Assembly (NCBI RefSeq): GCF_903645315.1
Contig: NZ_CAHJXL010000001.1
Coordinates: 1,292,001 to 1,356,000 of the forward strand
Direction of reading: 5' to 3'
Source of the DNA: Victivallis sp. Marseille-Q1083
GTDB lineage: Bacteria; Verrucomicrobiota; Lentisphaeria; Victivallales; Victivallaceae
DNA: 64,000 nt
Shown piece after piece: positions 1 to 64,000 of the stretch. The notes beneath the pieces are model-generated. The model ran no database searches and was not told where the DNA came from. It saw only the letters and a list, made by a program, of their open reading frames with translations. The first letter of the stretch is position 1. Every line of letters starts with the position of its first letter. A program made the translations under genes and the position numbers.

Positions 1-917
1 TTCTGCCCCAACTCCTCAGCCGGATCGACCGGTTCAATCCCCAGGCCGCCAAAACCCATGCCGGCGGCACCGCCGCGAGTCGCAGTCGTTCCGCCGCCGG
101 TCGCGCCGCCGCCGGCCCCCATCGGCCCCATCGCTCCCATGCCCATCGGGCCGCTCATCATACTGCCGGAACCGCTCAAACTGGCCGGCTCGGCAATTTC
201 AAACGTATCGGCGCCGTACGCCAAGCCAATTTCCTTTTCATCGAACAATCTGGAAAGCTCACTGCGGATCGCCATCGAGTGGACATCGAACTCCGTACTG
301 CTGCCGTTGAAGCCGCGCAATACGCCGATCGCCGCCATAAAAATGTCATCGACATTGCCTTCGGTGATTTTTTCAACCGTCGCCGCCTGGGCGATAGTTT
401 TGAACTTCTCCATCGCTTTGTCCCACTGCTCCACCGTCCACTTCATCTTCGGAGCGGCATTCGAATCCACCGACTCGCCATCCTCTTCTTCTTCCACTTC
501 CCAGCCGCCGGAAGTTTTGAACTGACGGAAGATATGGACCCCCGGACTGCCGGCTTCCCGTTTTTCCGACCACAGTTCGCGGAACTTGGCAGTAAACTCA
601 TCCAGGTCAACGCCCAGCTCCTTGGCAAACGCATCCAAAGCGGGCTGATACGGATGCCCGAAATAGTGCTGCATCCGGGTAACCTTATCTTCGAAAACTT
701 CGGTATCCTTCTCAATCAATTCAAGATTTTCCGGCACCGGCGAAGGATGCTGCTTATTCAAATCCCCAATCTGGTTGCGCAACCGCACCAATTGATTGAA
801 TGCATTCCGATAACCGGCATGTTCGATCAATGCCAAGACCAGCAAGACAAGAGCAACCACCCCGGAAATCGACAGGAAGACCACAAAGGAAATGTTCTTT
901 TTCAAAAATCTTTTCAT
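1..917 (-). CDS. PilO-like type IV pilus inner-membrane protein (partial, C-terminus outside window)
   Basis: About 305 residues are visible from the ATG at 917; the frame stays open to the window edge. The protein starts with a short basic stretch (MKRFLKK) and one membrane helix at about residues 10-30. A coiled-coil-prone region and a mixed periplasmic domain follow, then a Gly/Met/Ala-rich linker near residues 255-290. That layout (N-terminal anchor, coiled coil, periplasmic ferredoxin-like domain) fits the PilO/PilN family. It lies 7 bases after the PilM-PilN fusion gene, as expected for the PilM-N-O platform. In Akkermansia a similar gene pair encodes a PilM-like protein and the surface protein Amuc_1100; equating this gene with Amuc_1100 is inference from layout. 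A different pilus-associated anchor protein is the main alternative. Confidence 0.6.
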   Translation of the reverse strand, partial: MKRFLKKNISFVVFLSISGVVALVLLVLALIEHAGYRNAFNQLVRLRNQIGDLNKQHPSPVPENLELIEKDTEVFEDKVTRMQHYFGHPYQPALDAFAKELGVDLDEFTAKFRELWSEKREAGSPGVHIFRQFKTSGGWEVEEEEDGESVDSNAAPKMKWTVEQWDKAMEKFKTIAQAATVEKITEGNVDDIFMAAIGVLRGFNGSSTEFDVHSMAIRSELSRLFDEKEIGLAYGADTFEIAEPASLSGSGSMMSGPMGMGAMGPMGAGGGATGGGTTATRGGAAGMGFGGLGIEPVDPAEELGQ

Positions 918-924
918 AAGGCAC

Positions 925-2802
925 TCACTGTTTAATCGGCTCTTTCAGTTTGATCTTCACTTTGAATGCGGTCACATTGTTCGAACCGGCATCCGCCTGC
1001 AAGTGCTCATACTTGAATGATTCGTTTTCGGAATCAAACAGAGCGGATTGCTGAACCCTTTCCCGGAAAATATCCTCCGGCAAAACGGTCGCCTTGTCCA
1101 TCACCAGGCTGTGTCCATAAAGCACGATCCATTCATAATCCGGCAGGCTTTCGGCCAGACCCATGCCCAGGCCGCCTATTGACGAAGCGGAAGACATTCC
1201 GCCGCCGGGTCCGCCGGCCGGGCCGCCAGTCGCTCCGCCGGCCATCGGCCCCATCATTCCGGCGCCCGGCATGCCCATACCCATACCGCCGAGGCTTAAA
1301 TTCATTTCCTCCGGCGCACCTTCAATGGTGGTAAACCACATATAATCCGGCGTAATCCGCTGCAATTCATTCAGGATGGCAAACCACTGGCCACGCTGCT
1401 TCAAAATTTCCAGCGCATCCTTATAAGCGGTTTCCGCCTTCTGCAATTTGCCGGTCGCCTCACGAACTTCCGCAACCCGCTTCTCCGTCTCCTCCACCTT
1501 GCTCGCGGTCAACTCCACCCGGCGCATATCGTATCCTTTCCGGGCCGAAATCAACCAGTAGAACACGATTAAACAGAAAATCGCCGAAATCGCACTGGCG
1601 TACAGATACGGCTTCTTTTTCTGCAAAATTTCATGGCGCTTGATCGACAACGGCATCAGGGAAATTTGAATCGGACAATCCTGGCAATGCCGCAATCCCA
1701 GGCCGACCAGCTCGGGAAACAGCGGAGCCACTTCCCGCAATTTCTCCTTGTCGATCTCCTCAGTGATGCCGACCACCGGGAAAACATTCAAATATTCCAC
1801 CGGAATACGCAGTTTCTCGCAGAAGAAATGCGGCGCATACTGGATGATCGAACTGCCGCCGGACAGCAACATGCGCACCGGCTTGTTACCATCGTACTGG
1901 GAACGCCATTGATTGATCGAACGGTTGATTTCACCATGCAGCCGCGTCATGACGTTACGGGCGATCTTCGAAATCGTCGCCGCCGTTTCGGAATCCGGGT
2001 CCTCATAGGCACCGCCCAGCGCGATAAAACAGTGGCGGCGCTTCAACGCCTCGGCATCGGAAAAGCCGATGTTGAATTCCTTGGCAATCTGCTGCGTGAT
2101 CGTATCGCCGGCAATTGGAATGGTCCGGACGTAAATACGGGTTTGGTCGAAAAAGACCAGACAGGAACAGCGCCCGCCGATATTCAACACCATATCGCAA
2201 CCCTCGCTGCCAACGTTGTTGGCCTTGGCGGCGTTGTAGATGGCGGTCGGCGCCATTTCGATGGAAAGAATATCCTTGCCGGAATCCTGAATCACATCGG
2301 CAATGCCGGAAACCAAGTCGGCCTTGACCGCGACGAACAATGCTTCCAGTTCATCCTGGTCGGCATCGTATTCATTGGGCGTCGCCGCCTCGCCTTCGTC
2401 CTGCACCTGATGGTTGCGGTTGCCGGAATGACGAATCAACTGATACGACCAGACCACCTCATCCATCGGATAAGGCACCGTCTGTTTCGCTTCAAATTCA
2501 ATGATCTGTACGACCTGCGCCTGATTCTCGGTAAGAGGCGGCAATTTGCTCAAACGGGAAAAAGCATGCTGTCCGGATATCGTAACCCGCACCTGCTTCG
2601 ATTTGAACTTATGCTCGGCCAGCATCCGACGGTAAGCGCTGAGGAAACGATCCATGAAGTCCGTCTCGCCAATGCTTTCATCATATTCGCTGATCGCATA
2701 TTTGTTTAATACCAGTCCGCCAGAGGGTGGCACAACGAATTCAGCCATTTTCAGACTGTCGCCGCCAACGTCAATCGCTAAAATTGTGTTTTCCTTAGCC
2801 AT
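925..2802 (-). CDS. pilM: PilM-PilN fusion, type IV pilus assembly protein
   Basis: 625 residues from ATG. Residues 1-390 are an actin-like PilM ATPase domain: phosphate-1 motif DVGGDSLK at 11-18, a second phosphate loop around LNIGGRCS near 207-214, and an adenosine-motif-like LLSGGSS near 312-318. A single membrane helix lies at about 399-419. A coiled coil and a PilN-like periplasmic part follow, containing a Gly/Met-rich insert at about 510-556. Separate PilM proteins are about 350 residues, so this is a cytoplasmic PilM joined to a membrane-bound PilN. It should form the inner-membrane platform of a type IV pilus or related secretion machine with the PilO-like protein encoded directly downstream. 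The motor ATPases are at 35192-39811, far away on the other strand. The start has only a weak ribosome binding site. Confidence 0.82.
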   Translation of the reverse strand: MAKENTILAIDVGGDSLKMAEFVVPPSGGLVLNKYAISEYDESIGETDFMDRFLSAYRRMLAEHKFKSKQVRVTISGQHAFSRLSKLPPLTENQAQVVQIIEFEAKQTVPYPMDEVVWSYQLIRHSGNRNHQVQDEGEAATPNEYDADQDELEALFVAVKADLVSGIADVIQDSGKDILSIEMAPTAIYNAAKANNVGSEGCDMVLNIGGRCSCLVFFDQTRIYVRTIPIAGDTITQQIAKEFNIGFSDAEALKRRHCFIALGGAYEDPDSETAATISKIARNVMTRLHGEINRSINQWRSQYDGNKPVRMLLSGGSSIIQYAPHFFCEKLRIPVEYLNVFPVVGITEEIDKEKLREVAPLFPELVGLGLRHCQDCPIQISLMPLSIKRHEILQKKKPYLYASAISAIFCLIVFYWLISARKGYDMRRVELTASKVEETEKRVAEVREATGKLQKAETAYKDALEILKQRGQWFAILNELQRITPDYMWFTTIEGAPEEMNLSLGGMGMGMPGAGMMGPMAGGATGGPAGGPGGGMSSASSIGGLGMGLAESLPDYEWIVLYGHSLVMDKATVLPEDIFRERVQQSALFDSENESFKYEHLQADAGSNNVTAFKVKIKLKEPIKQ

Positions 2803-2809
2803 TTCAAAG

Positions 2810-3212
2810 TCTTAGTTGAATGTTGACATTTCTATTCTTTGATCAGCTCATACGAGTCGTATTGGATATATTCCCGCGGCGTTTGGTCAGAGAAAACATT
2901 CCCCCCTGCATAAAGCAATTCCCTCTTCGCCGAGCCTGCTCATCTCCTGGAAAACAAAACAAAGACCACCGCTCCCCGGCCGCTGCCGAAAACTGCCGTC
3001 CTGCATTGTATCGTGCCGTTTGCGGCACTCGAATAAATACGACACCTGCCTCGATCCCCTGCATCGCACAGGCTGTAAACGTGTATTTGCGACCAATATT
3101 TTGATTGGAAACGACAGAGAGTTTGCCGAGTTGAACCAACTCATTGCCACAATGAACTGTTTTTCCCATCAGGCCCTCTGTTTTCATTTCCCGGATCAAC
3201 CAACTAATCTAA
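2810..3212 (-). ncRNA. Candidate structured leader RNA upstream of pilM
   Basis: The 490-base gap between secG and pilM carries a strong promoter (3219-3247) and then about 400 bases rich in perfect hairpins, read on the minus strand. They are TCATTG/CAATGA (3155-3150 with 3146-3141), GAGTTG/CAACTC (3142-3137 with 3133-3128), CCAAT/ATTGG (3108-3104 with 3097-3093) and GTGCCG/CGGCAC (3028-3023 with 3018-3013). A long-range pairing ACAGAG/CTCTGT (3181-3176 with 3119-3114), extended by GGAAA/TTTCC (3191-3187 with 3111-3107), closes a multibranched domain. No U-tract terminator is seen before pilM, so it is probably a long 5' leader. It matches no RNA family I can recognise (not RNase P, tmRNA, SRP or 6S). 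A 118-codon open frame crosses it but has no ribosome binding site. Confidence 0.4.
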
Positions 3213-3270
3213 CGGCTTATTATACCACGCCTTTTTTCACTTTGCAAATTGCAAAAAAACAACAAATTCC
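3191..3270 (-). repeat. 80-bp repeat, copy A (inverted relative to copy B at 6799)
   Basis: Read on the minus strand this segment matches 6799-6879 on the plus strand. The differences are one base in a T-run and four substitutions. It contains the whole promoter of the pilM leader plus about the first 20 transcribed bases. Similarity ends sharply at both sides. In this copy the -10 box is a perfect TATAAT; in copy B it is TCTAAT, which suggests that copy A is the functional original. Confidence 0.85.
3219..3247 (-). promoter_or_regulatory. Sigma70-type promoter for the pilM leader
   Basis: On the minus strand TTGCAA (3247-3242) is followed by a 17-base spacer and a consensus TATAAT (3224-3219). 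Transcription would start near 3212 and run through the folded leader into pilM and the PilO-like gene. Confidence 0.65.
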
Positions 3271-3292
3271 AGCCGCCGGACATTTCCGTTTC

Positions 3293-3673
3293 CTACGGAT
3301 TCGCCGGAACGGTCTCCGGCGCCGCCTCGGGAGTGACTTCCGGAACTTCCGCCGCCGGGGTTTCGACCGCCGGCACCGCCTTGCCGTCCATTTTTTCCAG
3401 CGCCTGATTCACCGTCGCCGATTGATACTGGCTGTCGCCCCGACTGACCAGCACCGCCAACAACAAAGTCAGCCCGAAAAAGATCGTCGTCATCACCACC
3501 GTCATCTTGGTCAGATGACTGCCGGCCTGCGCGCCGAACACCGACTCGCCCAGTCCGCCGCCGAACGCCGCCCCCAGCCCGCCCTGCTTGGACGGCTGCA
3601 CCAGCACCAACGCAATCAAAAGCAGCGAGACGATCACCACTGCCGCATAAAGCATTACCGTTAACACCACCAT
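3293..3673 (-). CDS. secG: Preprotein translocase subunit SecG
   Basis: About 126 residues from the ATG at 3673, which has GGAGG about 11 bases upstream. Two membrane helices flank the SecG signature: the first at about residues 3-25 ending in LVQPSKQGGLG, then a Gly-rich loop (AAFGGGLGESVFG), then the second at about 50-75. The C-terminal tail is acidic and rich in Pro/Ala/Val, as in other long SecG proteins. SecG associates with SecYE and assists protein export. It follows tpiA on the same strand, a common arrangement in bacteria. An upstream in-frame ATG at 3706 would add residues that do not resemble the family. Confidence 0.88.
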   Translation of the reverse strand: MVVLTVMLYAAVVIVSLLLIALVLVQPSKQGGLGAAFGGGLGESVFGAQAGSHLTKMTVVMTTIFFGLTLLLAVLVSRGDSQYQSATVNQALEKMDGKAVPAVETPAAEVPEVTPEAAPETVPANP

Positions 3674-3724
3674 ACTAACCCAAACCTCCAATGTATGAGA
3701 ACACAATTATCAATCATACATATA

Positions 3725-3767
3725 CCGCTGTCAACGGAAAATTCAAACAAAATTTCGTTGACAGCGG
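3725..3767. repeat. Perfect 12-bp inverted repeat between tpiA and secG
   Basis: CCGCTGTCAACG (3725-3736) and its exact complement (3756-3767) flank 19 bases. There is no run of T after either arm on either strand, so it is not a classic terminator. It could be an RNA-processing or stability hairpin in a tpiA-secG transcript. Confidence 0.6.
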
Positions 3768-3832
3768 CAACTAATCCTGAATTTTATCTCACACTCGGGA
3801 CGGACGAAATCGTCCAAAATAATATAAAATAA

Positions 3833-4603
3833 TTATTTACAAGCAGATAAAGCATTCTTAATCAAACTGGCGAAACTGTCGGCTTTCAGCGCGGCCCCGC
3901 CGATCAAACCGCCATCGATGTTCTGCTGCGCCACCAATTCCCTGGCATTTTCCGCCTTCATGCTGCCGCCATACTGGATTCTGACCTTCTCGGCCACTTC
4001 ATTGCCGAACATATCGCGCAATTGCTGGCGGATGTAATTGTGGGTCTCTTCCGCCATTTCCGGCGTCGCGGTCTTGCCGGTGCCGATGGCCCAGACCGGT
4101 TCATAAGCGATGACGGTTTTGGCCATATCTTCTTTGGAAATGCCGGCCAGGCCGCCTTCCAGCTGGGTAAACAGAACTTTGCCGGTGTTGCCGTTCTCCC
4201 GGTCGGCCAGCAGTTCTCCAACGCAGACGATCGGAGTCAATCCGGCCGCCAAAGCCGCTTTCAAGCGCTTGTTGACCGAGCAATCGGTTTCGCCGAAATA
4301 CTGGCGGCGTTCACTGTGGCCGATGATGACATATTCCACGCCGGCTTCCTTCAGCATATCCGCCGAAATCTCACCGGTGAAAGCACCACTCTGTTCCCAA
4401 TGGATATTCTGAGCGCCGACCTTGATATTCGAACCTTTCGCCGCCTCGACGACAGCGCCCAGGGTCGTGAACGGCGGACACACCACCACCTCGGCTTCCG
4501 TGCAACCGGCGACCAGCGGCTTGAGCTCTTCCACCAGCTTCCGCCCTTCCGAAGCGGTCTTGTTCATTTTCCAGTTACCGGCAATAATCACTTTTCTCGA
4601 CAT
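3833..4603 (-). CDS. tpiA: Triosephosphate isomerase
   Basis: 256 residues, the normal length for TpiA. It interconverts dihydroxyacetone phosphate and glyceraldehyde 3-phosphate in glycolysis, in the cytoplasm. Catalytic residues are in place: Lys12 in GNWKMN, His96 in GHSERR and Glu168 in the loop AYEPVWAIGTGK. The phosphate-binding QYGGSM and GGLIGGAAL segments are also present. The start has AAGGAG at good spacing. It is the first gene of a minus-strand run that continues into secG. Confidence 0.97.
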   Translation of the reverse strand: MSRKVIIAGNWKMNKTASEGRKLVEELKPLVAGCTEAEVVVCPPFTTLGAVVEAAKGSNIKVGAQNIHWEQSGAFTGEISADMLKEAGVEYVIIGHSERRQYFGETDCSVNKRLKAALAAGLTPIVCVGELLADRENGNTGKVLFTQLEGGLAGISKEDMAKTVIAYEPVWAIGTGKTATPEMAEETHNYIRQQLRDMFGNEVAEKVRIQYGGSMKAENARELVAQQNIDGGLIGGAALKADSFASLIKNALSACK

Positions 4604-4681
4604 GACGATTCTCCTTACTATTATATTAGGAATACCGACGACGGAATTTTTATCCCGCCGTCATTTTTTGGAATGAACAGG

Positions 4682-4710
4682 AAAATAGCACTTCTTCGCT
4701 TCTTTTGCAA
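4682..4710 (-). promoter_or_regulatory. Likely promoter of tpiA
   Basis: On the minus strand TTGCAA (4710-4705), a 17-base spacer and TATTTT (4687-4682) lie about 80 bases before the tpiA start. The -10 box is weak in its last bases. Confidence 0.4.
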
Positions 4711-4829
4711 TTTCACAGTGTAATTTTTCAATTCAGATAGCCGCATTCGACTGTTTTCTGCCAACCAGAGTCCTCAAACGGCGTCGACCATTCCGGCGAG
4801 GATTTCGAAATTTTTGTTGCGGAGAGGAT

Positions 4830-4857
4830 TTGCATATCCGCCAAACCGCACTATAGT
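4830..4857 (+). promoter_or_regulatory. Promoter of tRNA-His
   Basis: TTGCAT (4830-4835), a 16-base spacer and TATAGT (4852-4857) lie 17 bases before the mature tRNA 5' end, a usual distance for a tRNA promoter. Confidence 0.6.
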
Positions 4858-4874
4858 ATGAACCTGTACTGAAT

Positions 4875-4952
4875 GGTGGTTGTAGCTCAGTTGGTTAGAG
4901 CGCCTGGTTGTGGCCCAGGAGGTCGCCGGTTCAAGTCCGGTCTACCACCCCA
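4875..4952 (+). tRNA. tRNA-His (GTG)
   Basis: A cloverleaf with the extra 5' G (4875) facing C73, which is diagnostic for tRNA-His. The anticodon stem CCTGG/CCAGG encloses loop TTGTGGC with anticodon GTG. The T-arm reads GCCGG-TTCAAGT-CCGGT with one wobble pair. CCA is encoded (4950-4952). One T-T mismatch is present at the sixth acceptor pair. An integrase fragment lies directly downstream, so this tRNA gene is a likely past integration site. Confidence 0.95.
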
Positions 4953-4977
4953 TTTTCCCCTGGCTATCAGAATGTTA

Positions 4978-5008
4978 CGCGTAAAAGGGAAATTTTTCGT
5001 TTTACGCG
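4978..5008. repeat. 9-bp inverted repeat just downstream of tRNA-His
   Basis: CGCGTAAAA (4978-4986) and TTTTACGCG (5000-5008) flank 13 bases that include a T-run. It may terminate the tRNA transcript, or it may be a recombinase or excisionase site at the island edge. Directly after it a 9-base direct repeat, GCGACTGTC, occurs at 5032 and 5054. Confidence 0.5.
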
Positions 5009-5111
5009 AAGCCGTTTTGTACGACTTTTGTGCGACTGTCAGGAGAAGTAGCAGCGACTGTCCTCCAAGTCAAATCAAAACGAACCGTAAAGGTTCACGA
5101 CGGAGGTTGCT

Positions 5112-5578
5112 ATGAGTGTTGTCATCCGGGGCAGAAAGTTTCACTACCGTTTCCAGCTTCGACGCAAGGAGTATTCCGGCCCCTGCGAGGGTTGCGACGT
5201 TCCATCTGACGCCCAAACGAGAGAGATCAATGCGATCCGCAAAAAAGCTCTTGAAATCGAATCCGCCGAAAAATCCCGTCCCGCCCAAGAGGCACAGGAA
5301 CAAATAGAACTGGAACGGGATGTCCGCAAAAGCAAGAGCGTTCAGGCTCTTGTGGAAAATTACAAATATGAGCTTACCGGCGGCAAACCGATCACTTTGT
5401 GTGAAGCCTGGATTTCGCCAGAAAAGAATTGAATCTCACATCCGACGAATCACTGAAAGTCTATTTCCAGGAGGAAGGAATCTTCGGACGCATGTCCAAG
5501 TGCGACTATACCAGTTCAGAGAATGTAGTTTATCCGCTTCTGTTCTATTTCTTGCACATTTGGGGGCAAAGAAATTGA
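5112..5578 (+). pseudogene. Tyrosine recombinase (integrase) N-terminal fragment, frameshifted
   Basis: The frame from ATG 5112 gives 106 residues. It starts with a beta-strand-rich arm-binding motif (VVIRGRKFHYRF), typical of tyrosine integrases that act on tRNA genes, followed by a helical core-binding-like part with LTGGKPITL. It stops at 5432. A second frame starting at about 5405 (SLDFARKELNLTSDESL) continues plausibly to 5578, so a frameshift near 5405 is likely. The catalytic domain (R...H-x-x-R...Y) is absent. Position directly behind tRNA-His supports a decayed integrative element. Function is certainly lost if the reading is right. Confidence 0.65.
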
Positions 5579-5672
5579 AGAGCAAGCATAGGAAGCGGGT
5601 ACCTTCTTCCGAAAAGGTATGGTAAAATAGAGATAACGAACAACGATTTTATCTTCAGGAGATAGAAAAAAA

Positions 5673-6263
5673 ATGAATATTGAAATTCGTAGACTTACAC
5701 CTGACCTCGCGGAGGATTATGTCCGCTTCTTTGACGCGACGCCCCATAATGTCAACACCGACGGCGGTAAATGCTATTGTGTAACATGGCGCAGTGATAA
5801 TTCTTATGTTGGCAACGGCGACCACTGGTTTCCCTCTTGTGAGGAAAGAAGGGAGCGTGCCATTCAATTTGTCAGGGCAGGTAGCCTGCAGGGCTATCTC
5901 GCTTATTGCGGGGATGAAATCGTGGGCTGGTGCAACGCAAACGAGAATTGTCAACTCTGTATTAATTATTTGCGTTCTTATTGGCCCATAGACGAATATC
6001 ATGCAGACATTAAAATAAAATCCGTATTCTGTTTTGTGATCGCACCGGAGATGCAAAGAAAGGGCATAGCCACGCAATTGCTGGAACGTGTCTGCAAAGA
6101 CGCGGCCAACGATGGTTTTGACTTTGTCGAGGCTTACGTCGACAAGATACTCAATGATACAGACGAAGATTTCAGAGGGCATCTGGCGATGTATGAAAAA
6201 TGCGGCTTTACCAAATCCGCTGAACGAGAAGGCAGAGTAGTTGTAAGAAAAGCATTGAAATAA
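5673..6263 (+). CDS. GNAT family N-acetyltransferase, likely acquired
   Basis: 196 residues with AGGAG upstream. The acetyl-CoA pyrophosphate loop is visible as VIAPEMQRKGIATQLLERV at about residues 118-136, after the strand FCFVIAP. The C-terminal strand pair ends in YEKCGFTKSAEREGRVVV. The N-terminal half is Cys-rich (GGKCYCVTW, ENCQLCINY), a pattern known from GNAT proteins of Clostridia. The acetyl acceptor cannot be predicted. Codon use is clearly AT-richer than in all surrounding genes, and it sits in the tRNA-linked island, both suggesting horizontal transfer. The reading frame appears intact. Confidence 0.85.
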   Translation: MNIEIRRLTPDLAEDYVRFFDATPHNVNTDGGKCYCVTWRSDNSYVGNGDHWFPSCEERRERAIQFVRAGSLQGYLAYCGDEIVGWCNANENCQLCINYLRSYWPIDEYHADIKIKSVFCFVIAPEMQRKGIATQLLERVCKDAANDGFDFVEAYVDKILNDTDEDFRGHLAMYEKCGFTKSAEREGRVVVRKALK

Positions 6264-6440
6264 TAACCAGATATGCTTTGCTGCCACAAAAGCATAGTGT
6301 AGCTATACTCTTACAACATGAATCGTCACGGAGTAGACGCTTGAAAGGGCTTATATTGTGCGGCTTTATACGTGCGGAAATGATAGGGTGCGTGATTTGT
6401 GATATTATTCACCTACGGGGAAAGATGGGGAGATTCTGAA

Positions 6441-6850
6441 ATGTCACAGTTGCAAAAGATGTCGTGTATGGCTATTGTGTTGATATGCCTCTGTTCCGCA
6501 ACGGGCAGTCATGGAAAAACGGTTACGATTCCGGTCAAGGCTGTCGGCGTCGCCGATATCGGCGGACTGGGTAAGGAATCGGAACTGGAATGGCCGATGA
6601 AACAGGAAGACCTGTTCAGCCACCCATGCCGGTATTTGCCGAGGCAACCACCATTTATGTGGAAATGAACGACACGAAACTGGCAATCGGACAAGCCAAA
6701 CAGGCGGCCGGCCTCACTCCGGCCAACGATGAAAAGCCACCGGAAGTGACGCTCAGCGCCTCAACGGATGGCGACCGCTGGTCGCATGCCCGGTCGCCGG
6801 AATTTGTTGTTTTTTTTGCAATTTGCAAAGTGAAAAAAGGCGTGGTCTAA
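6441..6850 (+). pseudogene. Small secreted protein of unknown function, frameshifted and cut by repeat B
   Basis: The ATG at 6441 has GGGGAG upstream. It opens a frame with a signal peptide (hydrophobic CMAIVLICLCSATG) and a short mature part. That frame stops at 6668. A second frame, blocked by a stop at 6572 but open from 6590, carries PVFAEATTIYVEMND and continues to 6850, so a one-base indel near 6620 is likely. The last 17 codons of the second frame lie inside the 80-bp repeat copy B, meaning that the true C-terminus was replaced. I do not recognise the family. It is best read as a broken gene in the island. Confidence 0.45.
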
Positions 6851-6879
6851 TAAGTTGCTAGATTAGTTGGTTGATCCGG
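6799..6879 (+). repeat. 80-bp repeat, copy B (with degenerate promoter)
   Basis: Matches 3191-3270 in inverted orientation with about 95 % identity by eye. It carries TTGCAA (6823-6828), a 17-base spacer and TCTAAT (6846-6851), so the promoter has lost a key -10 base. It interrupts the preceding ORF and ends about 20 bases before the IS110 transposase remnant. Confidence 0.85.
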
Positions 6880-6900
6880 TGAATTTATGCCCAAGGGCTT

Positions 6901-7318
6901 TTGAACGCATTGAATCATCGGTTCGAGCCGATCACCACGCTGGAATTACGCGTGGTCGTCGATCAGATCCGCAGCTTGAACAAAAGCATTGAAGAGTTGA
7001 ACCAGGCAATCGATGCCCACAACAGTAAAATGGATGGCTTCGACAATCTGAAGTCCCTCAAGAGAATCGGTTCGAAAGGCGCGGCAATCCTGCTGTCGAC
7101 GATCGGCAATGTTCAGGATTTCCGGTCGGCAAAGCAATTGGCCGCTTATATCGGGATCATGCGCGAGATTCGTCGTCGAACGCGGGGGGCGGCTGTTTTC
7201 CGGGCGGCAACTCGGCATTGATACTGGTCGGCGCCAGATTGCGGCATATTTATTCCAGTATATGGACATCAAAAAACTCTTTGAGAGGGACGCGGAGCAA
7301 ATATCCCGAAGAGTATGA
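6901..7318 (+). pseudogene. IS110-family transposase remnant
   Basis: The frame from 6901 encodes a helical stretch followed by LKSLKRIGSKGAAILLSTIG and FRSAKQLAAYIGI. That is the helix-hairpin-helix-containing transposase_20 region found in the C-terminal half of IS110/IS1111 transposases. The N-terminal DEDD RuvC-like domain is missing. After about 7165 the family sequence is broken by frameshifts, and an out-of-frame stretch continues to 7318. No intact insertion sequence ends are seen. It is a dead fragment within the tRNA-linked island. Confidence 0.8.
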
Positions 7319-7658
7319 TTCATAGACATTATTTCAATGAAAAATCCTGGGTAATCCTCAGCTGGAGTAATTTGATATCGTCGGTAAATTCTGTTGATTG
7401 TGTTGAAAATTATTGAATTACAGTAATACAGCTTTACAGGAATTCAGAGAAAAAGCTGGTTGGTTTTCGACAGTCTAAAAGCCTCTGGACCGCCATCTCC
7501 GGCAGGCCAGAGGTCAAATCAGGGAATGCCAGCCGTTTTCCCCGCAAGTTCCGCCTGATTGGCCATACGCCAATGGCGTGAAGCCGGCGGTTTTTCCGGT
7601 GATGCACTTATAGACGGCATGACCGGATTTCTCTTCAATGCGAAGACGACCGTCTGTG
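7319..7658. other. Gene-free stretch between the island and GH20
   Basis: No intact gene. An inverted repeat CCTCTGG/CCAGAGG (7482-7488 with 7507-7513) could end minus-strand transcription from the GH20 operon. On the minus strand, bases 7658-7515 read without stops as a protein-like tail (for example GHAVYKCITGKTAGFTPLAY) in a different frame from GH20. It may be the last scrap of another deleted gene. Confidence 0.4.
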
Positions 7659-10421
7659 TTACTGTTCGGCACTGACCGCGAAAAGATAGAACGGATACCT
7701 TTTCTCGCCGGCGCGCACCTCCAGCGTCCGGATTTCCTGGTCCGGATAGGGGTTGTCGAAGATCATGCACCACATCCGGCAGATGTCGCCGAACTCCGAC
7801 CGCCACTCCAGTGCATTGCCCGGCTTCAGATACTTCGAATAATCCTCATCCGGTCGTTCAATGTCGCGGCGGAAACGAACCGGAAGCTCAACACTGCTGC
7901 CATCGGCATAGCAAACCCGGTAATAGGCAATATTACCGTTATAATCCCATTTTTTTTCCGGATCGCGGAAAAAATGCAGGAAATAGAGCTTTTTGGCCTT
8001 GACGTTCAGTTGAATGCCTTCCACTGCCGCCGGGAAATCCGGGTTGCTCTTCGACTGCAGCGCCACCGCCGCCAACCGGCCGTCGCGTTTGGCCAGCTCG
8101 AACTTCACCGTGCCGGTGTCGCCGGAGTGGTCAACCAGCCGGTCGATGTCCAGCGGATCTTCGAGCAGGAACGGCAGGCTGTCCGGCCGCAGCTCCAGGT
8201 TGGCGACATTGGAAAGATCGAATTTGATGCCCGAAGCGTGTTTGTTTTCCGGTTCGGCGAACATCTGGTCGTACAGCGCCCTGCCGGCCGAAGTTCCGGC
8301 CGGGAATCCCTTTGCAACATTCCACATCCAGCAGGCGGCGTCGATGTACTGGGCGATCTGCTGAAAGTTTTTCTCCTCCATCACATAGCTGTTGGTATAA
8401 CCGGCCCAGGTCGTCGCCATCATGCCGAGCGCCTTCTTTTCCGCCGCCAGTCTGGTGAAGTTGGCGATATTCTGCGGTTCGTACCAGGTGCAGCCGAGCA
8501 GCTTGAAGCCTTCATCCGCCATCCGGACGAAATCGCCCGACCAATCAAGTGCCCTGGTATAATCCCAATAGCACATGATGATGTCCTTCGGCAGTTGATC
8601 GCGTACCCCGGCCAGTCCGAAAATACTGTCGCCGTCCGCCGAGTTTTTTATGAACATATCCTGCCACATCATCGTGCCGATGCCGCGTTCCTTCAGATAG
8701 TTGTAATAGAACATGATGTCGTCCATGACCAGCTTCTGGCCGCCGATCGCCTTATTCTCCTCGCGGTACGGGAACGGCGCGCCCAGCGTCACTTCGTCGT
8801 GGCCGATGTGCACGTAGGCCGGGTGGTTATAAACATTGATGATCTCCTCGAGAATCGCCGTCATCAGCTCATAGGTGCGCGGGTTGGAAACATTGTAGGC
8901 GTATGGCCAGCTCGGGAATTCCGCCAGGTCGAGATTCTGGCCGTTGGCGAACAACCATTGGCAGTGGCCGAGCGTCTGGAACAGCGGGTAAACGTCGATG
9001 AAGTTGTCGTTGGCCAGCGCGATCAATTTGCGCAGGTCGTCCTTGCTGATCGCCCACGGCTGATGAATGTTCTTCGTCGCATCCCAGGCGGCATACTCCG
9101 TTTCGATGATGATCGTGTTGTAACGCAGCGGCGCCAGCAGTTCGGTGATCTGCCTGCCGTGGTAATCCAGCGAACCGTTGTCCACCATCATCAGCATGCT
9201 GCGGAAGTCGAAATCCGGCCAGTCGGTCACTTCGACGCCGTCGAAACCCTGGCTGTTGCGGTAGCTGCGCAGGCTCTGCAGCCCGTAGAACGCTCCCCGC
9301 GCCGTCCGCGACACGATGGTGATGCCGTCCGCGCCGATTTTCAGACTGTAACCTTCCGGCTGTTCCGGCGCGGTAACGCCGTCGACTTCCCGGTCGGTGA
9401 CTTCAATCGTGATGTTTTTACCGAATTCGGCAGCGTCCTCCGCCATCGTCACCGGCAGCACAAAATCGTTCAGCAGCAACTTTTCGGCGGCGCGTTTCAA
9501 GCGGCCGGCGTCCTGCTCCGAGGCCGCGCCGGGGCGCACCACCACTTTATCCATGCCGCCGACGATGTACGGCGTTTCGGTCCGCTCCAACCGCTGCGGC
9601 GCCGGCAGCACCGGCGGCGCCGGCTGGTAACCGCTCACCAGGTTGGCTTCCGGCACTTTTCGGACCTCCTTGGACAATTCCGGCAGCGGGGCTGCAATCC
9701 CGAACCCATCGACGTAATCGAATTTCAGCTCCAATTGATGCTCGAAGCGCCGCTCTCCCCCGCCGAATGTTGAGAATGTGCCGATCCATATCCCCGGCCA
9801 AACCCTATCGGACGGACCGAACCCGACGCCGCGGTAATCTATTACACTGAACGGCTGGCCTTTTTTCAAGGTCAGCGCCAGCTTGCCGGCTTTGCCGTCG
9901 ATGACGAACTCGGTCAGGTTTTCGCCGATCGGCTCGGTGCCGGTCCCGTCGAAACGGACGCTGATCCGGCCGGAACCGCTCCGGCCGTCGGCTGATTTCC
10001 AATGGTATTGGCTGCCGTTGATCAGCACCTGCGGCAAAAACAACATCGAATATTCGATCTTGCCCGGTTCGTCGCCGGGCGCTTCGCCGTCCAGCGTGAT
10101 CGTCACCGTGTCGTCATGCACCACCGCCGAATAATCGTTCAATTTGAAATTCGGCATCTCCTGCGTCTGAATCATCCGCGCGTAGGCGTCGCCTTCCGGC
10201 GATACGCCGTTTTCAAAACGGGTCGGCGCCGTCACCGTGTAAAACCAGTGTTTCGGCCGTCCTTCGTTCCCATTTTCTTTCACTACAAACCGCGAAAACA
10301 TCGAAATTTCACCGAAATTGCCGATCTGCAGCCCGCGGTTGCTCATCGAGACGCCGATTTCCCCGGCCCCCAGCCAGGAGGTCCAGCCACTCAAAACCAA
10401 TAATAACAGCCTGTTAAACAT
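7659..10421 (-). CDS. Secreted glycoside hydrolase family 20-like enzyme
   Basis: About 920 residues from the ATG at 10421, chosen because AAGGAG lies 5 bases upstream; the GTG and ATG just before it are too close. A signal peptide (LLLLVLSGWTSWLGAG) starts it. An N-terminal beta-rich region precedes a GH20b-like domain (near 290-390) and a TIM-barrel with the GH20 catalytic pair in YVHIGHDEVT at about residues 537-546. GH20 enzymes remove terminal GlcNAc/GalNAc by substrate-assisted catalysis with an Asp-Glu pair. A beta-rich C-terminal region follows. It is the last gene of a minus-strand operon with a DUF4838 protein, an FAD oxidoreductase and a phosphatase, so it probably acts on a host or dietary amino-sugar glycan in the periplasm or at the surface. 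Confidence 0.85.
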   Translation of the reverse strand: MFNRLLLLVLSGWTSWLGAGEIGVSMSNRGLQIGNFGEISMFSRFVVKENGNEGRPKHWFYTVTAPTRFENGVSPEGDAYARMIQTQEMPNFKLNDYSAVVHDDTVTITLDGEAPGDEPGKIEYSMLFLPQVLINGSQYHWKSADGRSGSGRISVRFDGTGTEPIGENLTEFVIDGKAGKLALTLKKGQPFSVIDYRGVGFGPSDRVWPGIWIGTFSTFGGGERRFEHQLELKFDYVDGFGIAAPLPELSKEVRKVPEANLVSGYQPAPPVLPAPQRLERTETPYIVGGMDKVVVRPGAASEQDAGRLKRAAEKLLLNDFVLPVTMAEDAAEFGKNITIEVTDREVDGVTAPEQPEGYSLKIGADGITIVSRTARGAFYGLQSLRSYRNSQGFDGVEVTDWPDFDFRSMLMMVDNGSLDYHGRQITELLAPLRYNTIIIETEYAAWDATKNIHQPWAISKDDLRKLIALANDNFIDVYPLFQTLGHCQWLFANGQNLDLAEFPSWPYAYNVSNPRTYELMTAILEEIINVYNHPAYVHIGHDEVTLGAPFPYREENKAIGGQKLVMDDIMFYYNYLKERGIGTMMWQDMFIKNSADGDSIFGLAGVRDQLPKDIIMCYWDYTRALDWSGDFVRMADEGFKLLGCTWYEPQNIANFTRLAAEKKALGMMATTWAGYTNSYVMEEKNFQQIAQYIDAACWMWNVAKGFPAGTSAGRALYDQMFAEPENKHASGIKFDLSNVANLELRPDSLPFLLEDPLDIDRLVDHSGDTGTVKFELAKRDGRLAAVALQSKSNPDFPAAVEGIQLNVKAKKLYFLHFFRDPEKKWDYNGNIAYYRVCYADGSSVELPVRFRRDIERPDEDYSKYLKPGNALEWRSEFGDICRMWCMIFDNPYPDQEIRTLEVRAGEKRYPFYLFAVSAEQ

Positions 10422-10814
10422 CATCACTCCTTGGTTTGAAATATTTTTTCAATGACTGAATAACATAACCGATATGGCCAGCCGCATCAGCCTGACGAAG
10501 AGAAATTGTTGCCTCTTTCCGTTTCGGATATGGATTCTGCTGCCGCCAACCGTAAATTACTTTGGAATCACCGAAAACTCCCAGCCAATGAGCCGGAAAT
10601 TTCTGCAACTCCGGACGCCGTTTGTAAAACAGTACCGGGTCCAGCACGGATCTCCAACTCGTCCAGCCAACGGCTTACCTCAGCGGATTCCGCGCCCCAG
10701 CTCATCTGCCAAACGGGAAATCCTTCCGCCGCCAGTCCACTCACTCCGGCGAAACGTCTTTTAAAACAACCTTATTCAGCCGAACGGAATATCCCGATAA
10801 CTCTCCCGGGAGTA
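10414..10814 (-). pseudogene. Decayed gene remnant between FAD oxidoreductase and GH20
   Basis: The minus-strand frame 10647-10414 encodes a protein-like end (LQKFPAHWLGVFGDSKVIYGW and ATISLRQADAAGHIGYVI) and overlaps the GH20 start by 8 bases. The preceding bases continue in another frame (AEGFPVWQMSWGAESAEV), and stops interrupt both frames. It looks like the C-terminal part of a former operon gene with at least one frameshift and a lost 5' end. I do not recognise the family. A short intact coding frame with translational coupling to GH20 is the alternative. Confidence 0.35.
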
Positions 10815-12611
10815 TCATAGTGTATTGCCGCCCATAACCCTATTGCAGGCCAGCGCATTCACTTCGAAGCTGAATAATCGCAATACCGGAGATTTGCCGC
10901 CCAGGATGGTCAGCCGGAGACTTCGCGCCATGACCCCGGCCGGAACTCTGCCCAGCCGCTGATAGTTGTCATTTTCAAGAAAAAGCCCCCGCCAGTCACC
11001 GTTTTCATCCTGATAATCCAGCCGGTAGCCGGTAACCAGAGTGGCGGGCACTTCATTGTCCGGCTCGTCGCGGAAACGAACCGGAACGGTACTGCGGTCC
11101 AGCCGATTCAGATCGCTGTCGAAAACCATCCGGATCTCATGCAGCGCCACCGGTTCACGCCAGCAGTAGGTCAAGGTGTCGCCGACTGCGCCCGCCCAGC
11201 TATGCGATTGATCGCCGATCGGCCGGTCGATGCCGTCGCGCAATGGTTCCGGGTCGTTGCCGTTGGAGGCGACGAGCGTGCCGGTTCGAGTGAGTACCGA
11301 GATGCGCCGCCGCACCCCCGGAAGGTAACAATCATCGTCCAGCAACCGCTGCTGCAACTCATTGATGCAGCCGCCGACCTCGCGCGGCGTCAAATGTTTC
11401 TCAATGGCCAGCGCGGCAGCCGTCCCCGCCGCCTGTCCGATCGTGGCACAGGTCGCCATCACCCGGGCGGCGGAAAGCGCCGCATGGGTGACGCTGATGT
11501 TGCGGCCGGCGAACAACAGATTGTCGATATTGACGGAATACAGCGATCGATAGGGAATGCCGAACGGAGTCGGCACCGGGTGATGGATCGTCGGCGGCCC
11601 CGGATAATCGAAGCCGTCCGGATGATGATCGTCCATCGTCCAGCCGCCGTAGGCGATCACGTCGGCGAACTTGCCGCCCCCGGCGACATCGTGCTGGGTC
11701 AGGAGGTAATCACCAACATACCGGCGGCTTTCGCGCTTGCCGGGCAGAAAACCGACCCAATCCAGCTCCCAGTTGCGCCAGATGTCCCGGTCGGCCGCGA
11801 AATTTTTCAGATAATCCCACAAACCGAAGGCGATTCGCAGCAGGCGCTCCCGGTGAAGGTCGACCTCATCAATCACATTACCGGAGCCGCCGATTTCGAT
11901 GTACCAGAAATTCTGCTCCGTGCTCAATTGATAATCGCGATAGGCCGGCAGGTCACCGGAATCCCGGTATTTCTCCGCCCACTCCGGCGCCCGGAACGGC
12001 ACTTCCCGGTCCGCTTCGCGAATCTGAATCAGGCAGCTGGAGCCCATCGTCTGCCGGTCCGCCACCGCCGGTTCGACGGATTCGCCGAACTCCGCCGAAC
12101 TTTCCCGGCCGAAACGATACCGGGCCGGGGTCAGCGCCGCCAGAATGCTGTCGCCGGAACAATCGGCAAACAGCTCCGCTTCCACTTCGTAATACGTCTG
12201 CGACACGCCCTGCCAGCCGCGAACCCGGACAATCCGGTTCCCGGCTGTTTCGGCGGCCAGGCAACTGGTATTCAACAGCAGCGTCAATCCCGGCGCATAC
12301 TGCAATTTGCCATACAGGATGCCATCCCAGATTGACATGTTACCTTTGGGGTTGCGATAAAGATTTTCCAGCAGCAGCTCTTCGACGATCCCGGTTTCCC
12401 GGCAGTCTTTTCCATATGCCCCGCGGATCCACATCCGGATTTCACTGGAAGCATTTCCGCCCGGTACGGGGCGATCGTGCATCAATACCACCTGCCGCCC
12501 GTGACGCGCCGCCGCCAGCGCCGCGCACAGGCCGGCAACTCCTCCGCCGATAATACACAACTCGGTCTGCAATTTGACGGTTTTCAACATTGGTTCGCCG
12601 TTCAATTCCAT
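10815..12611 (-). CDS. FAD-dependent oxidoreductase (FAD_oxidored family, PF12831-type)
   Basis: 598 residues. The Rossmann dinucleotide motif IIGGGVAGLCAALAAAR lies near residues 20-36, followed by the family's conserved GGNASSEIRMWIRGAY segment. A second cofactor-binding segment is FAGRNISVTHAALSAARV near 350-367. The C-terminal 150 residues look like a beta-sandwich (discoidin-like) domain. Members of this family are frequent in sugar-degradation loci of Lentisphaerota, Planctomycetota and Bacteroidota, but their reactions are mostly unknown. No signal peptide is evident, so a cytoplasmic role is likely. The start is 7 bases after the stop of the preceding phosphatase gene; an alternative ATG lies at 12590. 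Confidence 0.8.
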   Translation of the reverse strand: MELNGEPMLKTVKLQTELCIIGGGVAGLCAALAAARHGRQVVLMHDRPVPGGNASSEIRMWIRGAYGKDCRETGIVEELLLENLYRNPKGNMSIWDGILYGKLQYAPGLTLLLNTSCLAAETAGNRIVRVRGWQGVSQTYYEVEAELFADCSGDSILAALTPARYRFGRESSAEFGESVEPAVADRQTMGSSCLIQIREADREVPFRAPEWAEKYRDSGDLPAYRDYQLSTEQNFWYIEIGGSGNVIDEVDLHRERLLRIAFGLWDYLKNFAADRDIWRNWELDWVGFLPGKRESRRYVGDYLLTQHDVAGGGKFADVIAYGGWTMDDHHPDGFDYPGPPTIHHPVPTPFGIPYRSLYSVNIDNLLFAGRNISVTHAALSAARVMATCATIGQAAGTAAALAIEKHLTPREVGGCINELQQRLLDDDCYLPGVRRRISVLTRTGTLVASNGNDPEPLRDGIDRPIGDQSHSWAGAVGDTLTYCWREPVALHEIRMVFDSDLNRLDRSTVPVRFRDEPDNEVPATLVTGYRLDYQDENGDWRGLFLENDNYQRLGRVPAGVMARSLRLTILGGKSPVLRLFSFEVNALACNRVMGGNTL

Positions 12612-12618
12612 ATCAGAT

Positions 12619-14874
12619 TCAATCCCATTCCACGATTTTGCCGGTCATGTCGATGAAATATTTATGGCCATCCCCGGCCCGAACCCCTTTGCCGGGCACC
12701 GGCGCACCGATCAAACGACATTCCAACTCTTTGCCGGTCGCCGCCTCCAGCCGGTGGAGGAAACCGTCTCCGGCCCCGATCACCAACTGTTCCGCGTCCG
12801 GCAAAACGGTGGCGTCGACACTGCACGGTTTGCCTTCGGCATAATAGGTGGTGGCAACCAGGGCATCCTCCGGCAGAAAGTTCCACGCCTCGCTGAGGTC
12901 GTCCTGTTTCAATGCGACCACTCCCCGCCCGGCGGTTCCGAAGATCACCAGCTCCCGCCACAATATCGGTGCAGAAGCGCTTTTCAAGCCTTTCAACTGC
13001 CTGGAAGCCAGCCGGGCCCCGGTGGCGGCATCGAGTTTGAAGAACTCATTTTCCCCTTTGACGAACAATACGCCGTCGCCGACGCAGACCGTTCCCGACA
13101 GAAACGGCTGCTGGAACTGCCAGAGCAGCCGGCCGGTGTGCGCATCGTGGGCGCACAGCCCGTTCAACTGGGAAATCACATAGACGGTGCTGCCGGCGGC
13201 GGCCAGTTTATCTTCGCCGGGCGTCCGTTCGGTCCAGTCCTGATTTTCCCACAGGGTTCTGCCGGTGGCGCAGTCGACGCCCCGCAGCAGCGCACCGTAA
13301 CCGCCGACCACGACGCCGTCGGCCAGAATAACGCCCGAGGCGCTGGGACTGAGCAGCTTGAGATCAGCCGGATTGTTCCAGACACGGGTTCCATCCGCTT
13401 TGGCAATCGCCAGGATGTTGCCGCGGGCATCGATCAGGTAGAGCCGGTCCCGATCCTGGGCCATATTGTTCCGAATCGAATACCGCGTCGGATGAAACCA
13501 TTTGATTTTCCCGGAATGACGGTCGAGCGCATAGACGCCTCCCTGCTCGGCTTCGGCATCGTCGACGACTGCGGCAAACAGAGTGTCGCCGTCGATCAAC
13601 AGGTCGGCCATCGCCGCTTCCTGCGGCAACGCCTGCAGCAGCCGCAGGCCGGACAGTTCGACTGCCGCCGAAAAAGACCGGCCGGAAGCCGTCGTCGCCG
13701 TCGCCCGGACCGGCTGCCAGTTGCCATCGGGAACGGGCGCATACCAGCCCAGCGCGGTCGTCTGCTGCAATTCCACGCCGGAACCGTCCTTGCCCGTGAT
13801 GACAACCCGATTCACTTCATCGCCGCTGTTGCCGGCGGTCGCCCACAGACTGCCGCCGTCGCAGCCGGCTTTCAACAGTCCGTCCAATTGCGCATAGTGC
13901 AAAGCACTCCGGCTGCCACCGTCCGGGGTGAAGGTGACGGTGCGGAAACCCGGCGCCACGAAACCGATGCCGCCGCGGGTGGCCGTCCCGGTACAATACG
14001 CTTTCCGGCCGGATTCATAACGCATCACCACATTCATATGCTTGTGGCCGTACAGGATCGCCCGGAAGTTGCAGTCGTCGAGGTTGACCGGTTCGCCGTG
14101 AGTGGGCACTTCGTCGCCAACCAGATCGACGATATCGTGCGCCATCAGCACCTTGGGCTGCGAAGCCGGAAAATGCTCCAGCAGTTTCCGCAGCCAGTCG
14201 CCGTACGCCTTCATATCGTAAGGCAACGGAGCGCCCCAACTGGCATACATCGGCGCGGTGATGAACAAAATCCCTTTGCACTCCAGCGAATAATACCACG
14301 GCGCGATGTTTTCGGCATAGCAATCCGCTTCACCGGGAGCGCGTTTGACGATATCGTGGTTGCCGATCACGTAATAGACCGGACGCGGAAAACTTTCGGA
14401 AGTCAAGCCGGTCCGATGCGCCAACATGCCAGCCCGGCCGTTGATGTCTCCGGCGTTCAGCACGAAATCCACCTCCGGATGCTGTTCAATATAGGCGGCG
14501 ATCTCCTTCATGTAATCGACATTGTCGGTTTCCGGGTCGCCGATCACGACGATATTCACCTTATCGTCACCGGTCTTCGGGCGTTCGGTCAGGCTGAAAT
14601 CGTATTGCGTCCGTTCCGGCGTCAGCAGATAATAGAATGGTTCGGCCCGATATTCCGAATCCTGGTGCAGATAGACGGTGGCAGCCTCCGGCGCCAGTTC
14701 CAGTTGATAATGCCCGGCGCCGTCGGTCACCGCAAAGGAGTGCCCGTCGCTGAGCAAAGCGCCGGAGACCGGTCGACCGTCTCCGGCAGTAACCCGGCCT
14801 TCGATCATCTGAGCCGGCAGCGTCAAAACACTGCAGACGGCGACGATCAGAAAGCAATATTTGAGATATGACAT
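12619..14874 (-). CDS. Secreted metallophosphatase fused to PQQ-like beta-propeller
   Basis: 751 residues from the ATG at 14874; a longer frame from 15009 would overlap the previous gene by about 100 bases and hides the signal peptide (YCFLIVAVCSVLTLPAQ). Domains in order: a carboxypeptidase-regulatory-like beta-domain (GRVTAGDGRPVSGALL), then a calcineurin-like metallophosphatase with metal motifs GDPETDN, NAGDINGR, GNHD, AHD and GHKH. A small C-terminal metallophosphatase domain follows, and then PQQ-type propeller repeats (for example LDRHSGKIKWFH, VDCATGRTLWE, HDAHTGRLLWQ). The first metal motif has Asp-Pro-Glu where Asp-x-His is usual. It probably dephosphorylates an exported substrate of the glycan operon; the substrate is unknown. 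Confidence 0.82.
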   Translation of the reverse strand: MSYLKYCFLIVAVCSVLTLPAQMIEGRVTAGDGRPVSGALLSDGHSFAVTDGAGHYQLELAPEAATVYLHQDSEYRAEPFYYLLTPERTQYDFSLTERPKTGDDKVNIVVIGDPETDNVDYMKEIAAYIEQHPEVDFVLNAGDINGRAGMLAHRTGLTSESFPRPVYYVIGNHDIVKRAPGEADCYAENIAPWYYSLECKGILFITAPMYASWGAPLPYDMKAYGDWLRKLLEHFPASQPKVLMAHDIVDLVGDEVPTHGEPVNLDDCNFRAILYGHKHMNVVMRYESGRKAYCTGTATRGGIGFVAPGFRTVTFTPDGGSRSALHYAQLDGLLKAGCDGGSLWATAGNSGDEVNRVVITGKDGSGVELQQTTALGWYAPVPDGNWQPVRATATTASGRSFSAAVELSGLRLLQALPQEAAMADLLIDGDTLFAAVVDDAEAEQGGVYALDRHSGKIKWFHPTRYSIRNNMAQDRDRLYLIDARGNILAIAKADGTRVWNNPADLKLLSPSASGVILADGVVVGGYGALLRGVDCATGRTLWENQDWTERTPGEDKLAAAGSTVYVISQLNGLCAHDAHTGRLLWQFQQPFLSGTVCVGDGVLFVKGENEFFKLDAATGARLASRQLKGLKSASAPILWRELVIFGTAGRGVVALKQDDLSEAWNFLPEDALVATTYYAEGKPCSVDATVLPDAEQLVIGAGDGFLHRLEAATGKELECRLIGAPVPGKGVRAGDGHKYFIDMTGKIVEWD

Positions 14875-14905
14875 GATAGCTTTCACAATGGGTAATTTTA
14901 AGTTC

Positions 14906-17221
14906 TTATTCTTTCTCCAGCCAAATCCGGGCCAGCAGTAATTCCGGTACGGTCGGATTGTCCGCGCCTTCGAAATAAATCTGGCAGTCGCGTTGAAAAT
15001 CCGCTTCACCGAGCGGAATCAATGCATAAGAAGTATTGGACAAAGAAGCGGAAGCGATCGGAATTACACTCTTTTCGGCAAAATTCGTACCGTAAACATA
15101 CATTCCAGCCAGGGCGGCGATTCCGTCTGCCGCGGCAACGTTCTGCGGCAGGCGCAATTCCGCCCATACTTTCACCGGTCCGACGCCGGCGGTCGCCGGG
15201 AGGTTGACGCGCGCCGCCCAATTGTGCCGGCCCAGCGTCAGCCGCACCGCCCGGCGGTTCGGCGCCAGTTCATCCGCGACGGTTTCCGCCTGTGCCGGAG
15301 TAACGTAAGCCGGCGGCAACGCGATCAATTTCTCCGGCGGCACCGAGCGCAATTCCGCCGGAAATTCACGTTCGAAGGCCGGCGGGGTCAAATGCCGGTC
15401 CAATTCGGCCAAACACTGGCTCCAGATTACCCCTTCGCGGGCATGAAGCCCTTTGTATCCGGGTGTCTTCGGAATTGCCGGCAACCGGGTATCCAGGCTC
15501 TGCCGCAACGCCTGGCGATCAACCGTCGAGGGCCGATTTGACAACGGCTGCAGCGGACTGTTTTCGATGCGCCACAGCGTTGTCCAGTCATGGGAAGTCC
15601 GCAGGCGATCCACCCGCTCCAACCGGATCGGATCGTCGGCCACGGCGGCGGCGGCCTCCTCCAACAGCCTGGCGCCCTGTTCCAGCACCGGGTACGGCAA
15701 CCAGAAGGAAGTATCCATTTCGTAACAGTCCAATCTTACCTTCGCGGCGGCAAGCGCCGTCTCATTGAGTTTGAGATAGGCCTGCAGCTTTTCGGCGGCG
15801 GCGCCGTAATAAGCGGCGAGAAATTCCGCCGTCAGTACGGACGGCTCCAGTTCCGGATTCCACAGCAGCCTGGCATTCAGGTAACCGCGCAATTCGGGGA
15901 AGAAACCGAAACTGCCCGCGTCCCGGCTGTCCTGGCTGAAAACATCCTCGATGCCGAGCCCGGCAAAAAACCGCAAATTCGGGGCCAGCGAAGCAAAATT
16001 GGGATGGATCAGGCCGTAATTGGTGAAATTGGTGATGTAATGCCAGATCGCCAGATGCGGCGTCACCTTGCTCCAGCCAATGCAGATATCCCGGAAGCGG
16101 CGGTTGGCGTCATCGGTCAGCGGCAGCCGCGAATCGGCTTCGATCAAACACAACCGAATGCGAAGGTTCGAGCGCGGCTTCACGCTTTTCGGCGGCTCCA
16201 GCGTGTAGCGGTAGGCGAAGGTTTCGACGGTCAGGCCGGGAAATTCCTTTTCCAGCTCGGCGGCGACATCGTTGAGAAACCACAGCAACAGATCGGTTTG
16301 GCCGCCCAGCTCCGCCGCCAGTTTTTCACAGGCAGGACAGCAGCAATAGTTGGGATTGTCGTTCTGGGTGATAAAAAGGCTCTTCGTCTGCCGACCGCGC
16401 CGGCGGATAAGGTCAACGGCGTTGGCGATCACCAACGCTTTCACCTCCGGATTGGTCAGGCACGGCTGGCCCTGCTCGCCGGTGATCCGGCGTCCGTCCC
16501 GCCAGGCGAATAATTCCGGTTCGGCGCCCGGGAATTGATAATCGTCGGCATAATAATCGGGATGAGCTCGGTAAAAAGCTTCGTCCGGCACCAGCCGGGA
16601 TAACGTATGACTGCGGTTACACAGCACATAATCACCCGCATTGCCGCCATATTCGACCGGCGTCGAGTGTCCGTTGACCCGCATCCGGGCCAGAAAGGCC
16701 GGCTGTGAAGGCTGGAACTGTGCACCGTCCGGGCTGCGCACCGCAATCGGCGGCGCATAACGGAAATTCAAGGCCGGAATTTCAACGGTGTCATGAGACG
16801 GCACCAATTCGGCATCCGGCGCCAACCACCGGATACCGAGCACATCTTCCAGCCAAGTATAAACCGCATAGAGGGTTCCCCGCGATCCTTCGCCGGTCAG
16901 AACCAGCGTTCCGTCCGGAAAGCTGCGGACGACGACTTCATCCGGCCGCAGCGTTTCCAGTGCAATTTCCGGGAGCCGCTGACGCACTTCAGCGCTCCAG
17001 CCGAGATAAACCGCTTTTTTGCCGGGGGTATTTTTCCCCTGCAACACCGGAAGCGACAGTCCGGCGCTCCGCTGCAGATAATGCTGCAGCTCCCGTGCGG
17101 CAGTCTGTTCCACGACTGCCGGTGTCTCCGGCAGGACGATTTCATAATTTTCATCCAGGGAAAATGCCATTCCCTGGCATAAAATTCCAATCAGCGACAA
17201 CATGCTCAAATACCACCGCAC
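14906..17221 (-). CDS. Secreted DUF4838 (glycosidase-like) protein
   Basis: 771 residues from a GTG with AGGAG 6 bases upstream; the signal peptide (LSLIGILCQGMA) follows immediately. Residues 20-150 resemble the GH20b-like accessory domain (ARELQHYLQRSAGLSLPVL, GTLYAVYTWLEDVLGIRWL). Residues 150-480 match the DUF4838 pattern with SLFITQNDNPNYCCCPAC and a central TIM-barrel-like part. A C-terminal beta-rich region ends the protein. DUF4838 proteins are common in polysaccharide loci, with presumed glycosidase activity that is little characterised. It is the second gene of the pseudopilin-led operon. Confidence 0.82.
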   Translation of the reverse strand: MRWYLSMLSLIGILCQGMAFSLDENYEIVLPETPAVVEQTAARELQHYLQRSAGLSLPVLQGKNTPGKKAVYLGWSAEVRQRLPEIALETLRPDEVVVRSFPDGTLVLTGEGSRGTLYAVYTWLEDVLGIRWLAPDAELVPSHDTVEIPALNFRYAPPIAVRSPDGAQFQPSQPAFLARMRVNGHSTPVEYGGNAGDYVLCNRSHTLSRLVPDEAFYRAHPDYYADDYQFPGAEPELFAWRDGRRITGEQGQPCLTNPEVKALVIANAVDLIRRRGRQTKSLFITQNDNPNYCCCPACEKLAAELGGQTDLLLWFLNDVAAELEKEFPGLTVETFAYRYTLEPPKSVKPRSNLRIRLCLIEADSRLPLTDDANRRFRDICIGWSKVTPHLAIWHYITNFTNYGLIHPNFASLAPNLRFFAGLGIEDVFSQDSRDAGSFGFFPELRGYLNARLLWNPELEPSVLTAEFLAAYYGAAAEKLQAYLKLNETALAAAKVRLDCYEMDTSFWLPYPVLEQGARLLEEAAAAVADDPIRLERVDRLRTSHDWTTLWRIENSPLQPLSNRPSTVDRQALRQSLDTRLPAIPKTPGYKGLHAREGVIWSQCLAELDRHLTPPAFEREFPAELRSVPPEKLIALPPAYVTPAQAETVADELAPNRRAVRLTLGRHNWAARVNLPATAGVGPVKVWAELRLPQNVAAADGIAALAGMYVYGTNFAEKSVIPIASASLSNTSYALIPLGEADFQRDCQIYFEGADNPTVPELLLARIWLEKE

Positions 17222-17234
17222 GATATTCTCCTGT

Positions 17235-17987
17235 TCACAGATCGCTGGTCAAAACTTTGTTCATCTGATAAGGCCGCTGATGTTCCCGGAAAAAAGCGTC
17301 ACCCCATGTGCTGATCAGCGAACTTCCGGCATGACCGTCGAAGGCGACGAAATTGACTTTATTGTTGTGACGGAAATTAATTCGATAGGACAAATCTCCG
17401 GAAAAGCCGAGATCCGGAACCGGCTTGCTGTCGCTATGGTTATAGCCCATTCCATTGCCCACCGCGTCCTCCGTGCCGGGGATCATCGGCTGGGTGTCGG
17501 CAGTCAGAATCAGTTGCGGCGACATCCGGGTATTGAGGACGGCCGACCGGCGGACAGTGGTGGCGCTGCTATGATTGTAAAGCCAACCCATCGTAAGGAG
17601 ATTGATTCCGTAGCTGACCTTTTTCTGATCATTATAGCGTTCGACCAGATCGGTGATCGACGACGGTATATTGGCCGGCAGGCTCGTTCCGGCAGCGGCC
17701 GGACAGATGAAGTGCTGAATGCCGGGCAGATAACCCGCCTCAATGTAGCGGTCCACCCAGGCGCGTCCGCCGCTGCCGGCCCAGGCACTGTCCAACATGC
17801 TCACCAGATAATCGTCGTTGTCATCGCTGTACAACTGATGCGCCAAACCGATCTGCTTGAGGTTGCTGATGCATTTGATCGATATCGCCGCCGCTTTGGC
17901 TTTGCCCAGAGCCGGCAGCAACATGCTGGCCAGAATGGCAATGATGGCAATGACAACCAGCAATTCTATAAGTGTGAATTTTTTCAT
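17235..17987 (-). CDS. Prepilin-type (pseudopilin) protein, first gene of the GH20 operon
   Basis: 250 residues from the ATG at 17987 with AAAGGA upstream. It begins [18 protein letters not shown], the type III signal cleaved and methylated by prepilin peptidase before Phe/Thr, with conserved Glu5 of the mature form. The C-terminal beta domain carries the H-X9-DG element ([15 protein letters not shown]). These pseudopilins are highly expanded in Lentisphaerota and Planctomycetota. It lies 13 bases ahead of the DUF4838 gene and is the promoter-proximal gene of an operon of secreted enzymes. Its likely location is the inner membrane or a short pseudopilus. Its specific partner is unknown. Confidence 0.9.
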
Positions 17988-18070
17988 GGTGTTTCCTTTC
18001 CTGTTCCATGGTTTCATTTATGATTGCTCTCATGTCCATGCGGACATTTTTCCTGGTTTCTAAGAAAATA

Positions 18071-18100
18071 ATTATAGCTGAAAAACTGCGAAAAAACCTT
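18071..18100 (-). promoter_or_regulatory. Promoter element of the pseudopilin/DUF4838/GH20 operon
   Basis: Read on the minus strand, AAGGTTTTTT and CGCAGTTT precede a consensus TATAAT (18076-18071). No good -35 box exists, as in activator-dependent promoters. The same 30-base layout stands before the MFS gene at 21299-21328. The divergent PocR/AraC regulator at 18214 is the obvious candidate activator. Confidence 0.55.
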
Positions 18101-18213
18101 AAAAATGCCACGTTTTTTCTTTGTTTTTCACTGATTTTTTTAATATGACCGGATTCAGACTGGAAAGATCGGGAAACCAGCGTACTGTATCCGCCAATTA
18201 CCCGGAGACCAAG

Positions 18214-19089
18214 ATGAAACTCTGTGAACTTCTGCTACAGTTTGAAAATCGCATCGGCGGACTGATCAGTGTGGAACCGATGTGTGTGCAGTTGCTAACC
18301 AACGAGCACCTTCAGCTGCCGACCCGGATGACACTGCACAATCACGACTTCTGCCGTTTCATCAAGCAGCACGACCGCAATGACTCCTGTGCGCACAACA
18401 AGCATTACAGCGTGGAGATCGCGTCGCGGGGCAGGCGTTTCTGCGGTTACTGTCCGTACGGGGTCTGGGAACTGGTCCAGCCGGTGATGTTCCAGCAGAA
18501 GCTGGCGGCAGTCCTCTACTTCGGCGGCTTTTGTGACGTGAAGCGGATCCCTTCTCTGGAGAAATACGGAGTTTATCGCGGCTCGCTTCCCCCTCCGGTG
18601 ACGCCGGAAAAGATCGTGCTCATTAAAAAACATGCGGCATTTATGGCGGAATTCATCCGCTGGGAGCTGGAACTGGCGCTCGCCGCCAACCGGGCGAATC
18701 CGATCAAACAGCACGGGGCGGATTATTATCTTAAAAAGGTCACTTTATTCCTGGCCCAGCATTTTTCGGAAGATATCCGGCTGGCCGATGTCGCGGAGCT
18801 CTGTCATCTGACCCCCAACTATCTGAGCAACCTGCTGCGGAAGCATACCGGCAAGACATTCCGCCAGCTGCTGCTGGAGCAGCGGCTGATCGAAGCCGAA
18901 GCTTGCCTGAAGTATCGGCATACCATGTCGATCACCGATATCGCCATGCAATGCGGCTTCTGTGACGGCAATTATTTCAGCGCCGTATTTCATCGGGCAT
19001 TCGGCTGTTCCCCCCGGCACTATCGCCTCAACTGGCGAATCCTCCATGCGGCGGTGAACAGTGGCTCCAACCAGCCGGCACCGGAATGA
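18214..19089 (+). CDS. PocR-domain AraC-family transcriptional regulator
   Basis: 291 residues from the ATG at 18214, which has GGAG 6 bases upstream; a longer frame from 18121 lacks a ribosome binding site. Residues 1-150 form a PocR-type ligand-sensing domain with conserved Cys residues (HDFCRFIKQ, DSCAHNKHY, FCGYCPYGVWE). Residues 180-280 hold two AraC helix-turn-helix motifs (IRLADVAELCHLTPNYLSNL and ITDIAMQCGFCDGNYFSAVF). AraC proteins usually activate neighbouring genes on binding a small ligand. The gene lies divergently from the GH20 operon and faces the MFS transporter gene, so it probably controls both. Confidence 0.88.
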   Translation: MKLCELLLQFENRIGGLISVEPMCVQLLTNEHLQLPTRMTLHNHDFCRFIKQHDRNDSCAHNKHYSVEIASRGRRFCGYCPYGVWELVQPVMFQQKLAAVLYFGGFCDVKRIPSLEKYGVYRGSLPPPVTPEKIVLIKKHAAFMAEFIRWELELALAANRANPIKQHGADYYLKKVTLFLAQHFSEDIRLADVAELCHLTPNYLSNLLRKHTGKTFRQLLLEQRLIEAEACLKYRHTMSITDIAMQCGFCDGNYFSAVFHRAFGCSPRHYRLNWRILHAAVNSGSNQPAPE

Positions 19090-19142
19090 TTGCCGGCGCC
19101 CGGAAAGTCTGAACTCAAGCCTCCCGCCGGCCGCAATTCGGC

Positions 19143-21113
19143 TTACCGTTTCCAACGCAAATTGAAAAGGCTGCTGCCGGCGATGACCCCGGTGACGATG
19201 CCGCGCTCCATCCGGGCCGCCGCATAAACGCTCAATACCATCAGGCCGCAGTTGACAACCTCCCCTATCATGAACGCGAACCCGCCGTTTTCGCCGACCA
19301 GCATCACCTGATAAATATCCATCCCGATCAAGACAAATTGCCGCAGCGCCACCAGCAGCAGCAAACCATGATGAGGAATGCCGTTGTGCGGCGTTTCTCC
19401 GGCGAGCGCCAGCCGGATATCTTTCCGGATTCCCCGACGGACCCAGGCCCAGATAACGGAAATGCCGAACTGGCATGGCAACGCCCAAACCAGAAGGTGG
19501 TGCGACAATGACATCATACTCTGCTGCCGCGCCCAGCAACCCAGAAAAATGATGGCGGCCAGCGTCAACAAGACCAGAAAATCGAAACAGAAAATCGCCA
19601 GCCGCAGCAGGCCGGCATTCGGCGGGAATGTTTCCGGCTGCGGAATCGCTTCCCGGCCGTCCGGCGCCCAACTGGCCGGCGCCCGGTAATTTTTGTACCC
19701 GCCGAGCCGCCCCCATTCTCGATACATGATATAGGCAACCACCGCCGCCGGAACGAGCCAGACCGTCTGCCAGACCGGCACGAACCGGTAGTTATAGGTC
19801 TGGCTGACCGGAAACCAGGCGCGCAGCCAGTCGAACAATACGCCGATGAAAAGACTGAAAAAAGTGCAGACCAGTGACCGGATCAGCGCCTGGGCCGAAC
19901 AGAACGAGCCGAAACGGGATTTGGGGAAGGTCAGCATCTCCATCGGCAGACTGGCGATGGAGCAGATTGCCGTGAAGATCGCGGCACCGGCGGTGGCGGC
20001 AATTCCGACGATCAGATAGGCTCCATCCGGCAGAACCCCGAACAGCCATTTCCAGGAGCAGGCGCTGCCGCACACGCCGAACAGAATACCGTAAATATAA
20101 ATTCGCATCGGATGCCAGCGGTCGATCAGAATTCCGGAAAATAAAGTAACCAGAAACGTGGCGCCGAAGGAAATCATGCCGGCCACTCCGACCATTTTGC
20201 CGATCAAATTGTCGTCGAGCCCCATCTCCCGATTGTAAAAATAGCTGAAAATATACGCTCCGGCGCTGATCGCCACCAGGGTCGTGAGCGTATAACGCAA
20301 CACATAGAAGCGGCTGCAGCAGCTTTCCCGGCAGAAAAGCCAAAACGTTTTGTGCCAAGCTGTTCTGCGGCCATCCCCCTCGCCGGTCACCGGCGGATAT
20401 TCGCCTTCTTTGACCATCAGGCACATCAATCCCATGCCGATCGCGTACAGGATGCCGGAGACGACAAAAATTTCCGTATACCACGGCGCCGCATACTGGA
20501 AGATAAAGAAATTGAAGGCGGCGATCCCCGCGTTGGACGCCACCTGAAATGCGCCCATTACCCGGCCGAAAAACTGTGCCGGAATCACGTCGTTGAAGAT
20601 ATACCAGAAAACCGAATTGACATACATATTGGCGAACTGGAACATGAACATTACCAGAGCAATGACCGCGACGGTCATCGTGACCGGCGCGATATCGGCC
20701 CACCCGGCGGTGGCGGCGGCCAGCCAGCCGCCGATCTGGTCGCCGAAACCGAACAGGATCAGCGACAGCGAGATGAACGGCAGCGACATCAGGATGAACG
20801 GGATGCGCCGTCCCCAGCGGCTGCGGTAACGGTCGCTCTTGAAGCCGACGATCGGACAGATGACGATATTCAAGGTCCCGCCGATGACGGCGAGGATGAT
20901 CGAATTTTGAAAATCGGAGGAGCCGAGCTCCTGGAGTTTGACCGGAAGCATGCGGCCGGGAAGCGCAGTGAATACGCTCAAGGTCATACCGCCGATCATC
21001 AGCCAGATGAATACCGCCGCCAGGGAGCGCAGCGTATAGTTCAGGGTGCCGCAGGCATAACGGCCGAAATGGCTTGCATTCTGTAAATTCTTTTCCGTCC
21101 GACTAGTGTTCAT
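19143..21113 (-). CDS. MFS-type sugar transporter
   Basis: 656 residues from the ATG at 21113 (an in-frame start at 21269 adds an unlikely leader). At least eleven hydrophobic helices can be traced. The loop after helix 2-3, GFKSDRYRSRWGRRIPFI, matches the conserved motif of the major facilitator/GPH family of sugar-cation symporters. A large cytoplasmic loop and an extra C-terminal region make it longer than the usual 450-500 residues. It probably imports the saccharide released by the adjacent secreted enzymes. Its promoter shares an element with that of the GH20 operon. Confidence 0.85.
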   Translation of the reverse strand: MNTSRTEKNLQNASHFGRYACGTLNYTLRSLAAVFIWLMIGGMTLSVFTALPGRMLPVKLQELGSSDFQNSIILAVIGGTLNIVICPIVGFKSDRYRSRWGRRIPFILMSLPFISLSLILFGFGDQIGGWLAAATAGWADIAPVTMTVAVIALVMFMFQFANMYVNSVFWYIFNDVIPAQFFGRVMGAFQVASNAGIAAFNFFIFQYAAPWYTEIFVVSGILYAIGMGLMCLMVKEGEYPPVTGEGDGRRTAWHKTFWLFCRESCCSRFYVLRYTLTTLVAISAGAYIFSYFYNREMGLDDNLIGKMVGVAGMISFGATFLVTLFSGILIDRWHPMRIYIYGILFGVCGSACSWKWLFGVLPDGAYLIVGIAATAGAAIFTAICSIASLPMEMLTFPKSRFGSFCSAQALIRSLVCTFFSLFIGVLFDWLRAWFPVSQTYNYRFVPVWQTVWLVPAAVVAYIMYREWGRLGGYKNYRAPASWAPDGREAIPQPETFPPNAGLLRLAIFCFDFLVLLTLAAIIFLGCWARQQSMMSLSHHLLVWALPCQFGISVIWAWVRRGIRKDIRLALAGETPHNGIPHHGLLLLVALRQFVLIGMDIYQVMLVGENGGFAFMIGEVVNCGLMVLSVYAAARMERGIVTGVIAGSSLFNLRWKR

Positions 21114-21298
21114 GTTTCCAGCGTCTTTCCCGGTAAAAAGTTTGATCCATTGTGGGCATTTTTCCACAAATTGCCGCCGCTTTTCCGCAATAAGAACAGG
21201 GGTGAGAATTTGTATTGCGCCATCCGTAGCAGCGAAACTTCTTGCCGCCGCTTCAAAAGCCCCATACAATCCGGCGGAAAGCTTTCAAAATCATTTTT

Positions 21299-21328
21299 AT
21301 TATAGCCGGAAACTGCCGGGAAAACCTT
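21299..21328 (-). promoter_or_regulatory. Promoter element of the MFS transporter gene
   Basis: On the minus strand AAGGTTTTCC, GGCAGTTT and TATAAT (21304-21299) repeat the layout at 18071-18100, with the same 24-base distance from AAGG to TATAAT. An A/T-rich tract lies upstream. The shared element suggests co-regulation by the PocR/AraC protein. Confidence 0.55.
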
Positions 21329-21610
21329 AATTTTATCAAATTTTTTATTTGTTTTTTACAGATTTCCGGACAAATCGCGCCCAACCCGCCATTCACCACA
21401 TTTCCGGTCCGGGAGACCGGCGGCCGCCGGAGCGGTCTGAAGATTTTCATGCAAAGTCAATTGGAAAGAACGCTGGGAACTTCAAGATGACGGAATCGAC
21501 GGCGGATTCTCGCCAGACGGGAATATATGCAGTCCATGGCCAATTATTTCGATCGGGCAGCCGGGAAATCTCCGGCCGTGCCGCCCCGGCCGCCGGTTGT
21601 GAACGCACCC
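21329..21610. other. Intergenic stretch without a recognisable gene
   Basis: Lies between the MFS promoter and the 3' end of the glycosyltransferase-like gene. It contains a 14-base GC palindrome (CCGGCGGCCGCCGG, 21417-21430) inside a longer stem that may end the glycosyltransferase transcript. Open frames here lack ribosome binding sites and coding character. Confidence 0.4.
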
Positions 21611-22531
21611 CTAAATTCCCAGGCGCCGTTTCAAAGATTTCAGCTTCCGCAGCGGCACCGCGCCATAACTCCGAAGCCTATTGGCACAATAACAGTTCTG
21701 CCGCAACGACAGCGGAATCTTCCCCGGCAACGGGTAATCGTGTTCGACGGCCCAGACCACCAGATCGGTGTATTCCCGGAAAAAACGGAACGACGCCGGC
21801 GTCCAGGCCTGCCACGGTTTCGGCTGGCTGATGAAATGAACGAAAAAAGCGGAACGATCTTTGTCCAACTGATAATACGGAGCGATCGCCGGAACATCGT
21901 TCCCATAGAACAACAAACTGTTGAGCACCGATTCATCGGTCTGAAAATAGGCGAACAATTTGGTGTCCAGCACACCGTGGTCGCCCTGCGGCAGCACCGT
22001 CCGCATCTGCCGCGACCAGCGTTCGAGAAACGGCCGGTGTCCGGAGTGCAAGGCTAGAAAACAGGCCGAACAGCAACGGTCATAACGCGGCGTTTCCCGC
22101 TCTCCGACATCCCGCCGCCAGATATCCAGCACCGCGGCCGGCACCCCCTTTTCACGGCTGACTTTACGGAACAGCACATCATTCTCTTCGACGCTGCGCT
22201 GCCGGATATGAATCAAGCCGGGATCCGGCCAGATCAACCGGTCGCTGCAATTGCCGATAAAAAAGCCGTCGCAATCGGCCCAGGTCAGATATTCGGTTTC
22301 CGCCAGCAGCAACGCTTCCGGCTTGCTGCAGGTCAAACTCCGCTCGAAATCGTTCTGACAAACCACCCTGACATCTCCGAGCGCCTCCAGCACCCGGCAA
22401 TGAGCAGGCTCGAACTGAAACCCCAGCACCAAGACCGGTTCTTTCATGCCATTCTTGCGCATGGAAGCAATCAGCAGCCAGGCGCCCCACAGATAATTCG
22501 GATTGCAGGCGGTAACGACTGTATTGTTCAA
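21611..22531 (-). CDS. Glycosyltransferase-like protein of unknown specificity
   Basis: 306 residues. The opening NTVVTACNPNYLWGAWLLIASM resembles the first beta-alpha-beta unit of GT-A glycosyltransferases (GT8-like), and TWADCDGFFIG near residue 85 supplies a DxD-type motif. The remainder has HGVLDTKLFAYFQ and FVHFISQPKPW, comparable with the C-terminal His of GT8 enzymes. No signal peptide is seen. The start is a TTG (22531), since an in-frame stop lies shortly upstream and no ATG is near. A strong promoter precedes it. The acceptor is unknown, and it is a single-gene unit. Confidence 0.6.
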   Translation of the reverse strand: MNNTVVTACNPNYLWGAWLLIASMRKNGMKEPVLVLGFQFEPAHCRVLEALGDVRVVCQNDFERSLTCSKPEALLLAETEYLTWADCDGFFIGNCSDRLIWPDPGLIHIRQRSVEENDVLFRKVSREKGVPAAVLDIWRRDVGERETPRYDRCCSACFLALHSGHRPFLERWSRQMRTVLPQGDHGVLDTKLFAYFQTDESVLNSLLFYGNDVPAIAPYYQLDKDRSAFFVHFISQPKPWQAWTPASFRFFREYTDLVVWAVEHDYPLPGKIPLSLRQNCYCANRLRSYGAVPLRKLKSLKRRLGI

Positions 22532-22607
22532 CTTTTCAATTTCCAGTTTTTATGATAAAATGATCCGGCTTTCTTTGACGCCGGTTTCGGTTCTCCTCGT
22601 TCTTCTT

Positions 22608-22636
22608 ATTATAACCGGCAATTCCGGAATAGTCAA
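22608..22636 (-). promoter_or_regulatory. Sigma70-type promoter of the glycosyltransferase-like gene
   Basis: On the minus strand TTGACT (22636-22631), a 17-base spacer and consensus TATAAT (22613-22608). The leader to the TTG start is about 70 bases. Confidence 0.65.
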
Positions 22637-22732
22637 ATGAACAAAAGCCGCGGCCGCAGCGCCAAGCGCTTTTTCGTTCCGGTAATTCCGGCAAACCGGA
22701 CTTTGCCGTTTGACAATCATTTTACCATATAT

Positions 22733-22762
22733 TTGACATCCCGATGATATTTTTTCTATAAA
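22733..22762 (+). promoter_or_regulatory. Promoter of the duplicated-domain lipoprotein gene
   Basis: TTGACA (22733-22738), an 18-base spacer and TATAAA (22757-22762) lie about 80 bases before the ATG at 22840 and point away from the glycosyltransferase promoter. Confidence 0.55.
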
Positions 22763-22839
22763 ATAACCTATATTATTCCCAAAGCCGTCAGGCATCCGTA
22801 TATTCAAAAACATGTCGATCAACAGAAAGGAACCTTGTG

Positions 22840-25587
22840 ATGCGTTATTTCTACCCCGGAATGATGTCGTTCCTGCTGCTATGCGGCGGTTGTGTCACCC
22901 CCGGCGCCGATGAGACCGCGAAACCGGAAGAGAACTGCCGTCAAACCGCCTCCCCGCACGACAATTCAACAGCGGAAATCGAACTGGCGCAACTCCGCCG
23001 GCAACTGGCGGACAGACAGGAAATGGAATGTGAATTGATGTTGAAATTCACTCAGTTATCCAGGCTTGACGCACCGCTATTCTATCAGAGCTTATTCTCC
23101 TGCATCGTTCTGCCGGAGAATCCGAGCCAGGTCGAAACCACCGCCTATCTGCAGAAACTCTATCAGGTGGTGCTGACAGCCAACCAGTCGGGCTGGGAAG
23201 AGCAGCTTTACCGGAAACTTCTCGCCATCCCGCCGGAACAGTGCGAATTATTGCTGCCGTATTTCGACAGGCAACCCTTCATCAGGGCATTTGCGTCATT
23301 GCTGCCGCCCGGCAGCGGGCGGCAAGCACTCCGGGCGTTTCGGTGCAACAATTCCCCAATCCTGGCCCAGCTCTTTATTGACAATATGAGTGAAGACGAT
23401 ATCCCCGATTGGTTGGCATTGCTGCCGCTCCATCCGGAACTGCTCCAGGCCTGTACGAAATTTCAGTTGGCCGACCAGGCGTTACCGATTGCCAAGCGGC
23501 TGTTGTTTCTGCCCCAAAGATTCGCCAACGCCACGGTCTGGCTGAACTTCGTGCTGAACCATCAAACCGAGGAGGAAAACACGGAATTTCTGGTTTCCTG
23601 CTGGCAACAGACCGCAATCAATCCAGTTTTCTGGGATTCGCAGGTTCTGTCCTTCGTCCGCAACCGCCATTTGGCGGAGCTCGTCCTGCCCGTATTGCAA
23701 AAAGCACTTCCCAACGGCCAGATAACCGATATCGGCTGGCTCCGGCTCGCCCTGGAACAACTGTCGAAAGAAGAAGGACAAAAATTACTCGGGGATATCT
23801 GGAACAGCGATGCCGCCCAACCGCTTTGCCGGATGCCGGGAATGCTTTCACTGATTCGGGACTATCAGATGGCAACGGTTGTTTTGCCAATTGTAAGGGC
23901 AAATATATGGGACTTCATTTCCAGCAACCGTTCTTCCTCCGCCGCGGACAACTGGCTCAATTTCGTATCGCGGCAACTATCGGAACAGGAAAGAACTGAT
24001 TTTTTAAATGATTGCTGGAATATGCTCCAAAAGCGCTTTGGCTTTTCGAGCCGGGATCTCATTTTCCCGGCAATCCAGCTTGCCAAACTGGGCAATTGCC
24101 CGGCCTTGATCTACTTGTGCAGCAATCCCCAGATATTCAACAGCGCCAACCAGGACTTCCAGCTTGCCGCCTTGATCGACAGTGGAAGCGATGATCCTTT
24201 CAACTGGGTGCAAAAGCACCGGGATAAAATAGTTTTCGATTCCCAAACCGGCAAATATACTGTACCGGCTTCCGCCGCTGCTCCGGCAACGCAATACCAG
24301 GAGAAGGAAATCGAATACAAAACGTTGCTGGAACTGTTCGCCGCCCAAAACAGAAACGATTTCAACACCTTATTTTGCCAAAAGCTGCTCGACAGTATTG
24401 TGCTGCCGGCCAATCCGACCGCAGAACAGACCCGGCAGTATCTGCAAAAACTGCAAAAAATTTTTACCAACGCTTCCTGGTTTCCACCGGAAGCACGGCA
24501 GTGGATCATCGCTAAATTCGAAGCGATCCCGCCGGCGCAATGTCAATTGCTGCTGCCTTATCTTGCGACGGAGTATTTTCTGGATGGCTATCTGACATTG
24601 CTGCCCCCCGGCAGCAATCGGCAGTTGGTCGAAGCGATCCACGCTTATCGCCTCCCGGCGCTGGGCAAACGCTTTCTGGCCGAGCTGACCGAAGCGGACA
24701 TTCCGGCCTGGCGCGAACTGCTGCCGCAGCATCCGGAACTGCTGCCGACCGATGACAAGTTTCAATTGAAAGCGCAGGCGTTACCGGTTGCACTGGAACG
24801 TTCGAAGCACAGCGGCGATGCCGCCTGGTTTCTTTTCGCCCTCAATAACCTGCCGCCGGAAGAGGTCAAACCGTTCCTGCAGCCTTATTGGGAACAGCCG
24901 ACCCCCAATTCGATGATCTGGGATCCCCGGGTTCTCGCGGTAGTCCGCAGACAAGCGTTGAAGGAAGTCCTGCCTTCGCTTCAAAAAGCACTGCGGGACC
25001 GCCGGCAGAACCTCGATTTCGACTGGCTGCTCTATGCACTGGAACAATTGTCGCCGGAAGAGGCAAGGGAATCGCTGAAAACAATATGGAGCAATTCGTC
25101 GAAGCAACTGCGCTGGGATCCCCGGATGATCCCATTGCTGCAAAAATACGAATTGGTCGAAACCGTCCTGCCGGCCATTCAGCAAATGCTTTGCCGCGAC
25201 CAGCGGGACAACTCCGCGCACTGCAAAGTCGAATCGCCCTGGTTCGCGTTCGCCTTCGAACAAACGCCGGAACCGGACAAGGAAAAGTTTCTCGAATATT
25301 ATTGGAATGCGCTGAAGAAAAACTCCGACACGTCCGATTGGCAGTTTACCGACCAGACATTCAAACTCGCCCGAATGGGTTATCAACCGGCCCTCCTCTA
25401 TCTGGGGGATCATCCGGACGTCTTGAAGCATCGTCCGGACCTGCGTCAGCAATTGGAATCATTGGTCAATTGTTCACCGGGAGAGGCGGTCTCCTGGCTC
25501 CAAACCCACCATGACACCATGGTTTTCGATCCGGCATTCGGTATTTACACCGTACCGGCCAATCGCGAGGACGACCGCCGGCACTGA
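22840..25587 (+). CDS. Large lipoprotein of two homologous ~400-residue halves, unknown function
   Basis: 915 residues from the ATG at 22840, which has AAAGGA 8 bases upstream. The N-terminus (MMSFLLLCGGC) is a lipoprotein signal with the lipidated Cys near residue 18. The mature protein is an internal duplication. Residues 79-480 and 506-908 share the same string of landmarks: IVLPENP/IVLPANP, IPPEQCELLLPY/IPPAQCQLLLPY, LLPPGSGRQ/LLPPGSNRQ, LPLHPELL/LPQHPELL, and the end marks FDSQTGKYTVPA/FDPAFGIYTVPA. It is almost wholly helical by composition, suggesting TPR/HEAT-like solenoid packing. No catalytic motif or known family is recognised. Anchoring in the outer membrane and a scaffold role are inference. 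Confidence 0.8.
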   Translation: MRYFYPGMMSFLLLCGGCVTPGADETAKPEENCRQTASPHDNSTAEIELAQLRRQLADRQEMECELMLKFTQLSRLDAPLFYQSLFSCIVLPENPSQVETTAYLQKLYQVVLTANQSGWEEQLYRKLLAIPPEQCELLLPYFDRQPFIRAFASLLPPGSGRQALRAFRCNNSPILAQLFIDNMSEDDIPDWLALLPLHPELLQACTKFQLADQALPIAKRLLFLPQRFANATVWLNFVLNHQTEEENTEFLVSCWQQTAINPVFWDSQVLSFVRNRHLAELVLPVLQKALPNGQITDIGWLRLALEQLSKEEGQKLLGDIWNSDAAQPLCRMPGMLSLIRDYQMATVVLPIVRANIWDFISSNRSSSAADNWLNFVSRQLSEQERTDFLNDCWNMLQKRFGFSSRDLIFPAIQLAKLGNCPALIYLCSNPQIFNSANQDFQLAALIDSGSDDPFNWVQKHRDKIVFDSQTGKYTVPASAAAPATQYQEKEIEYKTLLELFAAQNRNDFNTLFCQKLLDSIVLPANPTAEQTRQYLQKLQKIFTNASWFPPEARQWIIAKFEAIPPAQCQLLLPYLATEYFLDGYLTLLPPGSNRQLVEAIHAYRLPALGKRFLAELTEADIPAWRELLPQHPELLPTDDKFQLKAQALPVALERSKHSGDAAWFLFALNNLPPEEVKPFLQPYWEQPTPNSMIWDPRVLAVVRRQALKEVLPSLQKALRDRRQNLDFDWLLYALEQLSPEEARESLKTIWSNSSKQLRWDPRMIPLLQKYELVETVLPAIQQMLCRDQRDNSAHCKVESPWFAFAFEQTPEPDKEKFLEYYWNALKKNSDTSDWQFTDQTFKLARMGYQPALLYLGDHPDVLKHRPDLRQQLESLVNCSPGEAVSWLQTHHDTMVFDPAFGIYTVPANREDDRRH

Positions 25588-25677
25588 AAATTTCGACAGC
25601 CCGCCGGCCGGCCGCGGCGTCGCTCCAATTGAGGGCGGCGCCGCTTTTTCAGCCTCGCTGCGGCAGCGGTGCGGCGT

Positions 25678-25706
25678 TTGTAAAATAGCTGTTATCATGC
25701 TAATTT
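25678..25706 (+). promoter_or_regulatory. Possible promoter of the nitroreductase cluster
   Basis: TTGTAA (25678-25683), a 17-base spacer and TAATTT (25701-25706) lie 44 bases before the nitroreductase start. Confidence 0.35.
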
Positions 25707-25750
25707 AACGTACGCGTTCAAGAAGCATAACCCAGCCAACGAGGTGTCAG

Positions 25751-26257
25751 ATGGATTTTTATAAAGTAATCGAACAACGCCGGAGTATCCGGCAGTACAG
25801 CGACCGGCCGGTGGATGACGCCGTGCTGGAACGGCTGGCCCATGCGGTGCAACTGGCGCCCTCGGCCTGCAACCGGCAGCCCTGGCGCTTTGAAATTGTT
25901 TTCAATCCGCAACTGCGCCAGAAGATCGGCACGGTTTACACGGCGCCCTGGCTGCAGGAAGCGCCGGCCGTCGTCGTGGCGATCGGCAACCGGGAAAACT
26001 GCTGGAAACGGCTGGAAGGCACGCCGATCATCGAAGTGGACATCGGCATCGCGATGGAACACCTGGTGCTGGCAGCGGCGGCCGAAGGGCTCGGCACCTG
26101 CTGGATTTGCGCGTTCGATATCGCCAGAATGAATGCCGCTCTGGAAATACAGCCGCCGTGGAGTGTGGAAGCGATTTCACCGCTCGGCTATCCGGCGCAG
26201 CCGCCGGCACCGCTGTCGCGCCGACCGCTGCCGGAAATCTTTCAGGTGGTCAAGTGA
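25751..26257 (+). CDS. Nitroreductase-family FMN protein
   Basis: 168 residues with GAGG upstream. FMN-binding motifs of the family are present: the N-terminal RRSIRQYSDRPV, the SACNRQPWRFEIV loop near residues 38-50, and AAEGLGTCWICAF near 113-125. Such enzymes reduce nitro groups, quinones or other electron acceptors with NAD(P)H. At 168 residues it belongs to the short subgroup. The stop overlaps the GTG start of the next gene, so the two are translationally coupled. Confidence 0.88.
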   Translation: MDFYKVIEQRRSIRQYSDRPVDDAVLERLAHAVQLAPSACNRQPWRFEIVFNPQLRQKIGTVYTAPWLQEAPAVVVAIGNRENCWKRLEGTPIIEVDIGIAMEHLVLAAAAEGLGTCWICAFDIARMNAALEIQPPWSVEAISPLGYPAQPPAPLSRRPLPEIFQVVK

Positions 26258-27357
26258 GTTCGTCCGGTCCGGCAATTCAGGGCGGGCAATGGCGCTTCGT
26301 TTGCAACACCGAAGCCGGTGAAGTCAACTGTCTGGCAATCGGCGGTGACGCCTTGTTGCATTTCGACGGCGTGCGGGTCAACGGTTTTGCCGAACGCGGC
26401 GGCCTGAGCAGAGGCTGGCGACTCCACAGCTCGGCGGACGCCCTGAGCGCCAGCGCCGAACTGGCGACGGTGATCCCGTTCGGCAATGAACCGGTCGTCA
26501 AGCGCCGGCTGGAATTCTTCAACCATGTCGGCCGGATGACGATGGATATCGCCGGCGGCAGCGGCTGCGTAGAACAGCTGGAACTGGACCCGCTGACGCT
26601 GTCCGGACCGTGGAAACGACTGATGATCGCCCGCTTGCCGGAAGATGACGCCCTTGAACTGCCGCTGGCGGAATGGCAGTCGCCCGGCACCGATTCGACG
26701 CTGTTTTATGATTCCGACCGGCCGTTTCTGCGTTTGCAGGCAGAACGGACGGACGGCAAGCGAGTGGAAATCGGCTGCGGCGACGACCTTTGGCGCTGGC
26801 TTCTGCCGCGCAACACCAACGGGGCCGGACGCTACACGATCGAAGGAAACGATCAGCAATTGACGGTCCGTCGCACCGTATTGAAATTCGATCCGGAACT
26901 CGGTCCGATTGAAAAACGCTCCTGGCGGTTCAACTGGTATTTCGCCTGGCTTGACGGCAACGGAGCCGGCCCGGCCGGCTCCGTTGCACGGCTGTTTCCC
27001 GAAGCCGGCACCCTGCCCGCGTCGGCGGAGCTCAGTTGCCGGCCGGGTGAATATTGCCTGACCGCCGCGGCGGCCCGGAAATATTTCCGCAGCGCGATTC
27101 GCCGCCGCGACGGCGCCGCCCTGGCGATTCCGGCCCGGCTCGACGGCTGTTTGAATGCCGCTCACCTGGAGCGTCCTCAGAAGGGCCGACTGCTGCACTG
27201 GAACCTCGGCGAATGTTTCGATCTGTATCTCTGGGGAAACCGGCAGTTGCGGCGGCGCGGCGGTACGCTGCAGTTCGAATTTCCCCAGCCGTCCTGGGTG
27301 GCGGAGCAAATTCTCAATGTCCCGCCCGATGACGGAGTCATGCCGGACGGCGATTGA
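26254..27357 (+). CDS. Conserved-looking protein of unknown function coupled to nitroreductase
   Basis: 367 residues from a GTG that overlaps the nitroreductase stop (AAGTGAG), with AGGTGG upstream. No signal peptide or membrane helix. The sequence is beta-rich with many Arg and Trp residues and paired strands (RRLEFFNHVGRMTMDIAGGSG, RSWRFNWYFAWLDGNG). It resembles a beta-sandwich or carbohydrate-binding-like fold, but I do not recognise the family. Coding is supported by length, codon use matching its neighbours, and the four-base overlap. Confidence 0.65.
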   Translation: MSSSGPAIQGGQWRFVCNTEAGEVNCLAIGGDALLHFDGVRVNGFAERGGLSRGWRLHSSADALSASAELATVIPFGNEPVVKRRLEFFNHVGRMTMDIAGGSGCVEQLELDPLTLSGPWKRLMIARLPEDDALELPLAEWQSPGTDSTLFYDSDRPFLRLQAERTDGKRVEIGCGDDLWRWLLPRNTNGAGRYTIEGNDQQLTVRRTVLKFDPELGPIEKRSWRFNWYFAWLDGNGAGPAGSVARLFPEAGTLPASAELSCRPGEYCLTAAAARKYFRSAIRRRDGAALAIPARLDGCLNAAHLERPQKGRLLHWNLGECFDLYLWGNRQLRRRGGTLQFEFPQPSWVAEQILNVPPDDGVMPDGD

Positions 27358-27439
27358 AAACCGGAACCTTTGCGTGTCCGGAGCGGCCCCCCCGGCCGGC
27401 AAATGGTCTTGTATGGAAATTCAACGGAGGATTGCGACG

Positions 27440-27784
27440 ATGAGAAAAGTGAAGATCACGGTATTGAAAACGACGTTGGATCAGGAACTGGCTTCGGAAT
27501 ACGGGGTGGAGGGTCTGACCGCCTGTCCGATGTTGAAAGCCGGTCAGGTATTCCATGCCGACTACGCCAAGCCGGCGGGTTTCTGCGATGAAGCGTGGAA
27601 AGCCATTTACCAATACGCCTTCGCCCTGGCGCACGGCGCCGGCAACGGACTGTTCTATCATGGCGACTGGATCCGGAAGCCGGGGGTGGCGATCTGCAGT
27701 TGCAACGACGGTTTGCGGCCGGTCATTTTCAAGCTGGAAGCGACCGACGAGGAGGCAGAGATCAACTACCAGCCGGTCCGCTGA
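27440..27784 (+). CDS. TIGR04076-family small protein
   Basis: 114 residues with GGAGG 9 bases before the ATG. It matches the TIGR04076 pattern: a short strand opening (KVKITVLKTTLDQELASEY), C-P-M-L near residue 30, a central FCDEAWKAIYQYAFALAHG and GVAICSCNDGLRPVIFKL. The family is widespread in anaerobes and often lies beside reductases. Its role is unknown; the conserved cysteines hint at metal or redox chemistry. It is in line with the nitroreductase cluster. Confidence 0.8.
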   Translation: MRKVKITVLKTTLDQELASEYGVEGLTACPMLKAGQVFHADYAKPAGFCDEAWKAIYQYAFALAHGAGNGLFYHGDWIRKPGVAICSCNDGLRPVIFKLEATDEEAEINYQPVR

Positions 27785-28600
27785 ATGCCGGGTGAACCGG
27801 ACAGCCTGGAGCGCATTGCCGCCTCGATCAACCTCCTGGCGAAATTCTGCGGCAAAAGGGATCTTCCCCGTCTGACCCGGCGGGAACTGCAGGCGAAATA
27901 CCGCATAGACCAGGCCGATGTCATGGTTCTGTTCGGCGGCAGCATTCTGGCGGGCGGCGATATTCTGGCCGAAGCCGTCGCCAATCGGGTTGCCGGTAAA
28001 TATGTGATCGTCGGCGGCATCGGGCATACGACGGCAATCCTGCGGCGGGAAATGCGCCGGGCGCTTCCCGCTGTCGCCACGGCCGGCCGACCGGAAGCGG
28101 AACTCTTTGCGGCCTATCTGAAAACTCAATACGGCCTGGAACCGGACCTGCTGGAATGCCGTTCGACGAACTGCGGCAGCAATATCACCGGGCTGCTGGA
28201 ACTGTTGCGGCAGAACGGCATTCCATTTCAATCCATCATTCTCGCCCAGGATGCCACGATGCAGCATCGGATGGAAGCGGGCTTCCGCCGGTTTGCGCCG
28301 GCGGAAGTCACGATCATCAATTATGCCACCTATGCCGCCAGCGTCGTCTGCCGAAACGGCAAACTCGTTTACGAAAATACGATTCGGGGCATGTGGACGA
28401 TGAAACAATATATCACCCTTCTGCTGGGCGAAATACCGCGGCTGTCCGACGATGCGGCAGGCTACGGTCCGAACGGCAGAAACTTCATCGCCCATGTCGA
28501 TATCCCGGCCGACGTCCGAAAGGCTTTCCAGGAGCTGCAGCAGGAGTATACCGGCCTGGTTCGCCGGGCCGATCCCCGTTATGCGTCGAAGAATCCATAA
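27785..28600 (+). CDS. YdcF/SanA-like DUF218 protein
   Basis: 271 residues, starting directly after the stop of the TIGR04076 gene (TGAATG). DUF218 features are a first strand with Asp-rich turn (ADVMVLFGGSILAGGD), YVIVGGIGHTT, the central NCGSNITGLLELL helix and QSIILAQDATMQHRM. Escherichia coli YdcF binds S-adenosylmethionine, and SanA-type relatives affect the cell envelope; the exact function here is unknown. No membrane helix is seen, unlike SanA, so the cytoplasmic YdcF type is more likely. Confidence 0.75.
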   Translation: MPGEPDSLERIAASINLLAKFCGKRDLPRLTRRELQAKYRIDQADVMVLFGGSILAGGDILAEAVANRVAGKYVIVGGIGHTTAILRREMRRALPAVATAGRPEAELFAAYLKTQYGLEPDLLECRSTNCGSNITGLLELLRQNGIPFQSIILAQDATMQHRMEAGFRRFAPAEVTIINYATYAASVVCRNGKLVYENTIRGMWTMKQYITLLLGEIPRLSDDAAGYGPNGRNFIAHVDIPADVRKAFQELQQEYTGLVRRADPRYASKNP

Positions 28601-28703
28601 TTTACGCCCATGCAAATTTTTTTCGTCAACAACCCGCCCGAAGACCGGCATTCGATTTGTCACACCGGTCCCGGCAAATGCAAATTCAGCTCGGAGGCTG
28701 GCA

Positions 28704-29129
28704 ATGTTCTTGATAAAATATGTGACCAGTGAGGATAAAAAATTCTGGCTGGCGATGGATAACCATGGCTCCGAACCGGAATTCGACCGCAAAGTCCGCG
28801 ACGCCCGGGGATACGTCATATTCGTCGATGAAAAACCGGCCGGAATCATGTATTATAGTCTGTTATGGGACAAACTGCCGTTTTTGAACCTCATTTGTCT
28901 GGATCGGGCCTGCCGGGGAAACGGCTACGGCCGGCTCGCGATGGAATTCTGGGAAAAGGAGATGGCGGCGGCCGGCTTCAAGATGGTGCTTTTATCGACC
29001 CAGGCGGATGAAACGGCCCAGCATTTTTACCGGAAGCTGAATTATCGAGACTGCGGCTGTCTGGTGTTGAACGACGGTCCGCTGGCGCAGCCGATGGAGA
29101 TGTTTTTCTGCAAGCAACTGAAAAGCTGA
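28704..29129 (+). CDS. GNAT family N-acetyltransferase
   Basis: 141 residues with GGAGG 6 bases before the ATG. The core strand and acetyl-CoA loop read LNLICLDRACRGNGYGRLAMEFW (R-x-x-G-x-G/A type), and a C-terminal TQADETAQHFYRKLNYRDCG segment matches the family's Y-x-K-x-G/N-F/Y end. The acceptor is unknown. It sits last in the small-gene cluster 25751-29129. Confidence 0.88.
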   Translation: MFLIKYVTSEDKKFWLAMDNHGSEPEFDRKVRDARGYVIFVDEKPAGIMYYSLLWDKLPFLNLICLDRACRGNGYGRLAMEFWEKEMAAAGFKMVLLSTQADETAQHFYRKLNYRDCGCLVLNDGPLAQPMEMFFCKQLKS

Positions 29130-29256
29130 AGCGTGACAGGCAGAATTTCAATCTATCGGCGTACCAGGCGTTTTTCGGCAGCCGGGCCGGAGCGAATGGT
29201 GCAAACTCCGGTCAATCCCGAAGAAAATTATTTTTTTTCATTATTTTTATTTGCAT

Positions 29257-29284
29257 TTATAAGTTATGTTTGTAACTTATAAAA
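29257..29284. promoter_or_regulatory. Palindromic operator-like site upstream of the ABC/BlaIR operon
   Basis: Perfect 11-base arms TTTATAAGTTA (29257-29267) and TAACTTATAAA (29274-29284) separated by 6 bases, in an AT-rich tract of otherwise GC-rich DNA. A TATAAA at 29279-29284 could serve as a -10 box. It is a good candidate operator for a dimeric repressor; the BlaI-like protein encoded in the same operon is an obvious suspect. Confidence 0.5.
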
Positions 29285-29380
29285 AAGAGACCGGAATCTG
29301 CGGCGGCCGGAAACGGCCGGTTTTGAAACGGGCCGGGTCGATGTCGATGACCGCGGCAACGAAGTCAGGAGGTATTCATC

Positions 29381-29965
29381 ATGAACAGTCGCCCCAAGAC
29401 GACCAAACCACACCCCGGAGCGAAACGGCGGCGCGCCATCTACCTGCCGCTGCTGCTCGCGCTGCCGGTGCTGGGCGGCCTGCTGTGGTTCTGCAGCAGG
29501 ATTGAAACGGAACCGATGACATCCGATGAAATGCTCGCCAAAGAGCATTGGACGGCCGAACAGCTCGCCGCGGCGATGACGCGGGTATTTTCACCGCAGA
29601 GCAACCGCGACCGCCGGGAGGAGGTCATCGAACACCTGCGGCGGCAGCTCGCCCAATACTCGCCGGAAGAACAGCGCCGGATCCGGGTACAGGCCCTGAA
29701 AGGTTCGCTGCAGAATCAATTGTCCCAGTTTCGCGCCCTGCCGCCGGAACGCCGGCAGGAGACGATCGCCAAGCTGGAACGCGATGCGGAGCATTCGCTG
29801 CAGGACGCCTATCAGAAGAATGCCGAACTGCTCAATTCGCCGGAAGGACAGGCCGTCCAGGAAGAAGCGACCCGCATCATGCTGGCCGAATTGTCACCCG
29901 CGGAGCGGCGCGATCTTTCCAAAGTCATCCAGACCTGGGTCCGGCTGCTGCAATACCGCCGTTAG
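29381..29965 (+). CDS. Single-pass membrane protein of unknown function
   Basis: 194 residues with AGGAGG upstream. A basic N-terminus is followed by a membrane helix ([18 protein letters not shown], about residues 22-40). A long helical, Gln/Arg/Glu-rich periplasmic part then contains repeated proline-capped helices ([40 protein letters not shown]). Such repeats occur in periplasmic sensors like the heavy-metal protein CnrX/Spy type, but a firm family match cannot be claimed. It leads an operon with a pseudopilin, an ABC exporter and BlaI/BlaR-like proteins. Confidence 0.65.
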
Positions 29966-30005
29966 ACAAGTTAAAAGCACACTGCTTCTGCACAGGAGGA
30001 AACCG

Positions 30006-30566
30006 ATGAAACATTCAGCTTTTACATTACTGGAATTACTGATCGTTATCGCCGTAATAGGCATATTATCCGGACTGCTGCTGCCGGCGGTCCATTATGT
30101 CCGGGCCAGGGCTTACCGGACCGGCTGCATGAACAATCTCCGGCAAATCGGCCTGGCGTTGCAGAATTATGCGATGGACAACCGCCAATGCCTGCCGTAT
30201 TGCGTCGGCGATCCCGGCGACCCGGCCGCCAACGAGACGATGTTCGAGCCGGTGATGCGGACATTGGCCGCCTATCTCGGCGCCGATCCTGGCGACGAAG
30301 CGTCCTGGCAACATCAGGAGATCTTCCACTGCCCTTCCGATCCCGAACATTTCGCCCAGAGCGGCAGCAGCTACTGGTGGCTGTCGATGCTGGACATCAA
30401 CGGCAAATCTTTTTCGTCCCGTTTCGAGCTGCTGGGCTACACCGTCCCGCTGTTGACCGACTTCGAAACCGTACACGGCAAAGACGGCGAGGTCAGCTCC
30501 CGCAACTATCTGTATATCGACGGCCACATCAGCACCGACGCATTGCAGGAAAAAGGCGGGCTGTAA
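30006..30566 (+). CDS. Prepilin-type (pseudopilin) protein of the ABC exporter operon
   Basis: 186 residues with AGGAGG 6 bases before the ATG. The type III signal reads [19 protein letters not shown], differing from the other four pseudopilins of the window ([13 protein letters not shown]), so it is a distinct subgroup. Two paired cysteines and YLYIDGHIS near the end resemble the H-X9-DG region, with altered spacing. It ends one base before the ABC ATPase gene and is surely co-transcribed with it. Confidence 0.85.
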
Positions 30567-31493
30567 ATGGCCATCCGGATAACAAATTTGAGCAAATGTT
30601 TCGGTTCCCGACCGGTCCTGCGGGATGTTTCACTGTCCGTTGAACGCGGCGACGTCATGGGACTGATCGGCCCGAACGGCGCCGGCAAGAGCACTCTGCT
30701 CAAAGCGATCACCGGGTTGATCTGGCCGACGGCCGGAACGGTCACCGTCAACGGTTTCGACGTCCATCGGGAACACCCGCAGGCCATGCGGAAACTGGGC
30801 GCCGTCATCGAATGGCCGAGTTTTCATCCCGACCTTTCCGCCCGCTGGAATCTGAAGGTTTTTTCCGGCGGCCACGGCCCCGCCTATGAAAAACGGTCGC
30901 GGGAACTGCTGCGCTTCGTCGGCATGGACTCGGCGGCCGACCGCCGAGTCGGCACCTTTTCCACCGGCATGAAACAGCGGCTCGGCATCGTGCTGGCGCT
31001 GCTGCCCGACTCGGATCTCATCATCCTGGATGAACCGACCAACGGCCTCGATCCCGGCGGCATCGTCGAAATCCGGCAATTGATCCGGCAGTTGAACCGC
31101 GATTTCGGCACGACGGTACTGGTCAGCAGTCATCTGCTCGGAGAGATGGAACAAATCTGCGATAAGATCGCGCTGCTCTCCCAGGGAACTCTGATCGCCT
31201 GCGGCGGCTTGCAGGAGCTGCTGAAAGCGCCGCCGCAACTGTGCGTCCGCTGCCGCCAGCCGGCCCTGGCCCGGCGGCTGCTGCAGGAGACCGGTGAACT
31301 TGCCCCCCGCTCAATCGTCGTGACTTCCGATCGGGAATTGCGGTTGGAATACGCCGCAACGGCCGACTGCGACCGACTGGCGGGACTGGTCAACGCGCGG
31401 TTGGTTCACGGCGGCGTGGAAGTGACGCATTTGAGCGTCGCCGCGGCGAACCTCGAGACATTTTTTCTGGAAAATCTGGCGGAAAGGCGATGA
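30567..31493 (+). CDS. ABC transporter ATP-binding protein
   Basis: 308 residues. Walker A GPNGAGKST (about residues 35-43), signature FSTGMKQRLG (about 131-140), Walker B LIILDEPTNGLDP (about 151-163) and the switch His in VSSHLLGEME are all present. The C-terminal 80 residues form the extension seen in ABC-2 exporters of the CcmA/BcrA type (bacitracin-like efflux). It overlaps the permease gene by four bases (ATGA). It powers the encoded membrane subunit; the substrate is unknown, with peptide antibiotics or lipids possible by family. Confidence 0.95.
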   Translation: MAIRITNLSKCFGSRPVLRDVSLSVERGDVMGLIGPNGAGKSTLLKAITGLIWPTAGTVTVNGFDVHREHPQAMRKLGAVIEWPSFHPDLSARWNLKVFSGGHGPAYEKRSRELLRFVGMDSAADRRVGTFSTGMKQRLGIVLALLPDSDLIILDEPTNGLDPGGIVEIRQLIRQLNRDFGTTVLVSSHLLGEMEQICDKIALLSQGTLIACGGLQELLKAPPQLCVRCRQPALARRLLQETGELAPRSIVVTSDRELRLEYAATADCDRLAGLVNARLVHGGVEVTHLSVAAANLETFFLENLAERR

Positions 31494-32362
31494 ATATGTG
31501 GCGCAATATCGGTTACGAACTGTTGAAAATGGCGGTGCAGAAAAAAAATTTCGTCATCGCCGCCGGCCATCTGCTGTTTCTGACGTTATGTTATATCGGT
31601 TTCCGCTCCGGCGGCGGTTCCCGGGAATTTGCCCGGACGCTGGAACGGGCCGGCTTCAGTGAAGCGTTCGCCAATTTCATTTTCAGTTGTTTCGACGGTC
31701 CTTTTCTCGCCCGGCTGGTGATGATTCCGACCTTTCTGATTCTGATGCCGATTCTGGTCGCCACGCTGGCCGGGGAAACGGTCGCCGGCGAAATGCAGGA
31801 CGGCAGCCTCAAACTGGCGCTGTCCCGGCCGCGTTCCCGGACCGGCATGATTCTGAGCAAATTCTTCGCCATCTATCTGATGACGCTGTTTTTTTCCCTC
31901 TATTTCGCCGTCGTTTCCCTGGCGGCGGCAGCGCTGCTGCGGGGCTGGTCGTCCACCCAGGTGATCTTCATGTTCGGCGCCTGGGGAGTCGATTTCACGA
32001 CGATGGGCGAACCGGCGGCCATCCTGCGTTACGGCGCGATGGTAATCTACTTCTCCTTCTCCCAGATGGCGCTGGCGGCGATCGCCTTGTTCTTTTCCAC
32101 GATATTCAACCGGACGACGGCGGCCACCATCGCCGCGGTAACGGTTTATTTCGTCTGTTATATTGCGGCTTTGTTTCCTTTCATGGCGCACCTCAAGGAT
32201 TATCTGTTGTCTGAAACAATGGGCGGCGCGACGGCGTTTCTTTTTTGGCTGAACAACATCCCATGGTATAAATTAAGTGCGAATCTGGCATTGCTAAGTA
32301 TTTATATCGTGGTATTTTTAACATTGGCAATCATCAATTTCAATTGGAAAGACATCAGATGA
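31490..32362 (+). CDS. ABC-2 type transporter permease
   Basis: 290 residues with six likely membrane helices, the first at about residues 20-38 (NFVIAAGHLLFLTLCYIGF). The segment LVATLAGETVAGEMQDGSLKLALSRPRSRT is the cytoplasmic coupling region conserved in ABC-2 permeases of the NatB/BcrB kind. The ATG overlaps the stop of the ATPase gene, so the two are produced together. Confidence 0.9.
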   Translation: MNMWRNIGYELLKMAVQKKNFVIAAGHLLFLTLCYIGFRSGGGSREFARTLERAGFSEAFANFIFSCFDGPFLARLVMIPTFLILMPILVATLAGETVAGEMQDGSLKLALSRPRSRTGMILSKFFAIYLMTLFFSLYFAVVSLAAAALLRGWSSTQVIFMFGAWGVDFTTMGEPAAILRYGAMVIYFSFSQMALAAIALFFSTIFNRTTAATIAAVTVYFVCYIAALFPFMAHLKDYLLSETMGGATAFLFWLNNIPWYKLSANLALLSIYIVVFLTLAIINFNWKDIR

Positions 32363-32404
32363 AGCCGTCCGACCGGTCGCCGGCTTTGCAAAAAAGGAAT
32401 GGAT

Positions 32405-32788
32405 ATGGAGCGGATCAAAATTTCTGACGCGGAATTGGAAGTCATGAAGGCGTTGTGGGACAAATCGCCGCAAACCCTGCCGGAAATCGTCGGCAACGTG
32501 CAACGGGAAAACAGCTGGGAAGGGGTGACGATCAAAACACTGCTGCTGCGGCTGTTGAAAAAGGAAGCGGTCAGCCAGGAGGGCGAACGGCGCTCCTATC
32601 AATATTCCCCCCGGATCAGCCGCGAGGAATATTTGAAAGAGGCCAGCAATAAATTTCTGCGGGATACGTTTCAGGACACGCCGGGGGCGCTGCTGAGCTT
32701 TTTCGTCAAGGAACGCCGGCTGTCAAGCGAGGAACTCAGCGAATTGAAAGCCATTATCGAGGAAGCGGAAGGACAATGCATGAAATAA
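32405..32788 (+). CDS. BlaI/MecI/CopY-type transcriptional repressor
   Basis: 127 residues from the second of two in-frame ATGs, chosen because AAGGA lies 6 bases upstream of it. The winged helix is clear: ISDAELEVMKALWDKSPQTL, then VTIKTLLLRLLKKEAVSQE and the wing GERRSYQYSPRISREEY. The C-terminal helices form the dimerisation part. BlaI-type repressors are cleaved when the partner BlaR-type membrane protease senses its ligand. The partner gene overlaps this one by 13 bases. It probably represses its own operon. Confidence 0.93.
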   Translation: MERIKISDAELEVMKALWDKSPQTLPEIVGNVQRENSWEGVTIKTLLLRLLKKEAVSQEGERRSYQYSPRISREEYLKEASNKFLRDTFQDTPGALLSFFVKERRLSSEELSELKAIIEEAEGQCMK

Positions 32789-34782
32789 TTTTTTATGCCG
32801 CCTCCGCATTGCTGCGTGGCGCGGCTCTGTTTCTGCTGATCCAGTTGTTGGAACGGCTGCCGTTCCCGGCCTTGCACCGGCAACTTCAAAGCCGGGGCCT
32901 GTGGGCGGTGCTGCTGCTGTTGATGGTCCTGCCGCTGCATGACGTGAATTTTCCCGGCTGGACAGCGGCTTCGCAGGCCGACCCGGCGGAAAATGTCGCC
33001 GCGCCTTCCATCCGGTTCGACTGGGACAGTTGGGAATTCGCCGTTGCCACCGCACCGGAAAAACCGGAAGCCGTTCCCAAAATTGCGGAAAAGCCGCTGC
33101 CGCCGTCGTTCGTCATCCCGGCCGGCAGCGCCTTCTGGGGGCTGGCCGGTCTTTACCTCGGCATCGCCGGATTGCTGGCCGGTTACCGGCTGAACCGGCA
33201 GCGGTGCGGGCAGAGGCTGCTGAATGCCTTGCCGGAAATTTCCGGCGGCCGGCTGTTCAACCTCTTTCACCAGGCGGCCGGCCTCGCCGGCTTCGACCGT
33301 CGTCATTGCCGGCTGTTCGACGGCGGAATTCTGCTGGCGGCGCCGGCCTGTACCGGTTTCCGGCGGCCGAAAATTTTTTTCCCGGCCCAAAAAGCGGCGA
33401 CATTGACCGATCAACAGATCATCACGTTATTTCTGCACGAATTTGCGCATTTGAAAGCCGGCGACAATGCCAGCAATCTGTTGCTGACCCTTACCGGCTG
33501 CCTCTTCTGGGGAAATTTGTTCCTGGGCTGGGCGATCCGGCGTTTCTGGCTGGCGGCCGAACTGAATTGCGACCGGGAAGTGGTCCGCCGGCTTCACCTG
33601 GAAGGCGCCCAGCGCGGCGAATATGCCCGGCTGCTGCTTTTTTTCAGCCTGACCCCGCCGCCGGCCCTGCAGGGCGGCAATAATCTCGGCGCCGGCAGCC
33701 GCGACCTCAAACTGCGGTTATGGGAAATTTTCAACGTCCCCCCGGAAAGCGTCCCGCGCCGCTGGCTGCGGCGGGCGGCCACCGCCGCTTTATTGTTGAG
33801 CGTGGTGATGCTGACGCCGGCCTTTACCGGCCATGAACGCCGCGGCCCGGACAGCTTGCTGCGCTATCCGGTCCCGGCGGCCCAGGCGATGGTTTACTGG
33901 GATTGTGAAATGATGCAGGATTCCTACTGGAGCCGGAAATTGCTGGCGACCTCGCTCGCCCAGAGCCTGCTGACCAAGCTGAGCCGGGACGCTCAGCCGT
34001 ATCTGTTCGCCGACTGGTTCGAAACCATGCAGGTTCAGGAATTGATGTTCTTCTGGCTGAACGGCAAAACCGGCGGTGAATCCATGCCCTCCTCCGGCGG
34101 GATTCTGGTGCGCAGCCGGACAACCTGGCCGGCGTTCCGCGCACGACTGCTCGAGGGCAATCCGCAAGCCAGAACCACCGCGCTGCGCAACCGGGAAGTT
34201 CTGCAACTGGCCGACGGCGGCGCCCGCAAACCGACTTTTTTCCTGCCGGTCAACGACCACGTCATCGCCATCCTGCCGGATCATGGAATCGTCCTCGACG
34301 CCTTTTTCGCCAGTTTGGACAACCAGTTCGACGACGCCGGTATTTTTCAGAAAATCCTGCAGGAAATCCCGGCGGAAGCCATCGGCTTTGCCGCCATTCC
34401 CCAACCGGTCGACGGCTGGATGACCATGGACGATCGGCCGGTATCCGGAACCTTGCAGGCAATTCTCCGGCTGGCCAAAGACCATTCGATCGGCGTTGAC
34501 CTGGACTGTCGGCTGACGGAGGCGCACCAGCAGGAAAAGGCCTGGCTGCAGGTCGGCAAACTGTTCGACGGCATGAAACGCGCCGCAATTATTCTCGGAA
34601 CCGATGCCGGCGAAGCGGCCGAACAATTGACCTGCCGCAACGACGACGGCGCCATTCATGTGGAGGGCCGCTGGCCGGCCGATTTGCTGGAGCGGTTATG
34701 GCTGGCGCACCAGGCGCTTCTGCAGCCGGAGTCACCGGACGCCGTTTCCGAGGTTGCCGTATTGCGCTCTAAAGTAAAATAA
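32776..34782 (+). CDS. BlaR1/MecR1-like M56 membrane metallopeptidase with novel C-terminal domain
   Basis: 668 residues. Hydrophobic helices lie near residues 5-20, 35-52, 115-135 and 235-255. The zinc motif HEFAH is at about residues 221-225 with a downstream Glu in AELNCDREVV, as in M56 peptidases. After a further helix (ATAALLLSVVMLTPAF, about 335-350) come some 300 residues that are not a penicillin-binding domain: no SxxK-SxN-KTG set is visible. This part is presumably the sensor and must bind something other than a beta-lactam. The gene overlaps blaI-like by 13 bases. Confidence 0.85.
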   Translation: MHEIIFYAASALLRGAALFLLIQLLERLPFPALHRQLQSRGLWAVLLLLMVLPLHDVNFPGWTAASQADPAENVAAPSIRFDWDSWEFAVATAPEKPEAVPKIAEKPLPPSFVIPAGSAFWGLAGLYLGIAGLLAGYRLNRQRCGQRLLNALPEISGGRLFNLFHQAAGLAGFDRRHCRLFDGGILLAAPACTGFRRPKIFFPAQKAATLTDQQIITLFLHEFAHLKAGDNASNLLLTLTGCLFWGNLFLGWAIRRFWLAAELNCDREVVRRLHLEGAQRGEYARLLLFFSLTPPPALQGGNNLGAGSRDLKLRLWEIFNVPPESVPRRWLRRAATAALLLSVVMLTPAFTGHERRGPDSLLRYPVPAAQAMVYWDCEMMQDSYWSRKLLATSLAQSLLTKLSRDAQPYLFADWFETMQVQELMFFWLNGKTGGESMPSSGGILVRSRTTWPAFRARLLEGNPQARTTALRNREVLQLADGGARKPTFFLPVNDHVIAILPDHGIVLDAFFASLDNQFDDAGIFQKILQEIPAEAIGFAAIPQPVDGWMTMDDRPVSGTLQAILRLAKDHSIGVDLDCRLTEAHQQEKAWLQVGKLFDGMKRAAIILGTDAGEAAEQLTCRNDDGAIHVEGRWPADLLERLWLAHQALLQPESPDAVSEVAVLRSKVK

Positions 34783-34880
34783 GCACAAGAAAACTATGCA
34801 CTGATAGGAAATTAGACAAAAGTTAGATAACAACTCAATATTTTATATTGATTAAATATCATAACTTATTTATTTATGAA

Positions 34881-34955
34881 TGGAGCCGGCTGTCGGAGTC
34901 GAACCGACGACCTGATGATTACAAGTCAGCTGCTCTACCACTGAGCTAAGCCGGC
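34881..34955 (-). tRNA. tRNA-Thr (TGT)
   Basis: A cloverleaf on the minus strand: acceptor GCCGGCT/AGCCGGC, D-arm GCTC/GAGC, anticodon loop CTTGTAA with anticodon TGT, T-arm GTCGG/CCGAC and encoded CCA (34883-34881). The anticodon stem GCTGA/TCATC has one C-T mismatch. About 90 bases of AT-rich DNA, including TCAATAT/ATATTGA, separate it from the M56 gene. Confidence 0.95.
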
Positions 34956-35191
34956 AGGGGAGAATTTGTTTTACTATGCGTTCAGTTATGTAAAAAATCA
35001 AGAAGGAGAACCGCTTTAAAACATTTTTTTCCGCTTTCCTTCCCCTGTTTTGCATTTCTTATCTGAATTCAATCGGAAATTACTTGAAATTCTCAAAAAG
35101 CAGAATTAATGTTTACGATGTGCTGTTGTGCAATGTGGGCATGACGTATTGGCTCTAAAAGTATTTCAGTTACGATCACGGGGGAAAGAAC

Positions 35192-36889
35192 GTGGCCAAA
35201 GATAATGATTTTATCATTGAGTTGCTGACCGAATATGGCTTGCTGTCTCAGGAACAGTTGAACCAGGCGCGCCAGTATTCTGCGCAAAGCAAAAACAATC
35301 TCAGCGTCGTCGACGCCATCAAAGAGCTGGGATTCGTTTCCGAACACGATTTGACTGCGCTGCTGGCGCAGCAATACGGCATGGAAATGCTCGACCTGGA
35401 CCACTACGAAATCCCGGACGAGGTGCTCGCCGCGTTGACTCCGGATATCGTCAGCACCTACAATGTCATTCCGGTGATGAAAACCGATGAAAGCCTGACG
35501 GTGGCGATGAGCGATCCGACCGATATGGGGACGATCGACGCGTTGCGTTACCTGCTCGGCTGCGACGTCGAAGCGGTCATCGCGCCGGAAGCCCAGATTA
35601 CCCGGATCATCGAACGGCACTATCGGACCATCTCCGAAACGGTCAAGAAATTCATGGGCGAACTGGCCGAAGAGGAAGGCATCATCCACTTCGATGCCGC
35701 CAGCGAAGACGAGAACGATGAAACCGCCATCATCCGGCTGGTGACGTTGATCATCACCGAAGCCTACAAGATGCACGCCAGCGATATTCACCTCGAGCCG
35801 ATGGAGAAATCCTACCGTATCCGTTACCGCATCGACGGAGTGCTCCGGGAAGTGGAGGCGCCGCCCAAATACTGGCAGCCGAATCTGACCAGCCGGGTAA
35901 AAATCATGGCCCGGCTGGACATCACGGAAAAACGCATTCCGCAGGACGGCCGTATTCAGATGTCCGTCGGCGACCGCGACATCGACCTGCGTGTTTCCAG
36001 CGTGCCGACCACTCACGGCGAAAGTATCGTCATGCGTATTCTGGACAAGGCCAGCATCCAGTTGGATATTCCGAAGCTCGGTTTTTATGCCGACGACCTG
36101 GAACTGGTCAACCGCATCATCTCTTTCCCGGACGGCATTTTCCTGGTCACCGGGCCGACCGGTTCCGGCAAGACGACGTCGCTTTACGCTTTTCTGAACA
36201 CCATCAATACGACCGCGCGCAAAATCATCACCGTCGAAGACCCGGTCGAATATCTGTTGCCCGGCATCAACCAGGTGCAGGTCGACCGCCATGTCAACAT
36301 GACCTTCGCCGCCGCGCTGCGGGCCATGCTGCGTCAGGCGCCGAACATCATCATGGTCGGTGAAATCCGCGACTTGGAAACGGCCGAAATCGCCATCAAC
36401 GCCGCGTTGACCGGCCACCTGGTGTTCAGCACCCTGCATACCAATGACGCCCCGACCGCCATCACCCGTCTGGTCGATATGGGCGTCGCGCCGTTTCTGG
36501 TCGCTTCTTCGCTGCGGGCGGTCATGGCGCAACGGCTGCTGCGGCGCGCCTGCAAGAATTGTCTGGCGCCACACAAACCGACGCCGATGGAAGCACGGCT
36601 GCTCGGACTTTCGCCGGAATATCTGGCCACCCGCCAATTCTACAAGGGCACCGGTTGCGAACGCTGCAGCCATACCGGTTACAAAGGCCGGATCGGCATT
36701 TATGAAATTTTTACCGTGACCGACGACATCGCAGCATTGATCTTCAAAAACTCTTCCACGTCCACCATCCGCGACGCGGCGCGGCGCAACGGCATGCGGA
36801 CGCTGCGCGACGACGCGCTGCGCAAAGCGGAGGCGGGCACTTCAACACTCGAAGAGGTAATCCGGGTCACCATGATGGACGCGGAATAA
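35192..36889 (+). CDS. pilB: Type IV pilus/type II secretion ATPase (PilB/GspE), first copy
   Basis: 565 residues from a GTG with GGGGGA upstream. An N-terminal GspE domain (about 1-150) precedes the hexameric motor domain. Walker A GPTGSGKT lies at about 320-327, an Asp box VEDPVEY follows, and Walker B/His box motifs VGEIRDLETAEIA and STLHTNDAPTAI are present. The tetracysteine metal site (CKNC near 453, CERC near 489) is complete. The enzyme powers assembly of pilin or pseudopilin subunits at the inner membrane. It leads a motor operon with a second PilB, PilT and PilC. A 236-base upstream gap holds a possible TTGAAA-N17-TAATGT promoter. Confidence 0.95.
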   Translation: MAKDNDFIIELLTEYGLLSQEQLNQARQYSAQSKNNLSVVDAIKELGFVSEHDLTALLAQQYGMEMLDLDHYEIPDEVLAALTPDIVSTYNVIPVMKTDESLTVAMSDPTDMGTIDALRYLLGCDVEAVIAPEAQITRIIERHYRTISETVKKFMGELAEEEGIIHFDAASEDENDETAIIRLVTLIITEAYKMHASDIHLEPMEKSYRIRYRIDGVLREVEAPPKYWQPNLTSRVKIMARLDITEKRIPQDGRIQMSVGDRDIDLRVSSVPTTHGESIVMRILDKASIQLDIPKLGFYADDLELVNRIISFPDGIFLVTGPTGSGKTTSLYAFLNTINTTARKIITVEDPVEYLLPGINQVQVDRHVNMTFAAALRAMLRQAPNIIMVGEIRDLETAEIAINAALTGHLVFSTLHTNDAPTAITRLVDMGVAPFLVASSLRAVMAQRLLRRACKNCLAPHKPTPMEARLLGLSPEYLATRQFYKGTGCERCSHTGYKGRIGIYEIFTVTDDIAALIFKNSSTSTIRDAARRNGMRTLRDDALRKAEAGTSTLEEVIRVTMMDAE

Positions 36890-36937
36890 CAGTCATGAGA
36901 TTTGTAATCAACTATCAACACAAGGTCATTGGATAAA

Positions 36938-38623
36938 ATGCTCGACAGTGAAAACCTAGCTTTGCGTGATATTCTGCTGACGGAAGGCGGCTGTACCGAA
37001 GAACAGTTGCGCGATGTGGAAGAGGAACACGATCGTTCCGGAACGCCGTTTACCGAGGTCATCGTCAACTACGGTTTGCTGACGAAAAAGCAGATTTTAC
37101 AGTTGATGGCCAACAATCTCGGCAGTGAAGTCGTCGATTTGGAAGACATTCCGATACCGCCGGAGATCATCGCCAAAGTCGATCCCGAACTGGCGCGCTC
37201 CTACGGCGTCATTCCGGTCAGCTTCGACGGCGAAATCCTGAGGGTGGCAATGCGCAGTCCGCTGAATTTTCTGCAACACGACGATTTGCGTTTCATTCTC
37301 AACTGCGACATCACGCCGCTGGTGGCCGATCCCGATCAGATCGACAGCCAGTTGGAAAAATATTATCCGGCCGACATGAGCACGGTGCGCGAAGTGATCG
37401 ACGAAATGAGCCAGGACATCAAGGAGGTCAATCTCGATGACGTCATCGACCTGGAGCATACCGCCAATGAAGCGCCGATCATCCGGTTCGTCGACATGGT
37501 GCTGCGCCAGGCGATCAAGGACAAGGCGTCCGACATCCATTTCGAACCGTTCGAAAATGATTTCCGCATCCGCTACCGGGTGGACGGCGCACTCTATGAA
37601 CTGCCGCCGCCGCCCAAGGCGCTGGCGATGCCGATCATCAGCCGCGTCAAGATCATGTCCGGTTTGAACATTTCCGAACGCCGTATCCCGCAGGACGGCC
37701 GCATCCAGCTCAAAGTCGGCGGCAAACCGGTCGATCTGCGCGTTTCCTGCCTGCCGATCACCCACGGCGAATCGGTGGTGCTCCGCGTGCTGGACCGGTC
37801 GGTGGTCAATCTGGATTTGGACGTGCTGGGACTCGATGCGCAGGTGCTGGAAAAATTGCGGGAGCTGATCCATCTGCCGAACGGCATCCTGCTGGTCACC
37901 GGGCCGACCGGTTCCGGCAAGACGACGACGCTTTATTCCGCGCTGAAGGAAATCAACGTGATCGGCGACAAACTGCTGACGGCCGAGGACCCGGTCGAAT
38001 ACGATATCGAAGGCATTATCCAGGTGCCGATCAACGAGGCGGTCGGCATGACTTTCCACAAGGCTCTGCGGGCGTTCCTGCGCCAGGACCCGGACCGGAT
38101 TCTGGTCGGGGAAATCCGTGACTTCGAAACCGCCCAGACCGCGATCGAGGCATCGCTGACCGGGCACTTCGTGTTCAGTACCCTGCACACCAACGACTCG
38201 GCCGGGACCATCACCCGTCTGGTCGATATGGGAATTGAACCGTTCCTGATCTGTTCTTCGCTGGTCGGCGTGCTGGCTCAGCGGCTGATCCGCCGGGTCT
38301 GCTACAATTGCAAAACCAGCTACACGCCCAGTGACGAAGAACTGCAGCGGCTGGACCTGGACCGGACGGAGCTCGGCGACCGCAAATTCTATTACGGACG
38401 CGGCTGCCCGGTTTGCAACAACACCGGCTATAAGGGCCGGAAAGCGATTACCGAGCTGCTGGTGATCACCCAGCCGATCATCGATTTGATTTTAAGCAAT
38501 GCGCCAACCTCGGCAATCCAGGAAAAAGGTTGCCAGCAGGGCATGCATACGATTCGGGAAGACGGTTTGAAGGCCATCTTCAACGGCGAAACGACGGTGG
38601 ATGAAGTGTTGCGTTACACCTGA
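36938..38623 (+). CDS. pilB: Type IV pilus/type II secretion ATPase (PilB/GspE), second copy
   Basis: About 561 residues from the ATG at 36938; a TTG at 36929 is possible. The layout equals the first copy: N-terminal GspE domain, Walker A GPTGSGKT near residues 322-329, AEDPVEYDIEG, VGEIRDFETAQTA, STLHTNDSAGTI and two Cys pairs (CYNC, CPVC). The two are clearly paralogues but diverge widely outside the motor core, so it is an old duplication rather than a recent copy. Two assembly ATPases in one operon suggest two subunit sets or a combined pilus and secretion system. Confidence 0.94.
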   Translation: MLDSENLALRDILLTEGGCTEEQLRDVEEEHDRSGTPFTEVIVNYGLLTKKQILQLMANNLGSEVVDLEDIPIPPEIIAKVDPELARSYGVIPVSFDGEILRVAMRSPLNFLQHDDLRFILNCDITPLVADPDQIDSQLEKYYPADMSTVREVIDEMSQDIKEVNLDDVIDLEHTANEAPIIRFVDMVLRQAIKDKASDIHFEPFENDFRIRYRVDGALYELPPPPKALAMPIISRVKIMSGLNISERRIPQDGRIQLKVGGKPVDLRVSCLPITHGESVVLRVLDRSVVNLDLDVLGLDAQVLEKLRELIHLPNGILLVTGPTGSGKTTTLYSALKEINVIGDKLLTAEDPVEYDIEGIIQVPINEAVGMTFHKALRAFLRQDPDRILVGEIRDFETAQTAIEASLTGHFVFSTLHTNDSAGTITRLVDMGIEPFLICSSLVGVLAQRLIRRVCYNCKTSYTPSDEELQRLDLDRTELGDRKFYYGRGCPVCNNTGYKGRKAITELLVITQPIIDLILSNAPTSAIQEKGCQQGMHTIREDGLKAIFNGETTVDEVLRYT

Positions 38624-38719
38624 CGGCAATGGCGGAATTCCGGATTTGAAATAAGAGACAATGAAAATAATCAAAGAATTAGCAAGCGGTTGGGTGCCGC
38701 GTAGGAGTGGAAGGCGAAA

Positions 38720-39811
38720 ATGAGCGTTGATATGACAGAACTGTTGCAGTTGGTGGTGGACGAGGGCGTCAGCGACTTGCACTTGGAGGTCGGAGCCCCG
38801 CCGATGGTACGTCTGCACGGTGATATGACGCCGCTGGATGTCCCGCCCCTGACCGCCCAGGATACGGAACGGCTGATCAAAACCATCGCATCGGAAGCGC
38901 ACCTGCAGCAAATCCAGGCGGTCGGTACGGCCGACTTCGGATTCGGGTTCGGCGATCAGGCTCGTTTTCGTGTCAGCGCCTTCAAACAGAAAGGGGTGTT
39001 CGGCACGGTATTGCGCCAGATTCCCAATACGCTCCTGACTTTCGAGCAGATCGGTCTGCAGGAATCGGTCAAGGATCTGCTCTACCGTCCCCGCGGCCTG
39101 GTCCTGGTTACCGGGCCGACCGGTTCCGGCAAATCGACGACGCTGGCTTCGATGATCAACATCATCAACCAGGAACGCGCCTGCCACATCATCACCATTG
39201 AGGACCCGATCGAATTTTATCATTATCACAAGAAAAGCGTGGTCATCCAACGGGAAATCGGCGTTGACGTCCCTTCCTTCGGCGAAGCGCTGAAACGTTC
39301 GCTGCGTCAGGACCCGGACATCATTCTGGTCGGTGAAATGCGCGACCTGGAAACGATGGAAGCGGCGGTAACCGCAGCGGAAACCGGTCACCTGGTTTTC
39401 GCCACTTTGCATACCACCGGCGCTGCCCGTACCGTCGACCGTATCGTCGACGCCTTTCCGACCAACCAGCAGGCGCAGATTCGTACCCAGTTGGCGTCCT
39501 CGCTGGTGGCGGTGATTTCCCAGGTGCTGCTGCCGCGGGCCGATAAACCCGGACGGGTGGCCGGATTCGAGATCATGGTCTCAACGCCGTCCATCCAGGC
39601 GCTGATCCGCGACAATAAAACATTCCGTATCACGTCCGAACTGCAAACCGGAGCGAAATACGGCATGCATACGCTCGATGCGCATTTGGTCGAGCTGTTT
39701 GAAAGAGGGGTGATCTCTTACACGGAACTGATCACCAAGGCACAGGATCAGGAGTCGGTCCTCCAGACCTTGCGCCAATTGCAGCAGGAGGCGCAACAGC
39801 AGAAAAAATAA
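38720..39811 (+). CDS. pilT: Twitching motility retraction ATPase PilT
   Basis: 363 residues, the normal PilT length, with GGAAGG upstream. Features are ASDLHLE-like [18 protein letters not shown] at the start, Walker [10 protein letters not shown] near 132-140, ITIEDPIEF, the Walker B region [15 protein letters not shown] and the His box [12 protein letters not shown]. No tetracysteine site, as expected for PilT. Its presence indicates that the machine makes retractable pili, not only a secretion pseudopilus. Confidence 0.95.
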
Positions 39812-39922
39812 CGGAACGGCCGGAACGGGTCCGGCCGTGATTCGAAAGTGGGAATCCGTTACATTGTGGCGTGACGGAGACGGGATCAACCATTCATCAA
39901 GCAAAATCGGAGGATTCGATTT

Positions 39923-41176
39923 ATGCCGCAATTTGCATATACCGCAATGGATCAGTACGGCAAGGAGCAGAAGGGAACGCTGGAAGCCTCTTCTGAAGAC
40001 GTCGCTGCCTCGACACTGAAGAAGCAGGGATTGTATCCGACTTCGTTGAAAGCCCTGACCGCCAAGGGACAGCCGGTCAAGCGGCGCCGCAAGGCCCAGC
40101 AGGGAAGCATTTTCAACTTTGCGCTGGGCGCGCGCAAAATCAAGCGCAAGGAATTGACGCTCGTCACCCGCCAGTTGGCAACGCTGCTGGAGGCCGGTCT
40201 GCCGTTGATCCGTTCGTTGCGGACGCTGGAAAAACAGAGCAAAAACGCGATGACCAAGCTCATCCTCGGCGACACCGCCGATGCGGTTGAAGAGGGTGCG
40301 ACGTTCTCGGAAGCGCTGGCTTACAATCCGAAAAGTTTCGACAAGCTGTATTTGAACATGGTACGGGCCGGCGAGGCGGCCGGGGCGATGGAAACCATTT
40401 TGTCACGCTTGGCGCAATTCATGGAAAAGGCGGCAAAGATCGCCGGCAAAGTGAAATCGGCGATGATCTACCCGATCTCGGTGCTGGTCATCGCCGGGTT
40501 GATTACCACCGGGTTGATGATCTGGATTGTGCCGAGTTTCAAAAGCATTTTTGACGACCTGCTGCCGGGTGGGCAAATGCCCGCCTTGACTTTGTGGGTC
40601 ATCGACGCCAGCAACGTGCTGGTGCATGAAGGCTGGAAAGTCTTGCTGGCTATTGTTGCCATTATTATTTTGTACTGTATTACCAATCGTACCAAATACG
40701 GTAAATTCGGCATCGACTGGGTCAAATACCACATGCCGCTGTTCGGGCCGATCATTTCCCGGTCGGCAATCGCCCGTTTCTCCCGAACCCTGGGCACCCT
40801 GATGGCCGCCGGCGTGCCGGTGCTGAACGCCTTGAACATCGTCCGCGATACCTCCGGCAACGATCTGGTCGCCTCGGCCGTGCAGAAAGTGCACGATGCG
40901 GTCAAGGAAGGCGAAGGCATCGCGGCGCCGTTGAACGCCACCGGCATTTTCCCGCAGATGGTGATCAGCATGATCGAGGTCGGCGAGGAAACCGGCCGCT
41001 TGCCGGACATGCTCGAGCGCATTGCCGACAAGTATGAAGACGAAGTGGACAATGCGGTCAACGCCCTCACTTCGATGATCGAACCGTTGATGATCGTCGT
41101 CCTGGCCGTGATCGTCGGTACGATCGTCATCGCCATGTTCTTGCCGTTGACGAAACTGATCGAAGGTATGGGTTGA
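39923..41176 (+). CDS. pilC: Type IV pilus/type II secretion inner-membrane platform protein PilC/GspF
   Basis: 417 residues with GGAGG upstream. It starts with FAYTAMDQYGKEQKGTLEA and carries two repeated GspF domains (about 70-195 and 275-400). Three membrane helices lie near 170-192, 218-240 and 380-405. The conserved motifs ARKIKRKELTLVTRQLATLLEAGLPL and ARFSRTLGTLMAAGVPVL begin the two domains. It binds the PilB/PilT motors and transmits force to the subunits. No pilin gene, prepilin peptidase or secretin lies in this operon. Confidence 0.95.
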   Translation: MPQFAYTAMDQYGKEQKGTLEASSEDVAASTLKKQGLYPTSLKALTAKGQPVKRRRKAQQGSIFNFALGARKIKRKELTLVTRQLATLLEAGLPLIRSLRTLEKQSKNAMTKLILGDTADAVEEGATFSEALAYNPKSFDKLYLNMVRAGEAAGAMETILSRLAQFMEKAAKIAGKVKSAMIYPISVLVIAGLITTGLMIWIVPSFKSIFDDLLPGGQMPALTLWVIDASNVLVHEGWKVLLAIVAIIILYCITNRTKYGKFGIDWVKYHMPLFGPIISRSAIARFSRTLGTLMAAGVPVLNALNIVRDTSGNDLVASAVQKVHDAVKEGEGIAAPLNATGIFPQMVISMIEVGEETGRLPDMLERIADKYEDEVDNAVNALTSMIEPLMIVVLAVIVGTIVIAMFLPLTKLIEGMG

Positions 41177-41215
41177 AAACCTCGTCACGGTGCCGATGAA
41201 AGGTTGGCTTGATCG

Positions 41216-42316
41216 ATGAATCTTGAAAACGTATATGCCGTCGTCATGGCCGGCGGCAAGGGAGAGCGCTTCTGGCCGCAAAGCCGGAGTAGTCATCCGA
41301 AGCAGTTGCTGCGGCTGATCGGCAATTTGACGATGCTGGAGCAGACGGTAGCGCGCCTGACTTCCGCCGGAATCGCCCCGCAGAACTGTCTGGTGATCAC
41401 CAACCGGGAATACGAACTGCCGATGCGTTCCCTGCTCTCCTCGATTCCGGCCGAGAATATCATCGGCGAAGCGACCGGTCGGGATACGGCCGCCTGCGTG
41501 GCGGTCGCGGCCGGAATTGCGGCGGCGCGTTGCAAAGCGGCCGACAGCGTCCTGGTGGCGACGCCGGCCGACCACATCATTCACGATGCGAAGCAATTCA
41601 AGCAGGTGCTGAACGACGCGGTGCAGGCGGCAGTCATGTATAAAAAAGCGGTCACCATCGGGATCAAGCCGCGCTTTGCCACCACCGGTTACGGCTATCT
41701 GCGCTGCGGCGAAGCGATTGATCCCGGGTTGCCGACGGCCTTTCGCCGCGGCGAAGGTTTCGTGGAAAAGCCGAGTCTGGAGGAAGCGACGAAATTTCTG
41801 GCTTCCGGCAATTACCGCTGGAACAGTGGAATTTTCGTCTGGACCTTGCCGGTTTTGCGCGAAGAACTGCAGTGTTACGCGCCAAGTTTGTCGGAGTTGG
41901 CCGAAACGGTCAAAGCGGCAATCGGCTGCGGCACGCTGAATGAAGTTCTGGCCTTGGAGTACCCGCATTTCGACCGCATCAGCATCGATTATGCATTGAT
42001 GGAAAAATTACGGGACGTGCTGGTGGCGGAGGCGACATTCGACTGGGATGACGTCGGCAGTTGGACCGAATTGCGCAACCAGGTCAAACCGGACCGGAAC
42101 AACAATGTCGTGCGCGGCCTGTTCGCCGGACTGGGAGCCAAAGACTGCATCATTGTCGGAGACAACAATCACCTGATTACGGCCGTGGATGTCGATGACC
42201 TGATCATCGTCCACACCGAAGACGCCACGCTGGTATGCAACGGAAAATCGGCGCAACGAGTGAAAAATCTGGTACAGATGCTGGGCGACAACCCGGAACT
42301 CAGAAAATTTTTGTGA
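41216..42316 (+). CDS. manC: Mannose-1-phosphate guanylyltransferase
   Basis: 366 residues. The nucleotide-binding signature VVMAGGKGERFWPQSR and the PKQLLRL motif open the protein. ATPADHIIHD, GFVEKPS and YRWNSGIFVW follow in the usual order, and the C-terminal VGSWTEL/DVDDLIIVHTED segments belong to the left-handed helix part. The extra isomerase domain of bifunctional ManC/AlgA is absent. The product GDP-mannose feeds glycan synthesis. The gene follows pilC and its stop overlaps a GTG just before coaX, so these genes likely form one transcript. Confidence 0.92.
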   Translation: MNLENVYAVVMAGGKGERFWPQSRSSHPKQLLRLIGNLTMLEQTVARLTSAGIAPQNCLVITNREYELPMRSLLSSIPAENIIGEATGRDTAACVAVAAGIAAARCKAADSVLVATPADHIIHDAKQFKQVLNDAVQAAVMYKKAVTIGIKPRFATTGYGYLRCGEAIDPGLPTAFRRGEGFVEKPSLEEATKFLASGNYRWNSGIFVWTLPVLREELQCYAPSLSELAETVKAAIGCGTLNEVLALEYPHFDRISIDYALMEKLRDVLVAEATFDWDDVGSWTELRNQVKPDRNNNVVRGLFAGLGAKDCIIVGDNNHLITAVDVDDLIIVHTEDATLVCNGKSAQRVKNLVQMLGDNPELRKFL

Positions 42317-42333
42317 GCGAGCCGGGGAAGTCG

Positions 42334-43041
42334 ATGGTATTTTTAATGAATATCGGCAACAGCAACACGCAGTTGGCCGAATTTGAGAATGGCAGGATCG
42401 GCAATCTCCGGCAGGTTCGAACCGAACAGTTGGAGGAGGCAATGCTGCCGGAGGAAGGGGTGCCGATTGCAGCGGCGACTGTCGTTCCGGAAGTTCGCGA
42501 AAAGCTGGCCGGCCGGGCGTTTTTTTATGTTTCGCCCGCGACGGCAGTCAACCTCGACCTGACCCGGCTCGACTGTACGACGATCGGCAGCGACCGGCTG
42601 GCCAATGCGGTGGAATTGGCGGCAAACTATCCTCTGCCCGGGCTGGTCGTCGATTTCGGCACCGCCATCACCATTGAAGTCGTCGATGGCCGCCGGCGTT
42701 TCCTCGGCGGCGCCATTGCGCCGGGCCGGCTGCTGTTGCGCCAATCGCTCCATCAGGGGACCGCTCAGTTGCCGTTCCTGCCGCTTGACGACACCCGGCC
42801 GGAACGCCGGCCGGCCGGGAATACGCGCGACGCCATGCGTCTGGGAATCGACCTGGGGGCCGTCGGAATGGTTCGGGAACTGATCCGGGCGACGGAAGAG
42901 GGTCTCGGCGCCAGTTGCCGGACGCTGCTAGGAGTAGGCGGGGATGCGCCGTTTTTTCTGCAGCACCTGTCCGGGCTGCAACCCGGCGGCAATGATTTTA
43001 CACTGCGCGGCATCTATCGCGCCTGGGAGCTCAATCAATAA
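42334..43041 (+). CDS. coaX: Type III pantothenate kinase-like protein
   Basis: 235 residues from the ATG at 42334 (GGGGA upstream). Family marks are GSDRLANAVEL, VDFGTAITIEVVDG and GGAIAPGRLL. They match the ASKHA-fold CoaX that phosphorylates pantothenate, the first step to coenzyme A. In the first phosphate motif, however, the usual Asp-x-Gly-Asn-Thr reads MNIGNSNT, with Asn in place of the conserved acidic residue. Activity may therefore be altered. The protein is at the short end of the family. Its stop (TAA) shares a base with the ATG of the following gene. Confidence 0.75.
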   Translation: MVFLMNIGNSNTQLAEFENGRIGNLRQVRTEQLEEAMLPEEGVPIAAATVVPEVREKLAGRAFFYVSPATAVNLDLTRLDCTTIGSDRLANAVELAANYPLPGLVVDFGTAITIEVVDGRRRFLGGAIAPGRLLLRQSLHQGTAQLPFLPLDDTRPERRPAGNTRDAMRLGIDLGAVGMVRELIRATEEGLGASCRTLLGVGGDAPFFLQHLSGLQPGGNDFTLRGIYRAWELNQ

Positions 43042-43751
43042 TGCGGATCAAAATTTGCGGAATTCAGAATGAAACGGAAATGGCAGCGGCGATTCGTTGC
43101 GGCGCCGATGTGCTGGGGTTCCAGGTCGGCCAGATTTATCAATCGAAATCGTTCATTCTGCCCAGCACCGCCGGCCGGCTGGCAGCGGAACTGCCGCCTT
43201 ATGTGACGCCGGTGATCGTCACCCACCTGTCCGAACCGGAAGCGATCGTCGATATTCTGAACAAATCGGCCATTTTCACAGTACAACTGCACAAAGTAAC
43301 ACCGGTTCAGGTGGCGGTATTGCGAGACCTCCTGCCGGCCAACGCCAAGATCATTCTGACGTTTTACCTGAATCCCGGCCGTTATGACTGGACGCTGGAT
43401 GAATATCTGTCGCTGATCGACGCCGTCAATCTGGACGCCTTCAATCTGGATCTCAGCCGGGTGGGCCTCGACACGGCCGACAAGGTTTATCAATGGGAAC
43501 GGGCGGCGGAATTCGTCGCGCAATGTCCGCGACCGGTGATGCTCAGCGGCGGGTTGAATGCCGCCAACGTTGCGCAGGCAATCGAAACGGTCCATCCATT
43601 CGGCGTGGATGCCTGCAACCAGTTGAAAGCCCCGGATCAATTTTGTGATCCTGCCGTCTGCCACCAGTTTGTCCAGGCGGCCAGGCTGGCCGGAATGGCA
43701 CTCAATCCGCCGCCGGAAATTCCGGACGGCAAGGTATCAAACCTAATCTAA
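43041..43751 (+). CDS. TrpF-like (phosphoribosylanthranilate isomerase-fold) protein
   Basis: 236 residues. The start MRIKICGIQNETEMAAAIRCGAD-LGF fits TrpF, with the catalytic Cys6 kept. The end LSGGLNAANVAQAI and PFGVDACNQL match the TrpF phosphate-binding region. Between them the family's VQLHG reads VQLHK, and the usual S-P-R-Y segment after strand 1 is missing. The middle part is longer and differs. The gene overlaps coaX by one base and lies far from any other tryptophan gene. It may be a true but divergent TrpF or a paralogue with another sugar-phosphate substrate. Confidence 0.6.
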   Translation: MRIKICGIQNETEMAAAIRCGADVLGFQVGQIYQSKSFILPSTAGRLAAELPPYVTPVIVTHLSEPEAIVDILNKSAIFTVQLHKVTPVQVAVLRDLLPANAKIILTFYLNPGRYDWTLDEYLSLIDAVNLDAFNLDLSRVGLDTADKVYQWERAAEFVAQCPRPVMLSGGLNAANVAQAIETVHPFGVDACNQLKAPDQFCDPAVCHQFVQAARLAGMALNPPPEIPDGKVSNLI

Positions 43752-43765
43752 AGGAAATTCGCAGC

Positions 43766-44149
43766 ATGAAAAAATGGATCGGTATTTTGAGTTTGGCATT
43801 GTTGCTGACGGCGGGAATTTCAACCGGAGCCGGGGAAACGCCAACCCCGCCGCCGGTTCCGGCGGCGGGCGAAGAGAACAGCGACAGTCATTGGGACCAT
43901 ATGCTGCGGGGCGTAACCAACATCGGCACCTGTTTTCTTGAAGTACCGCGCTGTATGCTGTACCAGAGCAGCCGGGTCCCGTTCTGGGGATTCGTTTACG
44001 GTTCGATCGAGGGAGTCTGCCTGACCCCGTTGCGAGCCTTCGGCGGCGTGACCGATGTCCTCTTTCTCGGTTACGATCCCGGCCTGATTTATACGGATAC
44101 CTTCTGCGATTACGTCTGGGAATCGCGTTGGCTCTACGAAGAAAATTAA
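43766..44149 (+). CDS. Exosortase-system-associated TIGR04073-like protein
   Basis: 127 residues with AAGGAA upstream. A signal peptide (LSLALLLTAGISTGAG) and a Pro-rich linker precede a compact core. Its landmarks RGVTNIGTCFLEVPRCML, GFVYGSIEGVCLTPLRAFGGVTDVLFL resemble the TIGR04073 pattern (RG-x-x-N-x-x-G-x-x-E-x-P ... G-x-x-x-G). That family often accompanies exosortase/PEP-CTERM systems, though no exosortase or sorting signal is seen in this window. Two extra cysteines and a conserved-looking Tyr-rich end stand out. Periplasmic location is likely and function unknown. Confidence 0.6.
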   Translation: MKKWIGILSLALLLTAGISTGAGETPTPPPVPAAGEENSDSHWDHMLRGVTNIGTCFLEVPRCMLYQSSRVPFWGFVYGSIEGVCLTPLRAFGGVTDVLFLGYDPGLIYTDTFCDYVWESRWLYEEN

Positions 44150-44209
44150 GCGCCGGCGGCAGCTCGCCAATTAAAAAAACAGAAGCGACCGGCAGTCGCC
44201 ACGGCAATG

Positions 44210-44249
44210 AAAGCAAACGGCCGGCGGGATTCCGCCGGCCGTTTGCTTT
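44210..44249. terminator. Bidirectional terminator between convergent genes
   Basis: A perfect 18-bp stem, arms at 44210-44227 and 44232-44249 around the loop GATT. The outer bases are AAAGC/GCTTT, giving a short T-run on both strands. It separates the end of the plus-strand TIGR04073-like gene from the minus-strand CsgG-like gene. Confidence 0.85.
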
Positions 44250-44384
44250 GCTGAATCAAATCTTATACTTTATTCCGCCCGCCAGACGAAACGGCGGCTC
44301 GTCCCACAAAATTGTTCCGTACCCCGAAGCAGTCGACGCGACCGGTAAATCCGACCTCCGAGAGCCATCCGGCGGCAACGCAAC

Positions 44385-45329
44385 TTACTGCAACACCGGC
44401 AAGATCCGGCCCGCCAATTTCAACGCACACTGCGCCAGCGCCGTCTTCGCGGCGATCACATACGAACCGCCGGCAACCGTTTCCACGCCGCGGTCCACTT
44501 TCACGACCTCTTCCTTGCCGCGATAGAGCGTCAGTTCCACCCGGGCCGTCGCGCTCTGGAAATTCTGATAAACGCCGGAACTGGTCGCAACGCCTTCGCC
44601 GATCAAACGGTATTCGGCTTCAACCGGAGTTTCCACAATCTGAAAGCCCAGATCCAGCAACAACTTTTTCAATTCGACTTCCGCCGCCGGATCGACCGCC
44701 GGGACGTTGATGGATTCCGATACTTGAATATACACTTTCCGGCTCTGGCCGGCGACAACAGCGGACAACTGCGCCAATACAGACTGCTCCGTCACCGCCG
44801 GCGGCAGCAATTTCGCACTGCTCCTGCACAGAATATCCGTCAATTTCTTCCGCAATTCCGGAATCAGTTCGACCACATCCACCCGGCCGTTGACACTGGC
44901 TCCCAGCACCCGGCCGCTTTCCGTACCGATCACCTTGGCAACCAGAAACGTCTTCTCGCCGCTTTTGAAGCAGGAACCGGTAATCAGAATCCGGGCACCG
45001 ACCAGATGACCGATCTGAAGCTGCGTCTGCTGATCGATCAAGCCGGAATCGGAAAGCTGCAATTCATTGAGAATTTTCTCCAGCTCGGCACGTTCCACCA
45101 ACTCGAACTCGCTTTCTTCCATCAAAGCGACCGACAACAATTCGGCAATGCTGCGTCCAAGCTGTTCGGCATCGCTGTTGCGGCTGCGGGAATCGAACGG
45201 CAACACCGCAATGGTCGGAATCGGCTGCGTCGCCGTCGCCGCCACGCTTTCGTCAACGGCCTTCAGTTGCGGCAGCAGCACTCCCATCAGAAGCGCGAAC
45301 AGCATTGTTTTTGGCTTGTTCAAAAGCAT
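44385..45329 (-). CDS. CsgG-family outer-membrane/curli-assembly-like protein
   Basis: 314 residues, AGGAG upstream. A signal peptide (MLFALLMGVLLPQLKA) is followed by a CsgG-like domain: IAVLPFDSRSRNSDAEQLGRSI, LLSVALMEESEFELVERAELEKIL and GARILITGSCFKSGEK. In curli systems CsgG forms the secretion pore, but many CsgG-like proteins are pore-less periplasmic relatives (FlgT/TolB-N type). There is no lipobox, which argues against a classical CsgG lipoprotein pore. It overlaps the preceding gene by 77 bases and forms an operon with it. Confidence 0.75.
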   Translation of the reverse strand: MLLNKPKTMLFALLMGVLLPQLKAVDESVAATATQPIPTIAVLPFDSRSRNSDAEQLGRSIAELLSVALMEESEFELVERAELEKILNELQLSDSGLIDQQTQLQIGHLVGARILITGSCFKSGEKTFLVAKVIGTESGRVLGASVNGRVDVVELIPELRKKLTDILCRSSAKLLPPAVTEQSVLAQLSAVVAGQSRKVYIQVSESINVPAVDPAAEVELKKLLLDLGFQIVETPVEAEYRLIGEGVATSSGVYQNFQSATARVELTLYRGKEEVVKVDRGVETVAGGSYVIAAKTALAQCALKLAGRILPVLQ

Positions 45330-46101
45330 GATTGTATTTCTCCTGAATTACTGATTTGATTAACAACAACACGTCCGGCGAACTCCCCAGTTTCTTCGTC
45401 AACTCCGGCGAAAGAATCAGCAGTTGCGGCGTACCTTTCACTTCCATATAAGAACCACTGCCATTCCGGTCAATCCATTTTTCTTTGTCACTATATAGGA
45501 CGGAAAGCGAACCGGGAATTCTGGCGGAAGACAGAGAAATTTGCTGAATATTTTGGCCATTCAAATCAATCGGAAAATCCCCCTCATCCGGCAGCAAAAC
45601 GATCAACTCCGGCATCGGCTGCCAGGCATCCTTTCCCGGCAACGCATTGCTGAACAGAATCTTCGGCGCCGGACTGCTGACCTCACGCATGCCGCCGGCC
45701 CGCAATTGATCGGCAGTTGCATGCGGCAGGTCGAAAACCACTCCCAGCGAAGACGGCCACAGTCCATCCAGTATCTTCACCGCATGAAACGTGACCGGTA
45801 CTCTCTCCGTTTCATAGCGCAGAAAAGCATCCACCGAAGAACCTTCCTTCAACTCCGGAAAACTCAGGGAAATGCTCAATTCACCATGCTCGTCGCTCCA
45901 GTTCGAACCGCGCGCCACCACCCGGCCGTTGACGGTTTCAATCTGCCATTCCAGCAATTTGCCGGCCGGAGCAGCAATCGTGATCTGCTGCTGCTGTCCG
46001 GCATAAAAATGCAATGGCTGAACGTTGTCCTCCGCCGCAACCGTTTGCAACAACACCATACCGAGAAAAAATCCGGCCCATCTGATCCGTCGTTTCTGCA
46101 T
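45253..46101 (-). CDS. Secreted protein of unknown function coupled to the CsgG-like gene
   Basis: 282 residues from the ATG at 46101, with AGGAG 8 bases upstream (an in-frame GTG at 46110 lacks that spacing). A signal peptide (WAGFFLGMVLLQTVAAE) is followed by beta-rich sequence. It contains a first immunoglobulin-like part (GKLLEWQIETVNGRVVARG) and a second part with ELIVLLPDEGDFPIDLNGQN. I recognise no family. The last 77 bases overlap the CsgG-like gene in another frame, a strong sign of translational coupling, so both probably act in one envelope complex. Confidence 0.7.
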   Translation of the reverse strand: MQKRRIRWAGFFLGMVLLQTVAAEDNVQPLHFYAGQQQQITIAAPAGKLLEWQIETVNGRVVARGSNWSDEHGELSISLSFPELKEGSSVDAFLRYETERVPVTFHAVKILDGLWPSSLGVVFDLPHATADQLRAGGMREVSSPAPKILFSNALPGKDAWQPMPELIVLLPDEGDFPIDLNGQNIQQISLSSARIPGSLSVLYSDKEKWIDRNGSGSYMEVKGTPQLLILSPELTKKLGSSPDVLLLIKSVIQEKYNHAFEQAKNNAVRASDGSAAAATEGR

Positions 46102-46506
46102 TGTGGTCACTCCTGATTTTTTGTCGCCATATTATCAATCTATTCAATAAGACGCCGCTTTGTTCTTTTTCTTGGCTGGAAAGCGTTCAAATATTTCATT
46201 TTTCATTTCCGGAAACCCCGGGATTTAATTTCCATAATAATTTTAATATAAAGAGGATGAAGATGCGGCAGCCGGAAATTCCGCTTGACTCCTTTTTTTA
46301 TTCATAAAAAAATTAAGACGACAAACACGATTATTTCATTTAACTGTAAACAGTTATCTCCTCCTCTGTTGACAGAACTCAATATAATTGAAAATACCCA
46401 ATATGCAAAGAACAAAACCGAAAGGGGATGAAACATGATAGAGCAGAGCAATTTCAAGACAAATTATTTTCACCTCTGAAAAAATCAAAAACCGAAAGAC
46501 AAAAAA
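46102..46506. other. AT-rich gene-free stretch
   Basis: About 400 bases, much richer in A and T than the surroundings, with no convincing gene on either strand. It must hold the promoter of the minus-strand CsgG-like operon, but no clear -35/-10 pair stands out. Confidence 0.4.
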
Positions 46507-46671
46507 ATGATGGAAAATACCTTCAACCCGCAATATGTCACCGACGATTACCGGGCGGTATTTCCGGTGGAATTTATCGAACCTGAAACCGCCGCTTCAC
46601 GGGATTGTTACAGAAAAACGGCCCAAACATTGATTCGGTGCATCAACACGATTGCACTGGCGGAAACTTGA
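46507..46671 (+). CDS. Small ORF, possibly the 5' part of a frameshifted gene
   Basis: 54 codons starting MMENTFNPQYVTDDYRAV and ending at a TGA. The upstream ribosome binding site is poor. Another frame then reads NDSDAVGEEYELSYKIIRYIREGEK until 46802, which looks coding. One explanation is a single gene of about 95 codons broken by a frameshift near 46600-46680, whose end overlaps the start of the next gene. Whether it is translated is unclear. Confidence 0.3.
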   Translation: MMENTFNPQYVTDDYRAVFPVEFIEPETAASRDCYRKTAQTLIRCINTIALAET

Positions 46672-46768
46672 CAGGAGCTCTACTTCCCAATGATTCCGAC
46701 GCTGTCGGTGAAGAATACGAATTATCATATAAAATTATCCGTTACATCCGGGAAGGAGAAAAACTCTC

Positions 46769-47164
46769 ATGCAATCAATGCAATGTTGGAATTGTTTGCT
46801 GAAGCACCTTGCCGCCGCCCTCAGCTACGGCAAGGAGGTGCTTGCCGGTCACGGCCGTGGCAATGAACTCGACCACCGGCCGGACTTGTTGGGCGAAATC
46901 GTCAATGCCGAACATCACGCCAAACTGCTGGATCAATCCTTTTTCCGGCTTTTGAACGAGTATCGTCAGAACCTGCAGACCAATCAGGCCATACCGGGCA
47001 TCAACGATATCGAATATCTGCGCGGGCTGTACGGCAAGGCAGAGGAATTGTCCTCCAAGCCACTGCTGATGGCAACCATTGACCCGGCTTACCGGCCGAT
47101 TCCGCCGAAAGAGCGGAATTGCCGCTGCCGGCAACGGCCGGAAACGGCCGATGAGTTGAAATAA
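46769..47164 (+). CDS. Small Cys-containing protein of unknown function
   Basis: 131 residues with AAGGAG 10 bases before the ATG. The start MQSMQCWNCLLKHLAAALSYGKEV has a C-x-x-C pair next to a helix. The middle HRPDLLGEIVNAEHHAKLLDQSFFRLLNEYRQ is helical and His-rich. The end ERNCRCRQRPE carries another C-x-C. This may form a small metal-binding helical bundle. I recognise the style from small proteins of gut-bacterial genomes and phages but cannot name a family. No signal peptide. Confidence 0.65.
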   Translation: MQSMQCWNCLLKHLAAALSYGKEVLAGHGRGNELDHRPDLLGEIVNAEHHAKLLDQSFFRLLNEYRQNLQTNQAIPGINDIEYLRGLYGKAEELSSKPLLMATIDPAYRPIPPKERNCRCRQRPETADELK

Positions 47165-47270
47165 TCGTCTCTTTCTGAATTCTGCGTTTTCTCTTTTCCT
47201 GCTCAAAAGGCGGGAAAAGAGAAAACGGCGGCCGAAAAACAAAAATTGCCGATAAATAACCATTCCCGCC

Positions 47271-47310
47271 TTGACTTTCCCAGCAATGCTGCTATTATTC
47301 TACGTAGAAT
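47271..47310 (+). promoter_or_regulatory. Promoter with TACGTA palindrome, copy 1 (orphan)
   Basis: TTGACT (47271-47276), a 16-base spacer and TATTAT (47293-47298), overlapped by the perfect palindrome ATTCTACGTAGAAT (47297-47310). No gene follows; a terminator lies 29 bases further on. It is the first of four promoters with the same operator. Confidence 0.7.
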
Positions 47311-47338
47311 TTCCCAAATTCCTTCTCTCCCTTTCCCC

Positions 47339-47374
47339 GGCTTTCGGCTGACGACAGTCGAAAGCCTCCTTTTT
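47339..47374 (+). terminator. Rho-independent terminator close behind the orphan promoter
   Basis: Stem GGCTTTCGGCTG (47339-47350) with CAGTCGAAAGCC (47355-47366), one G-T wobble, loop ACGA, then TCCTTTTT. A transcript from the promoter at 47271 would be about 70 bases long. It might also end read-through from the gene at 46769. Confidence 0.8.
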
Positions 47375-47585
47375 CAGCCGGTAATTGGAAAATTATTTTG
47401 CATGTTTCACTCTATATTTAAGATAATTGCAACCAGGTCTGAATTGATTGGGAAATCATTTCCGCCAACGGTATCCCGCCGTGCCGGCGCCGGAAAAACC
47501 TCCGGCCATGACCCAGCCGGTCTCCTTCCGCAATCCACTATTTTCAAGTTCGTCGACAAAAATCTGTTTTTTTTCAATCCGGGGA

Positions 47586-47630
47586 TTGACTTTTGCCATT
47601 TTTTTTGCTAAACTAATTCTACGTAGAATT
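47586..47630 (+). promoter_or_regulatory. Promoter with TACGTA palindrome, copy 2
   Basis: TTGACT (47586-47591), a 17-base spacer, TAAACT (47609-47614) and directly after it the perfect 16-base palindrome AATTCTACGTAGAATT (47615-47630). It drives the pseudopilin gene at 47726 with a leader of about 105 bases. Repressor binding there would block transcription initiation. Confidence 0.8.
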
Positions 47631-47725
47631 AAATGACCGGCATGCTTCCGTCATTGCGCAGGCGGAGGGTTGTCAAGTCATCGGAATGGATCACCAATCA
47701 AAATCAAACGACAAGGAAGTAAAGG

Positions 47726-48502
47726 ATGAAAAAAAGTTTCACGCTGATTGAACTGCTGGTCGTGATTGCAATCATCGCCATTTTGGCTTCGATGCTGCTG
47801 CCGGCGCTCGGCAAAGCCAAAGCCGCTGCAATGAACGTCAAATGCAAGAGCAACTTAAAGCAGCTCGGCCTGGGATTGGCCATGTACGCCGGCGATTTCG
47901 ACGACAGCCTGCCGCCGTCCGCCTTTCAGGAAAAAGACAATAATTTGCGTTTCTGGTTCAATGAACTTTGCCGTTATATGGGCGGGAAATTTTATGGCGA
48001 TGCCGACGGCACCGGCTGGGTCAACATCTGGGATGAAGGCGACGCGCCGCAAATGCTGATCTGCCCGGCCGAAGGCAGCCTGAAAGTCGGCACTACCACC
48101 AATACCGTCTGCTACTCCTGGATCGGACTGGACTTCGGCACTTCGGACAGCGGTTGGACCGCGGCCCCGACTTACGGATACGGCACCAAGCTTTCCAACG
48201 TTTCCAACCCCTCTTCGGCGACAATCATCACCGATGCCAGAGATCACTCGCTCGCAACGGCGGAAACGGATTTATACACATTGTTCAACAACTACAGCAA
48301 CTGGTATCCGACCATCGACGGCCGGGTTGCCCTGCGGCACAGCCGCGGCAACAGCGTCAATTCGATCAAATTCAACGGCTGCCGGGTCGACGGCAGCGTC
48401 CACGATGTCAGCGGCACTCAGATGCTGATCAACACCTGGAATCCGGACAGCGGCGTCGACAACTGCTGGCGGGCCCGCAATACCGACGGCTCCTTCCGGT
48501 AG
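47726..48502 (+). CDS. Prepilin-type (pseudopilin) protein, operator-controlled copy 1
   Basis: 258 residues with AAGGAAG upstream. The type III signal [18 protein letters not shown] is followed by [20 protein letters not shown]. The C-terminal domain ends with [19 protein letters not shown] and [15 protein letters not shown], a variant of the H-X9-DG region. It is closely similar to the gene product at 49774 along the whole length (both end [12 protein letters not shown]), so the two arose by recent duplication. Expected location is the inner membrane, with processing by a prepilin peptidase. Confidence 0.92.
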
Positions 48503-48508
48503 AATCAT

Positions 48509-48557
48509 CCGCGCGTGTCCACAGCCATTGCCTTGCCGGAACCGTGGGCACGCGCGG
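48509..48557 (+). terminator. Terminator-like hairpin after pseudopilin copy 1
   Basis: CCGCGCGTGTCCAC (48509-48522) pairs with GTGGGCACGCGCGG (48544-48557) with a single G-T wobble, followed by only TTT. The stem starts 6 bases after the stop codon. Confidence 0.6.
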
Positions 48558-48754
48558 TTTGCATGAATTTCCGATGCATCAAATTTCATTCTAAAGAATC
48601 ATGACCGCAATCCAGAGACAACAAACGCAGAAAATTGAATTAACTCGATTATTTTAAAGATCTTAACAGCATTTTGTTCTTTTTCGCTTTAGAGAAATTC
48701 TCATTAAATTCAATTATTTTTATCATTTTTTTTCAATTTTTTTACGTTAGGGTA

Positions 48755-48798
48755 TTGACTTTTGCTCTTTTTTTTGCTAAAATAGTTCTACGTAGAAC
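48755..48798 (+). promoter_or_regulatory. Promoter with TACGTA palindrome, copy 3
   Basis: TTGACT (48755-48760), a 17-base spacer, TAAAAT (48778-48783) and then GTTCTACGTAGAAC (48785-48798), a perfect 14-base palindrome. It drives the pseudopilin gene at 48890. Spacing between -10 box and operator is the same as in copy 2. Confidence 0.8.
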
Positions 48799-48889
48799 AA
48801 CAAAGTGCATCATCTCGCTCGCGACGATGTGATGTCGGATGACAAGTGTTCCAAATTTGAAAAACATCTCAAAACAAAGGAAAGAAACG

Positions 48890-49573
48890 ATGAAAAAGCA
48901 TTTTACATTGATCGAACTGTTAGTCGTGATTGCGATTATCGCCATTCTTGCCAGCATGCTGCTGCCGGCGCTCGGCAAAGCCAAAGCCGCCGCCCAGGCA
49001 ATCAAATGCACTTCCAACCTCAAGCAGATCGGCGTGGTTTGTTTTTTGTATGCGGAAGATAACCAGGACTACGGGCCGGTCGTCGATTACGGCTGGAATC
49101 ATGCGAGCCATTTTCTCGGCGACTACATGAATTTGCAGCCGAATCAGGATTGCCTCATCTGGGGCCAGGGAAGAGGATACTTTTCCAACACGATTTTCAG
49201 TTGTCCCGGCTACACGGAAGACGGCGGCGTCACCGGAACGGACAGTTATGCTTATGCGCCCAATGTCTACATCGGCGGCCACATCGACACCAACTACTTC
49301 GACGGCGGCACCCCCGTCAACACCTGGGGCGCCGATTTTGAGGCGAAAAAGTTGAGCCAGATTACCAGAGCCTCGGAACGTTATTACTGGGGAGACAACA
49401 AAGCTCTTTCCAAATATGCTTACTATTGGACGCTGCAGCCGGGGGATGAGTGCATCGGTTATCATCACAACAATCGGGCCAATGTCCTTTTCGCCGACGG
49501 TCATGTCAACAAAGGCGAAGGAAAGATCAACTGGATCAACCATCAGGAAATGTTTTACCCGGTCAACGATTGA
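48890..49573 (+). CDS. Prepilin-type (pseudopilin) protein, operator-controlled copy 2
   Basis: 227 residues with AAAGGAAAG upstream. The signal [18 protein letters not shown] and [22 protein letters not shown] match the group. The body differs strongly from its two neighbours, and it carries a canonical H-X9-DG element ([16 protein letters not shown]). It therefore represents a separate pseudopilin subtype under the same operator. Confidence 0.92.
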
Positions 49574-49673
49574 CGGAGAAAAATGCAGAATGGCAATCGC
49601 CGACGGTCAACCGTTCTCAAACCTCCAATTGCGGTATGAAAGTCATCTTTTTGAAAAATTTTGGATTGGGTAC

Positions 49674-49714
49674 TTGATTTTCTTTTAAAAATTTGCTATA
49701 ATTCTACGTAGAAT
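49674..49714 (+). promoter_or_regulatory. Promoter with TACGTA palindrome, copy 4
   Basis: TTGATT (49674-49679), a 17-base spacer, consensus TATAAT (49697-49702) and the overlapping palindrome ATTCTACGTAGAAT (49701-49714). It precedes the pseudopilin at 49774 and probably the glycosidase genes behind it. Confidence 0.8.
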
Positions 49715-49773
49715 GGAGCTTCGAGGAAAACTGGAATCAACAATCCATCCCTGATGAGAAAAGGAGCAAGAAG

Positions 49774-50568
49774 ATGATGAAGAAAAGTTTCACACTGATC
49801 GAACTGTTGGTCGTGATCGCGATCATCGCCATTCTCGCCAGTATGCTGCTGCCGGCGCTCGGCAAGGCCAAAGCGGCAGCGATGAACGTCAAATGCAAAA
49901 GCAATTTGAAACAGCTCGGCCTCGGGCTGGCGATGTACACCGGTGACAACGATGACAGTCTGCCGCCGGCGGTGTTGTGGGATCTGCCGAGCGGCGACAT
50001 GAAGTTCTGGTTTTCCGACCTTTGCCGTTATATGGGCGGCAAATTCTACAACGATACCGCCGCCCAGGAAGGCTGGATCAACATCTGGGACGCCAACGAA
50101 GCGCCGCCGGTGCTGGTCTGCCCGGCCGAAGGCAGCCTGACGATCAACGTCGGCGGCCGTACGTTCGACAATGTGGTCTGTTACGGCTGGGTATCGCTCG
50201 ACTTCGGCGGCAACGGCTGGATGGCCGACAAAGTTTACGGCTATCAGACCAAAGTGTCCAGCGTCTCCAATCCGTCGGGCGCGACGATCATCGCCGATTC
50301 GCCGAACCACGCCGACATCACCTATGAAACCGATTTGTACAGCCTGTTCAACAATTATAACAACTGGTACCCCACCGCCGATGCCGGCCGGGTGCCGATG
50401 CGGCACAGCCGCGGCAGCAGCGTCGGTGCGATCAAGTTCAACGGCTGCCGGGTCGACGGCAGCGTCCACGACGTCTCCGGGACCCAGATGCTGATCAACA
50501 CCTGGAATCCGGACGGCGGCGCCGACAACTGCTGGAGAGCCCGCAATACCGACGGCTCGTTCAGGTAA
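49774..50568 (+). CDS. Prepilin-type (pseudopilin) protein, operator-controlled copy 3
   Basis: 264 residues, AAGGAG 7 bases before the ATG. The signal [18 protein letters not shown] and the rest of the protein parallel the gene at 47726, including [19 protein letters not shown] and [17 protein letters not shown]. It leads the run of GH123-like and GH2 genes, repeating the arrangement at 17235 where a pseudopilin leads secreted enzymes. Confidence 0.92.
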
Positions 50569-50586
50569 ACCGAGAAATCAGTCACG

Positions 50587-50613
50587 CCGTTTCCGCAATG
50601 CCGGCGGAAACGG
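50587..50613 (+). terminator. Hairpins between pseudopilin and GH123-like gene
   Basis: CCGTTTCCGC (50587-50596) pairs with GCGGAAACGG (50604-50613) around 7 bases. A second stem, CCTTTTCCGC with GCGGAAAAGG (50632-50641 and 50658-50667), follows close to the next ribosome binding site. There is no T-run, so partial termination or protection of the pseudopilin mRNA is more likely than full termination. Confidence 0.5.
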
Positions 50614-50682
50614 TTCGACGCAAAAAATGTCCCTTTTCCGCGGCCCGGCAACCGGCAGCGGAAAAGGCGGAGAAAAAAATCA

Positions 50683-56909
<6,227 letters not shown>

Positions 56910-57015
56910 TATTTTTTTTCAAAAGTGACGTAGATATTGCAGTCTGGTTAATTTACATTAATAGTGCATCCTCCGTTTCGGCGGCGGACGAAGCAGAAAA
57001 AGGTGACAGCGAAAT

Positions 57016-58149
57016 ATGAGTAGACGGGTCAGACAGGTTGACATCGCCAATGCGCTCGGCGTATCGCAGCGCATTGTTTCCAGCGTGTTCAACACCAATG
57101 CCAAAGGGACTACCCGGGTTTCGGCGGAAATGCGCGAACGCATTTTGTCCCAGGCAGCCCGGATGGGATATACGATCAACCAGAGCGCCAGACAACTGCG
57201 CGGACTTTCCAGCAAAACGATCGGCGTATTGATCAACAACTATTATACGCAGGAAAATCATGAACTGCTGTTCCTGATCGGCGAAGCGGCCAACCGGATC
57301 GGCTACCGCCTGCTGACCGGGCAGGTCATGGATGATTTGAGCGAAATCAAATCTTATTTCAACGAATTTCAGTCGCGTTCGGTCGACGCGGTCATTTGCC
57401 TGTTCCACGATCCTTACATCAACGGCGAATATTGTTCGATCAAATCCTGCATCAACCCTCATCAGCAGGTGGTCTTTCTCGGTCAACCGGCCGGAATCGA
57501 AACCAATGCCTATGTCGAAATCGACCACTGTTCGGCTTACCAGGAAGCGGTGACCCATCTTTACAGCCTCGGCTACCGCCGGATCGCCTTCCTGACCCCG
57601 AACCTGCATCATCCGAATATGAAAGCGCGCTACCGCGGTTATTTGCGCGGCCTGGAAATCTGCGGTCTGCCGCGCGACGGACGATTGTCGCAGGGGTTCG
57701 ACGAGCTGGCCCGCCTCGAGCGGGATGAAGATTTGACCGAGACGCTGGAAGAGGTCATCGAATATATGCTCAAAACGGCCAAGGCGGACGCTTTCATCGC
57801 CACCAACGACATTCTGGCCAGTCAGGTGATCCGTTACGCCCACATGCACCATTATTCGGTGCCGGGTGATTTCGCCGTGATCGGGTTCGGCGATCTGCAG
57901 CCGATGGCAGTACGGTTATATCCGCAGTTGACTTCGTTCAATGTGCAGAACCATCAGATTGCCAGGCTGCTCGTCGAACTGTGCCATGCCGAACTGCCGT
58001 TCCGTTGCAAACAGGTGGTCCATCCGGTCCTGATCGCCCGGGAATCGACCATCGGCTTCCGGAAATTCCGGATTCCGGAGCCGGTGCTGCCGCCGGTGCT
58101 GCAGTTGAGAGATTACAACCAGCTCGACGAAGTCGTAACCAAAAAATAG
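57016..58149 (+). CDS. LacI-family transcriptional regulator
   Basis: 377 residues. The helix-turn-helix VRQVDIANALGVSQRIVSSVFN and the hinge-helix INQSARQLRGLSSKTIGVLI are typical. The periplasmic-binding-like effector domain contains YRRIAFLTPN and AFIATNDILASQVIRYAH/DFAVIGFGD. The serine of the usual V-S-x-x-T-V-S motif is kept (GVSQRIVSSVF). An unusual C-terminal extension of about 30 residues follows the normal end. It lies after the GH2 gene and is a strong candidate to bind the four TACGTA palindromes, because LacI operators have a central CG. Confidence 0.93.
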   Translation: MSRRVRQVDIANALGVSQRIVSSVFNTNAKGTTRVSAEMRERILSQAARMGYTINQSARQLRGLSSKTIGVLINNYYTQENHELLFLIGEAANRIGYRLLTGQVMDDLSEIKSYFNEFQSRSVDAVICLFHDPYINGEYCSIKSCINPHQQVVFLGQPAGIETNAYVEIDHCSAYQEAVTHLYSLGYRRIAFLTPNLHHPNMKARYRGYLRGLEICGLPRDGRLSQGFDELARLERDEDLTETLEEVIEYMLKTAKADAFIATNDILASQVIRYAHMHHYSVPGDFAVIGFGDLQPMAVRLYPQLTSFNVQNHQIARLLVELCHAELPFRCKQVVHPVLIARESTIGFRKFRIPEPVLPPVLQLRDYNQLDEVVTKK

Positions 58150-58187
58150 TTTTTATCGATGATGATTTCCCTTTCTTTTTCCCGTGG

Positions 58188-58214
58188 CCGCGTCAGTTCC
58201 TGACGCGGTCTTTT
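58188..58214 (+). terminator. Rho-independent terminator after the LacI gene
   Basis: CCGCGTCAG (58188-58196) and CTGACGCGG (58200-58208) form a 9-bp stem with a TTC loop, followed by TCTTTT. Confidence 0.85.
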
Positions 58215-58281
58215 CCGATCACTTTCGAATCGCATAAACAATCAATATCCCCAAACACAATCAAGAGTAAGGAAATATGAA

Positions 58282-60921
58282 ATGATGCGAAACTGCACCG
58301 GGTTGTTATTCTCCCTGACCTTGCTGTCGGCCGCCGCGGCCCAGGCCGCCGATGCCGGCCGGCCGGCGCCAACCATCGATTTGCTGGCATCCACCTGTCA
58401 ATGGCAGCCGATGTCGAACGACCAGTTGACGATGACTTCCGAACGCGGCGAAACGCTGAAAATCACCACGCAAACCAACGGCGGCGACGAGAGTTTTCCG
58501 TTGATGCGCCTGAATTTCGATCAACCGCAGGATTGGCGGCGGTTTCACACCCTGACGCTGCAGGCATCCCTGGCCGGCGACCGGCCCGGCATGTTTGCCA
58601 GCGGCAAGCGAATCGCCGTCTGCCTGTATTCCGAAACCCTGCTGAACCAGGACGGCAAACCGGCGCAACAGATAATCGCCCAACCGCGCATCCGTGACAA
58701 CGGCCAGCAGCAGGAGTTCGACCTCGATTTCGGCACGGCACCGCGCGGCGCCGTGACCGCCATCGAAGTGATTTTCCATGAGCAGCCCTACTATACGATG
58801 GAACACCAGTTCACCCTCGACTTCTCCAAACTGCTGCTGACCGGCTATCCGGACGACCAGCAAGTGATGGACGGCGTCGGCTTCGAACCTTCCGGCGCTC
58901 CGGCGGAAGCCGGACCGGTCGCCGGCAGCATCCGGACCGGCAACGGCCTGAAACTGGAATTTACCCAATCCGGCCTGATCAATGCGGTGAGCGTCAAAGA
59001 CCAGCCGGTCTACCGGGGCAACAACGCCATGTCCGGCATATTGCTGCGCAAGCCGGCCAACCGGCTGCCGCCGCAACCGGCCGGCGGCACGCTGAGCATC
59101 GAAGGCAACCGGGCGGTTCAGACGATGCGCAATCCGGCCGAAAATCTGGCGATGCAAGTGGTTTATGAAGCGAAAGAGGATCACATTGCCGTCGACGGCT
59201 GGGTGGCCGGCATCGACAATGACAAGCCGCTGCCGGTGACGGTTTACTGTGCGCTGCCGTTGCAGCCGGAGCAGACCTGGGATTTCGGCACCTCGCTGAA
59301 CAATGTGGTAAAAATCGATGAAAACTACCGGATTGAAGAGAGCGTCGTACAATTTCCGCTGGCCACCGTCGGCGATGCCGATGCCAGTATCACGATGGCA
59401 ATCCGGCTGGATGAACCGACCGCCTATCACCTGGTCATCAATCCCGACCTGGATTTGTTCTATACCGCGTTCGATTTTTCTTTGATCAATCAACCAAACG
59501 TCCGCGGCGGCTCGATGAACAAAGCGGACTTCTCACTGGTGATTTATCCGAATGATCCGGACTGGGGGTTCCGTTCCGCCTGTGACACCTATTATCGCCT
59601 GTTTCCGCAATTTTTCGTCGACCGGATCGGTCATGGCGGCGGTTGGGGAGTGCCCTGGCTGGATATGAAGGCCCAGGAAAAGGGCGACGCCGGGCTACGG
59701 TTCAATTGGGACAGCGGCAGCAGCCGCGACAAGCTGGCGACCTTCCGCCGGAACAATACGATGAATTTCATTTACATCGAGCCGGAATTTTTCCAATACA
59801 GTCTCGGAGACAGCGAAACGCCGAACGACGACGATGCGGAAAGACGGCTTCATAAGCTGGCCAGCGGCGATCCCGATGAGTGGAAGGCCTATGAGAAGCT
59901 GCACTACGCGGCGTTTGTCTCCGGTCAGCCGTATTCGCCGCTGACCGGCATGACCACCAGGGAATTTCTGCAGGCGGTGATGGCGGCGGTGGAAGTTTCC
60001 GCCCAGCACAACCGGGACGGCCAGGTGCCGTACGATATCCTGAACCGGGTCAGCTGGATCGGCGACAGCGGCATGGGAGCGATGATCCCCTGCAACCTCA
60101 ATCCGCTGATTCCCGGCGGCAAGGGAATGTTCGGGCACCAACAGAACCTGGCGCCGTTGGTGGAAGAGCTGGAACAAGAGGCCGGTTTTCCGATCGACGG
60201 CTTCGGGCTGGATTGTTTCGGCATGGCGCCGGCCGATTACCGGTTTGAAAACTTCAAATACGCGTCGATGCCGATCAGTTATGACCGCCAGACTCTGCAG
60301 CCGATGCTGCCGGCGCCGTTCGGTTCGGTCGAGTGGCTCAAATACATGGCCGAAACCTTTCATCCGCAAAAGAAATATTTCATCGCCAATATCTTCGGAC
60401 CGCTGACCTTCCTGGCCCCCTACCTGGACATCTTCGGCGCCGAAAAGGTGATGGTCACCGAACCGGAACTCTACCGGATGCTGGCCGGTCCCCGGACAGT
60501 CTCTTTCCTGCCGTGGGGCAAACAACCGCCGTTCACTTACGAATACCATCTGTTCTGGGATATGTATCCGGGCTCGATCGTCGATGAGGCGGTGTTGAAA
60601 AAATTCGTGCCCTATCTGGACCTGCTCTATGCCGCCCAATGGCAACCGCTGACGCTGGCCAGAACGGACAACGGCATTCCGGTGGAACGTTATGGCAATC
60701 CGGACGACGAAGTGATGTATTTCACGCTGCTCAACCGGGAAAAAACGGCCCGGCCGACCATACTTCAACTGGACGGCAAACTGGCGTTGCCGGCCGGCAC
60801 TCGATTCGAATTGATCTATCCGACCACGGCAAAACTGGAACAGGAGAACCGCCGGCTCACACTGGATATTCCAGCCGAATCAGCCGCAATCGTCAAAATC
60901 AGCCGGGCAAGTCAACCGTAG
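58282..60921 (+). CDS. Large secreted protein, probable glycosidase of unknown family
   Basis: 879 residues with AAGGA 8 bases before the ATG. A signal peptide (LLFSLTLLSAAAAQAA) is followed by a beta-rich region with a jelly-roll-like first domain (about 30-195) and a galactose-mutarotase-like second (about 215-430). A probable TIM barrel (about 440-800) contains GVPWLDMKA, FIYIEPEFF and GFGLDCFGMAPADY. A small all-beta end (PAGTRFELIYPTTAKL) resembles the C-terminal domain of alpha-glycosidases. Candidate acidic residues are in IEPEF and LDCFG. No named family is certain. It stands downstream of the LacI gene with its own leader. Confidence 0.7.
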   Translation: MMRNCTGLLFSLTLLSAAAAQAADAGRPAPTIDLLASTCQWQPMSNDQLTMTSERGETLKITTQTNGGDESFPLMRLNFDQPQDWRRFHTLTLQASLAGDRPGMFASGKRIAVCLYSETLLNQDGKPAQQIIAQPRIRDNGQQQEFDLDFGTAPRGAVTAIEVIFHEQPYYTMEHQFTLDFSKLLLTGYPDDQQVMDGVGFEPSGAPAEAGPVAGSIRTGNGLKLEFTQSGLINAVSVKDQPVYRGNNAMSGILLRKPANRLPPQPAGGTLSIEGNRAVQTMRNPAENLAMQVVYEAKEDHIAVDGWVAGIDNDKPLPVTVYCALPLQPEQTWDFGTSLNNVVKIDENYRIEESVVQFPLATVGDADASITMAIRLDEPTAYHLVINPDLDLFYTAFDFSLINQPNVRGGSMNKADFSLVIYPNDPDWGFRSACDTYYRLFPQFFVDRIGHGGGWGVPWLDMKAQEKGDAGLRFNWDSGSSRDKLATFRRNNTMNFIYIEPEFFQYSLGDSETPNDDDAERRLHKLASGDPDEWKAYEKLHYAAFVSGQPYSPLTGMTTREFLQAVMAAVEVSAQHNRDGQVPYDILNRVSWIGDSGMGAMIPCNLNPLIPGGKGMFGHQQNLAPLVEELEQEAGFPIDGFGLDCFGMAPADYRFENFKYASMPISYDRQTLQPMLPAPFGSVEWLKYMAETFHPQKKYFIANIFGPLTFLAPYLDIFGAEKVMVTEPELYRMLAGPRTVSFLPWGKQPPFTYEYHLFWDMYPGSIVDEAVLKKFVPYLDLLYAAQWQPLTLARTDNGIPVERYGNPDDEVMYFTLLNREKTARPTILQLDGKLALPAGTRFELIYPTTAKLEQENRRLTLDIPAESAAIVKISRASQP

Positions 60922-61016
60922 TTCTCCCTGGCTGGAACGATGGGAGGCGAGCAGGAAAAACTTTTGAGGCAAGATTGTTTTCTTCTCGCGCCCTTCTTTT
61001 CCCAGACTTCTCTGTC

Positions 61017-61054
61017 GCCGATCCCGGCTTGGCGATCGCCAAGCCGGGATCGGC
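61017..61054. repeat. Perfect 38-bp palindrome between convergent genes
   Basis: A two-fold symmetric sequence with no unpaired centre except the minimal loop, 19-base arms 61017-61035 and 61036-61054, centred on GCGATCGC. Flanks extend the pairing imperfectly (GACTTCTCTGT with ACAAAGAGTC). It lies between the 3' ends of the genes at 58282 and 61176 and probably acts as a transcription barrier on both strands, although T-runs are lacking. Confidence 0.85.
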
Positions 61055-61175
61055 AATCAAACAAAGAGTCACCGATAGATTCCATCAAAGCCTGCTGGCC
61101 TTTTGACCGGCAGGTGATTTTTTCCGTACCGGTCTCTTTCAGCAACGTTGCCTTTCCGCCTCCCCCAACAGTCCG

Positions 61176-63338
61176 CTATGGAATCAACATCGCAAATTTT
61201 TTGTACAGATCCTGTAATTTACCCAGATAATAAGGTATGTTCTCGTCGCGCTCTTCCGGGGCATCCTTCAATAAGCGGCTGTTGTCCACGACACTGACGG
61301 TTTTCTTATCGCCGGTCACATAGAAAACGACCTGGTCGCCCTGCCGGTAATCCAGATCGGCCTTGAGCGCCAATTCATAGGCGGCGGAACGACGGAACGC
61401 GCCGCCGGCCGCCAGTTTGCGCTTGTACGTTTCCAGCGAATCATTCAGCGTTTCGCTCTTGGCCAGAGCGGCCAACGGCAGCCGACGCTCCTGCAGCAAG
61501 GCCTGGTAATGTTCGAACAACCCCGGCAATTCCCCGGAACGGTCCTCCAGCACATGCCGCAACAGTTCCGCCATGAAATCGCGCTGGAACGGCTCCAACC
61601 CGCGTGACTTCAGCGCCGCCCCGGTGATGGAAATGGTGCCGTCCGGCGATAACAGCGCATAGTTTTTGCTCTTGTAGGAGAACATCGCCCGATAAGTGGC
61701 ATCCAGTTCGATCGTAATCCCTTCCGGCAGAATCTGCTGGATCGCCGCCGCCATCGCGCCGGGCTCGTCAACGCCGGCCGGCGGCTGAAAATAGATCCCG
61801 TCGGTATCGACTTCAATGACATGAGCGTCCAACTCCTTCAGGCGGTCGATCATCGATTGCAGAATTTCCCGGCCGCGCGCCGTCACCCGCTCCGCCATCG
61901 CATAATCGTTGAAAGTGCCCTGGGTAAATCCCAGATAACCGTAAAAAGAGTTGATCATGATTTTGAACGTCTGCTGCAGCGCGCCATACAGATTGCGGTC
62001 GGAAACATCTTCGCTCTGCCGGGCGGCATCCTTGGCTTCGAGACGAAATTGGCGCAGCTCGGCCAACAACCGGGGAAATTCGCCGAGCGTATCCCGGACC
62101 GGCACCCATTTCTCCGCCAGGATAATCGACGGATACAGCGAACGCACGTCGCAATGCCAGACATTTTTGAACAGGCCATGGTCATTCGCCAGCGTCAGGC
62201 CGCCGGCAAACGGCTGGGACGGCTCCGGCAGCGGCAGGCTCTCCCGCCGCGCCAGATAGGCATTGATCAAGAGCAAATCGACCCGGGTTCCATTGCCGCG
62301 CACCAGGCAATCCTGATATTTCAGCGGCAGAAGCTGGGTTTGATAAAAATAACTCGGCGACAGAATCGTACTGATCGAACGGGTTTCCCGGACATCGTCC
62401 AGAGCATACGCCAGCAGCCGTTCCCGGTCATGACGCCAGGCCGCGGTAATGGCGTGGCCGTCGATATACGTCCGGTCCGGCGCCGCCACGTTGAAATGGC
62501 GGGCGACCGCTTTCAGGCCGTAGGAATCCAGAGAACGCCGGACAACATCATAAGCGATGCACAGATGCATCGTATCGACGACATGACGGCCGTAAAGGTC
62601 GTAACGCGTATAATTGATGATGCGCTCGGCGGCAGTGAAACGGGAATTGCGGCGTTTCGGCAGCCGCTGATGGCGGCCGAGCGCCAGTTTGACGTTGTAG
62701 CGCCTCGCCCGGCGCTCCAGGTAGGGCAGATCGAACCGGCAGATATTGTGCCCTTCGATGACGTCCGGATCGCGTTCCTGGACGATGCGGACGAACTCTT
62801 TGAGCAATTCCCGTTCGGTGAAATCCCGCTGGGAAATCACCATCTCGAACCCGGTGCTGTCGCTGATGGAAATAATGACGATCTCATCGGCCGGCCGGTC
62901 GGCGGACGGGAAATCGTAACCGGGCGACGTCAGCGTTTCAATGTCGAACTGCAAACGCCGGATCTCTTCGAACTTCAGATCGCGGAACAAACGCAGCGGG
63001 TTGGCCAGCAATCCCTGCGTTACCAGGTCGCCGAACAGCGAGTAAACGACTTTGCCCTCGGCTTTTTTCAAAAATTTGACCGCCTGCTCATACGTTTCCA
63101 ACGACGGAAAAGAAACGATGTGGCGCAACACCTGGCCGCCCTGCAGCGGCTCCGCCTCCCATTCCGCCTCCAAACCATTCAAATGCACCGGATCGTCCAG
63201 CAGCAGAAAGGGGCGGAAAGGAATACGGCGGGAATCGACCTGATCGCCGTCGCGACAAAACAATTCCAATTCGCCGCCATCGGGCTCCACCGCGACGACG
63301 CGACTGTAATCGGATTGGATCAAATGATTTAACTGCAT
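61176..63338 (-). CDS. polB: Family B DNA polymerase
   Basis: 720 residues from the ATG at 63338, with AGGAG 9 bases upstream; longer in-frame starts lack this. The 3'-5' exonuclease motifs are FDIETLT (near 130), EGHNICRFDLPYL and YALDDVRET. Polymerase motif A is DVRSLYPSIIL near 395, motif B is KIMINSFYGYLG near 452 and motif C is VDTDGIYF near 510. In motif C the usual D-T-D-S reads D-T-D-G, as also known from some bacterial Pol II relatives. It likely serves in DNA repair or restart; the main replicase of bacteria is family C. Single-gene unit, convergent to the secreted protein gene. Confidence 0.93.
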   Translation of the reverse strand: MQLNHLIQSDYSRVVAVEPDGGELELFCRDGDQVDSRRIPFRPFLLLDDPVHLNGLEAEWEAEPLQGGQVLRHIVSFPSLETYEQAVKFLKKAEGKVVYSLFGDLVTQGLLANPLRLFRDLKFEEIRRLQFDIETLTSPGYDFPSADRPADEIVIISISDSTGFEMVISQRDFTERELLKEFVRIVQERDPDVIEGHNICRFDLPYLERRARRYNVKLALGRHQRLPKRRNSRFTAAERIINYTRYDLYGRHVVDTMHLCIAYDVVRRSLDSYGLKAVARHFNVAAPDRTYIDGHAITAAWRHDRERLLAYALDDVRETRSISTILSPSYFYQTQLLPLKYQDCLVRGNGTRVDLLLINAYLARRESLPLPEPSQPFAGGLTLANDHGLFKNVWHCDVRSLYPSIILAEKWVPVRDTLGEFPRLLAELRQFRLEAKDAARQSEDVSDRNLYGALQQTFKIMINSFYGYLGFTQGTFNDYAMAERVTARGREILQSMIDRLKELDAHVIEVDTDGIYFQPPAGVDEPGAMAAAIQQILPEGITIELDATYRAMFSYKSKNYALLSPDGTISITGAALKSRGLEPFQRDFMAELLRHVLEDRSGELPGLFEHYQALLQERRLPLAALAKSETLNDSLETYKRKLAAGGAFRRSAAYELALKADLDYRQGDQVVFYVTGDKKTVSVVDNSRLLKDAPEERDENIPYYLGKLQDLYKKFAMLIP

Positions 63339-63585
63339 CGAATCATGCTCCTCTTGGCTGTTTATCATCGAAATCTCTCCCGGCGACCGTCGGAAAAAGA
63401 TTTGCCGGTTCCCCAAAATCAATCTCAGTCGCGGGAAGGGATTGGTTATGAAACTATACCCATCCGATGCCATTTTTACAAACCACATTTCGTCACTCTC
63501 CGTCGAAAGGACGGAGAAACCGCCGTCATTTTTCCACCGGCAGAGACCGCCACGATTTTTCTTTCCCCGATTCATGCAAAATTAT

Positions 63586-63614
63586 TTGCATGGCCGCCGG
63601 TTGTTTGTTATATT
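63586..63614 (+). promoter_or_regulatory. Promoter upstream of the cobS-like gene
   Basis: TTGCAT (63586-63591), a 17-base spacer and TATATT (63609-63614). It predicts a leader of about 145 bases before the cobS-like start. Confidence 0.55.
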
Positions 63615-63678
63615 ACCGCTGACATCTGGGGACGAAACCATCGAGCTGATAAAATCGTCGGTCTTTCGGACCCCGATT

Positions 63679-63717
63679 GCCGGGGAAAATCAAACTGGCA
63701 ACCGAGCATTCCCCGGC
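63679..63717 (+). other. Leader hairpin before the cobS-like gene
   Basis: GCCGGGGAA (63679-63687) and TTCCCCGGC (63709-63717) form a perfect stem extended by one T-A pair, enclosing 21 bases. It lies 50 bases before the start codon. The gap 63339-63767 otherwise contains only the two divergent promoter regions. I see no canonical B12-box, so a standard cobalamin riboswitch is not supported. Confidence 0.5.
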
Positions 63718-63767
63718 AGGTTGTTCCACATCTCTGAATTGAGCAATCAATCCAATCGAGGAGAATT

Positions 63768-64000
63768 ATGCGCATCAATGAAATCTGCCGGGCATTCGGC
63801 ATGGCTTGGGAACTGGTAATCGATCTGCCGTGCCCGGGATTCCTGAAAACCGGCAAAAAACCGGACTGGTCGGCCCGGCCCGGCCTGTTTCTGCTTTATT
63901 TTCCGCTGCTGGGCGGTGTAATCGGGCTGGCCTTTTTTCTCGGATTTCGTCTGCTGCAGGCAATTCTGCCCAATCATCTGATCTCGTCACTGCTGTTTGC
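63768..64000 (+). CDS. cobS: Adenosylcobinamide-GDP ribazoletransferase-like protein (partial, cut by window end)
   Basis: 77 residues visible from an ATG with GAGGAG upstream. The opening AFGMAWELVIDLPCPG replaces the usual L-T-R-L-P motif, followed by LLYFPLLGGVIGLAFFLGFRLLQAILP. That is the F-P-L-V-G-x-x-I-G first membrane helix pattern of CobS, which joins the lower ligand base to cobinamide in cobalamin synthesis. The assignment rests on this N-terminal segment only. Confidence 0.65.
   Translation, partial: MRINEICRAFGMAWELVIDLPCPGFLKTGKKPDWSARPGLFLLYFPLLGGVIGLAFFLGFRLLQAILPNHLISSLLF

Follow-up and report, generated by a model that had tools for sequence, protein, structure and literature searches.

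A candidate LacI-type operator shared by pseudopilin promoters in Victivallis sp. Marseille-Q1083

Comparison with described LacI regulons

In the part of Ravcheev et al. 2014 (PMC4052901) on which we draw, 1251 of 1303 palindromes are even and 1173 carry a central CG, more than 75% of LacI sites lie 140 to 30 bp ahead of the start codon, and 72% of the LacI regulators studied are autoregulated. The locus described here lies in a 64,000-nucleotide stretch of the Victivallis sp. Marseille-Q1083 genome (the window). It resembles the local LacI regulons of sugar use in that part of the work in its even palindrome with central CG, which the sequence-only reading had taken as the hallmark of LacI operators and which fits the norm, in a site placed 140 to 30 bp before the start codon, in few targets beside the regulator gene, in presumed autoregulation and in glycosidases among the targets. 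It is unlike them in that pseudopilins are the main targets, that two paralogues appear to act on one operator and that one site stands ahead of a predicted short terminated transcript. A LacI local regulon of known kind with unusual main targets is well supported.

The E. coli LacI and its lac operator O1/SymL, as covered in the portion of Camas et al. (PMC2978694) used here, provide a second comparison. AA and NT numbering follows that paper, and its mapping onto the window regulator P0001 is our own. The predicted operator likewise lies over the transcription start, with a beta-galactosidase gene as target, whereas NT-6/5/4 read T/T/C instead of G/T/G and the recognition residues are Q/R/S instead of Y/Q/R. 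Unlike in E. coli, the lacI-type gene stands inside the presumed regulated operon, which a pseudopilin opens. The TVSR subgroup, described in the same portion by T-V-S-R at AA-17 to AA-20 and guanine at NT-6, does not take in P0001, which has I-V-S-S and T at these places.

Table 1. Features of the predicted regulon; window coordinates except for the fifth operator (C1, contig of the same genome).
Feature	Position	Strand	Description
Promoter 1	47271..47310	+	TTGACT-N16-TATTAT with operator 47297-47310; no protein gene directly downstream
Predicted operator 1	47297-47310	+	ATTCTACGTAGAAT, perfect palindrome
Terminator-like hairpin	47339..47373	+	12-bp stem 47339-47366, then T run
Promoter 2	47586..47631	+	TTGACT-N17-TAAACT with operator 47616-47629
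Predicted operator 2	47616-47629	+	ATTCTACGTAGAAT; widened, an 18-bp palindrome 47614-47631
Pseudopilin 1	47726..48502	+	258 aa; prepilin N-terminus, DUF1559-like
Promoter 3	48755..48798	+	TTGACT-N17-TAAAAT with operator 48785-48798
Predicted operator 3	48785-48798	+	GTTCTACGTAGAAC, perfect palindrome
Pseudopilin 2	48890..49573	+	227 aa; nearest relative the fifth-site pilin, 55%
Promoter 4	49674..49714	+	TTGATT-N17-TATAAT with operator 49701-49714
Predicted operator 4	49701-49714	+	ATTCTACGTAGAAT, perfect palindrome
Pseudopilin 3	49774..50568	+	start 49774 or 49777; first gene of presumed glycosidase operon
Paired hairpins	50569..50685	+	two, strong, without T run, between pseudopilin 3 and GH123; z -4.2
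GH123-family glycosidase	50683..53076	+	PF13320, 88.5 bits
GH2 beta-galactosidase with F5/8-type C domain	53073..56909	+	start overlaps GH123 end
LacI-family regulator P0001	57016..58149	+	recognition helix VSQRIVSSV
Terminator-like hairpin behind LacI gene	58186..58214	+	from sequence and folding, z -5.7; outside the terminator scan list
Predicted fifth operator	C1:353938		TTCTACGTAGAA exact; TTGACT-N17-TATACT promoter, centre 10 bp behind -10 centre

The palindrome, its promoters and its genes

The sequence-only reading had placed four palindromes in the window, and all four were located there as perfect palindromes, three as ATTCTACGTAGAAT and the one at 48785-48798 as GTTCTACGTAGAAC. The 4.82-Mb genome has exactly five copies of their common core, TTCTACGTAGAA, the four window sites and one about 1 Mb away, whereas the reversed control has no exact copy. 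A second-order Markov model trained on 0.83 Mb of the genome predicts 0.016 copies per genome and 8e-6 in 2418 bp, which, with the empty control, rules out a chance palindrome. The core is the sole perfect 12-bp palindrome present in at least two of 149 pilin upstream regions, which hold 22 distinct palindromes. With up to two mismatches allowed, the genome has 57 matches versus 67 for the reversed control, so that the site is defined by its exact copies and loose copies are meaningless; both one-mismatch copies lie inside open frames. The palindromes are 12 to 18 bp long, flanked by GTTC..GAAC at sites 3 and 5 and by ATTC..GAAT at the others, and their centres lie 103, 98, 69 and 42 bp ahead of four pilin starts.

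Each window palindrome had been described as lying on or just after the -10 box of a TTGACT/TTGATT-N16/17 promoter, and such boxes are found at all four sites, every -10 being preceded by TG (extended -10). The distance from -10 centre to palindrome centre is 8, 11, 11 and 8 bp at sites 1 to 4, which brings the palindrome centres to within 2 bp of the estimated transcription start. That description came with a proposed genome-wide scan and would have been refuted by copies at random places; the scan puts 5 of 5 exact copies at promoters. Three window sites precede pseudopilin genes as claimed (starts 47726, 48890, and 49774 or 49777). The encoded pilins reach 30 to 32 bits versus the 88.85 of the NCBIfam equivalog for GspG, the major pseudopilin of type II secretion, and do not qualify for it; they match the general prepilin N-terminal domain TIGR02532 (22 versus 16.3). 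A type II secretion F-type gene (PF00482) is present in the same window at 39923-41176. Elsewhere, a pilin gene at G000:C1:3522236 (L118) carries ATTCAACGTTGAAT, a near relative of the operator, 60 bp upstream, with no LacI match within 1.5 kb.

Site 4 is followed by pseudopilin 3, GH123, GH2, LacI and then a strong terminator-like hairpin; the terminator scan has only weak plus-strand terminator-like sites between pseudopilin 3 and LacI, all of them within genes. LacI, 7.3 kb from the nearest site, is probably the last gene of the site 4 operon, and a single transcript would have to extend that far. The paired hairpins may lower or stabilise read-through, and the first gene may therefore outrun the rest in expression. 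Pseudopilins and following glycosidases had been expected to be switched together; glycosidases, GH123 and GH2, follow pseudopilin 3 alone and neither of pseudopilins 1 and 2. Next to the glycosidase operon, an 879-aa protein (58282-60921), whose N-terminus is signal-like, matches nothing in Pfam or NCBIfam and is possibly an undescribed glycosidase.

Two LacI paralogues and relatives in other genomes

At the fifth site, the operator is followed after 42 bp by a pseudopilin start and then by a gene for a 348-aa LacI-family protein (G000:C1:354656), with an AraC-type gene directly upstream of the site. Among the 35 LacI homologues found in the genome this LacI-family protein is the closest to P0001 (51% identity, E 2e-107), the next best having 30% (E 4e-38). 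The two share 61% of the DNA-binding part (38/62), 76% of the helix-turn-helix (13/17) and 49% of the effector part, and have in common the helix VSQR(I/V)VSSV. At the recognition positions AA-15, AA-16 and AA-20 both carry Q, R and S, a set that no other protein has among the 27 own-genome helices read of the 35 homologues. The hinge Ala/Leu that partners the central CG (AA-51, AA-54 in the portion of PMC2978694 used for the mapping) is A58 and L61 in P0001 and is conserved in its paralogue. P0001 scores 21.3 bits with the Pfam LacI helix-turn-helix, under the cut-off of 27, and its paralogue 27.8, over it. The P0001 profile matches full-length CcpA, PurR and LacI chains, and its sugar-binding (periplasmic-binding-protein-like) effector domain reaches 89.4 bits with PF13377 (cut-off 26.5); solved chains of LacI type are matched as well, with E values of 5e-20 at best. 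Two paralogous LacI, one per site cluster, thus appear to use one predicted operator.

We searched 387 genomes of the phylum for the core and found it in 8, our own included, while the reversed control matched in more of them (about 39 by eye, of 387 searched). The core was absent from 59 of 59 other genomes of the family, some of which are incomplete. In a genome of another family (G324), two exact copies 1.6 kb apart flank a LacI gene, one directly ahead of it and one ahead of a secreted-protein gene; a coding-strand TTGACA box precedes each copy, with an unclear -10 box. The encoded LacI has 24% identity to P0001 overall and 41% in the DNA-binding domain, yet carries Q/R/S. In genome G284, likewise from a different family of the phylum, a LacI with Q/R/Y has the one-mismatch copy ATCTACGTAGAA ahead of its gene, right behind TTGACT-N17-TATTGT. 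These two cases are like our regulon in their same or nearly the same operator, in their Q/R/S or Q/R/Y residues, in the site at the regulator's own promoter and in presumed secreted-protein targets; unlike it, their LacI belong to a separate clade and the stretches read around them hold no pilin motif.

Single copies in four further genomes (G085, G147, G206, G382) lie inside open frames and were rejected as promoter sites; a LacI-like stretch lies 1.3 kb from the G206 copy and a pilin motif 1.4 kb from the G085 copy. The G311 copy was likewise rejected as part of a terminator-like hairpin. Eight copies in G360 were set aside too: at the four loci read, three have one repeat-like flank, the fourth differs, and none has a LacI. 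The flank common to those three (L143, L150, L151) is TTTCATGGAAG, and the unit looks like a dispersed repeat.

LacI genes that would break the pairing of residues and operator were sought in a helix survey, to which two DNA-binding-domain searches of the 387 genomes contributed the best 30 loci at most per search; in total it took in 84 helix rows from 82 loci, some genes being read twice. A caveat is that the G324 LacI was located through its operator. Q/R/S occurs in 3 genes among these rows of best loci, and all three are tied to exact sites; the one closest to P0001 lies 7.3 kb ahead of it, before the first gene of its presumed operon. Q/R/Y occurs once among the best loci read, in G284. 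Two Q/R/A LacI (G258, G320) and one Q/R/G LacI are without such a site at the best loci read; the Q/R/A pair carries TATTACGTAGCA, three mismatches off, ahead of a membrane gene-pilin-LacI run. The remaining helix rows of the best loci yielded one match within two mismatches (L030), inside a gene. In a maximum-likelihood tree of 73 rows, our pair and the G324/G284 pair fall in different well-supported clades, and well-supported branches force at least 3 changes of the Q/R label. Q/R/S thus occurs in separate clades, each with TTCTACGTAGAA, so that one residue set and one operator pair in two LacI clades. This suggests a residue-operator pairing of Q/R/S with T/T/C, outside the LacI subgroup of the published code.

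Several other LacI loci of the survey have palindromes of their own. A LacI gene of our genome (L022, C1:1852057) and one of G193 (L162), both with L/G at AA-15/16, share the upstream palindrome ATAAAGCGCTTTAT, which occurs twice in L022. Two R/W/R genes (L197 in G421, L206 in G285) have the common upstream core AACACGTGTT, and three further R/W/R genes read are without such a palindrome of at least 12 bp. The Q/R/A loci L215 and L216 (G258, G320) conserve GGTATTACGTAGCATCA at about 3294-3345 on the LacI strand, ahead of the membrane gene-pilin-LacI run.

For P0001 itself, 77 other genomes of the family yielded nothing at E 1e-50, and a search of one genome from each of 84,980 species with two 8-residue patterns only gave three remote matches. 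Its two nearest relatives in 196 other genomes of the class have 37-38% identity, differing helix residues and no such palindrome; these two outside relatives stand directly ahead of pilin genes. The paralogue pair, its common recognition residues and the G324 case, from a different family, give good support to LacI as the protein of the predicted operator. The small regulon under the LacI of 57016 put forward in the sequence-only reading keeps its LacI link; in place of one repressor, two paralogues with the same recognition residues come into question.

Proposed regulon and its meaning

TTCTACGTAGAA very probably serves a local LacI-type regulon as its operator, at five promoters. We infer that, without inducer, a P0001 dimer, and probably its paralogue too, would cover the -10 box and the transcription start and so block RNA polymerase at the five promoters. 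Judged from GH123 and GH2, the inducer would most likely be a sugar released from glycans that contain Gal or GalNAc. Release of LacI would turn on the three window pseudopilins, the GH123-GH2-LacI genes behind the third, the fifth-site pseudopilin-LacI pair and the promoter 1 transcript. Each LacI gene seems, from the gene order at both loci, to lie in an operon under its own operator, which would give negative feedback; the window LacI, appearing to close the site 4 operon, probably represses itself.

A reading of the five sites as recently copied versions of a single pilin promoter, without common regulation, is scarcely credible. Pseudopilins 1 and 3 are indeed adjacent and 73% identical, and promoter boxes and T-rich spacers are alike, but 12 of 12 core bases agree while the flanks differ, and the core recurs beside a LacI gene in another family (G324). 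Moreover, the pilin at C1:2074458, 90% identical to pseudopilin 3, has a different upstream region without the operator, whereas pseudopilin 2 and the fifth-site pilin, only 55% identical, both have it, which rules out that the site was inherited with the pilin gene; judged from these sequences, the site tracks LacI, not the pilin. A palindrome by itself names no protein, and another regulator, for instance of GntR type, might bind it with the LacI genes as mere neighbours. The AraR operator is also TACGTA-centred and an AraC-type gene adjoins the fifth site, but LacI is the only regulator type found at both clusters, a Pfam scan of the neighbouring window proteins gave no other DNA-binding regulator, and in G324 and G284 a LacI with matching residues again stands at the site; we consider such a regulator very improbable. 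With LacI as the regulator, each paralogue might still serve its own cluster only, or just one might bind, with no cross-talk. Each is encoded with its own cluster, the effector domains are only 49% identical, and the two site groups differ in their flanks, GTTC..GAAC versus ATTC..GAAT; against this, recognition residues and 12-bp core are identical in both, which makes strict insulation hard, and we hold this division of labour to be unlikely, though a serious candidate.

The nature of site 1 is more evenly balanced. Promoter 1 is followed after about 30 nt by the stem and T run, giving a predicted transcript end at about 70 nt, and the 72-nt stretch there folds with z -4.5. Site 1 may give rise to a regulatory RNA or a leader, or may act as a decoy. 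We give close to an even chance to site 1 being an auxiliary or decoy operator rather than the promoter of a working RNA. Auxiliary lac operators act over a range of distances that takes in 319 bp, the spacing of sites 1 and 2; no Rfam family reaches the gathering score, the two matches being at chance level, on the opposite strand and far below it; and pairing of the RNA with pilin start regions is unspecific, the four regulon pilins ranking 22, 88, 119 and 149 of 149, with the fifth-site pilin last. On the other side, site 1 has a full promoter with extended -10 and then a strong terminator in tandem. When the start regions of seven window genes were compared for pairing, that of the 879-aa gene was the one exception (11 and 2 of 300 shuffles gave values as low). 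The region behind promoter 1 has no second copy in the genome except the operator itself. We rejected the idea that remains of a fourth pilin lie behind site 1: 150 pilins compared with 47311-47720 gave 33 tblastn matches, the best of which, with E 0.023, spans 12 residues of the opposite strand. As an observation on pilin promoters at large, 57 N17 promoter matches upstream of pilin genes of this genome (loci L039-L133) have an ATG 6, 7 or 8 nt behind the -10 in 13, 6 and 3 cases; it coincides with the predicted transcription start, far ahead of the pilin start, and may represent either leaderless short ORFs or a common start-site motif.

A pilin search of the genome gave at least 150 scored places and 187 candidates, and 149 ORFs with a prepilin motif were found in the 95 stretches read. 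Among the matches listed, 29 of 35 LacI homologues lie within 3 kb of a pilin match, whereas 1000 random placements averaged 7.8 and never exceeded 17 (contig 2 was set at 0.8 Mb for an actual 0.94 Mb, a small error). Together with the outside relatives that precede pilins, this indicates that pairing of sugar repressor and pseudopilin is common here. As a general rule for pilins next to a LacI gene, a CG-centred palindrome is weak: one of at least 12 bp occurs at 5 of 26 such pilins (fifth-site pilin included; 0.67 in shuffles) versus 10 of 123 without adjacent LacI (three window pilins included; 2.43 in shuffles). In a literature search that covered few subscription journals, no paper on the regulation of the pseudopilins of this lineage came up, and the operator string returned one unrelated mouse paper.

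A bolder reading, which we regard as rather improbable, is that the pseudopilins of this lineage serve as substrate-specific tools, with every glycan system bringing in pseudopilins of its own under a sugar repressor of its own. If so, the secretion pseudopilus would be refitted for whichever glycan is present. The two LacI paralogues, acting here through a single operator, could form an AND gate for two sugars, and a co-induced site 1 RNA of about 70 nt could be a post-transcriptional arm. Such a reading would explain about 150 pseudopilins in one genome. For pseudopilin genes, the present analysis offers a concrete predicted operator together with its likely regulator and a list of targets, by which this puzzle becomes testable: given how many LacI genes lie near pilins, reading the other private operators should show the match between glycan and pseudopilin.
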